45,126 bases of DNA. Origin: Bacteroidales bacterium. GTDB taxonomy: Bacteria > Bacteroidota > Bacteroidia > Bacteroidales > UBA932. The stretch's first letter is position 1, and every line of letters begins with the position of its first letter. Location: positions 1 through 45,126 of the forward strand of contig JAFSMS010000050.1 in assembly GCA_017447815.1 (NCBI GenBank), given 5' to 3'. The position numbers and the translations under genes are program-made. Below, piece after piece: positions 1-45,126 of this stretch. Below the pieces are notes generated by a model. That model had not been told where the DNA came from. It worked only from the letters and a program-made list of their open reading frames with translations, and ran no database searches.

Positions 1-113
1 CTTATGACATCAAGCGACCGATTGAAGAATCGTACCAGAAGAGACTTGCCAGGCAGGTCGTCTTCGCTCCGGAACTCGGCAAGTGGAACTACCTCGTCAA
101 ACCGGCCAACTGA
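1..113 (+). CDS. 3' end of an unknown CDS
   Basis: The reading frame starting at base 3 is open from the window edge to a TGA at 111-113 and encodes the last 36 residues of a protein. The fragment is charged, and its last residues read NYLVKPAN. I do not recognise the family. The upstream part lies outside the window. It ends about 170 bases before a promoter-like sequence, so it is probably a separate transcription unit from the genes that follow. Confidence 0.5.
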   Translation, partial: YDIKRPIEESYQKRLARQVVFAPELGKWNYLVKPAN

Positions 114-285
114 TGCAACTTATTTTTTACACATTACTTAATATATTACGGAATGCCCACAAATCGTACTTCTCCATTTCAAATATAGACAAAATGGCGG
201 AAAAACTTGAGATTTATTTGGTTAAATTTGACTCTGTAAAAAGGAAAATTGCCAGCCAGGGTGAGTGTTATCACTTGAAAATTGC

Positions 286-549
286 TATATTTGTACATGT
301 TTGGCGGAGTATATCCGTTGAACGCTACATATTAGGCAAAAAGCCAGAGGCTCAAACCGAAAATATCGCCAATATTTATTTGCTGGAGCCTTAGGTGATA
401 ATGCTCATCCTTTTGTCATCGGAGTAGTGGGTTCACCCCCGCGAGCTTTGATACAACTGGCATGAGAATTTATTACTGGACCAGCAGCAATGGCGTTTGG
501 CGACGCTTTCGGTTTCTGGGTTGAAGGTAGTGAGGACTCATGCCTTTTT
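286..549 (+). ncRNA. candidate structured RNA in a gene-free stretch
   Basis: Bases 114-603 hold no convincing gene. A Bacteroidetes-type -7 box, TATATTTG, is at 286-293. Downstream are several nested inverted repeats: GGC/GCC at 335-337 and 343-345; AGGCTC/GAGCCT at 348-353 and 386-391, enclosing AAATAT/ATATTT at 361-366 and 372-377; and GGCATGAG/CTCATGCC at 459-466 and 537-544. The last pair encloses CCAG/CTGG (481-484, 516-519) and GCGT/ACGC (493-496, 503-506) and is followed directly by five T residues (545-549), like an intrinsic end. I infer an RNA of about 250 nt that ends before the DUF6140-like gene, or a structured leader of that operon. No known RNA family was recognised. Confidence 0.4.
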
Positions 550-603
550 GTATTGATACGTCCCGCTCGGAGTTCTCAGGGGCAATATTAAAGCTAACCA
601 CTA

Positions 604-824
604 TGCCTAGATTTCGTATTACCACCAAGCGAGTGTCCCAGATGAATGGCATCCGCATTGAACCCGGTATGTCCGTGGAAGTCGTCACCAACAGCTTCTC
701 CAACCCGCTGCTTACTAATGGCGGTCAGCCAGTCGCCGATGCCTTCATGAGAATCTATGGCATTGATATCCGCAGGGCTGGTATCATGAGCCAGGCGTAT
801 CTTGATGTTGAACGTATAGGATAA
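604..824 (+). CDS. DUF6140-like small protein
   Basis: A 73-residue protein starting MPRFRITTKR and ending YLDVERIG. The pattern (N-terminal beta strand with basic residues, NGIRIEPGMSVEVVT, then NGGQPVADAFMRIYGIDI) matches my memory of DUF6140, a short Bacteroidales family of unknown function. I chose the ATG at 604. An upstream ATG at 540 lies inside the stem and T-run of the candidate RNA and would add residues unlike the family. It sits 6 nt before the 723-residue gene and is probably co-transcribed with it. Its last 34 bases occur again at 3029-3062, in front of the GTPase gene. Confidence 0.7.
791..824 (+). repeat. 34-bp direct repeat, copy 1 (3' end of DUF6140-like gene)
   Basis: The last 34 bases of the DUF6140-like gene, including its TAA stop, match 3029-3062 at 32 of 34 positions. 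The two copies bracket the 723-residue gene. Confidence 0.85.
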
Positions 825-830
825 AGAGAG

Positions 831-3002
831 ATGAGCAAGGAAAGGGTAATTAATCTCATCGCCCAAAATGACACCATGACAGCGGCTGCGGTACTGGCTG
901 ATGATATGGGTTTGGAGTATAATGTGGCATCAAAACTAGTTCAAGCCTATGCACGCGGGGATAAGTCATCTTTGAATAGGGCATATATCGGGGCAGAGGA
1001 TAGTTCTGAGAAGCCTAAGGGGAAGCAGAGTAAGAAGAATAAACAAAATAGCGGAGCCACCATAGAAGATATTTTAAAGAAATACCGTAATATCTGGTAT
1101 GGCGACATGGATAACATATCTTTTGCTGTTTGCCCCGTACCAGAGCACCTATCTGCTGAGGCAAGGGAGCATTTCGAACTAGGGCGGGATGAGTCAATTC
1201 TGTTCTACTACAAAGACGAAGGTTTTTGGGCGGGGCAAAGGAGCTTTACTGTCATAACGGAAAACGGAATTTGTGGACAGAACTCAGATGAAGACGAGTT
1301 GTTATACATCCCTTGGAGCGGGGTGAAAGAGGTTCAGTATAAGGAATACAGTCTTGATTTCTTCGATTATGAAGGAAAGTATTGGCATTGGGGCATAGGC
1401 ATGTTCACAAAGGATACTACTCCAGAAAAAGGGAAAAGGCTAGCCAAGGTTTTTAATGAGTGTGCACAGGTTGTTGAACCGGAGAAAGACCCCTATGATG
1501 AGATTCTAGAATTGGAGAAAGAGGAGAAGTATGATGATGCTTTGCAATTACTGGAGAAGTCGGCAAAATCACAAGAAGTAGAAGAGGACTGCTGGTATCA
1601 TTTTTACAAGGCACGTTTTCTTGTCGAGAGGGAAGAAAAGCTTGAAGAGCATACAGATGAGAGTGTAAAGATAATAGAAAAAGAGTTTCGCAAGGCGATT
1701 GAGCTTAGGGATGAAGATGATGAAGGGATGCCAGCAAGATGTAAATATTGGCTTGCATACCTTAATCACTATACTGGAAGATTCGTTGCCGCCAGGCAAT
1801 ATTTCATTATGGCCATGGAAGCAGAAGCAGAAGGAATGAGGGATAATGCAAATGAGATGGTAGAGGTGGAGGAAAGAAATAATTTGGTAGACATTTGGGA
1901 GAATTATACATCGGTATACGAGTATAAAGACAGAAAATTCATCATGCCCATCAAAGACCAGGATATTGCTGGTTGTGTTGTGGACGGTATTGACACCTTC
2001 AGACTGTCTAATGTCCCGAGCTGTTTTAAATTCCCGACAGGACACCCCATTGCAAATGAACTTTATATAGGTCATCCGTACAATCCCAACATTTATGTCC
2101 CTTACTCTGAATCAGAAGACATTTTCTTCCTGGATAAGATTGACGAATTGACATACTTATTACAGTGTCTTGGTGCTGAAGAGATCGAAATCACATCCAT
2201 TAAGGGTCGGAGCGTCTCAGAATATGAGAATCGTAGCGGCCAAATATCAGCACATCTTGATAATGGTTTGGCTGAGGGTAGTGGCACTTATGGTAAGTCG
2301 TCAAAAAACGACCGAAGCAGAGATTCGCAGCTTCAGCAGTCATTTAAAATTAAGTGCGATCCAATGAGGTACCCTTATGTCCCGGAGGGGCTCATTTGGT
2401 ATGGTGAACAGACTCGTTGGCAGAGAATGGTGGAAGGGCGCCTTAATGGGAATAGGCTGGAGTATAGCGAATCAATTTCTTCCACGGACACCCGTTTTGT
2501 TTCAAATACGGAGAAAAAGGACATTAAAGCTGCCGCAGAGTATCTATGGATCAAGGCTGATGGAAGTGCTGAGTCGAACTTGGAAACGCAATTCAAGGAG
2601 CATACGGAGACGCAGTGGAGAGTGGATGTTAAGTTCCGTTCACTAAGGGATTTCTCCAGCAACCAGGGTGCTAACCAATCAGCCGAAATTCTAAACTCCG
2701 ATGAGCAAGAGTATCTTGATGAAGTTAAGGCCGTTCTGGAAGACGGAGCAATTGGTCCTCGTGAACGGAAATCTTTAGAGCGAGCTCGTGTAAGACTGGG
2801 CATATCAGAAGTTCGGGCAGCAGAGATTGAAGCATCTGTGTCAACTCCCAAACTGACTAACGAGGAGAAGGAGTATCTTGATGAAGTTAAGGCTGTTCTC
2901 GAAGATGGTGAAATCGGTCCAAGAGAGCGGAAGAGCCTTGAACGCACTCGGAATCGTTTAGGTATTAGTGAGGAAAGAGCAAAAGAAATAGAAAAGATAT
3001 AA
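831..3002 (+). CDS. 723-aa multidomain protein: PH-like, helical repeats, beta-rich module, TerB-like repeats
   Basis: No single known family covers this protein. Residues 1-50 form a helical head and about 55-75 a lysine-rich linker. Residues about 115-210 (ESILFYYKDEGFW to the GKYWHWGIG region) resemble a bacterial PH/GRAM-type beta domain. Residues about 220-360 are acidic amphipathic helices suggestive of TPR repeats. Residues about 365-605 form a beta-rich module shared with the tail-anchored protein at 4163. Residues 625-667 and 679-721 are two near-identical copies of a helix-DG-helix unit resembling half of a TerB/DjlA-type domain. There is no signal peptide or membrane span, so it is likely cytosolic. 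Its context between a DUF6140-like gene and a GTPase suggests a scaffold or sensor role (inference). It is flanked by 34-bp direct repeats. Confidence 0.75.
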   Translation: MSKERVINLIAQNDTMTAAAVLADDMGLEYNVASKLVQAYARGDKSSLNRAYIGAEDSSEKPKGKQSKKNKQNSGATIEDILKKYRNIWYGDMDNISFAVCPVPEHLSAEAREHFELGRDESILFYYKDEGFWAGQRSFTVITENGICGQNSDEDELLYIPWSGVKEVQYKEYSLDFFDYEGKYWHWGIGMFTKDTTPEKGKRLAKVFNECAQVVEPEKDPYDEILELEKEEKYDDALQLLEKSAKSQEVEEDCWYHFYKARFLVEREEKLEEHTDESVKIIEKEFRKAIELRDEDDEGMPARCKYWLAYLNHYTGRFVAARQYFIMAMEAEAEGMRDNANEMVEVEERNNLVDIWENYTSVYEYKDRKFIMPIKDQDIAGCVVDGIDTFRLSNVPSCFKFPTGHPIANELYIGHPYNPNIYVPYSESEDIFFLDKIDELTYLLQCLGAEEIEITSIKGRSVSEYENRSGQISAHLDNGLAEGSGTYGKSSKNDRSRDSQLQQSFKIKCDPMRYPYVPEGLIWYGEQTRWQRMVEGRLNGNRLEYSESISSTDTRFVSNTEKKDIKAAAEYLWIKADGSAESNLETQFKEHTETQWRVDVKFRSLRDFSSNQGANQSAEILNSDEQEYLDEVKAVLEDGAIGPRERKSLERARVRLGISEVRAAEIEASVSTPKLTNEEKEYLDEVKAVLEDGEIGPRERKSLERTRNRLGISEERAKEIEKI
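2703..2993 (+). repeat. Tandem coding repeat of a TerB-like unit
   Basis: Bases 2703-2831 and 2865-2993 encode two 43-residue units 54 residues apart. They share EYLDEVKAVLEDG, IGPRERKSLER and LGIS. Identity is also high at the DNA level (GAGTATCTTGATGAAGTTAA is in both), which suggests a fairly recent internal duplication. Confidence 0.85.
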
Positions 3003-3028
3003 GTATCTGACAAACTATAATGCTGGAA

Positions 3029-3062
3029 CCAGGCGTATCTTGATGTTGAACGAATTGGATAA
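3029..3062 (+). repeat. 34-bp direct repeat, copy 2 (relic of the DUF6140-like 3' end)
   Basis: This intergenic segment repeats the last 11 codons of the DUF6140-like gene, with its TAA stop, 6 nt before the GTPase start. It differs from copy 1 at two positions. The ORF it came from is absent upstream of it, so it looks like a junction scar left when the 723-residue gene was inserted or the DUF6140 end was duplicated. Confidence 0.85.
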
Positions 3063-3068
3063 TAAGTT

Positions 3069-3671
3069 ATGGCAGATTTTTTACTGTTTGGCCCACACGC
3101 GGCAGGTAAAACACAATTGTATCACTCTCTAAAGGGATTAGACTATAATGACCCTCAGCAAACAAGCCAGGCGGATTATAAGGTTAAGAAGGATACCCTT
3201 TGGGGTTGGATTGGATTGAGCAAATTTACAATTCATGAAATAGGCGGTAAAGATATTTATCTCTATGATAAAGAGTTCCTGCACCAGGCTTTTGTGTCGA
3301 ACTCAAAGCTGGTTTTCGTGTTCAACGGCAATGACTTGATTAATGAATTGAAGAATTACAAACAGGGCGGGCAGATTAGCGCACTTCTAAAATGTTACGT
3401 AATGCCCGCGCTAATGGGAAAAGACGACGATTTGAACTGCCAACAGGATATCTTTTTTATAGCGACGCATGAAGATGAATATTATGGGACGGAGAGGGAT
3501 ATGGAAACTGAATTATTCTCGTGCTTAGAAAAAGCCAATGAAGAATACCGTAAAGTCGCAAATGGAACAAGGTATCCATTCAAAAAGTTATTGCGAGGGA
3601 ATCTCTTCTGCGTAGATGCAACGGATTCGGCTCAAGTCAGCAAGATTTTTAAAAATATTAACAATTCATAG
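3069..3671 (+). CDS. Ras/Arf-like small GTPase
   Basis: This 200-residue protein starts almost directly with a P-loop: residues 8-15 read GPHAAGKT (GxxxxGKT, Walker A). Later motifs fit a compact GTPase: a T-rich switch I region near 32, IHEIGG at 55-60 in the G3 position (Glu replaces the usual Asp before xxG), ATHEDE at 132-137 in the G4 position, and VDATD at 182-186 in the G5 position. The size and early P-loop recall Arf, MglA and SRPRB-like GTPases, but the G3 and G4 motifs are divergent, so nucleotide specificity is uncertain. The next gene starts 1 nt after its stop, which suggests tight coupling to the membrane-anchored partner. Confidence 0.75.
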   Translation: MADFLLFGPHAAGKTQLYHSLKGLDYNDPQQTSQADYKVKKDTLWGWIGLSKFTIHEIGGKDIYLYDKEFLHQAFVSNSKLVFVFNGNDLINELKNYKQGGQISALLKCYVMPALMGKDDDLNCQQDIFFIATHEDEYYGTERDMETELFSCLEKANEEYRKVANGTRYPFKKLLRGNLFCVDATDSAQVSKIFKNINNS

Positions 3672-3672
3672 T

Positions 3673-4161
3673 ATGATGACAGTATTAACACATCAGAGCG
3701 CCCAGTATCAAGGTGGGGATGTCTTGGTAATTGATGGTGAGAAGAGCTTTTTCTCTGGTACTCCTGCCCAGTTAGAGGCCCAGAAAAAAATTCGTGAGAC
3801 TTCTAATCCTATGTTTGAAAAAAAGGTTCTCGGTATATGCAAAAGTGCAGGGACTTCCGCTTCATTAAAGATATTTATTACTGATTCCGGGGAAATGGTT
3901 GTTTCATCCAATTTTCTAAGCAAAGATGAAAAAGGGCGAAACATCAGTTACGACTTTTTTTGTAATAGTATCGATATCCCAGAAAAGGTTGTTCGAGTTC
4001 TTGCCGATGATTCTCGGATTGCTGGCATGAAGCCAAATCCCGCCGACATACAAACTCTCAACAAATATCTCACCTTTTATAAAAACAGATCACGCAATTA
4101 TGTTATCGCGGGAGCAGCTGCCCTTGTTGTCTTATGGGCGTTAATAAAGATCATTTTTTAA
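3673..4161 (+). CDS. Tail-anchored membrane protein next to the GTPase
   Basis: A 162-residue protein without an N-terminal signal. It has a soluble alpha/beta head (residues about 1-135, including GGDVLVIDGEKSFFSGTPAQ near the start) and a single C-terminal hydrophobic helix at about 142-162 with Arg and Lys just before it. That topology predicts a head in the cytoplasm anchored to the inner membrane by its tail. It begins 1 nt after the GTPase stop and ends 1 nt before the next gene. I do not recognise the family. By context it could recruit the GTPase to the membrane or be its effector (inference). Confidence 0.65.
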   Translation: MMTVLTHQSAQYQGGDVLVIDGEKSFFSGTPAQLEAQKKIRETSNPMFEKKVLGICKSAGTSASLKIFITDSGEMVVSSNFLSKDEKGRNISYDFFCNSIDIPEKVVRVLADDSRIAGMKPNPADIQTLNKYLTFYKNRSRNYVIAGAAALVVLWALIKIIF

Positions 4162-4162
4162 C

Positions 4163-5065
4163 ATGAGTACTCAAGACCTTAAGCCGGCACTTTGTATATT
4201 GAATCCGGACGATGTATACAATTTAAAAAATAATCATGCAGAAGATAGTTATTACTGCATTACGCCATACGAAGCTCTCGAGATGCAAAGCCATGGCATC
4301 ACCTTCCCTGTTGAGCCACACTTGCAAGAAGGATTGGTACTAACTCGCGAACCTCACGGCCGGGGATATTATTATCGTACAGACGAAACAGACTGCCGAG
4401 TTATTAATGAGCGCTGTCTCGCTATCGAGGCGATTCTGTCATATCTGGGAGGAAAGGAATTCCGATATTCGGAAACCTCATCGTTCCGGAGCAAGCATTC
4501 TGCAGACATCGATGTCGAGCTTGGAGGCAAGAAGAGTGGAGTTGAAGTTGATACTAATACGAATGTTAATACCAGTACTAACCAGGGTGAAACAGGGGGC
4601 AAGATAGTTTCCGCAAAATGGAGTGGTAATTATACTCATGAAGGCTATCTACGGGCAGTAGAATTGGCCAAAGCAAACGGGTTAATTTCCGATCCGACCA
4701 TTGCCACTTTGCTGGAGCAACGTCTTCCCAGTCATCCGAACCCCATTGCGTCTCAAGAGTATCACGTGAATGTGACAGCAGACTTGGACAAGAGCATTCA
4801 TGTGTTGGAAGACATAAGCGCAAATCTTCAAGATAAAGTTGGCGGTCATTTAAAGGTGGATGTTAACACTTCACGAAAGGTTGATCAATCCGCCACAGTG
4901 GACTTTTTTGTGTCCTTTGGGCCAATTCCAATAGAGGTTACCCAGAAGGCGATAGAAGATGAAAAGGCTGCAAGCCCTGGAGGCAAAGACAAAAAATGGT
5001 TTTGGCTTGTTGCCGCGTTGGTCACAATTATAGCAATCTCAATTGTGGTGTATATTGTCATGTAA
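4163..5065 (+). CDS. Tail-anchored protein sharing a beta-rich module with the 723-aa protein
   Basis: This 300-residue protein has a long soluble part and one C-terminal membrane helix (about 278-300, starting KWFWLVAALV). Residues about 45-260 align by eye with residues about 395-605 of the protein at 831: both have FP followed by a Pro, an ExLxxxxxP segment, aromatic residues, a helix ending in LG(A/G)xE, strands rich in Ser, Asp, Asn and Lys, and a closing strand V(D)xxVxF. The middle (about 125-150) is rich in Asn, Thr and Asp. The module is therefore present in both a cytosolic and a membrane-anchored form in one operon. No family was recognised. Confidence 0.65.
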   Translation: MSTQDLKPALCILNPDDVYNLKNNHAEDSYYCITPYEALEMQSHGITFPVEPHLQEGLVLTREPHGRGYYYRTDETDCRVINERCLAIEAILSYLGGKEFRYSETSSFRSKHSADIDVELGGKKSGVEVDTNTNVNTSTNQGETGGKIVSAKWSGNYTHEGYLRAVELAKANGLISDPTIATLLEQRLPSHPNPIASQEYHVNVTADLDKSIHVLEDISANLQDKVGGHLKVDVNTSRKVDQSATVDFFVSFGPIPIEVTQKAIEDEKAASPGGKDKKWFWLVAALVTIIAISIVVYIVM

Positions 5066-5246
5066 TCGACAAATATTTGATACACCCATTCGTGTTGCAG
5101 AGGGGCAGATAGAACACCTGAAGCAGCAAATCAGCCTGTATAAGAAGTTCAAGAATCCGGGCTGGGAGGCAGTTGTGGAATCTTGCAACCGGCAGATCAG
5201 GGACAAACAGAAGGCTATCGCAGACATGAAAAAACGTGATAAGTAA
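5043..5246 (+). CDS. Short coiled-coil ORF, possibly a fragment
   Basis: The frame encodes about 67 residues, mostly a charged amphipathic helix (AEGQIEHLKQQISLYKKF, then CNRQIRDKQKAIADMKK). No ATG is available; candidate starts are TTG at 5043 or 5055, both inside or touching the end of the preceding gene. It may be translated by coupling or be the tail of a gene that lost its start. It ends 4 nt before the next start. Function unknown. Confidence 0.35.
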   Translation: MWCILSCNRQIFDTPIRVAEGQIEHLKQQISLYKKFKNPGWEAVVESCNRQIRDKQKAIADMKKRDK

Positions 5247-5250
5247 GGGT

Positions 5251-5748
5251 ATGAGCACCACGGCAAAGGAAAAATACGGCTTCACGGACAGAGAGGTCAA
5301 GGCATATCTTCTTATTTTCCGGGAAGATATCGACACCCTCAAACGTTCACGGCCATACCTATACGAGAACTTGCCTGCGGTCCTTGGTATCCCCGAGAAG
5401 AAATGGAAAGCAGGGATAGGAAGACTGGAGAAGATATTGTTCTATAAAAGGGCGCTCCGAATCTCTGCTGACCACCGGGAATGTCAGATTGGCAAGCGGG
5501 TGATAGTAAAGGTGCTCCTCGACATTATAGATAACTGCCCCAAAACCGAAAATGGATAGAAGGAAGCTCTAGAGAAGGTCAAGAAGGCCATCGAGTTCTT
5601 TGAGCCTATCCCTATCCTCCGCCCTTGGAACGCCGCTGGAAAGATTGACGAGGTACACAAGGAGTGGGCGGAGCGGTTATACCAACAGGAGCTTCAACGG
5701 GTTGAACGGGCCATAGGACTCCATATATGGCAAAACATTGACGATTAG
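5251..5748 (+). pseudogene. Unknown gene interrupted by an in-frame TAG
   Basis: From the ATG at 5251 an ORF of 102 residues (MSTTAKEKYGFTDREVKAYL onward) ends at a TAG at 5557-5559. The same frame then runs on, without an internal ATG, for 62 more well-formed residues (KEALEKVKKAIEFFEP to HIWQNIDD) before the next TAG at 5746-5748. The continuation looks like real protein, so I read this as one gene of about 165 residues with a nonsense mutation. TAG is used as a normal stop elsewhere in this region, for example by the GTPase gene, so wholesale recoding is unlikely. Family unknown; the N-terminal half is helical and basic. Confidence 0.5.
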
Positions 5749-5774
5749 CCGATGAACAAGACCACTTGAGGAGA

Positions 5775-5782
5775 TATCTTTA
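5775..5782 (+). promoter_or_regulatory. Candidate -7 box
   Basis: TATCTTTA is one mismatch from TAnnTTTG and lies 22 nt before the ATG at 5805. No good -33 box is visible. Confidence 0.35.
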
Positions 5783-5804
5783 CACTCCATAAACTGATGT
5801 CCGC

Positions 5805-6467
5805 ATGTTAGAATATGACCTTATAGACTATGGCCTTCGAGTTGTTGGTGAATTGACGGAACCGGGGCATGATCTCCCTTGGCGGAGAAATGCGAAGCTA
5901 TATATTTCAGTTCCAAAGTCATGGCCAATTCCGCCCAGCTACACGGATAGGATAATGCCTGATGGTGCACTAGGAGTTACCGATGCCAACCTTATCAGTC
6001 TCAAGGGCGATTTCAGGGTATTACTGGGTAACGTGGTACGAGAAGATTGGAGAAGGGCATCCCGACAAGTATACTGGTTCACCCATCGCGTCCAGCAAGT
6101 GTTCTGGACTGCCCTTTTCAGCAAGGGAGTCATCATCGCCTTTGAGGATTATGGTCCACACCCGACGAGTTTATGCGCTCCGTTTAACGAGGAAGTATGG
6201 ATTCGTTTTCTTATACCAAAGTCATTATCACATAAGCTTCCTGACGACGTTCCTGATGCCAAGAAGTACATGCACCTGAATGAGCATCAGATATTTTATT
6301 GTCCGGTGGAACCAGCGAATAGAGATGATTATGATGAGTATCTCTACGGTGCACTTGATAAAGATAAATTCTACACTGGGAAAGATGCCACCTGTTTCAA
6401 ACAAGCACCTTTCTTCTTTGACTTTGAGGCCGTAAGGGTCGCTATACAAGGGATTATTAACGCTTAA
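5805..6467 (+). CDS. Unknown 220-aa protein
   Basis: No signal peptide or membrane helix; the composition is that of a soluble, aromatic- and proline-rich alpha/beta protein (WRRNAKLYISVPKSWPIPPS near residue 26, then WIRFLIPKSL near 127). It does not match a family I know. A candidate -7 box precedes it, and the next gene follows 5 nt after the stop, so the two are probably co-transcribed. Base composition resembles the rest of the accessory region. Confidence 0.55.
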   Translation: MLEYDLIDYGLRVVGELTEPGHDLPWRRNAKLYISVPKSWPIPPSYTDRIMPDGALGVTDANLISLKGDFRVLLGNVVREDWRRASRQVYWFTHRVQQVFWTALFSKGVIIAFEDYGPHPTSLCAPFNEEVWIRFLIPKSLSHKLPDDVPDAKKYMHLNEHQIFYCPVEPANRDDYDEYLYGALDKDKFYTGKDATCFKQAPFFFDFEAVRVAIQGIINA

Positions 6468-6472
6468 TAATT

Positions 6473-7075
6473 ATGGATAAAATTAGCACTATGGACGAAA
6501 GCAGAATAGTCTGGAATGAACTTACTCCAACCCAGCAGGCAGTCCTTTGGACAATGGCGTGGTATGAAACAGAGATATCCGCCAAAGTAAGAACGCACCG
6601 CTACTATGAGGCCACAAAGCTTTATCATTTCTCAAAGAAGTTTTACAGAATGGATGAGGGGGAGTTTTACCGAATGTTATATGGATTGGCTTTGGAAACG
6701 GACCTAGTCGAAGCTAATACCGATGGCGAGATCATGACTCCCGACAACGCTGAAGTTGCCCTGCGTGTTCCCTGTGATGTGATTCTCCAGCAGAACACCG
6801 GAGCTCCCTATACAATCCTCAATGAGCTGGCAGAGGCATATAATAAAATACAAGACTGGTCTTCTGCGGACATTACTGCCATGCCAGTAAATGAGTTGGC
6901 GGACATCTGGAGTTATCTGGATGAGCATATCAATCTTGGCCTGGACTTCTGCAACCTCCCTCCAACAAAGGAATACGGAGAGAAGCTAGTCAACCTACTC
7001 GATTCCATCCGAGAACAAACATGGGACCTGCGGCGTAAGATAGTTGAAGACGGTCGGTTACCAGAGAATGAATAA
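6473..7075 (+). CDS. Unknown 200-aa helical protein
   Basis: Predicted soluble and mostly helical, with Trp/Tyr-rich segments near the N-terminus (VLWTMAWYETEISAK) and a charged C-terminal helix (REQTWDLRRKIVEDGRL). It follows the 220-residue gene by 5 nt and likely shares its transcript. No recognised domain. It could be the partner of the preceding protein, but nothing in the sequence shows this directly. Confidence 0.55.
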   Translation: MDKISTMDESRIVWNELTPTQQAVLWTMAWYETEISAKVRTHRYYEATKLYHFSKKFYRMDEGEFYRMLYGLALETDLVEANTDGEIMTPDNAEVALRVPCDVILQQNTGAPYTILNELAEAYNKIQDWSSADITAMPVNELADIWSYLDEHINLGLDFCNLPPTKEYGEKLVNLLDSIREQTWDLRRKIVEDGRLPENE

Positions 7076-7114
7076 TAGATACCAATATCAAGAGATTCAA
7101 AAATAATTAGAAAT

Positions 7115-7231
7115 ATGTTCTGGCTGATACTTTTTAATCTTCTCATCTGGTTGCTTGTATACCTGATTATTACGGGAATTCGAATTTATCAGCCTAACAC
7201 CCAACCCTTGTCAGTTACCGAGGCCAGCTGA
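7115..7231 (+). CDS. Possible 38-aa single-span membrane protein
   Basis: ATG at 7115, stop at 7229-7231. Residues 2-22 (FWLILFNLLIWLLVYLIITG) form a strong membrane helix. The last 13 codons lie antisense to a surface-protein relic, so the C-terminus may be accidental. It could also be the N-terminus of a truncated membrane protein. Confidence 0.3.
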   Translation: MFWLILFNLLIWLLVYLIITGIRIYQPNTQPLSVTEAS

Positions 7232-7326
7232 GCAGCGCTCAGTTTGGCCTTGTTTCTTGCTCCGAAGGTGATCTTCTTGGAGACTCCCGTCCCGGTGAGG
7301 TCGGCAAGGGAATCGCCACCATTACG
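7189..7326 (-). pseudogene. C-terminal relic of a surface/leucine-rich-type protein
   Basis: On the minus strand, 45 codons and a TGA read RNGGDSLADLTGTG, then KKITFGARNKAKLSAAQLAS, and end TDKGWVLG. This pattern (NGGDSL..L, (T/I)FGA.N.AKL, ending KGW.L.) is what I recall from the C-terminal ends of Bacteroidales leucine-rich or BspA-like and phage-tail-associated surface proteins. No start codon or upstream domain remains. I read it as the tail end of a gene otherwise deleted, evidence of rearrangement in this region. Confidence 0.5.
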
Positions 7327-7334
7327 GAAGATTA

Positions 7335-7365
7335 TTTGTTGTTAAATTATTTTTTCTTATATTTG
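7335..7365 (+). promoter_or_regulatory. Promoter of the AbrB/PIN pair
   Basis: TTTG at 7335-7338 and TATATTTG at 7358-7365 are 19 nt apart, a good Bacteroidetes sigma-type promoter, 43 nt before the ATG at 7409. Confidence 0.65.
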
Positions 7366-7408
7366 CAGAAAAATAAGAATTACTTACTTTTCTTAAATAT
7401 CGGATATT

Positions 7409-7672
7409 ATGGCAACCATTGCAGCTATGTCATCCAGAGGACAAATCGTTCTCCCTATCGCCATCCGCAAGAAACTCGGTCTTGGGGAGGGCTCGCAATT
7501 CCTGGTCGTGACAGACAATGAGAATATCCTCCTTAAACCTGTTAAGGAGCCTTCCCTTGATGAATTCTACTCCCTGATTGAACAGGCACAGAGAACGGCC
7601 GCGCAGCTTGGACTTACCGAGGAAGATATTAATGCCGAGATCAAGGCGATGAGAGCCCAGAAGCGCAAATGA
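7409..7672 (+). CDS. AbrB/SpoVT/MazE-type antitoxin
   Basis: An 87-residue protein. Residues about 7-45 (MSSRGQIVLPIAIRKKLGL, then a short hairpin) are a swapped-hairpin AbrB DNA-binding domain; the C-terminal helices (about 50-87, ending KAMRAQKRK) would bind and neutralise the toxin. The start could be 7409 or the second Met at 7427. The stop overlaps the next ATG in an ATGA junction (7669-7672), the classic antitoxin-toxin arrangement. It probably represses its own promoter at 7335-7365. Its toxin is damaged (next entry), so it may now act as a free antitoxin. Confidence 0.8.
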   Translation: MATIAAMSSRGQIVLPIAIRKKLGLGEGSQFLVVTDNENILLKPVKEPSLDEFYSLIEQAQRTAAQLGLTEEDINAEIKAMRAQKRK

Positions 7673-8036
7673 GGATTGTCGTTGATACCAACCTTACCAG
7701 CTTCTTCATTATATCATGGAGGGCAGGGTGGATGTTGTGGCCAGCAAGGAGATTGTGGACGAGTATGAAGAGATTGTACTCCGTCTGAAACAGAAGTACC
7801 CTAGGATCGACACAAGGATTCCACTTCAGGAACTTCTTTTAAAATTCGAAATCATCCGCGTCAGTTCCGATATCCAAGCCAGCCGTGATCCGGACGACAA
7901 TAAGTTCATATCCTGTGCTGTTGACGGGAAATGCCTTTATATTGTTAGTGGAGACGATGACTTGCTGTCTGTCGGTAATTATGGAGACGTGGAGATACTT
8001 ACCGTCGCTGAGTTCTTGAGTCGCTTGGATGGTTAG
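7669..8036 (+). pseudogene. Broken PIN-domain toxin (VapC-like, COG1569-type)
   Basis: The first codons read MRIVVDTN, the canonical PIN start with the first catalytic Asp. That frame soon stops. The rest of the domain is in another frame from about 7716: EGRVDVVASKEIVDEYEEIV, then SRDPDDNKFISCAV and VSGDDDLL, with the remaining acidic residues of the RNase site. Only about 23 nt separate the two parts, where intact relatives have about 25 residues, so I infer an internal deletion of roughly 50-60 nt that also shifted the frame. Translation from the internal ATG at 7716 would give 106 residues lacking the first strand and first Asp, so it should be inactive. Confidence 0.7.
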
Positions 8037-8111
8037 GTTGACCATCAGGATACCGCAACTTTCTGCTTTTTGTTTACGAGGGAAGTCGGCCATTTTCACT
8101 ATATTCGCGGT

Positions 8112-8327
8112 ATGGCAGATTATTACAGACATTTCAAAGGCGGCAAGTATAAGCTACTGGGTATTGCAAAGGACAGTGATACCCTGGAGAAGATGGTCGT
8201 ATATCAGGCTCTCTATGGTGAAGGGGAGATGTGGGTAAGGCCTTATGAGATGTTCTTCGGGACTGTCGAGAGGGATGGCAAGGTAATGCAGCGTTTCACC
8301 AAAATAACGGAGGAAGAAGCACTATGA
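8112..8327 (+). CDS. DUF1653 domain protein
   Basis: A 71-residue protein that is almost entirely a DUF1653 domain: YYRHFKGGKYKLLGIAKDSD, VVYQALYGEGEMWVRP and MFF at the expected spacing. The family is small, beta-rich and of unknown function, common in bacteria and phages. I prefer the ATG at 8112 because the domain begins right after it; an in-frame ATG at 8070 would add 14 non-family residues. Its stop overlaps the next start (8324-8327), so it heads a three-gene operon. Confidence 0.8.
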   Translation: MADYYRHFKGGKYKLLGIAKDSDTLEKMVVYQALYGEGEMWVRPYEMFFGTVERDGKVMQRFTKITEEEAL

Positions 8328-8806
8328 CATTTCTTATCGAATCCATCATTACCTGCGCTCTGTTTACACTCTTTGTATTCCTATTGTCCAGGAATCCCGT
8401 AAAGAGCATATTCAATTACCCGCCAGCTATAATCGAACGCTGCAAAACCCTCGGACTGGTTGATGATAGTAATAAGCCGGGAGGTATTGTTTTCTATATT
8501 AAAAAGATAACGGCGCTGCTTGTGTTTGGTGTGCTTTTGGGCTTGCTGGTTCGTTATATCAATCATTGCGAAACATTCTGGTGTGGCGTGTTAACTGCCT
8601 ATGCACTTTGGAACGTTGTGAATTGGTTCGATGCCATTGTCCTGGATTGCATCTGGTTCTGTCATGATTCTCACTTCATAATTCCCGGGACTGAAGATAT
8701 GACTGCTGCTTACCACGATTACTGGTTCCATATTAAAGGTTCTCTTATCGGCATGGTCCTGGCTATTCCTTCCGTTCTCATTGCCGGAATAATCGTAGTC
8801 CTATGA
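8324..8806 (+). CDS. Four-helix inner-membrane protein, unknown
   Basis: 160 residues with hydrophobic segments at about 2-22, 62-82, 88-110 and 138-160. Between the third and fourth spans lies a loop with NWFDAIVLDCIWFCHDSH and PGTEDM...YHDYWFH, which I have seen in uncharacterised membrane proteins of Firmicutes and Bacteroidetes. No transport motif is recognisable. Start and stop both overlap the neighbouring genes in ATGA junctions, so expression is probably coupled with the DUF1653 and TIGR04076 genes. Confidence 0.65.
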   Translation: MTFLIESIITCALFTLFVFLLSRNPVKSIFNYPPAIIERCKTLGLVDDSNKPGGIVFYIKKITALLVFGVLLGLLVRYINHCETFWCGVLTAYALWNVVNWFDAIVLDCIWFCHDSHFIIPGTEDMTAAYHDYWFHIKGSLIGMVLAIPSVLIAGIIVVL

Positions 8807-9105
8807 AGAAAGTAAGAATCACAGCCATAAGAAAAGCATCATACCCCGACTTGATGGCCCAGTACGAGAATCCCATCGAGCATGCCTGTGATGTAGTGGA
8901 AGGTCAGCAGTGGATGTCGGTAGATGGTAAGTGTCCGGAGGGTATGTGTCCTGAAGCTTGGAAGTCTATGAGGGAATTTGTAGAGGCCCTGGCACGTGGA
9001 GAGGGTAATTTCTTCGATGGCTGGATGAAGAACCCCATGAGCGCCATGATCTCCTGCAACGACGGATTCAGGCCAGTGAGCTTCTATCTGGAGGTGATGG
9101 AGTAA
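8803..9105 (+). CDS. TIGR04076 family protein
   Basis: A 100-residue protein matching TIGR04076 over its full length: MKKVRITAIRK, then NPIEHACDV near 24, WKSMREFVEALARGEGNFFDGWMKNP and SCNDGFRPVSF at the end. The family is small, has conserved Cys residues (C28, C44, C49 and C84 here) and has no firm function. Last gene of the operon starting at 8112, overlapping the upstream gene by 4 nt. Confidence 0.8.
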   Translation: MKKVRITAIRKASYPDLMAQYENPIEHACDVVEGQQWMSVDGKCPEGMCPEAWKSMREFVEALARGEGNFFDGWMKNPMSAMISCNDGFRPVSFYLEVME

Positions 9106-9134
9106 AATGTGTTAAATAATTCGGAGTTTGTATT

Positions 9135-9347
9135 ATGAAGATAGAATGGGTAGGCGACTTCAAAATCGAAGTGGGTCTTGATATTGATAACGCCGTTGTG
9201 ATTTCGGCTAACCGAGATGGTCTTCTTTCTCTGGCCAGACAATTAACAACCTTAGCGGATGAATCTGTCGGTTCCCATATCCACTATGATGAATATAATT
9301 CACTTGAAGATGGCTCCATCGAGATGATAATAGCAAAGACGTGGTAA
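9135..9347 (+). CDS. Imm32-like orphan immunity protein
   Basis: A 70-residue protein with SANRDGLLSLARQLTTLAD, then GSHIHYDEYNSLEDGSIEMII, resembling the Imm32 family of polymorphic-toxin immunity proteins. No toxin gene is adjacent: the upstream neighbour is a TIGR04076 gene and the downstream one a HARE-HTH gene. It may be a standalone immunity gene kept after loss of its toxin, or a member of the fold with another role. Confidence 0.6.
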   Translation: MKIEWVGDFKIEVGLDIDNAVVISANRDGLLSLARQLTTLADESVGSHIHYDEYNSLEDGSIEMIIAKTW

Positions 9348-9366
9348 ATTCCAGTTTATCTTTCAA

Positions 9367-9573
9367 ATGACCCTCCCCGAAGCCATAGTGTATCTCCTTG
9401 CCACTTCCAACCACGGCATGAAGACTGACCAGATTGCGCGCCTGGTTAATGAGAAAGGTTTATACAGGAGACGAGATGGAAAGCCGGTGGATGGAAGACA
9501 GGTTTATGCAGTAGTTATGGCCCATCCTGATACGTTTGTGAAGAGTGAAGGGTTGATAAGATTGATGATATAA
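9367..9573 (+). CDS. HARE-HTH (HB1/ASXL-type) winged-helix protein
   Basis: 68 residues forming one HARE-HTH domain: TLPEAIVYLLATSNHGMKTD, IARLVNEKGLYRRRDGKPV, RQVYAVVMAHPDTFVK. The family usually occurs fused to restriction or chromatin factors and is predicted to bind modified or restriction-targeted DNA; here it stands alone at the end of the accessory region. Start at 9367, 19 nt after the Imm32-like stop. Confidence 0.65.
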   Translation: MTLPEAIVYLLATSNHGMKTDQIARLVNEKGLYRRRDGKPVDGRQVYAVVMAHPDTFVKSEGLIRLMI

Positions 9574-9704
9574 TTTCGCAGTGAGCAGCATCCTGGCACA
9601 AGCTTTTCTTAACTTGCGCCCATGATACACACATTTTCCGGCACATGGAAAATTCCGTCCGCCGGGCAGCCGGATAGGAAGCCCCTGGACATTCTGTCCT
9701 CAAA

Positions 9705-9743
9705 ATGGACTTTTTGACACTTCCATGCTGACAAAAAGTCCAT
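9705..9743. repeat. 12-bp perfect inverted repeat downstream of the HARE-HTH gene
   Basis: ATGGACTTTTTG (9705-9716) and CAAAAAGTCCAT (9732-9743) are perfect reverse complements with a 15-nt spacer. The 281-base gap (9574-9854) holds nothing else I can name. It marks the compositional border with the GC-rich region and could be a hairpin, an operator or an element end. Confidence 0.6.
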
Positions 9744-9854
9744 CATCCCGGCACTGGTCCCAGCTTTGCAATATCCTTAGGCGTTCCGATGAGGAACCCG
9801 GACGGAAGGCCACGTAAGGACCCGAAACCGAAGAATGTTTAAAATGATTTTGTT

Positions 9855-10286
9855 ATGTTACCTACGATTAGAAGGAATCAAAGCTGGTTGCCTGACATCT
9901 TCAACGACTTCTTCGACAACAGCTGGATGGAAAGAACAAACTACACCGCTCCGGCCATCAATGTAATTGAAAACGAGAAAGAATATGACGTGGAGCTGGC
10001 CGCTCCGGGTCTCACCAAGGAAGACTTCCAGGTCCATGTGGACGAGGACAACAACCTTGTCATCAACATGGAAAAGAAGGCCGAGAACCATGAGAAAAAA
10101 CACCACGGAAGGTATCTACGCCGTGAATTCTCTTACGAGAAGTTCCAGCAGATGCTTACGCTTCCCGAGGATGCCGAGGCCGACAAGATTGAAGCCAAGG
10201 TGGAGCACGGTGTGCTGAATGTCCACATCCCTAAGAAGGAGAAAGTGGATGTCCAGAAGGCCGTCAAGCAGATTGAGATACAATAA
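9855..10286 (+). CDS. Small heat-shock protein, Hsp20/alpha-crystallin family
   Basis: 143 residues with the usual sHSP layout: short aromatic N-terminus (SWLPDIFNDFFDNSW), alpha-crystallin domain at about 35-130 (PAINVIENEKEYDVELAAPG, LRREFSYEKF), the strand motif GVLNVHIPKK near 118-127, and a C-terminal tail. It is a cytoplasmic ATP-independent holdase that keeps unfolding proteins soluble. Monocistronic, with an intrinsic terminator just downstream. No CIRCE-like operator was seen upstream. Confidence 0.9.
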   Translation: MLPTIRRNQSWLPDIFNDFFDNSWMERTNYTAPAINVIENEKEYDVELAAPGLTKEDFQVHVDEDNNLVINMEKKAENHEKKHHGRYLRREFSYEKFQQMLTLPEDAEADKIEAKVEHGVLNVHIPKKEKVDVQKAVKQIEIQ

Positions 10287-10312
10287 TCTCTGACGCCACA
10301 GTTATTGGTATA

Positions 10313-10347
10313 AAGGGCGCAGTCATGAAGGGCTGCGCCCTTTTTTT
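10313..10347 (+). terminator. Intrinsic terminator of the Hsp20 gene
   Basis: AAGGGCGCAG (10313-10322) pairs with CTGCGCCCTT (10333-10342), loop of 10 nt, followed by a T-run to 10347. Confidence 0.85.
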
Positions 10348-10404
10348 GCATTATACCCCCGCGATCCGACCAAGCGTCCGGCTCTCCATCCCAGGGAAAA
10401 TGAT

Positions 10405-10412
10405 TATTTTTG
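10405..10412 (+). promoter_or_regulatory. -7 box before the acetyltransferase relic
   Basis: TATTTTTG fits TAnnTTTG and lies 21 nt before the ATG at 10434. The promoter appears intact although its gene is broken, and may now serve the lipoprotein gene at 10679. Confidence 0.5.
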
Positions 10413-10433
10413 CAAGCGGAAAGAACCTAAACA

Positions 10434-10665
10434 ATGACAATACAAGAATTCAGAGATTACATGGCATCCGGCAAGCCGGTCGTTGACGGATCGGATGTTT
10501 ACATGATGTTTCATCAACTCTCCCAGGAGGCGCTGAAGATTACGGCCGAGATAAACGGGCAATACCACACGCCCGAAGAATTGCATACGCTTCGTCGTCA
10601 CAAAAGACGTTGCTCCGAATACCGTGGTTGGAGGAGTCCCGGCAAAACTTATCAAAGCCCTGTAA
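10434..10665 (+). pseudogene. Sugar O-acetyltransferase gene with a large internal deletion
   Basis: The 5' part (10434 to about 10590) encodes MTIQEFRDYMASGKPVVDGS and further residues typical of the helical N-terminus of maltose/galactoside O-acetyltransferase relatives. From 10594, in a different frame, 23 codons read VVTKDVAPNTVVGGVPAKLI and end KAL with a TAA at 10663-10665, the canonical end of the left-handed beta-helix acetyltransferase. The whole hexapeptide-repeat core between them, usually about 100 or more residues, is missing. A single deletion with a frame change explains this; the gene cannot make an enzyme. Confidence 0.8.
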
Positions 10666-10678
10666 CCCCTTGAACTTG

Positions 10679-11173
10679 ATGCGTCCCCTGCATATCGCCA
10701 GAAGGACCTTGTCCATCCTCCTGCTCCTGTGTCTGCTGTTATCCTGCGGGACACCCCGGCGCCTCTCCAAGGCACGTCTCGTGGATGCCGTTTGGACCTT
10801 CAGCCAGACGCGTCCGGACGGGTTCACGCTGGATATCCGCACCCTGACAGAACCCGCCCGGGGAATCAGCGTAGCATACGCCGCCACGCAGAACAGCCAC
10901 GGCAGGGAGGCGCTGGACGTAGTGATAAGCCATGCTACGGTCCACGAGGGTTTTGTGGGCGGATGGTTCAATGGGGCCGATAGCCTCTATTACTTTGACA
11001 GCGTGCGCCTCTTCCCGGAAGACTCCCTTGAATCGGCCGTGAACTTTGGCAAGGCCAATTCCCAAAAGGCCATCTATCGGCTTTCAAGCGGTGAGGAAAT
11101 CCTGCTGGAAGAGGACCCGGTAAGCCCCTGTTTGTGCCCCAAATCAAGCACGAATGGACGGAATAACCCGTAA
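10679..11173 (+). CDS. Small lipoprotein, unknown function
   Basis: 164 residues. The N-terminus has Arg residues, a leucine-rich core and the lipobox LLSC at about 20-23, so the mature protein should be lipidated at Cys23. The start at 10679 is chosen because the signal peptide begins there. The body has a mixed strand pattern (LDVVISHATVHEGFVGGWFN) and a polar tail; no domain was recognised. It lies 13 nt after the acetyltransferase relic and may use its promoter. Confidence 0.6.
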   Translation: MRPLHIARRTLSILLLLCLLLSCGTPRRLSKARLVDAVWTFSQTRPDGFTLDIRTLTEPARGISVAYAATQNSHGREALDVVISHATVHEGFVGGWFNGADSLYYFDSVRLFPEDSLESAVNFGKANSQKAIYRLSSGEEILLEEDPVSPCLCPKSSTNGRNNP

Positions 11174-11223
11174 GCGGAAAGAGGTCGTAGGCAAAGTGGT
11201 TTCATTATTTATGAAAACAGATA

Positions 11224-11255
11224 TTTGACAAGGCCGATTTTTTTCTATATCTTTG
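11224..11255 (+). promoter_or_regulatory. Promoter of the MscS-family gene
   Basis: TTTG at 11224-11227 and TATCTTTG at 11248-11255, 20 nt apart, 28 nt before the ATG at 11284. A textbook Bacteroidetes housekeeping promoter. Confidence 0.8.
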
Positions 11256-11283
11256 GATTTCAAAGTGCCTAAGGCCCGCTTGT

Positions 11284-13950
11284 ATGAAAAAGAAACTCCT
11301 GACGCTGGCATTTGCCACCCTGGTGTTCTCCATCCCGCTTCTGTCGGTGGTGAACGGCCTGTCTATCAGTCATGTTCTCAAAGACCTCCGCTCGGAACTG
11401 AGAATAAAATATACGCAACGGAGTGAGGAACAGAAGCAGTTTGACAAGAACTACGAGCGAGAGCATAAACGGATGGTGGATATCATCACCTCGTCCAACG
11501 AACTTTCCATCCTCCTCTATACGCAGGAACAAGGCAAGACCTTCGACCTGGCCTATTCGCTGAACAAGGTCTCATCGGCCTTTAAGGATTTCAGCAAAGA
11601 AAGCAGGCCCTATGCCCGCAGCGTTCACGAACTGGATGTGGAGGTGGACCGCTACGCCCGTCTGATCGAGGCCCTCCGCCGGCTCCCTCCGCTGATGACG
11701 GAGATTGAACTGGAACTTGTCCCGGACAGCCTGCTGTACCACAACGATTCCCTTGACTGGGAAATCTCCGAGGTGGCATCATCCCTGGAAAAGGAAGTGA
11801 TCCGCATCGCCATCAGGGACTCGCTCGCCTCCCCCTTTGTTCTGGACACAGAAGGAGAGATTCACCGGGATTCCTGTATCCGCTATGCCTCCGGACTGCT
11901 CAAAATGCATGCGGCCAACCGCGCCAAACTGATGGCCGACAGTTCTCACTACCGCTCCGCCTACCTGCGGATGAAGGAAGCCTACGATTACGCCCAATCC
12001 CGTTACAAGGATTTGGAAAAATATGTCTTCGTGGACGGACAGGCTTCCTATCTGGACATTCTCTCCGCTCCTTCCTATTACTGGGGGAAAGTCAAAAAAG
12101 ACCTGAACGAGCAGTATAATTTCCTCGAAACCTCCAAAGATGAGCCGGAGGAAAACTCCGCCACGGCAAATGAAAGCGATGAAAGTTACTTTGACAGCCT
12201 TCCCGGCAGGCAACTCAATTTCATGCTGGTGGCATTGAGCCTCATCCAACTCTTCGCCCTGGGCTTTTTCTGGGGAATCGCCTACCTACTGCTTTGGCTT
12301 CTGGGCAAATGGGACAAAGTCAACCGCTTTTTCCCTCAAAAGAAGCGTACCCTTCTGGCCATACTGGTGGGAACCGTCATTTACTTCCTGCTGCTGGGCT
12401 TCGGCCTTCGCGGGAACGAGTACATCAACATTGGCGTGAGGCATATCAACACCTTCCTGTGGCTGCTCATCGCCATCAGCGGCTCTCTGCTGCTGCGCGT
12501 GAAATCGGAGCAGATCCGCCCCTGCCTGCGTCTGTATATTCCCACCTTCCTCATCGCCCTGTTCATCATTGTCTGCCGCATCAGTTTTGTGCCGGACTCC
12601 CTGCTGATTTTCCTGCTTCCGCCCATCCTGGCCTTCGCCGTGGCGCGCCAGTTGTTTTTCAGCATCCGGGAAAGCGCCAAAGCCACCCCCATCGACAGCA
12701 CCCTGGGCTGGACGTCGCTGTTCATTTACGCCATCTCCTTTGTGTTTTCCCTGGTGGGCTACACCTTCCTGGCCCTGCTCATCCTGGTGTGGTGGTATTT
12801 CCAACTGGCCGCCCTGCTCTCCATTTTCTGCCTGGACGGCCTGGCCGTCCAATACAAGGAACGCTGGCTGGACAAGCGCACGGAAGAGATGCGCAAGCGT
12901 ATCACCTATGTGGGAGGCGAAGACCGTGAATCACTGCTGTTCGGCGCCACGTGGCTTTACGAACTCATCAGGGATGTCACGCTTCCGGCCCTGCTGCTGG
13001 TCTCCCTGCCCGTCTGCGTACACCAGTCCCTGAACATCTTCGATTTCAGCGACCTGTTCGACACGCTCTTCTACAAGCCCTTCGTACAACTTTATGACAA
13101 GGGTGGTTTCGAGACATTCCGCCTCTCGGGGCAAAGCATCTTCGGCCTCATTCTCCTGTTCATGGCTCTTCGTTTCCTCAACCGGGCCATTCATACCATC
13201 TGGCGCTTTACCCGCTATGCCCTGTTCATGCGCAAGCACAAGCGTACGACCATCCGCCCCAATGAAATCAACCTGTCCCTGGGCAACAGCATCATCAGTG
13301 TCCTGGTTTGGATGACCTATATCGCGGTGGTGGTTTCCGTACTGAGGATCCCCATGGGCTCGCTCACCTTGATAGCCGGCGGGCTGTCGGCCGGTATCGG
13401 TCTGGCGCTCAAGGATATCATCAACAACTTCATCTACGGCATCCAACTTCTGGGCGGCCGCCTCAGGGTTGGCGACTGGATTGAATGCGAGGGGGTACGC
13501 GGCCGGGTGATTGCCATCAACTACCAGTGCGTGGTGGTTGAAACCATCGACGGCACGGAAATGTCCTTCCTCAATGCCTCCCTGTTTGGCAAGAACTTCA
13601 ACAACCTCACCCGCAACAACTCCTACGAACTCACCAAGCTTACGGCCAGCGTAGCCTACGGAACCAAAGTTGAGCAAGTACGGGAAGCACTCACGGAAGC
13701 CATGAAGCAACTTCAGACCAAAGACCGCTATGGACGGGACATTGTGGAACCCAAGTACGGAATCCAGGTGTTTGTGGAAAAGATGGCCGACAGCGGCGTA
13801 GTGATCCTGATCAAGCAATATGTGCTGGTTCCCGAAAGGATTTCCTATGTGGATCGCGCCGTGGGAGTGATTTACGAGGCCCTGAACGCCAATGGTATCA
13901 CCATCCCGTTCCCGCAATGCGATGTCCACCTCATACACGATGACAAATAA
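11284..13950 (+). CDS. Large MscS-family mechanosensitive channel
   Basis: 888 residues, far longer than the 286-residue E. coli MscS and organised like MscK/YbiO-type paralogues. Residues 1-25 are a signal or first span; about 30-290 are a charged helical periplasmic region; then come several membrane spans (starting about 307, 358, 390, 418, 477) and another block near 620 and 660. The conserved MscS part follows: span at about 670-690, pore helix LIAGGLSAGIGLALKDIINN near 698, then the beta domain with RVGDWIECEGVRGRVIAINY and the alpha/beta C-terminal domain to the end. It gates ion release on membrane tension. The nearby beta-barrel gene starts 17 nt downstream. Confidence 0.9.
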   Translation: MKKKLLTLAFATLVFSIPLLSVVNGLSISHVLKDLRSELRIKYTQRSEEQKQFDKNYEREHKRMVDIITSSNELSILLYTQEQGKTFDLAYSLNKVSSAFKDFSKESRPYARSVHELDVEVDRYARLIEALRRLPPLMTEIELELVPDSLLYHNDSLDWEISEVASSLEKEVIRIAIRDSLASPFVLDTEGEIHRDSCIRYASGLLKMHAANRAKLMADSSHYRSAYLRMKEAYDYAQSRYKDLEKYVFVDGQASYLDILSAPSYYWGKVKKDLNEQYNFLETSKDEPEENSATANESDESYFDSLPGRQLNFMLVALSLIQLFALGFFWGIAYLLLWLLGKWDKVNRFFPQKKRTLLAILVGTVIYFLLLGFGLRGNEYINIGVRHINTFLWLLIAISGSLLLRVKSEQIRPCLRLYIPTFLIALFIIVCRISFVPDSLLIFLLPPILAFAVARQLFFSIRESAKATPIDSTLGWTSLFIYAISFVFSLVGYTFLALLILVWWYFQLAALLSIFCLDGLAVQYKERWLDKRTEEMRKRITYVGGEDRESLLFGATWLYELIRDVTLPALLLVSLPVCVHQSLNIFDFSDLFDTLFYKPFVQLYDKGGFETFRLSGQSIFGLILLFMALRFLNRAIHTIWRFTRYALFMRKHKRTTIRPNEINLSLGNSIISVLVWMTYIAVVVSVLRIPMGSLTLIAGGLSAGIGLALKDIINNFIYGIQLLGGRLRVGDWIECEGVRGRVIAINYQCVVVETIDGTEMSFLNASLFGKNFNNLTRNNSYELTKLTASVAYGTKVEQVREALTEAMKQLQTKDRYGRDIVEPKYGIQVFVEKMADSGVVILIKQYVLVPERISYVDRAVGVIYEALNANGITIPFPQCDVHLIHDDK

Positions 13951-13967
13951 CCAAACTATGCAATGAA

Positions 13968-14468
13968 ATGAACAAAAAGCTACTCGTCGTACTGACTCTT
14001 TTGCTGTTGGCAGTTCCGCTCCGGGCGCAGTGGTATGTAGGCGGCAGCCTTGCTTTCCGCAGTTCCGAAGGCGGACGGAGCACCAGCATGGTTCTTCGGC
14101 CGGAGGTGGGTTATTCATGGGGAGACTGGTCCTTCGGCGTGGCTTTTGCCTTCGACGTCTATAAAATGAAAGACAGCACTCAGAACGACCTCACCCTGGA
14201 TGTGAGTCCCTACGTGGATTACTATTTCTGGAGGTCGGGGATACTGTCTTTTTATGTGGAAGGAGGTTGCGGATTCCGCCGAAGCATTTCACAGTACAAT
14301 ACCTACACGAGTTGGACCCCCTATCTGAAACCTTGTCTGGAAATATCCCTTGCCGATCACTGGGCCGTACAGGGCTCGCTGGGCCGGCTGGAATACGACA
14401 CCCATTTCAAAAACTTTTCCTTTGAACTCGACAACGGAATCAGCGTAGGGCTCTATTACAGTTTCTAA
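13968..14468 (+). CDS. Small outer-membrane beta-barrel protein
   Basis: 166 residues. A signal peptide (MNKKLLVVLTLLLLAVPLRA) is followed by QWYVGGSLAFRSSEGG and alternating aromatic and polar strands, ending in LYYSF, the C-terminal aromatic signature of outer-membrane barrels. The size suits an eight-stranded OmpX/OmpW-like barrel. It follows the MscS-family gene by 17 nt and may share its transcript. Its stop is 2 nt from the stop of the convergent MATE gene, with no room for a terminator between them. Confidence 0.75.
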   Translation: MNKKLLVVLTLLLLAVPLRAQWYVGGSLAFRSSEGGRSTSMVLRPEVGYSWGDWSFGVAFAFDVYKMKDSTQNDLTLDVSPYVDYYFWRSGILSFYVEGGCGFRRSISQYNTYTSWTPYLKPCLEISLADHWAVQGSLGRLEYDTHFKNFSFELDNGISVGLYYSF

Positions 14469-14470
14469 CC

Positions 14471-16246
14471 TTACAGAACCACCAACAGATTATTGGTTTT
14501 AAGGGAGTTGTCGTATTGCAGAATCTTGCATCCCTTCATCACCATGCGAACCCCGAAGGTGGTTTCCGGGTGAAGGGGATCCTCCTCCCAATGAGCGGCC
14601 TTCTCACGGATATCAAAACGGCGGCAGTCGTCACGCAGACGCAGGATGACCTCTCCCTGATGCAATGACAGGCGGACCTCCAGATGGTGCGGCTTGCCAT
14701 CATTGAAAGCGTAGAGCATCATGATATTGCCCATCTCCTCAATATAGAGAGAAGCCATGTATGCTTTCCGGCGGGAGATGCCGTGGTCCAGGCAATAATC
14801 CATCGCCTCGGCCGATAGGGCCCATACCTCTTCCAGGGTGGTCACGGTACGCACCAGACGGTTTTCCGGAGGAACGCCGAAGGAGGGCGGGACCCCCAGA
14901 AACGCCTCCATGCCGCCATATCTTCTGTCCCGGCGCAGAAAAGCCTGGAGATTGACAAGGAGAACGGCCAGCATCTGGCTCACGACAAAAGAGGCGAAAA
15001 TGCCCTGGATGCCCCATATCTTTCCCAGCACGACAGCACACAGAAGCAGAAGAATCATCTCGTCGAGCAAAGACAGGATGACGGCCTGCACGTTCTTTTC
15101 GATTCCCTGCAGATAGGAGCCCACACAGCGCGACCATCCCATGAAGGGGAAAGAAAGGGCCAGCCAGCGCAAGGCATCTACGGCCAGCGGGAACGCCTCT
15201 TCGGCCGGATTCAGATACAGCGACACCAGCGGCCTGGCCAGGCAGAATACCAGAATGCCCAGCGCGCTCATGAACAGGAGGCAGTAATGGGCGCTCATGC
15301 GTACGATGTCCATCAGCCCCCGCCGGTCCTGCTCCCCGAAACTGACGCCCGTCAGAAGCATGGTGGTGCCGGACAGGCCGATAATCATCGACATCAGAAG
15401 GGAACTCAGGTTCTGCTGGACGGAGAGGGCCGACATGCCGACCGGACCGGAAACCCCCATCATGAAGGTGTTGACGATGACGACGGCCAGGGAAAGGCCT
15501 GCCATGCGTACACCGGTGGGAAGCCCCATGAGAAACATGTGTCGGATGCCGATACCGCGAATGTCCTTCAGGCGGAAATGGAAAATACGGTTCCTGTTAA
15601 AAAAATAAGAAAGCAGCACCAGCAGACCCAAAATGTAACTGACGGTGGTGGACAGGCCGATTCCGAACATTCCCCAGTGGAGCACCTTGACGTTCAGGAA
15701 GTCGAAGGCGATGTCGGAGATTCCCATGACCAGGGCCCCGATATGGGTCAGCCGCCGTTTTCCCTCAATCTGCAGCACCGGAATCAGCACCAGGAAGAAA
15801 ACCAGCGCCGGCGTTCCCGGGAAGACGGCCCGCAGGTAATCGGCCGCCATGTCATTGATGGGCCCCGCTCCCCGGGCGCCCAGCAAAGAAGCGGTCTGGT
15901 GCGGAAACAGCATTCCAATGATCGCCACGAAGACCGACAAAGCCATCGACAGCAGCATCGTCGCACTGTACAGCCCGTTGGCCTTTTTCATGTCTCCCCG
16001 GCCGATACAGACGGTGCAAGGCTGCTGGAACGCTGCCGTGATCAGGTAGATGAAAATGGACATGATCGTGAAGATGGGCGTTGCAATCCCGTGTGCGGCA
16101 ATGGCGTCAGCACCCAGGAAACGCCCTACGAAGATGCCGTCCACAACCCCGCAGATACTGTCAACCAGTTCGGCATTGATGAGCACGACGAGGGTATCCA
16201 GAAACTGCTTCCGGGACAGGACGGGGATATTCGAAATCTTCTCCAC
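14471..16246 (-). CDS. MATE transporter fused to an RsbW-like ATPase domain
   Basis: 591 residues from a GTG start. Residues about 10-440 hold a 12-helix MATE drug/sodium antiporter (ADAIAAHGIATPIF, LSVQQNLSSLLMSMIIGLSG). Residues about 465-591 are a second, soluble domain resembling an anti-sigma-type HATPase: EEMGNIMMLYAFND in the N-box position, LRLRDDCRRFDI at G1 (Cys where Gly is usual) and TFGVRMVMKGCK at G2. I chose GTG at 16246-16244 because the upstream TTG (16255) lies inside the -7 box TACCTTTG; the GTG is 6 nt past it, suggesting a leaderless mRNA. The ATPase domain probably senses or regulates at the inner face (inference). Confidence 0.85.
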   Translation of the reverse strand: MEKISNIPVLSRKQFLDTLVVLINAELVDSICGVVDGIFVGRFLGADAIAAHGIATPIFTIMSIFIYLITAAFQQPCTVCIGRGDMKKANGLYSATMLLSMALSVFVAIIGMLFPHQTASLLGARGAGPINDMAADYLRAVFPGTPALVFFLVLIPVLQIEGKRRLTHIGALVMGISDIAFDFLNVKVLHWGMFGIGLSTTVSYILGLLVLLSYFFNRNRIFHFRLKDIRGIGIRHMFLMGLPTGVRMAGLSLAVVIVNTFMMGVSGPVGMSALSVQQNLSSLLMSMIIGLSGTTMLLTGVSFGEQDRRGLMDIVRMSAHYCLLFMSALGILVFCLARPLVSLYLNPAEEAFPLAVDALRWLALSFPFMGWSRCVGSYLQGIEKNVQAVILSLLDEMILLLLCAVVLGKIWGIQGIFASFVVSQMLAVLLVNLQAFLRRDRRYGGMEAFLGVPPSFGVPPENRLVRTVTTLEEVWALSAEAMDYCLDHGISRRKAYMASLYIEEMGNIMMLYAFNDGKPHHLEVRLSLHQGEVILRLRDDCRRFDIREKAAHWEEDPLHPETTFGVRMVMKGCKILQYDNSLKTNNLLVVL

Positions 16247-16249
16247 AAC

Positions 16250-16280
16250 TTGCAAAGGTACGATTATTTTTTTACCTTTA
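16250..16280. promoter_or_regulatory. Overlapping divergent promoters, MATE and ZIP genes
   Basis: Leftward: TACCTTTG on the minus strand at 16260-16253. Rightward: TTG at 16250-16252 and TACCTTTA at 16273-16280, 20 nt apart, 25 nt before the ZIP ATG. The rightward -33 box abuts the leftward -7 box, so RNA polymerase probably cannot hold both at once. Confidence 0.65.
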
Positions 16281-16305
16281 CACCCCTTATTCAGCAGTAC
16301 ACAAG

Positions 16306-17073
16306 ATGAACAGCGCCATTTGGACAGGTCTTCTCATTCCCCTTGCCGGAACAGCCCTCGGCAGTGCCTTCGTCTTCTTCATGAAGAAGGATATGCCGGA
16401 AATCCTGCAAAAGGCGCTGCTGGGGTTCGCCTCCGGCGTCATGGTCGCCGCATCCGTGTGGTCGCTGCTCATCCCGGGCATGGAAATGGCGGGGGGAAAC
16501 GTATGGCCGGTGGTCATCGGCCTCATGGCGGGCTTCGCCTTTCTCCTGCTTATCGACTATATTACGCCGCACCTTCACCCGATGGGAGAAGAGGAAGGTC
16601 CCCGCAGCCACCTGAGCAAAACCGCCAAACTGGCGCTGGCGGTCACCATCCACAACCTGCCGGAGGGCATGGCGGTGGGAATCGTGCTGGCCGGCGCCCT
16701 GCAAAGCGGCGCGGGCATGTCCGTGGCCGGAGCGCTGGCCCTTTCGCTGGGAATCGCCATCCAGAACGTGCCGGAAGGCGCCATCATCTCCATGCCCCTC
16801 AGGGCCGCCGGCAACAGCCGCTTTCGCTCATTCTGGATCGGGGCGGCCAGCGGTGCCGTAGAGCCGGTCGGGGGGCTGCTGGTGGTTTTGCTGGCTTCGG
16901 CCGTCACCCCGGCCATGCCGTACCTGCTGTCGTTTGCGGCAGGCGCCATGCTCTATGTCGTTGTGGAAGAACTGGTTCCGGATGCCTCGCAGGGCCGCCA
17001 CTCCAATATTTCCACCATCGGCTTTGCGTTGGGCTTTGCGCTCATGATGGTTCTGGATGTTCTTTTGGGATAG
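16306..17073 (+). CDS. ZIP family metal transporter
   Basis: 255 residues, about eight membrane helices. The metal-site signatures of ZIP proteins are present: HNLPEGMAVG at about 112-121 in helix 4 and IQNVPEGAIISMPLR at about 147-161 in helix 5. A short loop (HLHPMGEEEG) near residue 90 offers extra His ligands. It resembles the GufA/ZupT-type group, which brings divalent cations such as zinc into the cytoplasm. It is divergent from the MATE gene and followed by the separate promoter of the aspartate operon. Confidence 0.9.
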   Translation: MNSAIWTGLLIPLAGTALGSAFVFFMKKDMPEILQKALLGFASGVMVAASVWSLLIPGMEMAGGNVWPVVIGLMAGFAFLLLIDYITPHLHPMGEEEGPRSHLSKTAKLALAVTIHNLPEGMAVGIVLAGALQSGAGMSVAGALALSLGIAIQNVPEGAIISMPLRAAGNSRFRSFWIGAASGAVEPVGGLLVVLLASAVTPAMPYLLSFAAGAMLYVVVEELVPDASQGRHSNISTIGFALGFALMMVLDVLLG

Positions 17074-17093
17074 GAAAGTCCGTTTTATTTGCC

Positions 17094-17101
17094 TATCTTT
17101 G
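17094..17101 (+). promoter_or_regulatory. -7 box of the asparagine/aspartate operon
   Basis: TATCTTTG, 29 nt before the ATG of the transporter gene at 17131. The -33 region is weak, which would allow control by an activator. Confidence 0.6.
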
Positions 17102-17130
17102 CAACCCACTAAGAACACTAAAACCAATCT

Positions 17131-18447
17131 ATGTCAACCACATTGCTGTTTATTGAACTGGCCATCGTCCTGGCCATGATATTCATCGGCGCCCGTGTAG
17201 GGTCCATCGGCCTGGGTATGTATGGCATGGTGGGCGTTTTCCTCCTGGTATTCGTCTTCGGCCTGGAACCGGGGAACATCCCCATCGATGTCATGCTCAT
17301 CATTGTGGCGGTCATTACTGCCTCGGCCGCCCTGCAGGCTGCCGGCGGGCTGGATTATATGGTGGAACTGGCCGCCCGCTTCCTGCGCAGGCACCCCAGC
17401 CATATTACCTTCTACGCCCCCCTCACCACCTGGCTGTTCTGCATCCTGGCCGGTACGGCGCACACCTGCTACGCCCTCCTTCCCATCATATCCGAGATTT
17501 CCCTCAAAGCCAAAATCCGTCCGGAACGGCCGCTGAGCGTAGCCACCATCGCCGCTTCGCTGGGCATCACCGGTTCCCCGGTGTCGGCCGCCACCGCCGC
17601 CATCCTCTCCCAGAGCCTCCTGGGCGCACACGGAGTGGGCATGGCCCAGATTCTGATGGTCACCATTCCCTCTTCGCTGGTAGCCATCCTGGTCGCTTCC
17701 TTCGTCCAGAATTTCGTAGGGAAACCGCTGGAAAAGGACTCGGAATACCAGCGCCGCCTCCAGGCCGGCCTCCTGGATGAGGAAACCGCCGCCGAAAAGA
17801 AGGAAATCAACCCGCGCGCCAAATGGGCCGTGCTCGTCTTCCTGCTGGGCGTTGTCCTGGTGGTGCTCTTCGGGAGTTTCCCGTCCCTGCGCCCGAGTTT
17901 TAACGGCACGCCCGTCAGCATGAACTCCACCATCGAGATGATCATGATGTCCATCGCCGCCCTCATTCTCCTCGTGGGCAAGGCCGATGTCAGGAAGGCC
18001 GTGCAAGGCAATGTCTTCAGCGCCGGCATGGTGGCCATGGTCTCCATCTTCGGAGTAGCCTGGATGGGCAGCACCTTCTTCGAGGGGAACAAAGACCTGA
18101 TCCTGGGCGCCGTGGGCGGGCTTTTCACCCAGTGGCCCATCCTTTTCGCCATCCCGCTGTTCCTGATGAGCATCATGCTGTTCTCGCAGGCCGCGACGGT
18201 CAAGACCCTGTACCCGGTGGGCCTCGCCATGGGCATCCCCCCGCTGGTGCTGCTGGCCCTTTTCCCGGCCGTGAACGGCTATTTCTTCCTGCCGAACTAT
18301 CCCACGGAGGTGGCCGCCATCGGCTTTGACCGCACCGGCACCACCAAAATCGGCAAATATGTTGTCAACCACTCGTTCCAGCTTGCCGGCTTCATCACTA
18401 CGTTTGTTAGCATCGGCCTGGGATACCTGATTATTCAATTTTTATAG
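17131..18447 (+). CDS. dcuB: Anaerobic C4-dicarboxylate transporter, DcuA/DcuB family
   Basis: 438 residues with about ten to twelve membrane helices. Family features include the loop GTAHTCYALLPII near 110, IRPERPLSVATIAASLGITG around 130-150 with SPVSAATAAI after it, and TVKTLYPVGLAMG and NYPTEVAAIGFDRTGTTKIG late in the protein. DcuA and DcuB exchange fumarate or aspartate for succinate during anaerobic growth. DcuA or DcuB cannot be told from the sequence alone. It is the first gene of an operon with a periplasmic asparaginase, a porin and aspartase, so import of aspartate with export of succinate is the likely use. Confidence 0.9.
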   Translation: MSTTLLFIELAIVLAMIFIGARVGSIGLGMYGMVGVFLLVFVFGLEPGNIPIDVMLIIVAVITASAALQAAGGLDYMVELAARFLRRHPSHITFYAPLTTWLFCILAGTAHTCYALLPIISEISLKAKIRPERPLSVATIAASLGITGSPVSAATAAILSQSLLGAHGVGMAQILMVTIPSSLVAILVASFVQNFVGKPLEKDSEYQRRLQAGLLDEETAAEKKEINPRAKWAVLVFLLGVVLVVLFGSFPSLRPSFNGTPVSMNSTIEMIMMSIAALILLVGKADVRKAVQGNVFSAGMVAMVSIFGVAWMGSTFFEGNKDLILGAVGGLFTQWPILFAIPLFLMSIMLFSQAATVKTLYPVGLAMGIPPLVLLALFPAVNGYFFLPNYPTEVAAIGFDRTGTTKIGKYVVNHSFQLAGFITTFVSIGLGYLIIQFL

Positions 18448-18464
18448 TTCCTAACCACATCTTT

Positions 18465-19517
18465 ATGAAACAGTTAAAATCGATCCTGCTGGTGGCCACG
18501 GCTCTGCTGGTCACCGTCAGCCTCAACGCAAAACCCAAGATTCGCATCATCGCCACGGGCGGCACCATCGCCGGCGTTTCCACCACCTCCGCCTCCTCGG
18601 CCTATACTGCCGGGCAAGTGGGCATCCAGACCCTTCTGGACGCCGTCCCCCAGATTCTGAACCTGGCCGACATTTCCGGCGAGCAGTTGGTGAACATCGG
18701 CTCCCAGGACATGAATGACGAAGTCTGGCTCAAACTTTCCAAGCGTGTCAATGAACTCCTGAACAAGGAAGGTTACGACGGCGTGGTCATCACCCACGGA
18801 ACCGACACCATGGAAGAGACCGCCTATTTCCTCAACCTGACCGTCAAGAGCGACAAGCCCGTCATCCTGGCCGGCTCCATGCGTCCGTCCAACGCCATCA
18901 GCGCCGACGGCCCCGCCAACCTGTACAATGCGGTTGCCGCCGCCGTCTCCCCCAACTGCAAGGGGATGGGGGTCCTCTGCTGCATGAACAACCAGTTGCT
19001 GGACGCCAAGACGGTCATCAAGACCCACACCATCGACTGCGACACCTTCGAGGGCGGCCCTTCCGGCATCATCGGCTATGTTTACAACGGTGAAGCCCAC
19101 TTGCTCCAGAGCCCCATCAACCGGCACACCAAGAATTCCGTCTTCGACGTCTCCAAACTCGAGGAACTGCCCAAGGTGGGCATCGTCTATGGGTATGCCA
19201 ACGCTTCCCCGCTTCCGATGAAGGCTTTCGTGGATGCCAAATTCGACGGCATCGTGCTGGCCGGCGTCGGTGACGGCAACTTCTACAAGGATGTCTTCGA
19301 AGTGGCCGTGGAAGCCCAGAAAGAGGGCATCCAGATTGTCCGCAGTTCCCGCTGCCCTACCGGCCCCACCTGCCTCAACAGCGAAGTAGATGACGAGAAG
19401 TACCACTTTGTGGCCGCACTGGACCTGAACCCCCAGAAAGCCCGTGTTCTCCTGATGCTCGCCCTCACCAAGACCCGCGACTGGCAGGAGATTCAGAAAT
19501 TCTTCATGGAGTACTAA
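18465..19517 (+). CDS. ansB: Type II (periplasmic) L-asparaginase
   Basis: 350 residues. A signal peptide (about 1-22, ending NA) precedes the catalytic motif ATGGTIAG at 30-37, with Thr34 the likely nucleophile, and the second motif ITHGTDTMEETAYF near 105-118. Length and secretion signal fit type II asparaginases, which hydrolyse L-asparagine to L-aspartate and ammonia in the periplasm. Between the dicarboxylate transporter and a porin, it would supply aspartate to the transporter and then to aspartase. A cytoplasmic asparaginase is encoded separately at 41387. Confidence 0.93.
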   Translation: MKQLKSILLVATALLVTVSLNAKPKIRIIATGGTIAGVSTTSASSAYTAGQVGIQTLLDAVPQILNLADISGEQLVNIGSQDMNDEVWLKLSKRVNELLNKEGYDGVVITHGTDTMEETAYFLNLTVKSDKPVILAGSMRPSNAISADGPANLYNAVAAAVSPNCKGMGVLCCMNNQLLDAKTVIKTHTIDCDTFEGGPSGIIGYVYNGEAHLLQSPINRHTKNSVFDVSKLEELPKVGIVYGYANASPLPMKAFVDAKFDGIVLAGVGDGNFYKDVFEVAVEAQKEGIQIVRSSRCPTGPTCLNSEVDDEKYHFVAALDLNPQKARVLLMLALTKTRDWQEIQKFFMEY

Positions 19518-19520
19518 GCC

Positions 19521-20645
19521 ATGAAGAAACTGTTTGTTACCCTCATCGCCCTGTCCACGGCCGTAACGGCCTTCGCCCAGGGCGGCAACACCCGCGACGG
19601 CGGTCCCGAGGGGGATTACAAATCCCTGTGGGAACTGGTTTCCAAGCAGGAGAAGAAGAATGACGGCTTCAATCTCTATTTCAACTTCGCCGGCAGTTTC
19701 CAGGAAAGCCTCAATCCTTTCGCTTCCAGTTTCAAGGCAAAGCAGTTGCGCATCGAAATCAAAGGCACTTTCGGGAAGCATCTGAGTTACCGCTACCGCC
19801 AGCGCCTGAACAAGGCCCGGGCCGACCAGGACGACAACCTGGCCAAGAGCATCGACGTGATGATGCTGGGCTGGAAGTTCAACGACCACTGGGCCGTGAA
19901 CCTGGGCAAGATGTGTCAGATCTGGGGCGGCTTCGAGTTTGACGAGAACCCGATGTTCATCTACCAGTACTCGGACATGCTGGACTACATGGACAACTTC
20001 ATGACCGGCGGTATGGTTTCCTGGTTCCCGGTTCCCTCGCAGGAAATTGCGTTCATGGTGACCAACGCCTACACTTCCCGCCGCGAGTACAAAGGCTATA
20101 CGCCCTCGGCCCATCCGCTCACCTATATCCTCAACTGGAACGGCAGCATGTTCGGCGGCTTGCTGAATACCCGTTGGGCAGCAGGCATCCAGACGGAGGC
20201 TCAACACAAGTACTCCTACATGGTTACGCTGGGCCAGCAGTTGGCACTCCCCAAATTCCAGTTGTATGTGGACTATATGGGCGAGTATGACCAGTTGGAC
20301 CGCCTGGGCATCGTGACGGAAGATATCGGCGTAACGGAAAACGTCCGCTATCACTCCCTCATCGCCAAGGCCAACTGGCAGTTCCTGCCCAAATGGAACC
20401 TCATGGGAAAGGGCATGTATGAACTGGCCACGGTGGCCGACAAACCAAACCTGGCCCTCTACCGCCAGTCCATCGGCTGGGTGGGCAGCATCGAATACTA
20501 TCCCTGGAAGGAGCAGGACCTGCGTTTCTTCCTGGCCTATGTGGGACGCGACCACCACTTCACCAAGGCCAGCGGCATCGCTGCGGCCAACGGAACGACG
20601 CATCGAATCGAAATTGGTTTCATGTACAGAATTAAAGCTTATTAA
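19521..20645 (+). CDS. Outer-membrane porin, phosphate-selective porin O/P-like
   Basis: 374 residues with a signal peptide ending AFA at about 19. The mature part has the strand pattern of a 16-stranded barrel and the family landmarks [27 protein letters not shown]-like text replaced here by [20 protein letters not shown], and a C-terminal strand ending YRIKAY. Proteins annotated as porin O/P are often general or substrate-adapted channels. It lies 3 nt after asparaginase and 8 nt before aspartase, so it probably lets asparagine, aspartate or dicarboxylates cross the outer membrane; this is inferred from position. Confidence 0.8.
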
Positions 20646-20653
20646 ATAATCCT

Positions 20654-22066
20654 ATGTCAGAACAAAAATTCAGGGTCGAAAGCGACCTCATCGGCGAACT
20701 TCAGGTTCCCATCGACGCCTACTACGGCGTACAGACCCAGCGGGCCATCAACAACTACAAAATCTCCAATACCCGCATGTGCGACTATCCGGAGTACATC
20801 ATTGCCATGGCCTATGTCAAGATGGCCGCGGCGGCTGCCAACTCCGAACTGGGCGTGCTGGACAAGACCATCGGCGAGGCCATCATCGCCGCCTGCAAGG
20901 AAATCGTGGACGGCAAATTCTGGGACCAGTTCCCCGTGGATATGATGCAGGGAGGTGCCGGTACTTCCGTGAACATGAACGCCAACGAAGTGATTGCCAA
21001 CCGCGCCCTGGAACTCATGGGCCACAAGAAAGGAGAGTATCAGTTCTGCTCCCCCAATGACCATGTGAACTGCGCCCAGTCCACCAACGATGCCTATCCC
21101 ACCGCGTTCCGCTACACCTTCGTCCGCATGAACAAGCACGTGGAAAAGGCCCTGAAGGACCTCATCGCCTCCTTCCGCGCCAAAGGTGAGGAGTTCAAGG
21201 ACATTATCAAGATGGGCCGCACCCAGTTGCAGGACGCCGTTCCCATGACCTCCGGCCAGGAGTTCAACGCTTTTGCCAACAACCTGGAAGAAGAACTGGC
21301 CAACCTGGAGCGCAACGCCGTTCTCCTGAAGGAGATCAACATGGGCGGTACCGCCATCGGCACCGGCCTCAATGCGGTTCCCGGCTTTGCCGAACTCTGC
21401 ACCAAGCGCATGAGCGAATTCACCGGCGACACCTTCGAGAAGGCTCCCGACCTGGTGGAAGCCACCCCCGACACCGGTGCCTATGTGAGTTACTCGGCCG
21501 CCCTCAAGCGCCTGGCCGTCAAACTCTCCAAGATTTGCAACGACCTTCGCCTCATGGCCTCCGGTCCCCGTTGCGGCCTGCACGAAATCAACCTTCCTGC
21601 CATGGCTCCGGGTTCGTCCATCATGCCGGGCAAGGTAAATCCCGTAATCCCCGAGGTCACCAACCAGGTGTGCTTCAAGGTGATCGGCAATGATACCGCC
21701 GTATGCTTCGCCGCCGAAGCCGGCCAGCTGCAGCTCAACGTGATGGAGCCGGTCATCGCCGAATGCATCCTCGAGAGCCAGACCTGGCTGATGAATGCCA
21801 TGAACACCCTCCGCAGCAAGTGCGTGGACGGCATCACCGTCAATGCAGACCACTGCTACGACATGGTGAAGAACTCCATCGGCATTGTCACCGCCCTGAA
21901 TCCCTATATCGGCTACAAGAACTCCACCAAGGTGGCCAAGGAAGCCCTGCAGACCGGTCGCAGCGTCTATGACCTCGTTCTCGAACACGGTCTCATGACC
22001 AAGGAGAAACTGGACGAAGCCCTGGATCCCAAGGCCATGACCGCCTCCCACGCCCTGCTCAAATAA
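20654..22066 (+). CDS. aspA: Aspartate ammonia-lyase (aspartase)
   Basis: 470 residues of the aspartase/fumarase II superfamily. The signature loop [13 protein letters not shown] is present near 316-328, as are [20 protein letters not shown] at the N-terminus, the TSxNMNANEV segment near 105 and [17 protein letters not shown] near 137. The N-terminal sequence fits aspartase rather than class II fumarase. It converts L-aspartate to fumarate and ammonia in the cytoplasm. As the last gene of the operon it completes the path from asparagine to fumarate, which can be respired or passed to the fumarase at 25256. Confidence 0.93.
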
Positions 22067-22098
22067 GGGTGGCTTGTAATATACTATCTATCAATTGT

Positions 22099-22143
22099 TT
22101 ATGTACAATCCTCTGCGCAAAATGCGCAGAGGATTGTACATAA
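22099..22143. repeat. Long palindrome, copy 1 (after aspA)
   Basis: A 21-bp perfect stem, first arm TTATGTACAATCCTCTGCGC plus A, 3-nt loop AAA. It starts 32 nt after the aspA stop. There is no T-run after it, so it is not a standard intrinsic terminator. Same core as copies at 22853 and 24984. Confidence 0.9.
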
Positions 22144-22162
22144 TTGACTCTGTATCAATCGC

Positions 22163-22193
22163 TTGCCTGTCACCAGAATCTTTGCTATCTTTG
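22163..22193 (+). promoter_or_regulatory. Promoter of the DUF1963 gene
   Basis: TTG at 22163-22165 and TATCTTTG at 22186-22193, 20 nt apart, 13 nt before the ATG at 22207. Confidence 0.7.
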
Positions 22194-22206
22194 CAAAAAA
22201 TTGAAT

Positions 22207-22833
22207 ATGGGCATCAAAATTAACTTGCAGAGGACGGAGACCGAGTTGTTCTGCTCGTCCAAATGGTGGGGAGACCCGGATCTTCCGGCCGATATGGAAT
22301 ATCCCACCGTGGAAGTAACGGACGAAGACGGAACCTACGGCTACCCGCTCACCTTCGTGTGTCAGATCGACTGCGAAGACATCGCCCCCCTGGATCCCGA
22401 AGGAAAACTCCCCCATCAGGGGATGTTCTACATCTTCGCCGGTGTGGACGAGTATCTGGAAGGCTTCGACAGTCCGTTCCATAACGGCGAGGGCGAATGG
22501 GACCGGAAAATGGCGGTGGTCAAATATACCAAGGCCATCAACTTCGAAACCTTCCGCAGCGCCATCCTGGTCGATGACGAGGACAATTCCCTGACGGAAG
22601 CGCCCCTGAAAATGACCTTCGAGGCCTGTGCCGATGATGCTCCCTGCACCCGGATGCTGGGGATCGGCCCGGAGCAAGGGCTGGAGAACTTCCTGCAGAT
22701 TGTTTCCGGCACAGCCGGACTCCAATTCCCGGACAACGGCGTCCTGAGCCTCCAATATGCAGGCAAAGACTTCGCCGCCGGCAAATGGAAACTGGTAAAA
22801 GCCCGGCTCTCCGGGAAAAACAGTGGCCGTTAA
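22207..22833 (+). CDS. DUF1963 (YwqG-like) protein
   Basis: 208 residues, soluble and acidic. The WWGDPDLPADMEYP segment near the N-terminus, FVCQIDCEDIAPLDPEGKLP near 57-76 and GMFYIFAGVDEY following it match the DUF1963/YwqG family, whose biochemical function is unknown. It has its own promoter and lies between palindrome copies 1 and 2, convergent with the PspC operon. Confidence 0.8.
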   Translation: MGIKINLQRTETELFCSSKWWGDPDLPADMEYPTVEVTDEDGTYGYPLTFVCQIDCEDIAPLDPEGKLPHQGMFYIFAGVDEYLEGFDSPFHNGEGEWDRKMAVVKYTKAINFETFRSAILVDDEDNSLTEAPLKMTFEACADDAPCTRMLGIGPEQGLENFLQIVSGTAGLQFPDNGVLSLQYAGKDFAAGKWKLVKARLSGKNSGR

Positions 22834-22852
22834 CCTCCTCAAGCACAACGCC

Positions 22853-22897
22853 TTACGTACAATCCTCTGCGCAAAAAGCGCAGAGGATTGTACGTAA
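22853..22897. repeat. Long palindrome, copy 2 (between convergent gene ends)
   Basis: Arms TTACGTACAATCCTCTGCGC (22853-22872) and its exact reverse complement (22878-22897), loop of five A. It lies between the stop of the DUF1963 gene and the stop of the convergent PspC gene at 22927. Confidence 0.9.
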
Positions 22898-22926
22898 ATT
22901 GCTTATAATCAGCAGGATACCTGCCA

Positions 22927-23949
22927 CTACAAGAAGAAGGCGGGATCATCGGCAGCGGCTCCGGCGAACAGAAGGACCATGAGGACGATGACGATGATGA
23001 GCCAGAGGACGAAAATGACCAGACCGGGCTTCCAGGAGGGGGACTTGAAGCCGAAGATGAGTTGAATGCCTCCATAGAGGAGCCCCACGAAAGGCAGGAT
23101 GACGGCCAGGGCGGCCAGCACCACTACCCAGGGCGTGGAAAGAAGGTCGTACATGGCCGGCCAGTCCTGTGACAGTTCCTCCATCCAATGGGTGATGGGG
23201 ACGCCGAAAAGTTGGGTTCCTTTCAGGGACAGCACCGACACGGAAGCCAGGCCGGAAGAGCCCATGATCAGAAGAACGATTCCCACGGCTACGAGTATCC
23301 ATTTTCCAAAACGCTGGAAAAAGTCGGACTGAGCCACCTCCCGGGCCGTGTCGCCCATTTCATGGATTCCGCTCTGGACGGTGCGGCGGATGTCATCGGC
23401 CGTGCCGGAATCTCCCTTCATGGCCCAGCGTTCCTGCGCGGTGCGGGCGGCCGGCATGGCTACCCAGAGAAGGCAATAGAGGAAAGGACCGGTCAGGCAC
23501 CAGACACCATGCTCCGCCCCGGAGAAAAAGACCACCGTGGCCACCACGGCAAACAGAATCCGCACCCAGGCAACCTGTACGTCAAAATAATTGGCAAGTC
23601 CGCTGCACACGCCGCCGAGCCGTTTGTTGGACAGGTCCCGGAACAGTTTTTTCCGGGGCTTTTCCGCACCGGCTTCGGGAGCGGGATCATCGGCCTCGAT
23701 GGTTTCCGGACGGCCGATGACATCAATCACCCGCTGGACTCCGGGAAGGGTGACGACAGTGCCTTTGGGGGTGTTTTCCTGCAAGAGTTCGGCCACCCGC
23801 TCCTCGATGCCCTCCATGATTTCTTTCCCGCCTTCCTGTTTGAGGTAGTGGGTTTCCAGGGTCTCCAGATAGCCGGACAGCGCTTCGGCCGCATCCTTTT
23901 CCAGATAGAAGGCATAACCGCCTATGCTGAGTTGAATGGTTTCTTTCAT
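22927..23949 (-). CDS. PspC-domain membrane protein (340 aa)
   Basis: The N-terminal ~90 residues form a soluble domain (IQLSIGGYAFYLEKDAAEAL; IMEGIEERVAELL; a VQRVIDVIGRPE helix) also seen in the shorter paralogue at 24292. Residues about 100-175 are a PspC domain: KKLFRDLSNKRLGGVCSGLA with NYFDVQVAWVRILF. About four more membrane helices follow (from about 215 to the C-terminus). PspC proteins sense or respond to envelope stress at the inner membrane. Last gene of the pspC-padR-pspC operon, 6 nt after padR. Confidence 0.85.
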   Translation of the reverse strand: MKETIQLSIGGYAFYLEKDAAEALSGYLETLETHYLKQEGGKEIMEGIEERVAELLQENTPKGTVVTLPGVQRVIDVIGRPETIEADDPAPEAGAEKPRKKLFRDLSNKRLGGVCSGLANYFDVQVAWVRILFAVVATVVFFSGAEHGVWCLTGPFLYCLLWVAMPAARTAQERWAMKGDSGTADDIRRTVQSGIHEMGDTAREVAQSDFFQRFGKWILVAVGIVLLIMGSSGLASVSVLSLKGTQLFGVPITHWMEELSQDWPAMYDLLSTPWVVVLAALAVILPFVGLLYGGIQLIFGFKSPSWKPGLVIFVLWLIIVIVLMVLLFAGAAADDPAFFL

Positions 23950-23955
23950 GACGGT

Positions 23956-24285
23956 TTATTGTTTTAAGGTTTGGATGCTTTGGACCATTTCTTCCCAGGC
24001 GGCGTCCATCTCGGCGAGTTGTTCGCGGCCTTTCTCCGTAATCACATAGTATTTCCTGGGCGGCCCCTGGGTGGATTCTTCCCAGCGATAACTCAGCAGC
24101 CCCTGGTTCTTTTCACGGATCAGCAGCGGATACAACGTTCCTTCCACCACGATCATATTGGCGGCCTTGAGTTCTTCCAGGATGACGGAGGCATAGGCCT
24201 CCTTCCGGCTCAGGATGCACAGGATGCAGTATTCCAGCACCCCTTTCCGCATTTGGGAGCGGACATTTTCACTGATGTTCTCCAT
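23956..24285 (-). CDS. PadR-family transcriptional regulator
   Basis: 109 residues: winged helix with QMRKGVLEYCILCILSRKEA at about 11-30, VVEGTLYPLLIREKNQGLL near 46-64 and the wing SYRWEESTQGPPRKYYVITEKG near 65-86, then a short dimerisation helix. PadR proteins are repressors released by ligands or stress. Between two PspC genes with spacings of 6 nt, it probably represses its own operon through the 19-bp palindrome at 24908-24926, which overlaps the -33 region. Confidence 0.9.
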   Translation of the reverse strand: MENISENVRSQMRKGVLEYCILCILSRKEAYASVILEELKAANMIVVEGTLYPLLIREKNQGLLSYRWEESTQGPPRKYYVITEKGREQLAEMDAAWEEMVQSIQTLKQ

Positions 24286-24291
24286 AGACGG

Positions 24292-24864
24292 CTACTTTTT
24301 ATAGGTTTCACGGGCAAAGGCCGACATGTTCTCCGCGGTGGGAGGGATGCCGCGCATCTCGCACTTCTTGGCCGGGGTATCGGCCTTGGGGACGGCGATC
24401 CAGAGGATGACATAGATCCAGAATCCGGCCGATCCGAATATCAGGGCCACCAGCATGAGGATGCGGATGAGCGTGAGGTCAATATCGAAATACATGGCCA
24501 GGCCGGAGCATACGCCGGCGACGGATTTGTTGTCCACATCCCGGTACAGACGACGGGGCATCTCCGTCCCGGAGGCCGATGAAGAGCCGCCGACACCGCC
24601 TTCGGCCGATCCGTCGGGCATGCCGAGGGCCGATGCCACCTTCTGCACCATCTCCAGCGTCACCACGCGGGACCCCTCCCCCACTTCCTGGAAAAAGAGT
24701 TCGGCGATGCGGCATTCGATTTCTTCCATCACTTCTGCTTTCTGGTGTTCCGGCACGGTAAGTTTGGCCTTGAAATGGTCCAGATACTCCTGCAGGCGGG
24801 TATAAGCATCTTCATTCAGGATGAAGTTGCGGCCTCCCAAAGAAACATTCACTACCTTTTTCAT
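24292..24864 (-). CDS. PspC-domain membrane protein (190 aa)
   Basis: The first gene of the operon. Residues 1-90 repeat the soluble domain of the 340-residue paralogue (VNVSLGGRNFILNEDAYTRL, VMEEIECRIAELFFQEVGEG). Residues about 108-170 are the PspC domain (RRLYRDVDNKSVAGVCSGLA, then MYFDIDLTLIRILMLVALIF) with two membrane spans and IYVILWIAVPKADTP. A short charged tail follows. Such PadR-PspC operons are common in Bacteroidetes; the physiological signal is not known from sequence. Confidence 0.88.
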   Translation of the reverse strand: MKKVVNVSLGGRNFILNEDAYTRLQEYLDHFKAKLTVPEHQKAEVMEEIECRIAELFFQEVGEGSRVVTLEMVQKVASALGMPDGSAEGGVGGSSSASGTEMPRRLYRDVDNKSVAGVCSGLAMYFDIDLTLIRILMLVALIFGSAGFWIYVILWIAVPKADTPAKKCEMRGIPPTAENMSAFARETYKK

Positions 24865-24887
24865 TTTTCAAAATATTTGTTGGTGCA

Positions 24888-24926
24888 AAGATATAAATTA
24901 TTTTTGGTACTTTGCAATACAAAGTA
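24888..24926 (-). promoter_or_regulatory. PspC operon promoter with a probable PadR operator
   Basis: On the minus strand TATCTTTG lies at 24895-24888, 23 nt before the ATG at 24864. The palindrome TACTTTGCAATACAAAGTA (7-bp arms, 5-bp spacer) at 24908-24926 covers the place expected for the -33 box; a minus-strand TTG inside it is 19 nt from the -7 box. Binding there would block RNA polymerase. Assignment to PadR is inferred from position. Confidence 0.65.
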
Positions 24927-24983
24927 GTAAAAAATTAAAAATATTTTTGTTCCTGATTGGTAACTCTCTCATTATCAGCATAA

Positions 24984-25026
24984 TACGTACAATCCTCTGC
25001 GCTTTTTGTGCAGAGGATTGTACGTA
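24984..25026. repeat. Long palindrome, copy 3 (after the rubredoxin gene)
   Basis: Arms TACGTACAATCCTCTGCGC (24984-25002) and its reverse complement with one G-T wobble (25008-25026), loop of five T. It lies 41 nt downstream of the rubredoxin stop (that gene is on the minus strand). Confidence 0.9.
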
Positions 25027-25066
25027 AACACATAAGAATCAGGCGATTAACTGCCAGGGCGGAGGG

Positions 25067-25228
25067 TTAGTCGGCCAGGGAGAAATCGTCTTTCCCTACT
25101 CCGCAGACGGGGCAAACCCAATCGGCAGGGATGTCTTCGAAGGCGGTTCCAGGGGCGATTCCGCTGTCCGGATCCCCCACAGCGGGGTCATAGATATACC
25201 CGCAGATGTTGCAAACGTATTTTTTCAT
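25067..25228 (-). CDS. Rubredoxin
   Basis: 53 residues, missed by many ORF callers because of its size. Two CxxCG knuckles (CNICG at 6-10, CPVCG at 39-43) bind one iron; [20 protein letters not shown] and DIPADWVCP between them are canonical. It is a cytoplasmic one-electron carrier, in anaerobes usually paired with rubrerythrin or superoxide reductase for oxygen and peroxide detoxification; no such partner is in the window. It lies 27 nt downstream of the fumarase stop and is probably co-transcribed with it. Confidence 0.95.
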
Positions 25229-25255
25229 AACTTGTGTATTGTGTTGAAAAGATTC

Positions 25256-26884
25256 TTAGAGGCCGATGGTCTTGAAGAAGTCATTGCCCTTGTCATCCAC
25301 GAGGATGAAGGCCGGGAAGTCTTCCACGGTAATCTTCCAGATGGCTTCCATGCCCAGTTCCGGGTATTCCACGCATTCGATGCTGCGGATGCTGCTCTGG
25401 GAGAGAACGGCGGCCACACCGCCGATGGTTCCCAGGTAGAAGCCGCCGTGCTTCTGGCAGGCTTCCGTCACCACCTTGGAACGGTTGCCCTTGGCAATCA
25501 TCACCAGCGAGGCGCCATGGTCCTGGAATTCGTCCACATACGGGTCCATACGGTTGGCCGTGGTGGGGCCCATGGAGCCGCAGGGATAGCCGGCAGGGGT
25601 TTTGGCAGGGCCGGCATACAGGATGGGATGGTCCTTGAAATACGCAGGCATTTCCTCGCCGGCGTCCAGGCGGGCCTTGAGTTTGGCATGGGCGATGTCG
25701 CGGGCCACGATGATGGTTCCCTTCAGGTTCACGCGCGTGCCTACCGGATATTTGGTCAGTTCGGCCCGTACGGAGTCGATGCCCTTGTCCAGGTCGATCT
25801 CAATGCCCTTAGGGCCTTCGCCGGGACGGCGGAGCTCATCGGGAATCAGTTCCGAAGGGTTGCAGTCCATCTTTTCGATCCAGACGCCGTCTGCATTGAT
25901 CTTGGACTTGATATTGCGGTCGGCGCTGCAACTCACACCCATGCCGATGGGACAACTGGCCCCGTGGCGCGGAAGGCGGATCACGCGGATGTCATGCGCC
26001 AGGTATTTGCCTCCGAACTGGGCGCCCAGGCCGATTTTCTGCGCCTCTTTCAGGAGTTTTTCCTCCAGGTCGATGTCGCGAAACGCGCGGCCGGTCTCAT
26101 CGCCGGTGGTGGGAAGGTTGTCGTAGAACTTGATGCTGGCAAGTTTCACGGTAAGGAGGTTCTTTTCGGCCGATGTGCCGCCGATTACGAAGGCGATGTG
26201 GTAGGGAGGGCAGGCCGCCGTGCCCAGGGAGCGCATTTTCTCCACGAGGAAGGGAATCAGGGTGCCCTCGTTCTGGATGGTGGCCTTGGTCATGGGATAG
26301 AAGTAGGTTTTGTTGGCGCTGCCGCCGCCCTTCGCCACCATGATAAAGCGGTATTCGCTGCCGCGGGTGGCTTCGATGTCAATCTGTGCCGGGAGATTGC
26401 ACTTGGTGTTCACCTCATTGTACATATCCAGGGGGGCATTCTGGCTGTAACGAAGGTTCTCCTGGGTATAGGTGTTGAAAACGCCCCGGCTCAAGGCCTC
26501 TTCATCCTCAAAGTCCGTCCAGACGTGCTGTCCTTTTTCTCCGTGGATGATGGCGGTGCCGGTGTCCTGGCAGAAGGGAAGGACGCCCTTGACGGAAGTT
26601 TCGGCATTGCGGAGGAACTGAAGGGCCACGTATTTGTCATTGTCGGAAGCCTCCGGGTCATGCAGGATTTGGGCGACCTGCTCGTTGTGGGCGCGGCGCA
26701 GCATGAACTGGCAGTCGTGGAAAGACTGCTGGGCCACCAGCGTGAGGGCCTCCGGCGATACTTCCAGGATGGTCTTGTCGCCGAACTTGGCCGTCTTTAC
26801 CAGTTTTTCCGATTCGGGAATCTTGTAGTATTCAGTGGTGTCCTCACCAAGCTGAAACATGGGAGCATATTTGAATTCTGCCAT
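25256..26884 (-). CDS. fumA: Class I (4Fe-4S) fumarate hydratase
   Basis: 542 residues, the full length of FumA/FumB. Cluster ligands are placed as in E. coli FumA: Cys105 in [11 protein letters not shown], the Cys of [19 protein letters not shown] near 224, and Cys in [10 protein letters not shown] near 318. The C-terminal domain ([16 protein letters not shown] onward, with YAGPAKTP and [12 protein letters not shown]) is fused as in class I enzymes. It interconverts fumarate and malate, is oxygen-sensitive, and fits an anaerobe that runs the reductive branch to succinate. It links metabolically to aspartase upstream. Possibly co-transcribed with the rubredoxin gene 27 nt after it. Confidence 0.95.
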
Positions 26885-26909
26885 ATGGGTACAAATTGAT
26901 TAGAGTTTA

Positions 26910-26948
26910 CAAATGTACAATTTTTTCTGCAAAATATTAGTATCTTTG
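26910..26948. promoter_or_regulatory. Divergent promoters of fumarase and the Porin_10 gene
   Basis: Minus strand: TACATTTG at 26917-26910, 25 nt before the fumarase ATG. Plus strand: TATCTTTG at 26941-26948, with the porin ATG only 6 nt later (26955). The whole intergenic space is 70 nt. Confidence 0.7.
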
Positions 26949-26954
26949 CAAACT

Positions 26955-29615
26955 ATGGCAAAGATTTGGACCGACATACTGGTGCCTTTGGCCATTGCCG
27001 GAGCGGTGGCCGCCCAGACCCTGGGGGTAGAGGTTACCCGGGCATCCCGCCTGGGAGCCTGGTTCCCGTCGGCCCAGACGGATACGACAAAAAGGCTCCC
27101 CGACAGCCTCAAAACGCTCCCGGACAGCCTGAAAACACGTCCCGACAGCCTGAAAGTCCAGGCGGACACGCTGGACGAGGATTTCGACTTCTTCGGCGAG
27201 CCGGCGGACACCACGCCCAAAATCACGGCCCGGGACACCATGAAAGTTCCCGACAGCCTCAAGGTCACGGACCCGTTCCTGTACCAGTGGTATGTGGCCA
27301 CCAAAGACAGTTACACCCACCGCGTGGTCATCGACTCCCTCAAGCAGGCCGGGGACAGCCTCATCTGGCCGCAGGTGGATTCCCTCTTCCTGGCCGATTC
27401 CACCTACCAGGCCCAGTTGGCATGGGAGGCCAAATGGAACGCCATGTCCAAGGCCGAAAAGAAACGCTGGACCTACGAACATGTGGAACTTCCGCGCATC
27501 CTGCACCGCCAGGATTCCATTCTCAAGGCCAAGGACAGCATCAAGCACATCAAGGACAGCATCATCGAAAACACCCCGCGCATCCTGGAAACGGGCTTCC
27601 TTCCGGACTCCCTCCTGTACAAACGGCTGGTGACCTGGCGCCACAACCGCCTGTACAACAGCGTGGAAACCTTCGAATGGGACACCACCGCCAACTATCA
27701 CTTCTACGACTATCCCTTCATGCGGAAAGACGTGGGAGCCACCTGGCTGGGCATGCCCGGCAGCGCCGCGGAGCAATACAATTTCTTCCGCCGCGCCGAC
27801 GAAGAGTCCGTCAGTTATTACCGTGCCATGGAAGGCTGGACCTACACCCCGGAAAACCTCACCCAGTGGAACACCAAGACTCCGTACACGGAACTGGAAT
27901 ACTACGGCAACCTCCTGAGCAACAGCAGCCTGAGTTCCGACAATTTCCGTGTCTTCACCACCCAGAACATCCTTCCCAGCCTGAACATCGCCCTGGAGAT
28001 GAAGCGCTACGGCGGCGCCGGTACGCTCAAGAACGAGGAAACCAAGAACCGCACCTATTTCGTGGCCGGAAACTACCTGGGGCGCAAATACCTGGCCCAC
28101 GGCGGTTTCATCTACAACATCATCTCCCGCCAGGAGAGCGGCGGTATGCAGGACACCAAGTGGATCCGGGATACCACGGTGGACGTCCGGGAAATCGACA
28201 TCAACCTGGCCGCCGCCACCAACAGTTACCGGAAGATGACCTTCTTCTACGACCAGAGTTACCGCATTCCCTTCGAGTTCATCGAGAAACTCCGCCACCG
28301 GGGAGACTCCACCTGGCAGAAGCCGGACACGCTGAACCGCGACATGACCACCGGCTTCATCGGAACCTCGTCGGAATTCACCACCTACAGCAAAAAGTAC
28401 GCGGACAAAACGTCATCGGAACTGTCGGAGTTCTACAACGGCGTCTTCAACATCCATCCGGACAAGAGTGCCGATTCGCTCCGTACCATGCGCCTGGACA
28501 ACCGCATTTTCGTGCGGCTGCAGCCCTGGAAGGAGGATGCCGTCGTCTCCAAGATTGAAGGCGGTATCGGCGACCGGCTGCAAACCTTCTACCTGCAATC
28601 CCCCAGCGAGGTCCTGTACAAGAATTCCACCAACAACTGGAACAGCCTGTATGTCTATGCGGGGGCCGAAGGACGCCTGGGCAAATATCTGTCCTGGGAT
28701 GCCACCGGCCTGTATAACTTTGCCGGCCAGGAGGCCAATGACTTCTATGTCAAAGCCAACGCCACGCTGAATCTGTTCCCGTTCCGCCGCCAGCCCAAGA
28801 GCCCGATCAGCCTCAAGGCGGCCTTCGAGACCAACCTCAAGACGCCGGACTTCTACCAGCAGCATTTCTACTCCAACCACTTCCGCTGGGAGAACAACTT
28901 CAGCAAAACGTCCACCACCAAAATCCACGCGACCCTGGATATCCCCAAATGGGAACTGAAGGCGCAGGTAGGATATGCCCTGGTGGCCGGTCATGTCTAT
29001 TACGATACGCTGGGCATCGTCCGCCAGCACGCCCCCGCCCTGAGCATCCTCTCCGCCGGGCTCACCAAGAACTTTACCCTGGGACCCGTGCACCTGGACA
29101 ACTCGGCCCTGTTCCAGTTATCTTCGAACAAGGATGTGCTGCCGCTCCCGACCCTGGCGCTCAACCTGCGCTGGTACCTCCAGTTCAACATCGTGGATCC
29201 CAAAGTCCTCCAACTCCAACTGGGCGTAAACGCCCGGTACACTACGCTGTGGTATGCCCCGTCCTATAACCCCGTGGCGGGCGTCTTCATGCTGCAGAAC
29301 GACGAAACCTACGGCAACTGCCCCGTCTTCGACGTTTTCATCAACGCCCAGTGGAAGAAGTGCTGCGTGTTCCTGAAATTGGAGAATGCCGGCAACGGCT
29401 GGCCCATGGAAAGACACGATTATTTCACCGCCCACCGGTACATCCAGACGGCCCGTGTCATCAAGTTCGGCATCTCGTGGCCGTTCTATCCCCGCATGGG
29501 CGTCCAGAAAGCCATGTCCGACCGGGCCGGTTCCGGATTCAGCGGCAGCGGAGACAGCGGTGGCGGTGCCGGCAGAAACGGCCGTACAGCCTCTTCCAGA
29601 AATTCCGGACGCTGA
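26955..29615 (+). CDS. Putative porin, Porin_10-like (886 aa)
   Basis: The start at 26955 gives a short signal sequence ending AVAAQT near 22; upstream frame extension would run through the promoter. Residues about 45-75 carry a PDSLK repeat (LPDSLKT, LPDSLKT, RPDSLKV). The region to about 260 is charged and helical, followed by a long beta-rich part (about 260-840) with barrel-like strands such as KYLAHGGFIYNIISR and QFNIVDPKVLQLQLGVNARY. The end is a Gly/Ser/Arg-rich tail after FGISWPFYPRMG. This matches the Bacteroidetes putative porin family (PF14121-like). Substrate unknown. It overlaps the transglycosylase gene by 1 nt. Confidence 0.8.
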   Translation: MAKIWTDILVPLAIAGAVAAQTLGVEVTRASRLGAWFPSAQTDTTKRLPDSLKTLPDSLKTRPDSLKVQADTLDEDFDFFGEPADTTPKITARDTMKVPDSLKVTDPFLYQWYVATKDSYTHRVVIDSLKQAGDSLIWPQVDSLFLADSTYQAQLAWEAKWNAMSKAEKKRWTYEHVELPRILHRQDSILKAKDSIKHIKDSIIENTPRILETGFLPDSLLYKRLVTWRHNRLYNSVETFEWDTTANYHFYDYPFMRKDVGATWLGMPGSAAEQYNFFRRADEESVSYYRAMEGWTYTPENLTQWNTKTPYTELEYYGNLLSNSSLSSDNFRVFTTQNILPSLNIALEMKRYGGAGTLKNEETKNRTYFVAGNYLGRKYLAHGGFIYNIISRQESGGMQDTKWIRDTTVDVREIDINLAAATNSYRKMTFFYDQSYRIPFEFIEKLRHRGDSTWQKPDTLNRDMTTGFIGTSSEFTTYSKKYADKTSSELSEFYNGVFNIHPDKSADSLRTMRLDNRIFVRLQPWKEDAVVSKIEGGIGDRLQTFYLQSPSEVLYKNSTNNWNSLYVYAGAEGRLGKYLSWDATGLYNFAGQEANDFYVKANATLNLFPFRRQPKSPISLKAAFETNLKTPDFYQQHFYSNHFRWENNFSKTSTTKIHATLDIPKWELKAQVGYALVAGHVYYDTLGIVRQHAPALSILSAGLTKNFTLGPVHLDNSALFQLSSNKDVLPLPTLALNLRWYLQFNIVDPKVLQLQLGVNARYTTLWYAPSYNPVAGVFMLQNDETYGNCPVFDVFINAQWKKCCVFLKLENAGNGWPMERHDYFTAHRYIQTARVIKFGISWPFYPRMGVQKAMSDRAGSGFSGSGDSGGGAGRNGRTASSRNSGR

Positions 29616-30208
29616 TGAAACGCCCTGCCCTGTACTATGCTCTCGGCCTGTCGGCCATCCTGCTGCTCACCCCGGTCCTGAGTCCGCAGCACCCGCTTCC
29701 GGAAAACAATTTCCTGGAGGAGTTTCCCGTTTCTTCCATCCCGGAAGGGCTCTCCACCTACGAGAACACGATCCGCAGCGCGGCCAAGGATTCCGGATGG
29801 GACTGGCGCCTCATCGCTTCCATCATCTATCATGAATCCCGCTTCCACAACGAAGCCCAGTCTTCCAAGGGCGCCACGGGGCTCATGCAAATCCGGAGTT
29901 CCCGCTATTCGCAGGACACGCTCCTGATTCCGTCCGTCAACATCGCCATCGGCACGGAATACCTCAAAAGGCTGGAGACCATGTTCCCCGCCGCCAGCCG
30001 GGAAGACAGCCTGAAATTCGCCCTGGCGGCCTACAACCTGGGAGACGGCAATATCCGCAAACTCATCGCCCAGGCCGATTCGGCCGGACTGGACTCCCGG
30101 TACTGGGAACTGGTGGCCCACATGCTGCCGGACGGGCATCGGACGCCTGCCTATGTAAACAAGGTATTGAGGACTTACGAAAACTACTGCGCCCGGCTTC
30201 CCCGCTGA
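29615..30208 (+). CDS. Lytic transglycosylase, SLT/MltF-type
   Basis: 197 residues: N-terminal membrane anchor or signal (LYYALGLSAILLLTPVL), then an SLT domain from about 55. The catalytic Glu is in IYHESRFHNEAQS near 79; GATGLMQI and AAYNLGDGNI are the usual partner motifs. It cleaves peptidoglycan between MurNAc and GlcNAc in the periplasm. ATG overlaps the stop of the porin gene (TGATG), so it is translationally coupled. Its last 25 bases overlap the convergent BASS-type gene. Confidence 0.9.
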   Translation: MKRPALYYALGLSAILLLTPVLSPQHPLPENNFLEEFPVSSIPEGLSTYENTIRSAAKDSGWDWRLIASIIYHESRFHNEAQSSKGATGLMQIRSSRYSQDTLLIPSVNIAIGTEYLKRLETMFPAASREDSLKFALAAYNLGDGNIRKLIAQADSAGLDSRYWELVAHMLPDGHRTPAYVNKVLRTYENYCARLPR

Positions 30209-31158
30209 GCGTCCTCCGCGTGCTCCTTCTCGTAGAGTTCCCAGGAATTGAACAGGTTCTGCCAGATGGCATACAGACCGCCCGCGACGGATGTGACCGG
30301 CGTCATGTAATTGTATCCCAGCCAAATCAGGAATCCCGTGTTTTTCTGCCCCAAGGCCTGGCCCGCCGTCAGGCTCACCACCTTTTCCTTCCCCATCCGG
30401 CGGCCGGCGAAGAACTGCACGAAACAGCTGACGAGCGAAACCAGCACGATGCCGGCCACGGCAGCCCAGCCCAGGCGGCTCAGCAGAAGGGCCCGCGTGG
30501 CCAGGATCATGGCCAGGGTGAGGCCCACGCCCCATACATAGAAGGAATTGGAGGCCCAGCGCATCAACTTCCGCTGCAGCCGGGGGGCCGTGTAACGGAT
30601 GGCCCAGGCTACCAGTCCCGGCAGGATGAGCACCGGGAACACCCTCAGGGCGATATGCCACACATAGGACCAGAAGTCCATGGTGGCCGACGGATTCACC
30701 AGCGGAATCACCAGCGGAATCAGGAAGGTGGCGGCCACATTGATGATCACCACATAGGTTACCGTGCCGGCCAGGTTGCCGCCCAGCCGGTCGGTGATGA
30801 CCCCGGCGGCCGATGCCGTCGGACAGATCATGCACAGCATCGCACACTCCAGCAGCATGCGGAGGGTTCCTCCGGTGAAGGCGACCGAAACGGCCAGCAT
30901 CAGGAAAGACAGGACCTGGAGGGCCAGGGCATAGAGGTGCCATCGGCTGGGTTTCAGGTCGTGCGGAGAGATTTTGACAAACTGGAAAAAGAGCAGGACG
31001 GCAATGACCAGGCGCTGCCCTTCCGACACCAGCGGATGCAGCCACGTCCCCATGTGGTGCAGGCCCGGCGCAAAATGATAGACAAGGTAAAGGCTGATTC
31101 CCAGCACGATCGCGCAGGGAAGCATCCACTCTTTCAGGAAATGAACGACCTTATTCAT
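30184..31158 (-). CDS. BASS-family (bile acid:sodium symporter-like) transporter
   Basis: 324 residues with about nine or ten membrane helices. Family landmarks include the helix break CMICPTASAAGVITDRLGGN at about 117-136 and the second crossover GQALGQKNTGFLIWLGYNYM near 265-285. Relatives carry bile acids, pantothenate, pyruvate or other organic anions with sodium; the substrate here cannot be told. The start overlaps the stop of the upstream DUF6198-like gene by 8 nt, suggesting coupling. Its 3' end overlaps the transglycosylase gene on the other strand by 25 bases. Confidence 0.8.
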   Translation of the reverse strand: MNKVVHFLKEWMLPCAIVLGISLYLVYHFAPGLHHMGTWLHPLVSEGQRLVIAVLLFFQFVKISPHDLKPSRWHLYALALQVLSFLMLAVSVAFTGGTLRMLLECAMLCMICPTASAAGVITDRLGGNLAGTVTYVVIINVAATFLIPLVIPLVNPSATMDFWSYVWHIALRVFPVLILPGLVAWAIRYTAPRLQRKLMRWASNSFYVWGVGLTLAMILATRALLLSRLGWAAVAGIVLVSLVSCFVQFFAGRRMGKEKVVSLTAGQALGQKNTGFLIWLGYNYMTPVTSVAGGLYAIWQNLFNSWELYEKEHAEDAQRGSRAQ

Positions 31159-31840
31159 GCTTGGGGACCAGAGGGCCTAAGAGTTTGTCTATCAACGGGT
31201 CGGTAAGTTTCATACACAGGCCGGTCAACACGGCTTGGATCAGCGTTCCCTCCCGGATGACGTTGGTGACGCCGTTCCCGGTCAGAAGGCCGAAGGCAAT
31301 CCAGGAAAAAACGGCCGTGAACAGCACCAGGACAATGTCGAAAAGCACCTTCACCGTGCTGAAAGGCTTCCTCGTGACGGTGCTGAGAACCGCCGTCGTC
31401 ATATCCGCGGCCAGAATCCATCCCTGTCCGAGCACTTCGATCTTGATGCCGACAGCCGCAAGAACCACGGCCGCAAGGCTCAGCGCAATCTGCAGGCCGT
31501 AATCGGTGGCCGGTGAGCCGATGGCGTCCAGCATCCAGATGAAGGCGTCGCAAAGATAGCCGAAGAAAAAGGCGGCAGGAATCTGCATCAAGTAACTGAG
31601 TTTGAAGTCTTTCCTCAGAAGAATCCACTGCAGCAGGATAAAGGTCAGGTGCATGATCCAGGTAAAGGTCCCTACCGAAATGCCGGTCCAGCGGAGGTTG
31701 AAGACGGTGGGCGGACACGAAGGCGGGGAAATTCCCAGATTGGATTTGATGGAGACCGCCACGCCGAAGGCAACAATGATGAGTCCCAGGGTGGAAATCC
31801 CATATCGGACGAGAATATCTTTGATTTTCATAAAAGTCAT
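31151..31840 (-). CDS. YczE/DUF6198-like membrane protein
   Basis: 229 residues from the ATG at 31840 (MTFMKIKDILVRYG). About five to six membrane helices, with GLIIVAFGVAVSIKSNLGIS near 16-35 and GTFTWIMHLTFILLQWILL after it, typical of the YczE/YyaS/YitT-like family now called DUF6198; function unknown. A longer frame reaching 31882 exists but its first codons lie upstream of and inside the likely -7 box (minus strand 31859-31852), so I rejected it; the ATG at 31831 is also possible. First gene of a two-gene unit with the BASS-type transporter. Confidence 0.75.
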   Translation of the reverse strand: MTFMKIKDILVRYGISTLGLIIVAFGVAVSIKSNLGISPPSCPPTVFNLRWTGISVGTFTWIMHLTFILLQWILLRKDFKLSYLMQIPAAFFFGYLCDAFIWMLDAIGSPATDYGLQIALSLAAVVLAAVGIKIEVLGQGWILAADMTTAVLSTVTRKPFSTVKVLFDIVLVLFTAVFSWIAFGLLTGNGVTNVIREGTLIQAVLTGLCMKLTDPLIDKLLGPLVPKHE

Positions 31841-31851
31841 TTTCGGGGATG

Positions 31852-31879
31852 CAAATATCCGCATTATTGTGTAATTTTG
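31852..31879. promoter_or_regulatory. Divergent -7 boxes, DUF6198-like and M13 peptidase genes
   Basis: Minus strand GATATTTG at 31859-31852 (one mismatch), plus strand TAATTTTG at 31872-31879, 37 nt before the peptidase ATG. Confidence 0.5.
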
Positions 31880-31916
31880 CAAACTGCACCGACAATACGT
31901 TTAATACAAAAACAAT

Positions 31917-33926
31917 ATGAAAAAGTCGATTATCGTTATGACGTCATTCCTCGCTCTGGCAGCCTGTGCTCCCAAGAACACGGTCCCTGCCTTGGATTTG
32001 ACCTATCTGGACACCGAAACCAGCCCCAAGGCCGATTTCTATCAGTACGCCACCGGCGGCTGGCAGGCCAATAACCCGCTCCGTCCGGAATTCTCCCGCT
32101 ACGGCAGTTTCGATGCCATCGCCGAACGCACCCAGGAAAACCTCAACGCCCTCTTCGAGAGCATGACCACCCTGGAAGCCAAGAAAGGCACCGTGGACCA
32201 GAAAATCTCCGACCTTTATAAAATGGCCCTGGATTCCACCACCCGCAACGCCCTGGGCGCAGAGCCCATCCAGCCGTACATCGCCGAAATCCAGGCCGTC
32301 CAGACCCGTGACCAGCTGGCCACCCTCCTGGGCAAGATGAACCGCTACGGAGAAGGCGGCTTCCTCGGCGCCGGCGTCGAGGCCGACCTCGCCAACAGCG
32401 ACATGCAGGTCCTGTACCTGGGCCAGGGCGGCCTGGGCATGGGAGACCGCGACTACTACCTGAAAGAGGAGAACAAAGCCCTGTACGATGGTTATCAGGC
32501 CTATCTCGTGAAGGTCCTGAACCTCGCCGGCATCGAGAATGCCGAGGCCGTCGCCCAGAAAGACATGGAGGTGGAAACCGCCATGGCCGACATCTTCTGG
32601 TCCCGCGAGCAGAACCGCGACATGCAGGCCATCTACAACCCCATGAGCAGCCAGGAAATCTATCAGCGCTGGCCCGGCCTGCGCTTCGATAAACTCTGCG
32701 CCGCCGCAGGCATTCCCGACCAGGAGAAAGTGATTGTCCAGCAGCCTTCCTATTTCGACGGTCTTTCCGCCATGCTGGAAAAGTGCGACCTGGAAAGCCT
32801 GAAGGCCTACCTCCTGTGCCAGTTCGTGTCCGGCCAGGCCGGAGCCCTCTCCGACGATTTCTATACCGCATCCTGGGAGTTCTTCTCCCACCAGATGGCC
32901 GGTGCCCAGGAGCAGCAGCCCCGCTGGAAGCGTGCCATGCGCGTTCCCAACAGCCTGCTGGGAGAAGCCGTGGGCGAGATGTACGTGAACCGTTATTTCC
33001 CCGAGAGTTCCAAGCAGAAGATGATCGCCCTCGTGGAGAATCTCCGCACCGCCCTGGGCCAGCACATCGACTCCCTGGAGTGGATGAGCGACACCACCAA
33101 GGTGCGCGCCCGTGAAAAACTGGCCGCCTTTACCGTGAAAATCGGTTATCCCGACAAGTGGAAGGATTACAGCACCCTGGACATCGACCCGTCCAAGACC
33201 TATTACGAGAACCTCCGGGGCGCCAGCGCCTGGTATGTGAAAGACAACATGGACAAGTTGGGCAAACCCACGGACAAGACCGAATGGGGCATGACTCCGC
33301 AGACGGTGAACGCCTACTACAACCCCACCACCAACGAAATCTGCTTCCCGGCCGCCATCCTGCAGAAGCCGTTCTTTGACCCTGATGCCGACGATCCCGT
33401 GAACTACGGCGGTATCGGCGTCGTCATCGGCCACGAAATGTCCCACGGTTTCGACGACCAGGGTTCCATGTTCGACGCAAGCGGCAACATGGTGAACTGG
33501 TGGACGGAGTCCGACAAGGCCAAATTCGTCGAACTCGGCAACCGTCTGGCCGCCCAGTTCGACGAGGTGGAGGTCCTTCCCGGCGTACACGCCAACGGCC
33601 GTTTCACCCTGGGTGAGAACATCGGCGACCACGGCGGTCTTTCCATCGCCTACAGCGCCATGGAGAACGCCCTGCAAGGCAAGAAGACGGAACTCATCGA
33701 CGGCTTCACCCCCGCCCAGCGCTTCTACCTGAGCTACGGCGCCATCTGGGCCCAGAACATCACCGACCAGGAGAAGGCCCGTCTCACCAACATGGACCCG
33801 CACTCCCTGGCCGAGAACCGCGTCAATGTGTCTGTCCGTAACTTCCAGACCTTCTTCGACGCCTTCGACATCCACGAGGGCGATCCGATGTTCCGTCCGG
33901 AGCAGGAGCGCGTCCATATTTGGTAG
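31917..33926 (+). CDS. pepO: M13 (neprilysin/PepO) family metallopeptidase lipoprotein
   Basis: 669 residues. The N-terminus is a lipoprotein signal with lipobox LAAC (Cys17). The catalytic domain has the zinc motif VIGHEMSHGFDDQG near 502-515, the third ligand in GENIGDHGGLSIAYSA near 560, and NxY-type substrate motif NAYYNPTTNEICFPAAILQ near 464. Ends with the conserved C-terminal Trp (VHIW). It should cleave oligopeptides at the periplasmic or outer surface. The next gene, an FtsX-type permease, begins with TTG inside its last codons. Confidence 0.95.
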   Translation: MKKSIIVMTSFLALAACAPKNTVPALDLTYLDTETSPKADFYQYATGGWQANNPLRPEFSRYGSFDAIAERTQENLNALFESMTTLEAKKGTVDQKISDLYKMALDSTTRNALGAEPIQPYIAEIQAVQTRDQLATLLGKMNRYGEGGFLGAGVEADLANSDMQVLYLGQGGLGMGDRDYYLKEENKALYDGYQAYLVKVLNLAGIENAEAVAQKDMEVETAMADIFWSREQNRDMQAIYNPMSSQEIYQRWPGLRFDKLCAAAGIPDQEKVIVQQPSYFDGLSAMLEKCDLESLKAYLLCQFVSGQAGALSDDFYTASWEFFSHQMAGAQEQQPRWKRAMRVPNSLLGEAVGEMYVNRYFPESSKQKMIALVENLRTALGQHIDSLEWMSDTTKVRAREKLAAFTVKIGYPDKWKDYSTLDIDPSKTYYENLRGASAWYVKDNMDKLGKPTDKTEWGMTPQTVNAYYNPTTNEICFPAAILQKPFFDPDADDPVNYGGIGVVIGHEMSHGFDDQGSMFDASGNMVNWWTESDKAKFVELGNRLAAQFDEVEVLPGVHANGRFTLGENIGDHGGLSIAYSAMENALQGKKTELIDGFTPAQRFYLSYGAIWAQNITDQEKARLTNMDPHSLAENRVNVSVRNFQTFFDAFDIHEGDPMFRPEQERVHIW

Positions 33927-35038
33927 CGGAACGCTTCATATCGAGGAAACTCAAATTCCAAGGAAACGTGGCGGCGGTGGCCATCGCCGTCAGTTTCTTT
34001 GTCATCATCGTGGCAGTGGCCGTCACTTCCGGCTTCCGGCATACCATCCGGCAGGGAGTGGCGGCCATGACCGGTGATATCCGGATCGCCCCGCTCGTGA
34101 GCGGCGGTTCGGAACCTGTCTCCATGCCCCGCCACATTCCCGGGGAGGAAGACATCCTCGCCCTGCCGGGCGTCAAGGAAATCGTACCCGCCGTGGTCCG
34201 GGCCGGCATCGTGAAAAACGGCGACATCGTCCACGGCGTCATCGTAAAAGGAACGGAAAGGGCCGATTCCGCCCTCTCCGTCAGCATCCCCCGCCGGCTG
34301 GGGGAAATCACCGGGCTGGGTGTGGGAGACGACCTCACGGTCTATTTCGTGGGGGAGAAAGTCCGGGTGCGGAAATTCCACATTTCAGAGGTTCACCGGG
34401 ACCTGCTCGAACTGGACGACAACCTGCTGGTCTATGCCGACATCGAGGACCTGCAACGCCTCAACGGATGGTCTTCCGATGAGGTCTCCTGTCTGGACAT
34501 CCTCACCGGAGAGGCCGACCCCGCCCCCCTGTCCCTCGCCGTCGGCACCCTGGCCGAAGACTATTATGTGAGTTCGTCCCAGCAGACTTACCCGCAAGTT
34601 TTCGAGTGGCTCAACCTACTGGATTTCAATGTTCTGATCATTCTCATCCTGATGACGGTGGTGGCCGGATTCAACATGGTGAGCGGGCTTCTGATCATGC
34701 TTCTCAGGAACATTTCCACCATCGGCACGCTCAAAACCCTGGGAATGGACAACCGGGCCGTGGGGCGGCTGTTTGTGCGCATCGGCGCAGAAGCCGTGCT
34801 CAAAGGAATGCTCGTCGGCAATGCGCTGGCCCTCCTTTTCTGCCTGATCCAGGGCACGACACATCTGATTCCCCTGGATCCGGAGAATTACTTTGTCTCC
34901 TGGGTCCCGGTCCATGTCAATCTTCTGTGGATTCTGGCGGCCGATGCCGCCGCTTTCCTGGGCATTCTCGCCCTTCTGTGGCTCCCGTCCCTGATGGTAG
35001 CGGGGATAGACCCCGCCAAAACGGTGAAGGCCGACTAG
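33920..35038 (+). CDS. ABC transporter permease, FtsX/LolE-type
   Basis: 372 residues with the MacB/FtsX layout: one N-terminal helix (about 18-38, AAVAIAVSFFVIIVAVAVTS), a large extracytoplasmic domain (about 45-235), then three helices (about 242-268, 290-315, 335-362). The LKTLGMDNRAVGRLF segment near 274-288 is the usual cytoplasmic coupling region. It resembles LolC/LolE-type lipoprotein-release permeases; no ATPase gene is adjacent. I use the TTG at 33920, which overlaps the peptidase stop by 7 nt, since no ATG precedes the conserved N-terminus. Convergent with the NUDIX gene, stops overlapping in CTAG. Confidence 0.85.
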   Translation: MVAERFISRKLKFQGNVAAVAIAVSFFVIIVAVAVTSGFRHTIRQGVAAMTGDIRIAPLVSGGSEPVSMPRHIPGEEDILALPGVKEIVPAVVRAGIVKNGDIVHGVIVKGTERADSALSVSIPRRLGEITGLGVGDDLTVYFVGEKVRVRKFHISEVHRDLLELDDNLLVYADIEDLQRLNGWSSDEVSCLDILTGEADPAPLSLAVGTLAEDYYVSSSQQTYPQVFEWLNLLDFNVLIILILMTVVAGFNMVSGLLIMLLRNISTIGTLKTLGMDNRAVGRLFVRIGAEAVLKGMLVGNALALLFCLIQGTTHLIPLDPENYFVSWVPVHVNLLWILAADAAAFLGILALLWLPSLMVAGIDPAKTVKAD

Positions 35039-35646
35039 ATCCGCGCTTCGCGGAAAACCTCCTGGATGGAAGGATAGGTGTTTTTCAGGAACGGAGGCAG
35101 GGAGGACTTGGCCACCCAGGCCGCCTTGGTGATGTCTTCTTCCCGCTGGGGCGTCAGATTGGTGGGATCCGTATAGAGCATATCATACCACCAGGTGTGT
35201 TTGAGGTGCCATAACCCCTGCCGGAAATAGACATGGTCCGTGATGCAGATGAGGCGGCGCAGTTCCAACTGGTCCACGCCGGTTTCCTCCTGGACCTCCC
35301 GCATGGCACATACTTCGATGTCCTCCCCCACTTCCTGATGGCCCTTGGGCAGGTCCCAGAGGCCGCTGCGGGAAATCAGCAGGTAATCTCCCCGCCGGTT
35401 GCTCACCAGCCCGCCCGCCGCATTCACTTCCTTGAACTCCGTACAGATGCGCCGGTATGTGCGCTCGATGTCCTCCGTGGGGATGTAGATGCGGGAAAGG
35501 GTGTCCTGCACCTCGAACATGCGCACCAGGGAATGGATGTCCAGGATTTCCCCGACATGGAATTCGACGGAGTTGGGATCGGCCAGCGCTTCCTCGGAAG
35601 GGGAGCAAATGATGATGCAGCGTTTCTCGAAGTAGATTTTGTGCAT
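35035..35646 (-). CDS. NUDIX hydrolase with an N-terminal extension
   Basis: 203 residues from the ATG at 35646. Residues about 1-72 form an unrelated N-terminal region (IYFEKRCIIICSPSEEALAD), and about 73-195 the NUDIX domain. The NUDIX box GHQEVGEDIEVCAMREVQEETGV (102-124; Gx5Ex7REVxEExGV) is intact, so the metal site should be active. Such proteins hydrolyse nucleoside diphosphates linked to another group; the substrate is unknown. The start at 35646 lies 25 nt after a minus-strand TATCTTTG. Confidence 0.85.
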   Translation of the reverse strand: MHKIYFEKRCIIICSPSEEALADPNSVEFHVGEILDIHSLVRMFEVQDTLSRIYIPTEDIERTYRRICTEFKEVNAAGGLVSNRRGDYLLISRSGLWDLPKGHQEVGEDIEVCAMREVQEETGVDQLELRRLICITDHVYFRQGLWHLKHTWWYDMLYTDPTNLTPQREEDITKAAWVAKSSLPPFLKNTYPSIQEVFREARI

Positions 35647-35655
35647 GGTTTTTGC

Positions 35656-35678
35656 TATATTTGCAGCACGCAAAGATA
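35656..35678. promoter_or_regulatory. Interleaved divergent promoters
   Basis: TATATTTG on the plus strand at 35656-35663 drives the START-like gene; TATCTTTG on the minus strand at 35678-35671 drives the NUDIX gene. The boxes are 7 bp apart, so each promoter's -33 region falls in the other gene's 5' coding part. Confidence 0.6.
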
Positions 35679-35685
35679 CGCAATT

Positions 35686-36132
35686 ATGACTGAAATCGAA
35701 AGCAAACACGGCATCGTATCCCGCCAGCCTTACGAAATGTATATGTCCTTCGTGGATTTGCAGAACTTCCAGCGCATGCTGCCGGAAGACAAGCGGGACA
35801 TGATAACGGCCGATTATGATACCCTCACCGCAACGGTGCAGGGCTTCCATATCGGGGTGAAAGTGCATCAGCGGGTTCCGTACTCCCGGATCGAACTGGT
35901 CGATTTTGACGCCCCCTTCGCCTTCCACGTGGTCCTCAACTTCGAACCGGCCCGGGAAGACCCCTACAAGACCGATTTCTGGATCAAGGTGGAGGCCGAC
36001 CTGAATCTCATGATGAAGATGATGCTCTCCGGCAAGGTGAAAGAAGCCCTGGACAAGGTGGTGGACGGGCTGGTCGATGCCTCCAACGGCAAAATACCCG
36101 AAGGGTTCGATCCTGCAAACTGGGCCAAATGA
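35686..36132 (+). CDS. START/SRPBCC-like small protein
   Basis: 148 residues. ATG at 35686. The order of strands and helices, with VPYSRIELVDFDAPFAFHVVLNF followed by KTDFWIKVEADLNLMMKMML and a long C-terminal helix near 120-135, resembles the SRPBCC (polyketide cyclase/START-like) fold seen in short Bacteroidetes proteins of unknown function. It is soluble, has no signal peptide, and overlaps the rRNA methyltransferase gene by ATGA, so the two are probably translated together. Confidence 0.6.
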   Translation: MTEIESKHGIVSRQPYEMYMSFVDLQNFQRMLPEDKRDMITADYDTLTATVQGFHIGVKVHQRVPYSRIELVDFDAPFAFHVVLNFEPAREDPYKTDFWIKVEADLNLMMKMMLSGKVKEALDKVVDGLVDASNGKIPEGFDPANWAK

Positions 36133-37274
36133 CCGCGTTCCCGGAAGGATTCCAAGCGCTGCTCGCCCGTTCCCTTGGCCGGGAGCGGGCCCAAAGTGTT
36201 CTGGAGGCCCTGCAGGGCCCTCCCTCGGTGTCGGTACGCCTGAACCCTTCCAAACTCCGGGAATGTCCTTTCCCGGATGCCGCTGCCGTTCCGTGGAGCC
36301 CCTGGGGCTTCCTCCTCAAGGAACGCCCCGTCTTTACGCTGGACCCGCTTTTCCATGCCGGAGCCTATTACGTACAGGACACATCGGCCATGTTCGTGGG
36401 ACACCTGTTCCGCCGGCTGGAACTGGAAGAAGGGGCCGTGGTGCTGGACCTCTGTGCCGCACCGGGCGGAAAGACCACCGACCTCGCCGCATCCCTGAGG
36501 GAACGTTTCGGAGACCGGTTCTCCCTCCTTTCCAACGAGGTGATGCGCAGCCGCTACGCCGTTCTCCGCTCCAATGTGGAAACCTGGGGAGACCCCTGCG
36601 TGGGCACCGTGTCACGGGATCCGTCGGCCTTCGGGCAGACGCCCCTGTTCGATGCGGTCGTCGCCGATGTCCCCTGCTCCGGCGAAGGGATGTTCCGGAA
36701 GGACGCCCAGGCCGTGGCGGAATGGTCCCCGGCCACGGTGGAATTCTGCGCGGCCCGCTCCCGCCGCATTCTCCGGGACATCTGGCCCGCCCTCAAGCCC
36801 GGCGGCTGGCTCATTTACTCCACCTGCACCTTCAATCATCTCGAAAATGACGATACCGTTGCCTGGATCGCCTCGGAACTGGGGGCCGACATCCTGCCGC
36901 CCCGCGCGGAACCGCCGGCCGTCTGCACCCGGCACGGATACATGATGCTCCCGGGCGCCGTTCCCGGCGAAGGCCAGTACGCGGCCGTCCTGCGTAAACA
37001 CGGAAGCCCGGACGGCATCCGCAGCGCCCATCCCTTCCCTCTTTTCCGGGCCGAAGTCCCCGCCCCCGCATGGAGCGGCCCCTTCTGGAACCTCAGCCGC
37101 GACCAGGCCCTGCGCTATCTCCATGGCGATGCGCTGGTGCTGGCACCGGAGGCTCCCGTCGGCCCGCTGACCCTCTGTTACGAGAACTTGCCGCTGGGGC
37201 CCGCCAAAAATCTGGGGAAGCGATGCAACAACCTCTATCCCAAAGCCAAACGAATTAGAATGGATATCCGATGA
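36129..37274 (+). CDS. rsmF: 16S rRNA m5C methyltransferase, RsmF/NOL1-type
   Basis: 381 residues. The SAM-dependent core shows VVLDLCAAPGGKTTDLAASL near 104-123 (motif I), ADVPCSGEGMFRKD near 179-192 (motif IV with catalytic-pair Cys) and IYSTCTFNHLEND near 229-241 (motif VI with the nucleophilic Cys). The C-terminal domain (about 280-381) is the short RNA-binding extension of RsmF-like enzymes. It methylates cytosine C5 in 16S rRNA. ATGA overlaps both neighbours (36129-36132, 37271-37274). Confidence 0.88.
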   Translation: MTAFPEGFQALLARSLGRERAQSVLEALQGPPSVSVRLNPSKLRECPFPDAAAVPWSPWGFLLKERPVFTLDPLFHAGAYYVQDTSAMFVGHLFRRLELEEGAVVLDLCAAPGGKTTDLAASLRERFGDRFSLLSNEVMRSRYAVLRSNVETWGDPCVGTVSRDPSAFGQTPLFDAVVADVPCSGEGMFRKDAQAVAEWSPATVEFCAARSRRILRDIWPALKPGGWLIYSTCTFNHLENDDTVAWIASELGADILPPRAEPPAVCTRHGYMMLPGAVPGEGQYAAVLRKHGSPDGIRSAHPFPLFRAEVPAPAWSGPFWNLSRDQALRYLHGDALVLAPEAPVGPLTLCYENLPLGPAKNLGKRCNNLYPKAKRIRMDIR

Positions 37275-38203
37275 AACGTTTTCTTGTTATCCTGTTAAGC
37301 CTTTCTCTCCTGGTGCCCGCCCAAGGGCAGGAGACCTATTCCAAAGAAGAATTCCTGCGCCGCTACAACAACCTCACCGAAAGGGTGGGAGTGGGCGGAG
37401 TGGGGGTGGAAACCCTGCTGAACAAGTGGGAAGAAGCCTGGCCGGACGATGTCAACCAGTATCTGGCCCGTTTCTCCTTCTGCTTTACCCGCTGCCAGTC
37501 CTCCAAGGTTATTCCGCTGGACCGGGAGCGCTATTTGGGCAATCCCCCGCTCATCCCCATGACCGACTCGCTGGGGAAAAAGGTGAATTTCTTCGAGGTG
37601 TACGAGTACGACGACGAACTCTTCGCCAGGGCCAACTCGGCCATTACGCAGGCCATCGCCGCCCAGGAGAACCGCCTGGACTGGCATTTTCTCAAAATCA
37701 ACGCCCTCATGGCCTATGAGAAGGAAGAGCCGGAAATGACCCTCCAGGAACTCAAGGCCCTGGCCGACTACAACTTCAAGCGCAAACCCGACTGGGAGCA
37801 CGAGCAGATGGGAAAGGTCTCTCCCGAACAGTTCAACGCCCTCATGCAGGACTATTGCGCGGCGCTGTTCCGGATTGGCAGCGAGAAGTCGAACGAAGCC
37901 TTCCGCGCCCTCTCCGAGCACATGCTGGGCTACTGCAAGGATGAGCCGATGTTTCTGGACAACCTGGGTTCCTATTACCTTATAAAGAAAGACTACAAAA
38001 AAGCCCAGAAATACTTCGACCAGGTTCTCAAGAAGCACCCCTCAGACATGACGGCCCTGAAGAACTGCATCCTCATGGCCCGGAGCCGGAAAGACGTGAA
38101 GATGGAGAAGAAATACCTCACCCTCATGGCCCGGCACGGGGAAACGGAGACCGACCGGAGGTCGGCCCAGACGCGTCTGGACGCCTACGGGAAAAAGAAG
38201 TGA
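37271..38203 (+). CDS. Secreted TPR-like protein
   Basis: 310 residues with a signal peptide ending AQGQ at about 20. The mature protein is mostly helical and charged, with TPR-like repeats in the second half: DNLGSYYLIKKDYKKAQKYF, DQVLKKHPSDMTALKNCI. The N-terminal half is less regular and may be another helical repeat. It belongs to a group of uncharacterised Bacteroidetes tetratricopeptide proteins of the periplasm. It is translationally coupled to the methyltransferase gene by ATGA. Confidence 0.75.
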   Translation: MKRFLVILLSLSLLVPAQGQETYSKEEFLRRYNNLTERVGVGGVGVETLLNKWEEAWPDDVNQYLARFSFCFTRCQSSKVIPLDRERYLGNPPLIPMTDSLGKKVNFFEVYEYDDELFARANSAITQAIAAQENRLDWHFLKINALMAYEKEEPEMTLQELKALADYNFKRKPDWEHEQMGKVSPEQFNALMQDYCAALFRIGSEKSNEAFRALSEHMLGYCKDEPMFLDNLGSYYLIKKDYKKAQKYFDQVLKKHPSDMTALKNCILMARSRKDVKMEKKYLTLMARHGETETDRRSAQTRLDAYGKKK

Positions 38204-38255
38204 AACTATTTTCCGAAAAGTACCGTATAATATAAGTATCACAAATACGGAGTAA

Positions 38256-39305
38256 ATGAAACTTTCACAATTCAACTTCGACCTTCCCAAGGACCGCATT
38301 GCGCAGGAGCCTCCCCGCTGGAGAGACGAGGCCCGTCTGATGGTCCTCCACCGGAAAACCGGTGAAATTGAACACCGCCTGTTCAAAGACATTATCGACT
38401 ATTTCGGCAAGGGTGATGTCTTCGTCCTCAACGACACCAAGGTCTTTCCCGCCCGCCTGTACGGCAAGAAAGAAAAGACCGGGGCCGATATCATGGTACT
38501 CCTGCTGCGGGAACTCAACCGGGAGCAGCGCCTGTGGGACGTCATCGTGGACCCTGCCCGCAAGATCCGTATCGGCAACAAACTGTATTTCGGAGAAGAC
38601 GAGTCCATGGTGGCCGAAGTGATTGACAACACCACTTCCCGCGGCCGCACCCTCCGTTTCCTGTTCGACGGCTCCTACGAGGACTTCAAGGAAGCCCTCT
38701 TCTCCCTCGGAGAGCCCTATGTCCCGGAATGGGTGAAGGAAAAGACCACTCCGGAAGACGTGGAGAACTACCAGACCATCTTCGCCGCCAACGAAGGGGC
38801 CGTCAGCGCTCCGGCCGCCGGCCTGCACTTCAGCCGCGAACTGTTCAACCGCATGATCCTGAAGGATATCGACAAGGCCTTCATCACCGTGCACATGGGC
38901 ATCGGCCATTTCCGTACCGTCGATGTGGAAGACCTTTCCAAACACCGCATGGACTCCGAGCGCCTCATCATCCCGGAGGAAGCCGCCGCCATCATCAACA
39001 AGGCCAAGCGTTCGGGGCACAAGGTATGCGCCATCGGCGCCACCGTCATGCGCGGCCTGGAGACGTATGTCACCACCACGCACGAGGTGAACGCCTTCGA
39101 CGGATGGACCAACAAGTTCATTTTCCCGCCGTACGAGTATTCCGTCCCGGATGCCATTGTATCCAACTTCCACCTTCCGCAGAGCACCATGCTCATGAGC
39201 GTGGCCGCCTTCGGCGGATACAAGCCGGTGATGGCCGCCTACGAGGAAGCCCTCAAGGAAGGCTACAAGTTCGGCCCGTACGGAGACGCCCTCCTGATTG
39301 TTTAA
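38256..39305 (+). CDS. queA: S-adenosylmethionine:tRNA ribosyltransferase-isomerase
   Basis: 349 residues, the normal QueA length. The N-terminal motif [40 protein letters not shown] near 49, [28 protein letters not shown] near 166-193 and the closing [16 protein letters not shown] near 307 are all family signatures. QueA moves the ribosyl part of SAM onto preQ1 in tRNA to make epoxyqueuosine. It lies 52 nt after the TPR gene and ends 48 nt before an intrinsic terminator. Confidence 0.96.
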
Positions 39306-39353
39306 ACTGTTGTATCAGCCGATTCGTCCCCACGGACGACAATCAGCACCTGA

Positions 39354-39389
39354 AACAACGCAATCTTTCTTACGATTGCGTTGTTTTTT
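39354..39389 (+). terminator. Intrinsic terminator after queA
   Basis: AACAACGCAATC (39354-39365) pairs perfectly with GATTGCGTTGTT (39374-39385), 8-nt loop, T-run to 39389. It directly precedes the dprA promoter region. Confidence 0.85.
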
Positions 39390-39413
39390 GTATCCGTGCC
39401 GTATCTTGGCGGC

Positions 39414-40595
39414 ATGAATACGACTGACGAGAACGTGGCGATGTGCGCCCTGAACAGGATTTTCGGATACCATCCGTCCCTGGCGCTGGAACTGATCCGG
39501 GAGGCCGGGAGCCCCCTGGCGCTTTTTGACGGGTCGTTCACGCAAGGGCGGCAGCATCCCGAACTCCTGGGCCGGCTGGTCCCCTCAGAGTTGGACTGGG
39601 CCCGGAAAGAACTGGAACAAGTGCGGAAAAACGGCTACCGCTTTCTATCCCTGGCCGACGAAGACTATCCTTCTCCCCTGAAGGAGTGCCCGGACCCGCC
39701 GCTGGGCCTGTACCTGAACGGGACCTCCGCCCCGGCCGAAATCTTTGGGTTCCGGCCCATGGTGGCCTTCGTGGGCACCCGCGACCTGAGCCTCTACGGA
39801 AAAGCCTGGTGCGAGAAACTGGTGAAAGCCCTTTCCGAAACCCGGGTGCAGCCCTGCATCGTGAGCGGACTGGCCCTGGGGGCCGACGGGGTGGCCCACC
39901 GCACCGCCCTCTCGTGCGGGCTGCCCACCATCGGGGTCATGGCCACCGGCATCGACAAGGTCTATCCCTATCAGCACGAACGGCTGGCCATGGAGGTGGT
40001 CCGGAGTCCCGGCAGCGCCCTGGTGACGGACTATCCCGCCGGCACGTCGCCGCTGGCGCTCAATTTCATGCGGCGCAACCGGATTATCGCGGGGTTGTCA
40101 TCGGCCGTGGTGGTGGTGGAGTCCAAGGTAAAGGGAGGGTCGCTGATGACCGCCAGGTACGCCTTGGAATACTCCCGGGATGTCTATGCCGTCCCCGGCC
40201 GTCTGGATGACAGCCGGAGCGCGGGCTGCAACTCCCTCATCCGCACCCAGATGGCCCAGATTGTCACGTCCGCCGAAGATTTGGCCGATGCCCTGGGGAT
40301 GGGCGGCCCCCGGCGGCACCGCGCGGCCGGCGGGTCCTGGGTCACCGACCGGCCGGAAGACACCCCGGAAGAGCGGCTCCGGCATGCGCTCGTGCGGAAG
40401 TATTCGGCCGGATCGCCACTCATTCCGGTGGCACTGGCCGTTTTCCGGCAGCGGGGCATCGGGATCGAAGAACTGGTACAGAGCCTGCACAGGCCTTACG
40501 GCGATATTCTTGCCGCCGTGGGCACCCTGGAGGCCGACGGGGTGGTCTGCACCGACTTTCTCCGCAGGTGCTCGCTCGCCCCGGCCTGGGGATAG
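39414..40595 (+). CDS. dprA: DNA-processing protein DprA
   Basis: 393 residues. The Rossmann core is intact: VAFVGTRDLSLYG near 117-129, SGLALGADGVAHRTAL near 148-163, MATGIDKVYPYQHERL, and YPAGTSPLALNFMRRNRIIAGLSSAVVVVES. N-terminal SAM-like helices (1-60) and a C-terminal winged-helix domain (about 320-390) complete the family layout. DprA loads RecA on incoming single strands during transformation. I use the ATG at 39414; an earlier in-frame start at 39381 falls in the terminator. A box TATCTTGG ends 4 nt before the ATG. Confidence 0.95.
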   Translation: MNTTDENVAMCALNRIFGYHPSLALELIREAGSPLALFDGSFTQGRQHPELLGRLVPSELDWARKELEQVRKNGYRFLSLADEDYPSPLKECPDPPLGLYLNGTSAPAEIFGFRPMVAFVGTRDLSLYGKAWCEKLVKALSETRVQPCIVSGLALGADGVAHRTALSCGLPTIGVMATGIDKVYPYQHERLAMEVVRSPGSALVTDYPAGTSPLALNFMRRNRIIAGLSSAVVVVESKVKGGSLMTARYALEYSRDVYAVPGRLDDSRSAGCNSLIRTQMAQIVTSAEDLADALGMGGPRRHRAAGGSWVTDRPEDTPEERLRHALVRKYSAGSPLIPVALAVFRQRGIGIEELVQSLHRPYGDILAAVGTLEADGVVCTDFLRRCSLAPAWG

Positions 40596-40609
40596 TCTTC
40601 TTTTTTTTG

Positions 40610-40617
40610 TATCTTTG
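40610..40617 (+). promoter_or_regulatory. -7 box of tatD
   Basis: TATCTTTG ends 5 nt before the ATG at 40623, so the transcript should begin at or near the start codon. Confidence 0.65.
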
Positions 40618-40622
40618 TACTC

Positions 40623-41390
40623 ATGTTTGTGGACACGCATACGCATTTCTACGACGAATGGCTGCTCCCGGATGCCGAGGAGGCCGTTCAGCGGGCACTG
40701 GACGCAGGCGTGGGCAAAATGATCCAGGCCGACGTGGATTCCCGCGAACGGACCGCCATGTGGGAAATCGGGAACCGTCATCCCGGCGTCCTTTTCCAGA
40801 TGGCCGGCCTGTATCCCGGCTCTGTCGGGCCCGACTGGAAGGAGGAACTGGCCCTGGCCGAGCAGGCCGCCACCACCCGCGATATCGTCGCCATCGGCGA
40901 AATCGGCCTCGACTATCATGAGGGGAAGGAATATGCCCGGGAGCAGAAAGAAGTGCTGCGTTGTCAGTTCGAACTGGCCGCCCGGCTGAATCTTCCCGTA
41001 AACATTCACCTCAGAGACGCCTGGGAGGATTTTTTCGAGGTGCTTTCGGACTGTAAGCACCTGCACCTGAGAGGCAACCTGCACTGCTTCACGGCCAGTT
41101 ACGAGATTTATGAAAGGGCCAACCGCTGGGCCGATTTCTCCGTGGGCATCGGCGGAGTGGTCACTTTTCGGAACGCTTCGCTCCCCAAAACCCTGGAACG
41201 CATCCCGGTGGAAAGGATCCTGCTGGAAACCGATGCGCCCTACCTGGCCCCCGTCCCCTACCGCGGCCGCCGCAACGAGAGCGCCTTTCTCCCCCTGGTC
41301 GCCGCCCAAGTGGCCCAGGTGAAGGGCCTGTCCGTCCAAGAGATTGAAAACCAGACCACCCATAACGCTGAAACGCTGTTCGGAATATGA
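40623..41390 (+). CDS. tatD: TatD family metal-dependent DNase
   Basis: 255 residues, full length. Metal ligands are in place: DTHTHFYDEW at the N-terminus (His6, His8), IGEIGLDYHE near 90-99, NIHLRDA near 126, HCFTAS near 154, and LLETDAPYLAPVP near 203. It belongs to the TatD/YcfH nuclease family that acts in 3'-5' exonucleolytic DNA repair and turnover. ATGA overlap with ansA at 41387-41390 shows translational coupling, a pairing that recurs in Bacteroidetes as far as I remember. Confidence 0.93.
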   Translation: MFVDTHTHFYDEWLLPDAEEAVQRALDAGVGKMIQADVDSRERTAMWEIGNRHPGVLFQMAGLYPGSVGPDWKEELALAEQAATTRDIVAIGEIGLDYHEGKEYAREQKEVLRCQFELAARLNLPVNIHLRDAWEDFFEVLSDCKHLHLRGNLHCFTASYEIYERANRWADFSVGIGGVVTFRNASLPKTLERIPVERILLETDAPYLAPVPYRGRRNESAFLPLVAAQVAQVKGLSVQEIENQTTHNAETLFGI

Positions 41391-42418
41391 CCTCTTCTAT
41401 CTTAATCATCTACACAGGCGGTACCATCGGCATGAAAGAAGACCCGATGGACGGGACCCTCAAGCCCTTCGACTTCAGCCAAATCATGGAAGAAGTCCCG
41501 GAACTGAACAAGTTCGATGTCAAAATCAACTCGTACACTTTCTCGCCGCTGATCGACTCCTCGGACGTGGAGCCCTCCCTGTGGATTTCCCTGGCGGAAA
41601 TCATCCGCGACAATTACGAGGAATATGACGGATTCGTCATCCTGCACGGCACCGACACCATGGCGTACAGTGCCTCCACGCTCAGTTTCATGCTGGAGGG
41701 GCTCACCAAGCCCGTGGTGTTCACGGGAAGCCAACTGCCCATCGGAGTGCCCCGCACCGACGGCAAGGAAAACCTGATATCGGCCGTGGAAATCGCCGCC
41801 GCCAAAGACCACGAAGGGCATGCCCGCGTTCCCGAAGTGTGCATTTACTTCGATTCCCGGCTGCTCCGCGGAAACCGTTCCACCAAATACAGCGCCGAGG
41901 CATTCAACGCCTTCGCCTCCCCCAACTGCCCGCCCCTCGCAGAGGCCGGCATCCAGATCCGCTACCATACGGACCTTATCCGCAAACCCATCTACTGGGA
42001 CGCCCAACTGAGGGTCCAGACCCACCTGGACACCCGGGTCTCCATCCTGAAAGTGCATCCGGGCATGACGCCGCAGGTGATGCGGTCCGTCGTTTCCGAC
42101 CCGCTCACCCGGGCCTGCATCATCGAGACCTACGGTTCCGGCAACGCCCTGTCCAAGGACTGGTTCCTGAACATTCTGCGGGAAGCCTGCGACGCAGGGA
42201 AGATCCTGCTCAATGTCACCCAGTGCAAATCCGGCACGGTGAACATGGACCTGTACGCCACCGGAGCCACGCTCAAACATGCCGGAGTGTTGTCCGGAAG
42301 CGACATTACCACCGAAGCGGCCCTCGGAAAACTCTTCTCCCTGCTGGGCCGCAGCGACAAAAACGCATGGGTTAAATCCATGTTGGAAAAGAACCTTTGT
42401 GGCGAAATAACGAAATAA
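41387..42418 (+). CDS. ansA: Type I (cytoplasmic) L-asparaginase
   Basis: 343 residues with no signal peptide. YTGGTIGM at 9-16 contains the nucleophilic Thr, and ILHGTDTMAYSASTLSF near 85-101 holds the second active-site Thr-Asp pair. The C-terminal domain fits E. coli AnsA-like enzymes. It hydrolyses asparagine inside the cell with low affinity, complementing the periplasmic enzyme at 18465. Sequence similarity to the latter is low outside the motifs, so they are not recent duplicates. Confidence 0.93.
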   Translation: MTSSILIIYTGGTIGMKEDPMDGTLKPFDFSQIMEEVPELNKFDVKINSYTFSPLIDSSDVEPSLWISLAEIIRDNYEEYDGFVILHGTDTMAYSASTLSFMLEGLTKPVVFTGSQLPIGVPRTDGKENLISAVEIAAAKDHEGHARVPEVCIYFDSRLLRGNRSTKYSAEAFNAFASPNCPPLAEAGIQIRYHTDLIRKPIYWDAQLRVQTHLDTRVSILKVHPGMTPQVMRSVVSDPLTRACIIETYGSGNALSKDWFLNILREACDAGKILLNVTQCKSGTVNMDLYATGATLKHAGVLSGSDITTEAALGKLFSLLGRSDKNAWVKSMLEKNLCGEITK

Positions 42419-42420
42419 TC

Positions 42421-42452
42421 TTTGGCAAATTGGATTTTTATTCCTAAATTGC
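42421..42452 (+). promoter_or_regulatory. Promoter of the exbB-exbD cluster
   Basis: TTTG at 42421-42424 and TAAATTGC at 42445-42452, 20 nt apart, leaving a leader of about 60 nt before the ATG at 42517. The -7 box has two mismatches to consensus. Confidence 0.45.
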
Positions 42453-42516
42453 ACGACCAAAAGGGAAATATATTACTAAACTAATTCAACTTATAACTAA
42501 CAACACAAAAACGATT

Positions 42517-43308
42517 ATGAAAAAGTTTTTCATGTTTTTGGCAGTCGCCGGTCTTGTGACCTTCACTGCAAACATCGCTTCCGCTCAAGATGAGGGCGCT
42601 GCTCCTGCTGCTCAGGAACAGGTTGAAGAAGCTGAAGAGGCTGTGGACCTTTTCGCCGGTTCCGGTGAGGAAGTTCCCCTCCACCAGGCTCTTAAGACCA
42701 AATTCATCGAAGGTGGTGCAGGCTTCATGTCCCTGATCATCATCTGCCTCATCATCGGTATGGCTCTCGCCATCGAGCGTATCCTTTATCTGGCCTTCTC
42801 CAAGACCAACACCACCAAGCTCCTCGAGAACGTAGAGGCTGCTCTGGAAAAGGGTGGTATCGAAGAAGCCAAGAAAGTATGCCGTGAAACCCGTGGCCCT
42901 GTGGCCAGCATCTTCTACCAGGGTCTCCTCCGTGCCGACCAGGGTGTCGATGTCGTAGAAAAGACCATCGTCTCCTATGGCGGCGTTCAGATGAGCCTCA
43001 TGGAGAACGGCCTCAGTTGGATCGGCCTGTTCATTTCCATCGCCCCGTCCCTCGGATTCCTTGGTACCGTTATCGGTATGATCCAGGCCTTCGACGCCAT
43101 CCAGGCTGCCGGTGATATCTCCCCGAACGTTGTGGCCGGCGGTATGAAGGTCGCCCTTATCACCACTGTGGGCGGTCTCATCGTTGCTATGATTCTCCAG
43201 ATCTTCTACAACTATATCATTGCAAAGATCGACTCCCTGTCCATCGATATGGAAGACTCTTCCATCCGCTTTGTGGACACCATGGTCAAATACAACAACA
43301 AGAAGTAA
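42517..43308 (+). CDS. exbB: ExbB/TolQ-type proton channel subunit
   Basis: 263 residues. Unusually for ExbB of Proteobacteria, a cleavable-looking signal peptide (about 1-24, ending ASA) and an acidic, Ala-rich stretch precede the channel part, a feature common in Bacteroidetes. Membrane helices lie at about 68-90, 165-190 and 205-230; the conserved helix SIAPSLGFLGTVIGMIQAFD and LITTVGGLIVAMILQIFYNY are the MotA/TolQ/ExbB signature. With ExbD it forms the inner-membrane motor that powers TonB. First gene of a four-gene cluster. Confidence 0.92.
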   Translation: MKKFFMFLAVAGLVTFTANIASAQDEGAAPAAQEQVEEAEEAVDLFAGSGEEVPLHQALKTKFIEGGAGFMSLIIICLIIGMALAIERILYLAFSKTNTTKLLENVEAALEKGGIEEAKKVCRETRGPVASIFYQGLLRADQGVDVVEKTIVSYGGVQMSLMENGLSWIGLFISIAPSLGFLGTVIGMIQAFDAIQAAGDISPNVVAGGMKVALITTVGGLIVAMILQIFYNYIIAKIDSLSIDMEDSSIRFVDTMVKYNNKK

Positions 43309-43334
43309 GTAACCCCCTTTAATTCCGAATTAAA

Positions 43335-43784
43335 ATGGAAAACCAGAAATACGCTAAAATTTTCAAGATCGTTCTTTGGGTCCTTTTGATCCTGAGCATC
43401 TGCGTGCTGGTCTGGGGTTTCTTCACGGGATTCGAGGCCAATGACGGCGCCGCAACGAATGTTCTCCTTTATTGGGCCTACATCGTGCTGGGCATCGCTC
43501 TTGCAGCTGTGATTTGCGTGGGACTGTATGTTACCGCCACCACCAATCCCAAGGGCCTCATCAAGATCGGAATCGCTGTGGTTGGCGCTGCCGTCCTTTT
43601 CGGCATCTGCTACCTGCTGGCTTCCGGTGCCCCTGCTGTGGGCTATTCCGGTGCCAAGCTCCCCACCGCTACCGAGCTTAAGATGACCGACACCATCCTC
43701 AACATGGCCTACATCGTAGGTGGCGCAGCCATCCTGTCCATCATTGTAGGTGAAGTTTTGATGACCATCCGCAACAAAAAGTAA
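43335..43784 (+). CDS. Membrane protein embedded in the exb cluster
   Basis: 149 residues with four hydrophobic segments at about 8-30, 43-65, 75-95 and 120-142. No charged residue sits inside them, so a proton-channel role of its own is unlikely. It lies between exbB and the first exbD, with gaps of 26 and 8 nt. The same position is held by a small membrane protein in other Bacteroidales clusters as I remember them. Function unknown; it may be a structural or assembly partner of the motor. Confidence 0.7.
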   Translation: MENQKYAKIFKIVLWVLLILSICVLVWGFFTGFEANDGAATNVLLYWAYIVLGIALAAVICVGLYVTATTNPKGLIKIGIAVVGAAVLFGICYLLASGAPAVGYSGAKLPTATELKMTDTILNMAYIVGGAAILSIIVGEVLMTIRNKK

Positions 43785-43792
43785 AGTAAACC

Positions 43793-44359
43793 ATGGCAAG
43801 AAGAAAATTTGAAGCAATCGGTTCCACGGCTGACATTGCATTCCTGCTCCTGTGCTACTTCCTCATGACTACAACCATGGGTGACCAGGCAGGTCTGCAG
43901 CGCCGCCTTCCTCCGATCCCGGACGAAAAACAAGCCCAGGATCAGAAGGTTAACCGCCGTAACATCATCATCGTCAGAATCAACTCTGCCGATAAGCTGT
44001 TTGCCGGTAGCGAAGCCATGGACATCTCGTACTTGAAAGAAAAGATCAAAGAGTTCCTCACCAACCCTACCAACGACCCCAACCTTCCCGAAAAGGAAGC
44101 CAAGGAAATCGAAGGCAAGACCTACATGGTCTCCAAGGGCGTTATCTCCCTGCAGAATGACCGTGGTACCAGTTACCAGGCCTACATTGCAGTCCAGAAC
44201 GAACTGGTGAAAGCCGTGAACGAACTCCGCGACGACTTCTCCAGAGCCAACTTCGGCAAGAAGTTCTCCCGGCTCTCGGAAGAAGAGCAGGATATTGTTA
44301 AGAAGGCCGTTCCTCAGAACATTTCCGAGGCCGAGCCTAAGGATACCGGTAAAAAATAA
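43793..44359 (+). CDS. exbD: ExbD/TolR-type protein, first copy
   Basis: 188 residues. The single membrane helix begins near 13 with STADIAFLLLCYFLMTTTMG; the Asp in it (Asp14) is at the position of the proton-carrying Asp of ExbD. The periplasmic domain (about 40-188) is longer than in E. coli ExbD (141 residues in all) and includes an extra charged insertion near 85-110. It starts 8 nt after the preceding gene. Confidence 0.88.
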   Translation: MARRKFEAIGSTADIAFLLLCYFLMTTTMGDQAGLQRRLPPIPDEKQAQDQKVNRRNIIIVRINSADKLFAGSEAMDISYLKEKIKEFLTNPTNDPNLPEKEAKEIEGKTYMVSKGVISLQNDRGTSYQAYIAVQNELVKAVNELRDDFSRANFGKKFSRLSEEEQDIVKKAVPQNISEAEPKDTGKK

Positions 44360-44374
44360 TAGGAGGTAAGAATT

Positions 44375-44848
44375 ATGTCAAAATTTGGAAGTTCCAACAA
44401 TAAGAAGGAAGTCCCGGAGGCATCATCCAATTCCCTGTCCGATATCGTGTTCATGCTCCTGTTCTTCTTTATGGTGACCACGCAGATGCGTGAAACGGAG
44501 CAAAAGGTAAGGGTTACCATGCCCGTTGCCTCCGAAGTTGCCAAACTGGAGAGAAAAGACTTGAGCGCCAATATCCTCATCGGTTCCCCTACCCTGCAGT
44601 ATCAGGCCATGTACGGTACCGATGCCCGTATCCAGCTCAACGACTCTTTCAAGACCGTAGCAGATATCCGCGACTTTATCGCCGCCGAACGTGACGCCAT
44701 GAGCGAAGCCGAACGGTCCCTGATGACCGTCAACCTCCGCGTAGACCAGGACGTCCGTATGGGTATCGTCTCAGATGTAAAACAGGAGCTGCGCCGCTGC
44801 TCCGCCCTTAAGATCATGTACGCCGCACGCAAACCGGCGAAAGACTAA
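44375..44848 (+). CDS. exbD: ExbD/TolR-type protein, second copy
   Basis: 157 residues. The helix begins near 20 with NSLSDIVFMLLFFFMVTTQM, containing the proton-relay Asp (Asp23). The periplasmic part is the normal size and clearly different from that of the first copy, so the two may form a heterodimer or serve different TonB proteins. It is the last gene of the cluster and is followed by an intrinsic terminator. Confidence 0.9.
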   Translation: MSKFGSSNNKKEVPEASSNSLSDIVFMLLFFFMVTTQMRETEQKVRVTMPVASEVAKLERKDLSANILIGSPTLQYQAMYGTDARIQLNDSFKTVADIRDFIAAERDAMSEAERSLMTVNLRVDQDVRMGIVSDVKQELRRCSALKIMYAARKPAKD

Positions 44849-44867
44849 GGGTTTACATCATTCTTTG

Positions 44868-44899
44868 AAGAAGCAGCTCGAAAGGGCTGCTTCTTTTTT
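44868..44899 (+). terminator. Intrinsic terminator of the exb cluster
   Basis: AAGAAGCAGC (44868-44877) pairs with GCTGCTTCTT (44886-44895), 8-nt loop, T-run to 44899. Confidence 0.85.
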
Positions 44900-44949
44900 G
44901 TGCCCCGAACCGAACGTAACTTTAGTGAACTTATCAACAACCTAAAGTT

Positions 44950-45126
44950 ATGTGTAACAACAACAAAGAGAATCCGGAGTATATGGGAGTGTATACCCGG
45001 CGTGAATTTCAACGTGTGTATGTCCACCACGAACTGGTATGTCTTGCCGTCTTTGTCACCCGTTGGGCTCAATGCGAGCAGATGGGGCTGAGCGACGCTT
45101 ACCGCATGAAACGCTGTCGCAAGCAA
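44950..45126 (+). CDS. 5' part of an unknown CDS running off the window
   Basis: From the ATG at 44950 the frame stays open for 59 codons to the last base. It begins MCNNNKENPEYMGVYTRREF and continues with an amphipathic segment (HHELVCLAVFVTRWAQCEQM) and a basic run at the edge. No domain was recognised. An antisense frame is also open here, so coding direction is not certain, but the plus frame starts cleanly downstream of the exb terminator. Confidence 0.45.
   Translation, partial: MCNNNKENPEYMGVYTRREFQRVYVHHELVCLAVFVTRWAQCEQMGLSDAYRMKRCRKQ

Follow-up and report, generated by a model that had tools for sequence, protein, structure and literature searches.

A co-evolving trio of a predicted Arf-like GTPase and two partner genes in an apparently exchangeable slot behind DUF6140 in Bacteroidales

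The window analyzed here was a 45,126-nt stretch of a Bacteroidales contig (JAFSMS010000050.1). Its first 10 kb had GC contents of 39–47%, against 50–65% across the remainder, which agreed with the AT-richer accessory region described in an earlier note on this DNA. That note had also reported five packed plus-strand genes, and all five were confirmed at the positions described. The first (603..824) encoded a DUF6140-like protein of 73 aa, which matched Pfam PF19637 (E 2.9e-34). It was followed by P723 (831..3002), a 723-aa protein with a TPR-like region, a domain named X here and two TerB-like tail repeats. The third gene (3069..3671) encoded an Arf-like small GTPase of 200 aa, with the P-loop GPHAAGKT, EIGG at G3 and THED in the G4 region. 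TA1 (3673..4161) comprised a soluble domain with a longin-like predicted strand order and a C-terminal membrane helix, and TA2 (4163..5065) was an X-domain protein in which four long beta strands were predicted and which here ended in a membrane helix. The spacing of 1 nt at each junction of the GTPase, TA1 and TA2 genes was borne out by the gene coordinates.

Positions 788–833, at the 3′ end of the DUF6140 gene, recurred as a direct repeat at 3026–3071 on the plus strand (85% over 46 nt), directly before the GTPase start, a feature missing from the earlier note. From this arrangement, the five genes appear to form two successive cassettes, DUF6140 plus P723 and then GTPase-TA1-TA2, with the 46-nt repeat of the DUF6140 3′ end between them. 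One five-gene operon as the functional unit was rejected, because P723 and the trio are distinct payloads divided by the DUF6140 remnant. Two further small plus-strand ORFs were noted. The first (5043..5246), coiled-coil-like and with an uncertain start codon, belonged to cluster C20, which was found in three loci including the window; it also occurred behind DUF6140 elsewhere and had a DNA match to locus L084. The second (5251..5559) belonged to cluster C30, found in two loci including the window, and stood behind DUF6140 in L101.

For comparison, 79 loci were selected by DUF6140, so the linkage between DUF6140 and the trio within them exists by construction. One locus, L096, was left out because it nearly duplicated L086, and five of the other 78 with less than 1.5 kb downstream were excluded, which left 73 scored loci. 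The tree of the 73-aa DUF6140 was built from 52 of the 79 loci, in which one of four payload labels lay no more than 900 nt away. This tree and the DNA comparisons showed that the payload behind DUF6140 is exchanged between loci; the DNA match of the window with L082 in the DUF6140 region, for example, was confined to 603–828. The payloads included dynamin sets matching LeoA/LeoBC, AAA modules, DUF697-like proteins, P723 relatives and the trio. One of six recurring payload families was present in 61 of the 73 scored loci and none in the other 12, with DUF697-like proteins in 21, dynamins in 13 and DUF1232 in six. The trio was found in nine of the 73, while 18 contained a P723 relative of 400 aa or more, and no scored locus held both; the window, which carries both, stood outside the 73. 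Remnants of only the DUF6140 3′ end, comparable to that in the window, preceded the GTPase in L106 and L119. As judged from these sequences, DUF6140 is a shared header with a history independent of the trio, and it probably serves as a common leading gene, with the payloads behind it being swapped. Several of the recurring payload families are uncharacterised, and the header gives an easy way to search for further systems of this kind.

The trio was found in 13 distinct loci, and thus its arrangement exceeds chance. When co-occurrence was checked across these loci, as the earlier note had proposed, the GTPase adjoined TA1 in all 13, and TA2 came next in all 12 that could be scored. The exception was L119, where X-domain ORFs lay upstream of the trio genes and the contig stopped after TA1. 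The Mantel test covered 11 of the 13 trio loci, leaving out L119 (no downstream TA2) and L173 (no DUF6140). The three genes co-evolved (r 0.65–0.87, p ≤ 0.0004), with TA2 and the GTPase reaching r 0.87, and DUF6140 had no shared history with the trio members (r −0.15 to 0.03). Genes in the relatives were called by a simple ORF picker and the TA2 start in L097 was set by eye, so small genes and starts in the relatives are approximate. These comparisons showed that GTPase, TA1 and TA2 behave as a single inherited unit in an exchangeable slot behind DUF6140. The idea of a membrane-recruited GTPase switch therefore stood as far as a membrane-linked unit is concerned, since the trio is conserved together and co-evolves; the 723-aa protein dropped out as a member. 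Likewise, homologues were linked for the trio and usually unlinked for P723.

Three relatives were found independently of DUF6140 through GTPase, TA2 or TA1 searches (G091, G470, and G438:C17). G091 and G470 sat behind DUF6140 or its remnant, and G438:C17 started at a contig edge. TA1 was rare, with three full-length matches in 393 Bacteroidales genomes (the window, G438:C17, and G470). Ten more TA1 profile matches were dropped as presumably spurious, as they had E > 1e-5, covered only the second half of the profile and lay in ORFs of 404–1003 aa. A genome-contig scan with a single GTPase sequence gave no match, and a phylum-wide search with a four-sequence TA1 alignment matched the window alone. 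The Bacteroidales carrying this three-gene unit were gut bacteria.

A phage origin of the trio and DUF6140 was rejected after viral, phage and plasmid searches. Viral contigs contained no confirmed relative of TA2, the GTPase or DUF6140; phage and plasmid records held no GTPase relative, and plasmid records held no DUF6140 relative. One partial DUF6140 match was found in a phage-labelled record, which also held a P723 relative. Further on in that record was a gene that looks like a tyrosine integrase.

The profile of the GTPase family matched Arf-like proteins in the PDB, with Arl3 as the best (E 7.3e-10), and Pfam Arf scored above its cut-off in the GTPases of L023 and L141. The P-loop was present in all 13 trio GTPases, and the G3 residue was Asp in 11 of them, with Glu in the window and L106 only. 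The catalytic Gln directly after G3 was absent in the 10 aligned GTPases and in those of L023, L024, and L173. On its profile matches and the Asp-type G3, the trio GTPase is classed as an Arf-like small GTPase. The GAP1 family, models of which are present in Pfam, gave no match at E ≤ 1 for TA1 and TA2 of the window, L023, and L024.

The membrane tail of TA1 in the window (4102..4158, from residue 144) had a mean hydropathy of 2.56 over 19 residues. By hydropathy, each trio contained at least one membrane segment: a membrane helix was found in 12 of 13 TA1 proteins, and L023 had an N-terminal helix of the GTPase instead. TA1 is the general membrane anchor of the trio. Its structural model (pLDDT 82.9, pTM 0.76) had the order β-β-α-β-β-β-α-TM, and β-β-α-β-β-β-α is the strand order of the longin domain. 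The best fold match was the T6SS protein TagF (E 0.028), with none at E ≤ 0.001. Weak matches included the Lst4 longin domain, the sole match titled longin (E 0.13–0.39), as well as chains from the FLCN-FNIP2 and C9orf72-SMCR8-ARF1 complexes, which contain longin domains acting on small GTPases; IclR, PAS and Mediator chains stood among these matches too. The TA1 profile matched nothing in the PDB at E ≤ 1. The soluble domain of TA1 thus appears longin-like in its predicted strand order, with weak structural matches.

The TA2 tail of the window (5006..5062) was lineage-specific, with a mean hydropathy of 2.93 over 19 residues. A C-terminal tail was found in only two of 12 TA2 proteins (the window and L106); an X-domain ORF of L119, not included in the 12, also had one. 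Two tail-anchored proteins, as the earlier note had read them, were therefore present in the window, where both end in a hydrophobic helix, and were rejected as a defining trait, which only TA1 shares generally. Four long beta strands were seen in the TA2 model, whose confidence was modest (pLDDT 68.2, pTM 0.50). Hydrophobic and polar residues alternated significantly in three of the four strands of the trio TA2 (p 0.008, 0.0002, 0.069, and 0.0008), and in only one of four strands in the P723 X domains. For a multimeric beta-barrel pore protein of the secretin or perforin class, two long amphipathic hairpins would be expected; against the PDB, the model matched InvG at E 3e-5, but with a TM-score of about 0.2 at pLDDT 68. 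The PDB matches may reflect long hairpins only, because their TM-scores were near 0.1–0.2. De novo TIM-barrel matches of the X-domain profile were rejected, as they covered stretches of about 25 residues.

The X domain was common to TA2 and P723: residues 405–514 of P723 matched the profile of 11 trio TA2 proteins (E 2.7e-8 for the whole protein, 1.1e-7 for the domain), and a wider profile alignment placed its approximate outer limits at 1992..2645. The span 2699..2932 held two 72-nt direct repeats (2699–2770 and 2861–2932, 82%) encoding the TerB-like C-terminal tail units. This tail gave the only PADLOC match of P723, to the candidate model PDC-S48 (E 1.7e-9). The TerB-like part of the suggested PH/TerB-like architecture found weak support, with Pfam TerB in the relative L062 at E 0.0021 (18.8 bits, below the cut-off of 24.4) and at 14.7 bits in L157, and a TerB chain in the PDB at E 0.44; the window P723 had no TerB row in Pfam at E ≤ 1. 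The PH-like part was not sustained, its sole hint being FERM_C PH-like at E 0.048 in the relative L177. The proposed repeat domains were weakly supported by designed TPR chains in the PDB (E 0.015–0.08). Judged by its distribution, P723 represents a cassette type of its own, which as a rule lacks the trio.

The company of the trio bears on its function. Among 84 payload representatives from the DUF6140 loci, PADLOC and Pfam matches included LeoA/LeoBC, IetA, Mko, PtuA and GmrSD. A control of 84 upstream proteins, not matched to the payload set in protein-length make-up, gave 28 PADLOC families, with one member each in the 25 that were listed. AbiEii, PDC-S01, mad2 and PDC-S48 were among the defence-type matches of this control, and the wider region is thus accessory in any case. 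The payload company of other DUF6140 loci, set against the upstream control, suggested a conflict context for the trio, and to that extent the conflict or stress role that had been guessed for the locus gained some support. No match of the trio to any described system was found. PADLOC gave nothing for TA1 and TA2 of the window and for the three trio members of L159; the best values were 0.062 (mREase_IV) for the window GTPase and 0.0028 for the L141 GTPase, neither a full-length match to one described system.

The reading we favour, with roughly even confidence, makes the trio a GTPase switch at the membrane that serves as a conflict module, probably against phage. TA1 would keep the Arf-like GTPase at the inner membrane, a pairing much like that of longin proteins with small GTPases in eukaryotes, and infection or damage to the membrane would be the cue that shifts the nucleotide state of the GTPase. 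This change could lead to the release or assembly of TA2, whose X domain, common to P723, may act on the membrane through its long beta hairpins. By disrupting or remodelling the membrane of an infected cell, the trio would then probably shield the population from phage. In eukaryotes, small Ras/Arf-type GTPases paired with partners anchored in the membrane are textbook switches, and a bacterial conflict system built as a GTPase with an anchored partner would, if true, bear on the origin of such pairs.

A less probable explanation, which we nevertheless take seriously, is membrane maintenance: the DUF6140 cassettes would be alternative machines for envelope stress or repair, and the trio would sense and patch inner-membrane damage. 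The DUF697-like, dynamin and DUF1232 payloads counted above are membrane-related, and bacterial dynamin-like proteins are reported to restructure membranes (PMC6104087). However, the exchange of payloads and the rarity of TA1 suit conflict genes better, as do the GmrSD, Septu-type (PtuA) and Iet-type matches among the other payloads. Unlikely, in our view, is the wider proposal that DUF6140 heads a gene-exchange system that swaps and stacks membrane-acting NTPase machines, each new cassette trimming the older DUF6140 to its 3′ end. The trio would then be a GTPase-gated pore, in which a longin-type tail-anchored partner and the Arf-like GTPase control inner-membrane assembly of the X-domain beta-hairpin protein, and P723 an independent sensor-effector on the same pore domain. 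Interbacterial antagonism, with the cassettes as toxin or immunity equipment, DUF6140 as a delivery or tagging part and the trio as self-protection at the membrane, appears more doubtful still: an LHH nuclease (PF14411, E 1e-18) lay downstream of DUF6140 in L027, short proteins 3′ of the P723 relatives in L025 and L026 looked similar by eye, and TagF was the top TA1 fold match, yet known or candidate phage-defence families were prominent among the payload matches. Most improbable is that the trio represents a version of an already described GTPase system (DO-GTPase/GAP1, Group 1 Rup or MglA/MglB), which would fit a small GTPase with partner genes and membrane segments and the lack of the catalytic Gln after G3, as reported for Group 1 Rup (PMC4316618), but there was no GAP1 or roadblock match among the proteins scanned, and DO-GTPase2 matched the trio GTPase only at E 0.012–0.015, over the P-loop.

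Among known systems, LeoABC, as modelled in PADLOC, is linked to the trio by the matching dynamin sets that fill the same DUF6140-headed slot elsewhere, although these are large dynamin GTPases in contrast to the small Arf-like one. The eukaryotic Arf/SRβ and longin pairs share the Arf-like DxGG and a membrane-anchored GTPase beside a longin-like predicted order, but they are distant and TA1 had no significant structural match. In MglA-MglB, a small GTPase is encoded with a small regulator, as in the trio; MglB is a roadblock protein, and the roadblock strand order differs from that of the TA1 model, which begins with strands and bears a membrane tail. Group 1 Rup resembles the trio as a bacterial Ras-superfamily GTPase without the G3 Gln, with uncharacterised partners of which one is often membrane-spanning; its operons contain a membrane protein of the OmpA type and, as output, a c-di-GMP or histidine-kinase gene (Wuichet and Sogaard-Andersen, 2014; PMC4316618). 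The trio instead has TA1 and TA2 behind DUF6140, and neither type of Rup partner was among the 25 of 55 Pfam families listed for the 84 payload representatives. The DO-GTPase/GAP1 conflict systems resemble the trio in their mobile neighbourhoods, where a conserved GTPase is followed by its cognate partner, membrane segments occur and the remaining company varies (Kaur et al., 2020; PMC7159879). They have a conserved Glu in Walker B/G3 and a downstream GAP1, whereas the trio has a single Arf-like GTPase, mostly with Asp in G3, and TA1 and an X-domain protein as its partners.

All five genes of the GTPase locus proposed in an earlier note were present at their coordinates in the window, on the plus strand: DUF6140 (603-824; PF19637, E 2.9e-34 in Pfam), the 723-aa protein P723 (831-3002), a small GTPase (3069-3671), its putative tail-anchored partner TA1 (3673-4161), and TA2 (4163-5065). 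Among them, only DUF6140 passed the Pfam cut-off, and NCBIfam yielded only rows below its cut-off. PADLOC matched the C-terminus of P723 to PDC-S48, a candidate model, at E 1.7e-9; it gave no strong match for the window's DUF6140, GTPase, TA1, or TA2. The region was AT-richer, as had been stated, with GC contents of 39-47% in the first 10 kb vs. 50-65% elsewhere in the window. The first base of the contig is window position 1, and positions 1-142 (141-142 bases) had 99% identical copies on two further contigs of the same genome (G000:C27:47976-48117 and G000:C91:8523-8663); this stretch is a repeated element or marks a branch point of the assembly where the contig starts. The AbrB-like and PIN-like pair at 7409-8036, named by eye, was probably a toxin-antitoxin system.

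Relatives were first found via three queries. The GTPase was detected in 2 of 149 family genomes and TA2 in 2 of 393 order genomes, the window's own counted in both, and DUF6140 in 12/149 genomes of the family and 20/393 of the order. A DUF6140-alignment scan of genome contigs, taking the best 80 of 175 relatives (420 pattern matches), gave 79 loci. Among 114 loci searched with profiles, 13 contained TA1 and 14 contained the GTPase (one record was doubled as L022 and L106), and the TA1 profile revealed one further trio of GTPase, TA1, and TA2 in the 393 order genomes (G438:C17). The GTPase and TA1 were adjacent in all 13 distinct loci containing both, with a spacing of -35 to +21 nt, and TA2 adjoined TA1 in 12 of the 12 scorable loci. 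Locus L104, whose GTPase ORF was short and near the contig end, was left unscored; in L119, two ORFs with the domain common to TA2 and P723 (the X domain) lay upstream of the GTPase, and the contig ended after TA1. The co-occurrence of the GTPase with the membrane-tail genes, which the earlier note had suggested checking, was thus conserved, and GTPase-TA1-TA2 is a real unit.

Tree distances were compared by Mantel tests in 11 of the 13 trio loci. They agreed within the trio (GTPase-TA1, r = 0.65; GTPase-TA2, 0.87; TA1-TA2, 0.75; p = 0.0002-0.0004), whereas those of DUF6140 showed no agreement with the GTPase, TA1, or TA2 (r = -0.05, 0.03, and -0.15; p >= 0.35). After the close relative L106 was removed, the trio values were 0.57, 0.86, and 0.69 (p <= 0.0014), and those of DUF6140 against the trio members were -0.10, 0.09, and -0.16 (p >= 0.26). 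These comparisons point to one history for the trio and another for DUF6140.

In the PDB, the GTPase profile matched Arl3 and other Arf/Arl proteins as well as G-alpha and LRRK2 (best E 7.3e-10), and the P-loop was intact in 13/13 loci. The G3 motif contained Asp in 11 of the 13 and Glu in the window and L106, and the Gln after G3 was absent in all 13. Four GTPases (L120, L159, L023, and L024) had an N-terminal membrane helix (hydropathy >= 1.9). The proposal of two tail-anchored proteins stood for TA1, which had a C-terminal helix in 12/13 loci, but not in general for TA2, with a helix in only 2/12; an X-domain ORF of L119, outside these 12, also had one. The TA1 model from 10 sequences was good (pLDDT 82.9, pTM 0.76), with the order b-b-a-b-b-b-a-TM; the longin strand order is b-b-a-b-b-b-a. 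Foldseek gave no match to the TA1 model in the PDB with E <= 0.001. The best 50 matches listed included, weakly, TagF (0.028) and chains of FLCN-FNIP2-Rag-Ragulator (0.049), the Lst4 longin domain (0.13), C9orf72-SMCR8-WDR41 with ARF1 (0.18), and the FLCN GAP complex (0.52), alongside IclR, PAS, and Mediator chains.

Of 27 P723-type ORFs with 400 aa or more, 19 were matched by a profile of 11 trio TA2s (best E 1.5e-13; the counts include three same-record duplicates); the window P723 matched at E 2.7e-8. TA2 and P723 have this domain in common, and the matches mostly spanned its first two thirds. The TA2 model from 27 sequences was modest (pLDDT 68.2, pTM 0.50), with strands at 97-124, 127-152, 197-212, and 228-252; its best PDB matches were the secretin InvG (3e-5) and, more weakly, perforin-2 (7.4e-4), with TM about 0.1-0.2. 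Hydrophobic/polar alternation in the four strands of the trio members gave p = 0.008, 0.0002, 0.069, and 0.0008, and in the P723 X domains it was significant in the last strand only. TA2 is likely a long-hairpin protein; a pore would be only a possibility.

DUF6140 heads a slot whose payload is exchangeable. Among 78 non-redundant DUF6140 loci, 73 with at least 1.5 kb downstream were scored, and 61 of these carried at least one of six recurring families: DUF697-like proteins in 21 loci, P723 with 400 aa or more in 18, dynamin in 13, the trio in 9, AAA in 9, and DUF1232 in 6. P723, the trio, and dynamin never occurred together in any of the 73; the AAA module was combined with P723 or the trio in three loci, and in the window, which is outside the 73, P723 and the trio are both present. 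The C2 family (~131 aa) lay downstream of the payloads in 25/73 loci, often late in the run (for example L120:2245-2661, a member without a Pfam match). On the DUF6140 tree (52 tips), four payload labels changed 27 times, compared with a mean of 27.1 and a minimum of 20 after shuffling; payload type showed no association with this phylogeny, which rests on 73 aa. The window and L082 shared 85% DNA identity over 603-828, which is DUF6140 plus four bases; the remaining match was only 52 nt and distant (16348-16399), and their trios differed, the GTPases being 19% identical. The 118 proteins upstream of DUF6140 in 59 loci fell into 98 clusters, and therefore the cassettes sit at many genomic places.

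Other genes were also observed in DUF6140 loci. A four-gene module ending in an AAA ATPase recurred behind DUF6140 (L092:13696-18132, also L112, L141, L154, and L156), as did a five-gene module of small proteins and an AAA ATPase (L105:10278-13435, also L118, L130, and L156). A DUF697-like-family member at L061:9792-10613 had an acyl-carrier (PP-binding) domain. Pfam identified an LHH nuclease downstream of DUF6140 at L027:7381-7905, and proteins resembling it lay downstream of P723 relatives (L025:9902-10420 and L026:10683-11201). The record MT836227.1 (L177), labeled bacteriophage, contained at 3-8860 a DUF6140 gene end, a small TM2-like protein, and a P723 relative with an N-terminal zinc ribbon; farther along lay a gene judged by eye to be tyrosine-integrase-like. 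The record resembles an integrative element more than a bacteriophage. The contigs L113 and L119 came from MAGs labeled Methanobrevibacter and Lachnospiraceae, probably through binning contamination from Bacteroidales.

Window positions 788-833, from the 3' end of DUF6140 to the next start codon, were repeated with 85% identity at 3026-3071, directly before the GTPase. Of 79 loci (the window and 78 others), 7 had additional copies of the final 60 nt of DUF6140, 2 of a middle stretch of 60 nt, and 3 of its initial 60 nt, these last always within a full second copy. Five of the 79 loci therefore have a 3'-only remnant (the window, L106, L119, L125, and L133), and none has a 5'-only remnant. The remnant lay directly before the GTPase in the window, L106, and L119, and a full second DUF6140 occupied this position in L104. 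A wider scan of 113 loci at the protein level found multiple DUF6140 matches in 7, including L074 and L076 from outside the 79. The simplest account of these sequences would be that a new DUF6140 cassette was inserted ahead of an older one, whose DUF6140 lost its 5' side.

The company of the trio was assessed with 84 payloads (78 of 150 listed representatives plus six more, core-like neighbors excluded), among them members of the trio itself (GTPase, two; TA1, one; TA2, one). PADLOC matched 125 families at E <= 1e-5; LeoA and LeoBC led the best 25, with seven members each (lowest E 2e-107 and 8.7e-103, respectively), and IetA, MkoA, MkoC, PtuA, and HEC-06 were also among these 25. The Pfam families listed included Dynamin_N in nine payloads, AAA in three, and GmrSD_N in two; the GmrSD-like pair of L028 sits behind a more divergent DUF6140. 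As a control, 84 random proteins were taken from 277 ORFs upstream of DUF6140 in 46 loci; they matched 28 families, with one member each in the 25 listed, mainly AbiEii and PDC-S01. The difference from the control is a tendency and not a test because the sets were chosen differently and their lengths were unmatched.

Searches of a full-text collection found no paper on DUF6140 or PF19637, and none on the trio was recognized there from titles and abstract beginnings. The membrane-linked GTPase unit envisaged for the five genes holds for the trio, which is co-inherited, but not for P723, which belongs to a payload class without the trio in the 73 scored loci, nor for DUF6140, whose history is separate. 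The anatomy of the trio, as a genuine, co-inherited, membrane-linked GTPase unit in an exchangeable, conflict-type slot, is well supported, and its mechanism we infer. Two described systems were compared with it, the DO-GTPase/GAP1 systems (Kaur et al., 2020; PMC7159879) and the Rup operons (Wuichet and Sogaard-Andersen, 2014; PMC4316618); the trio appears to fit neither.
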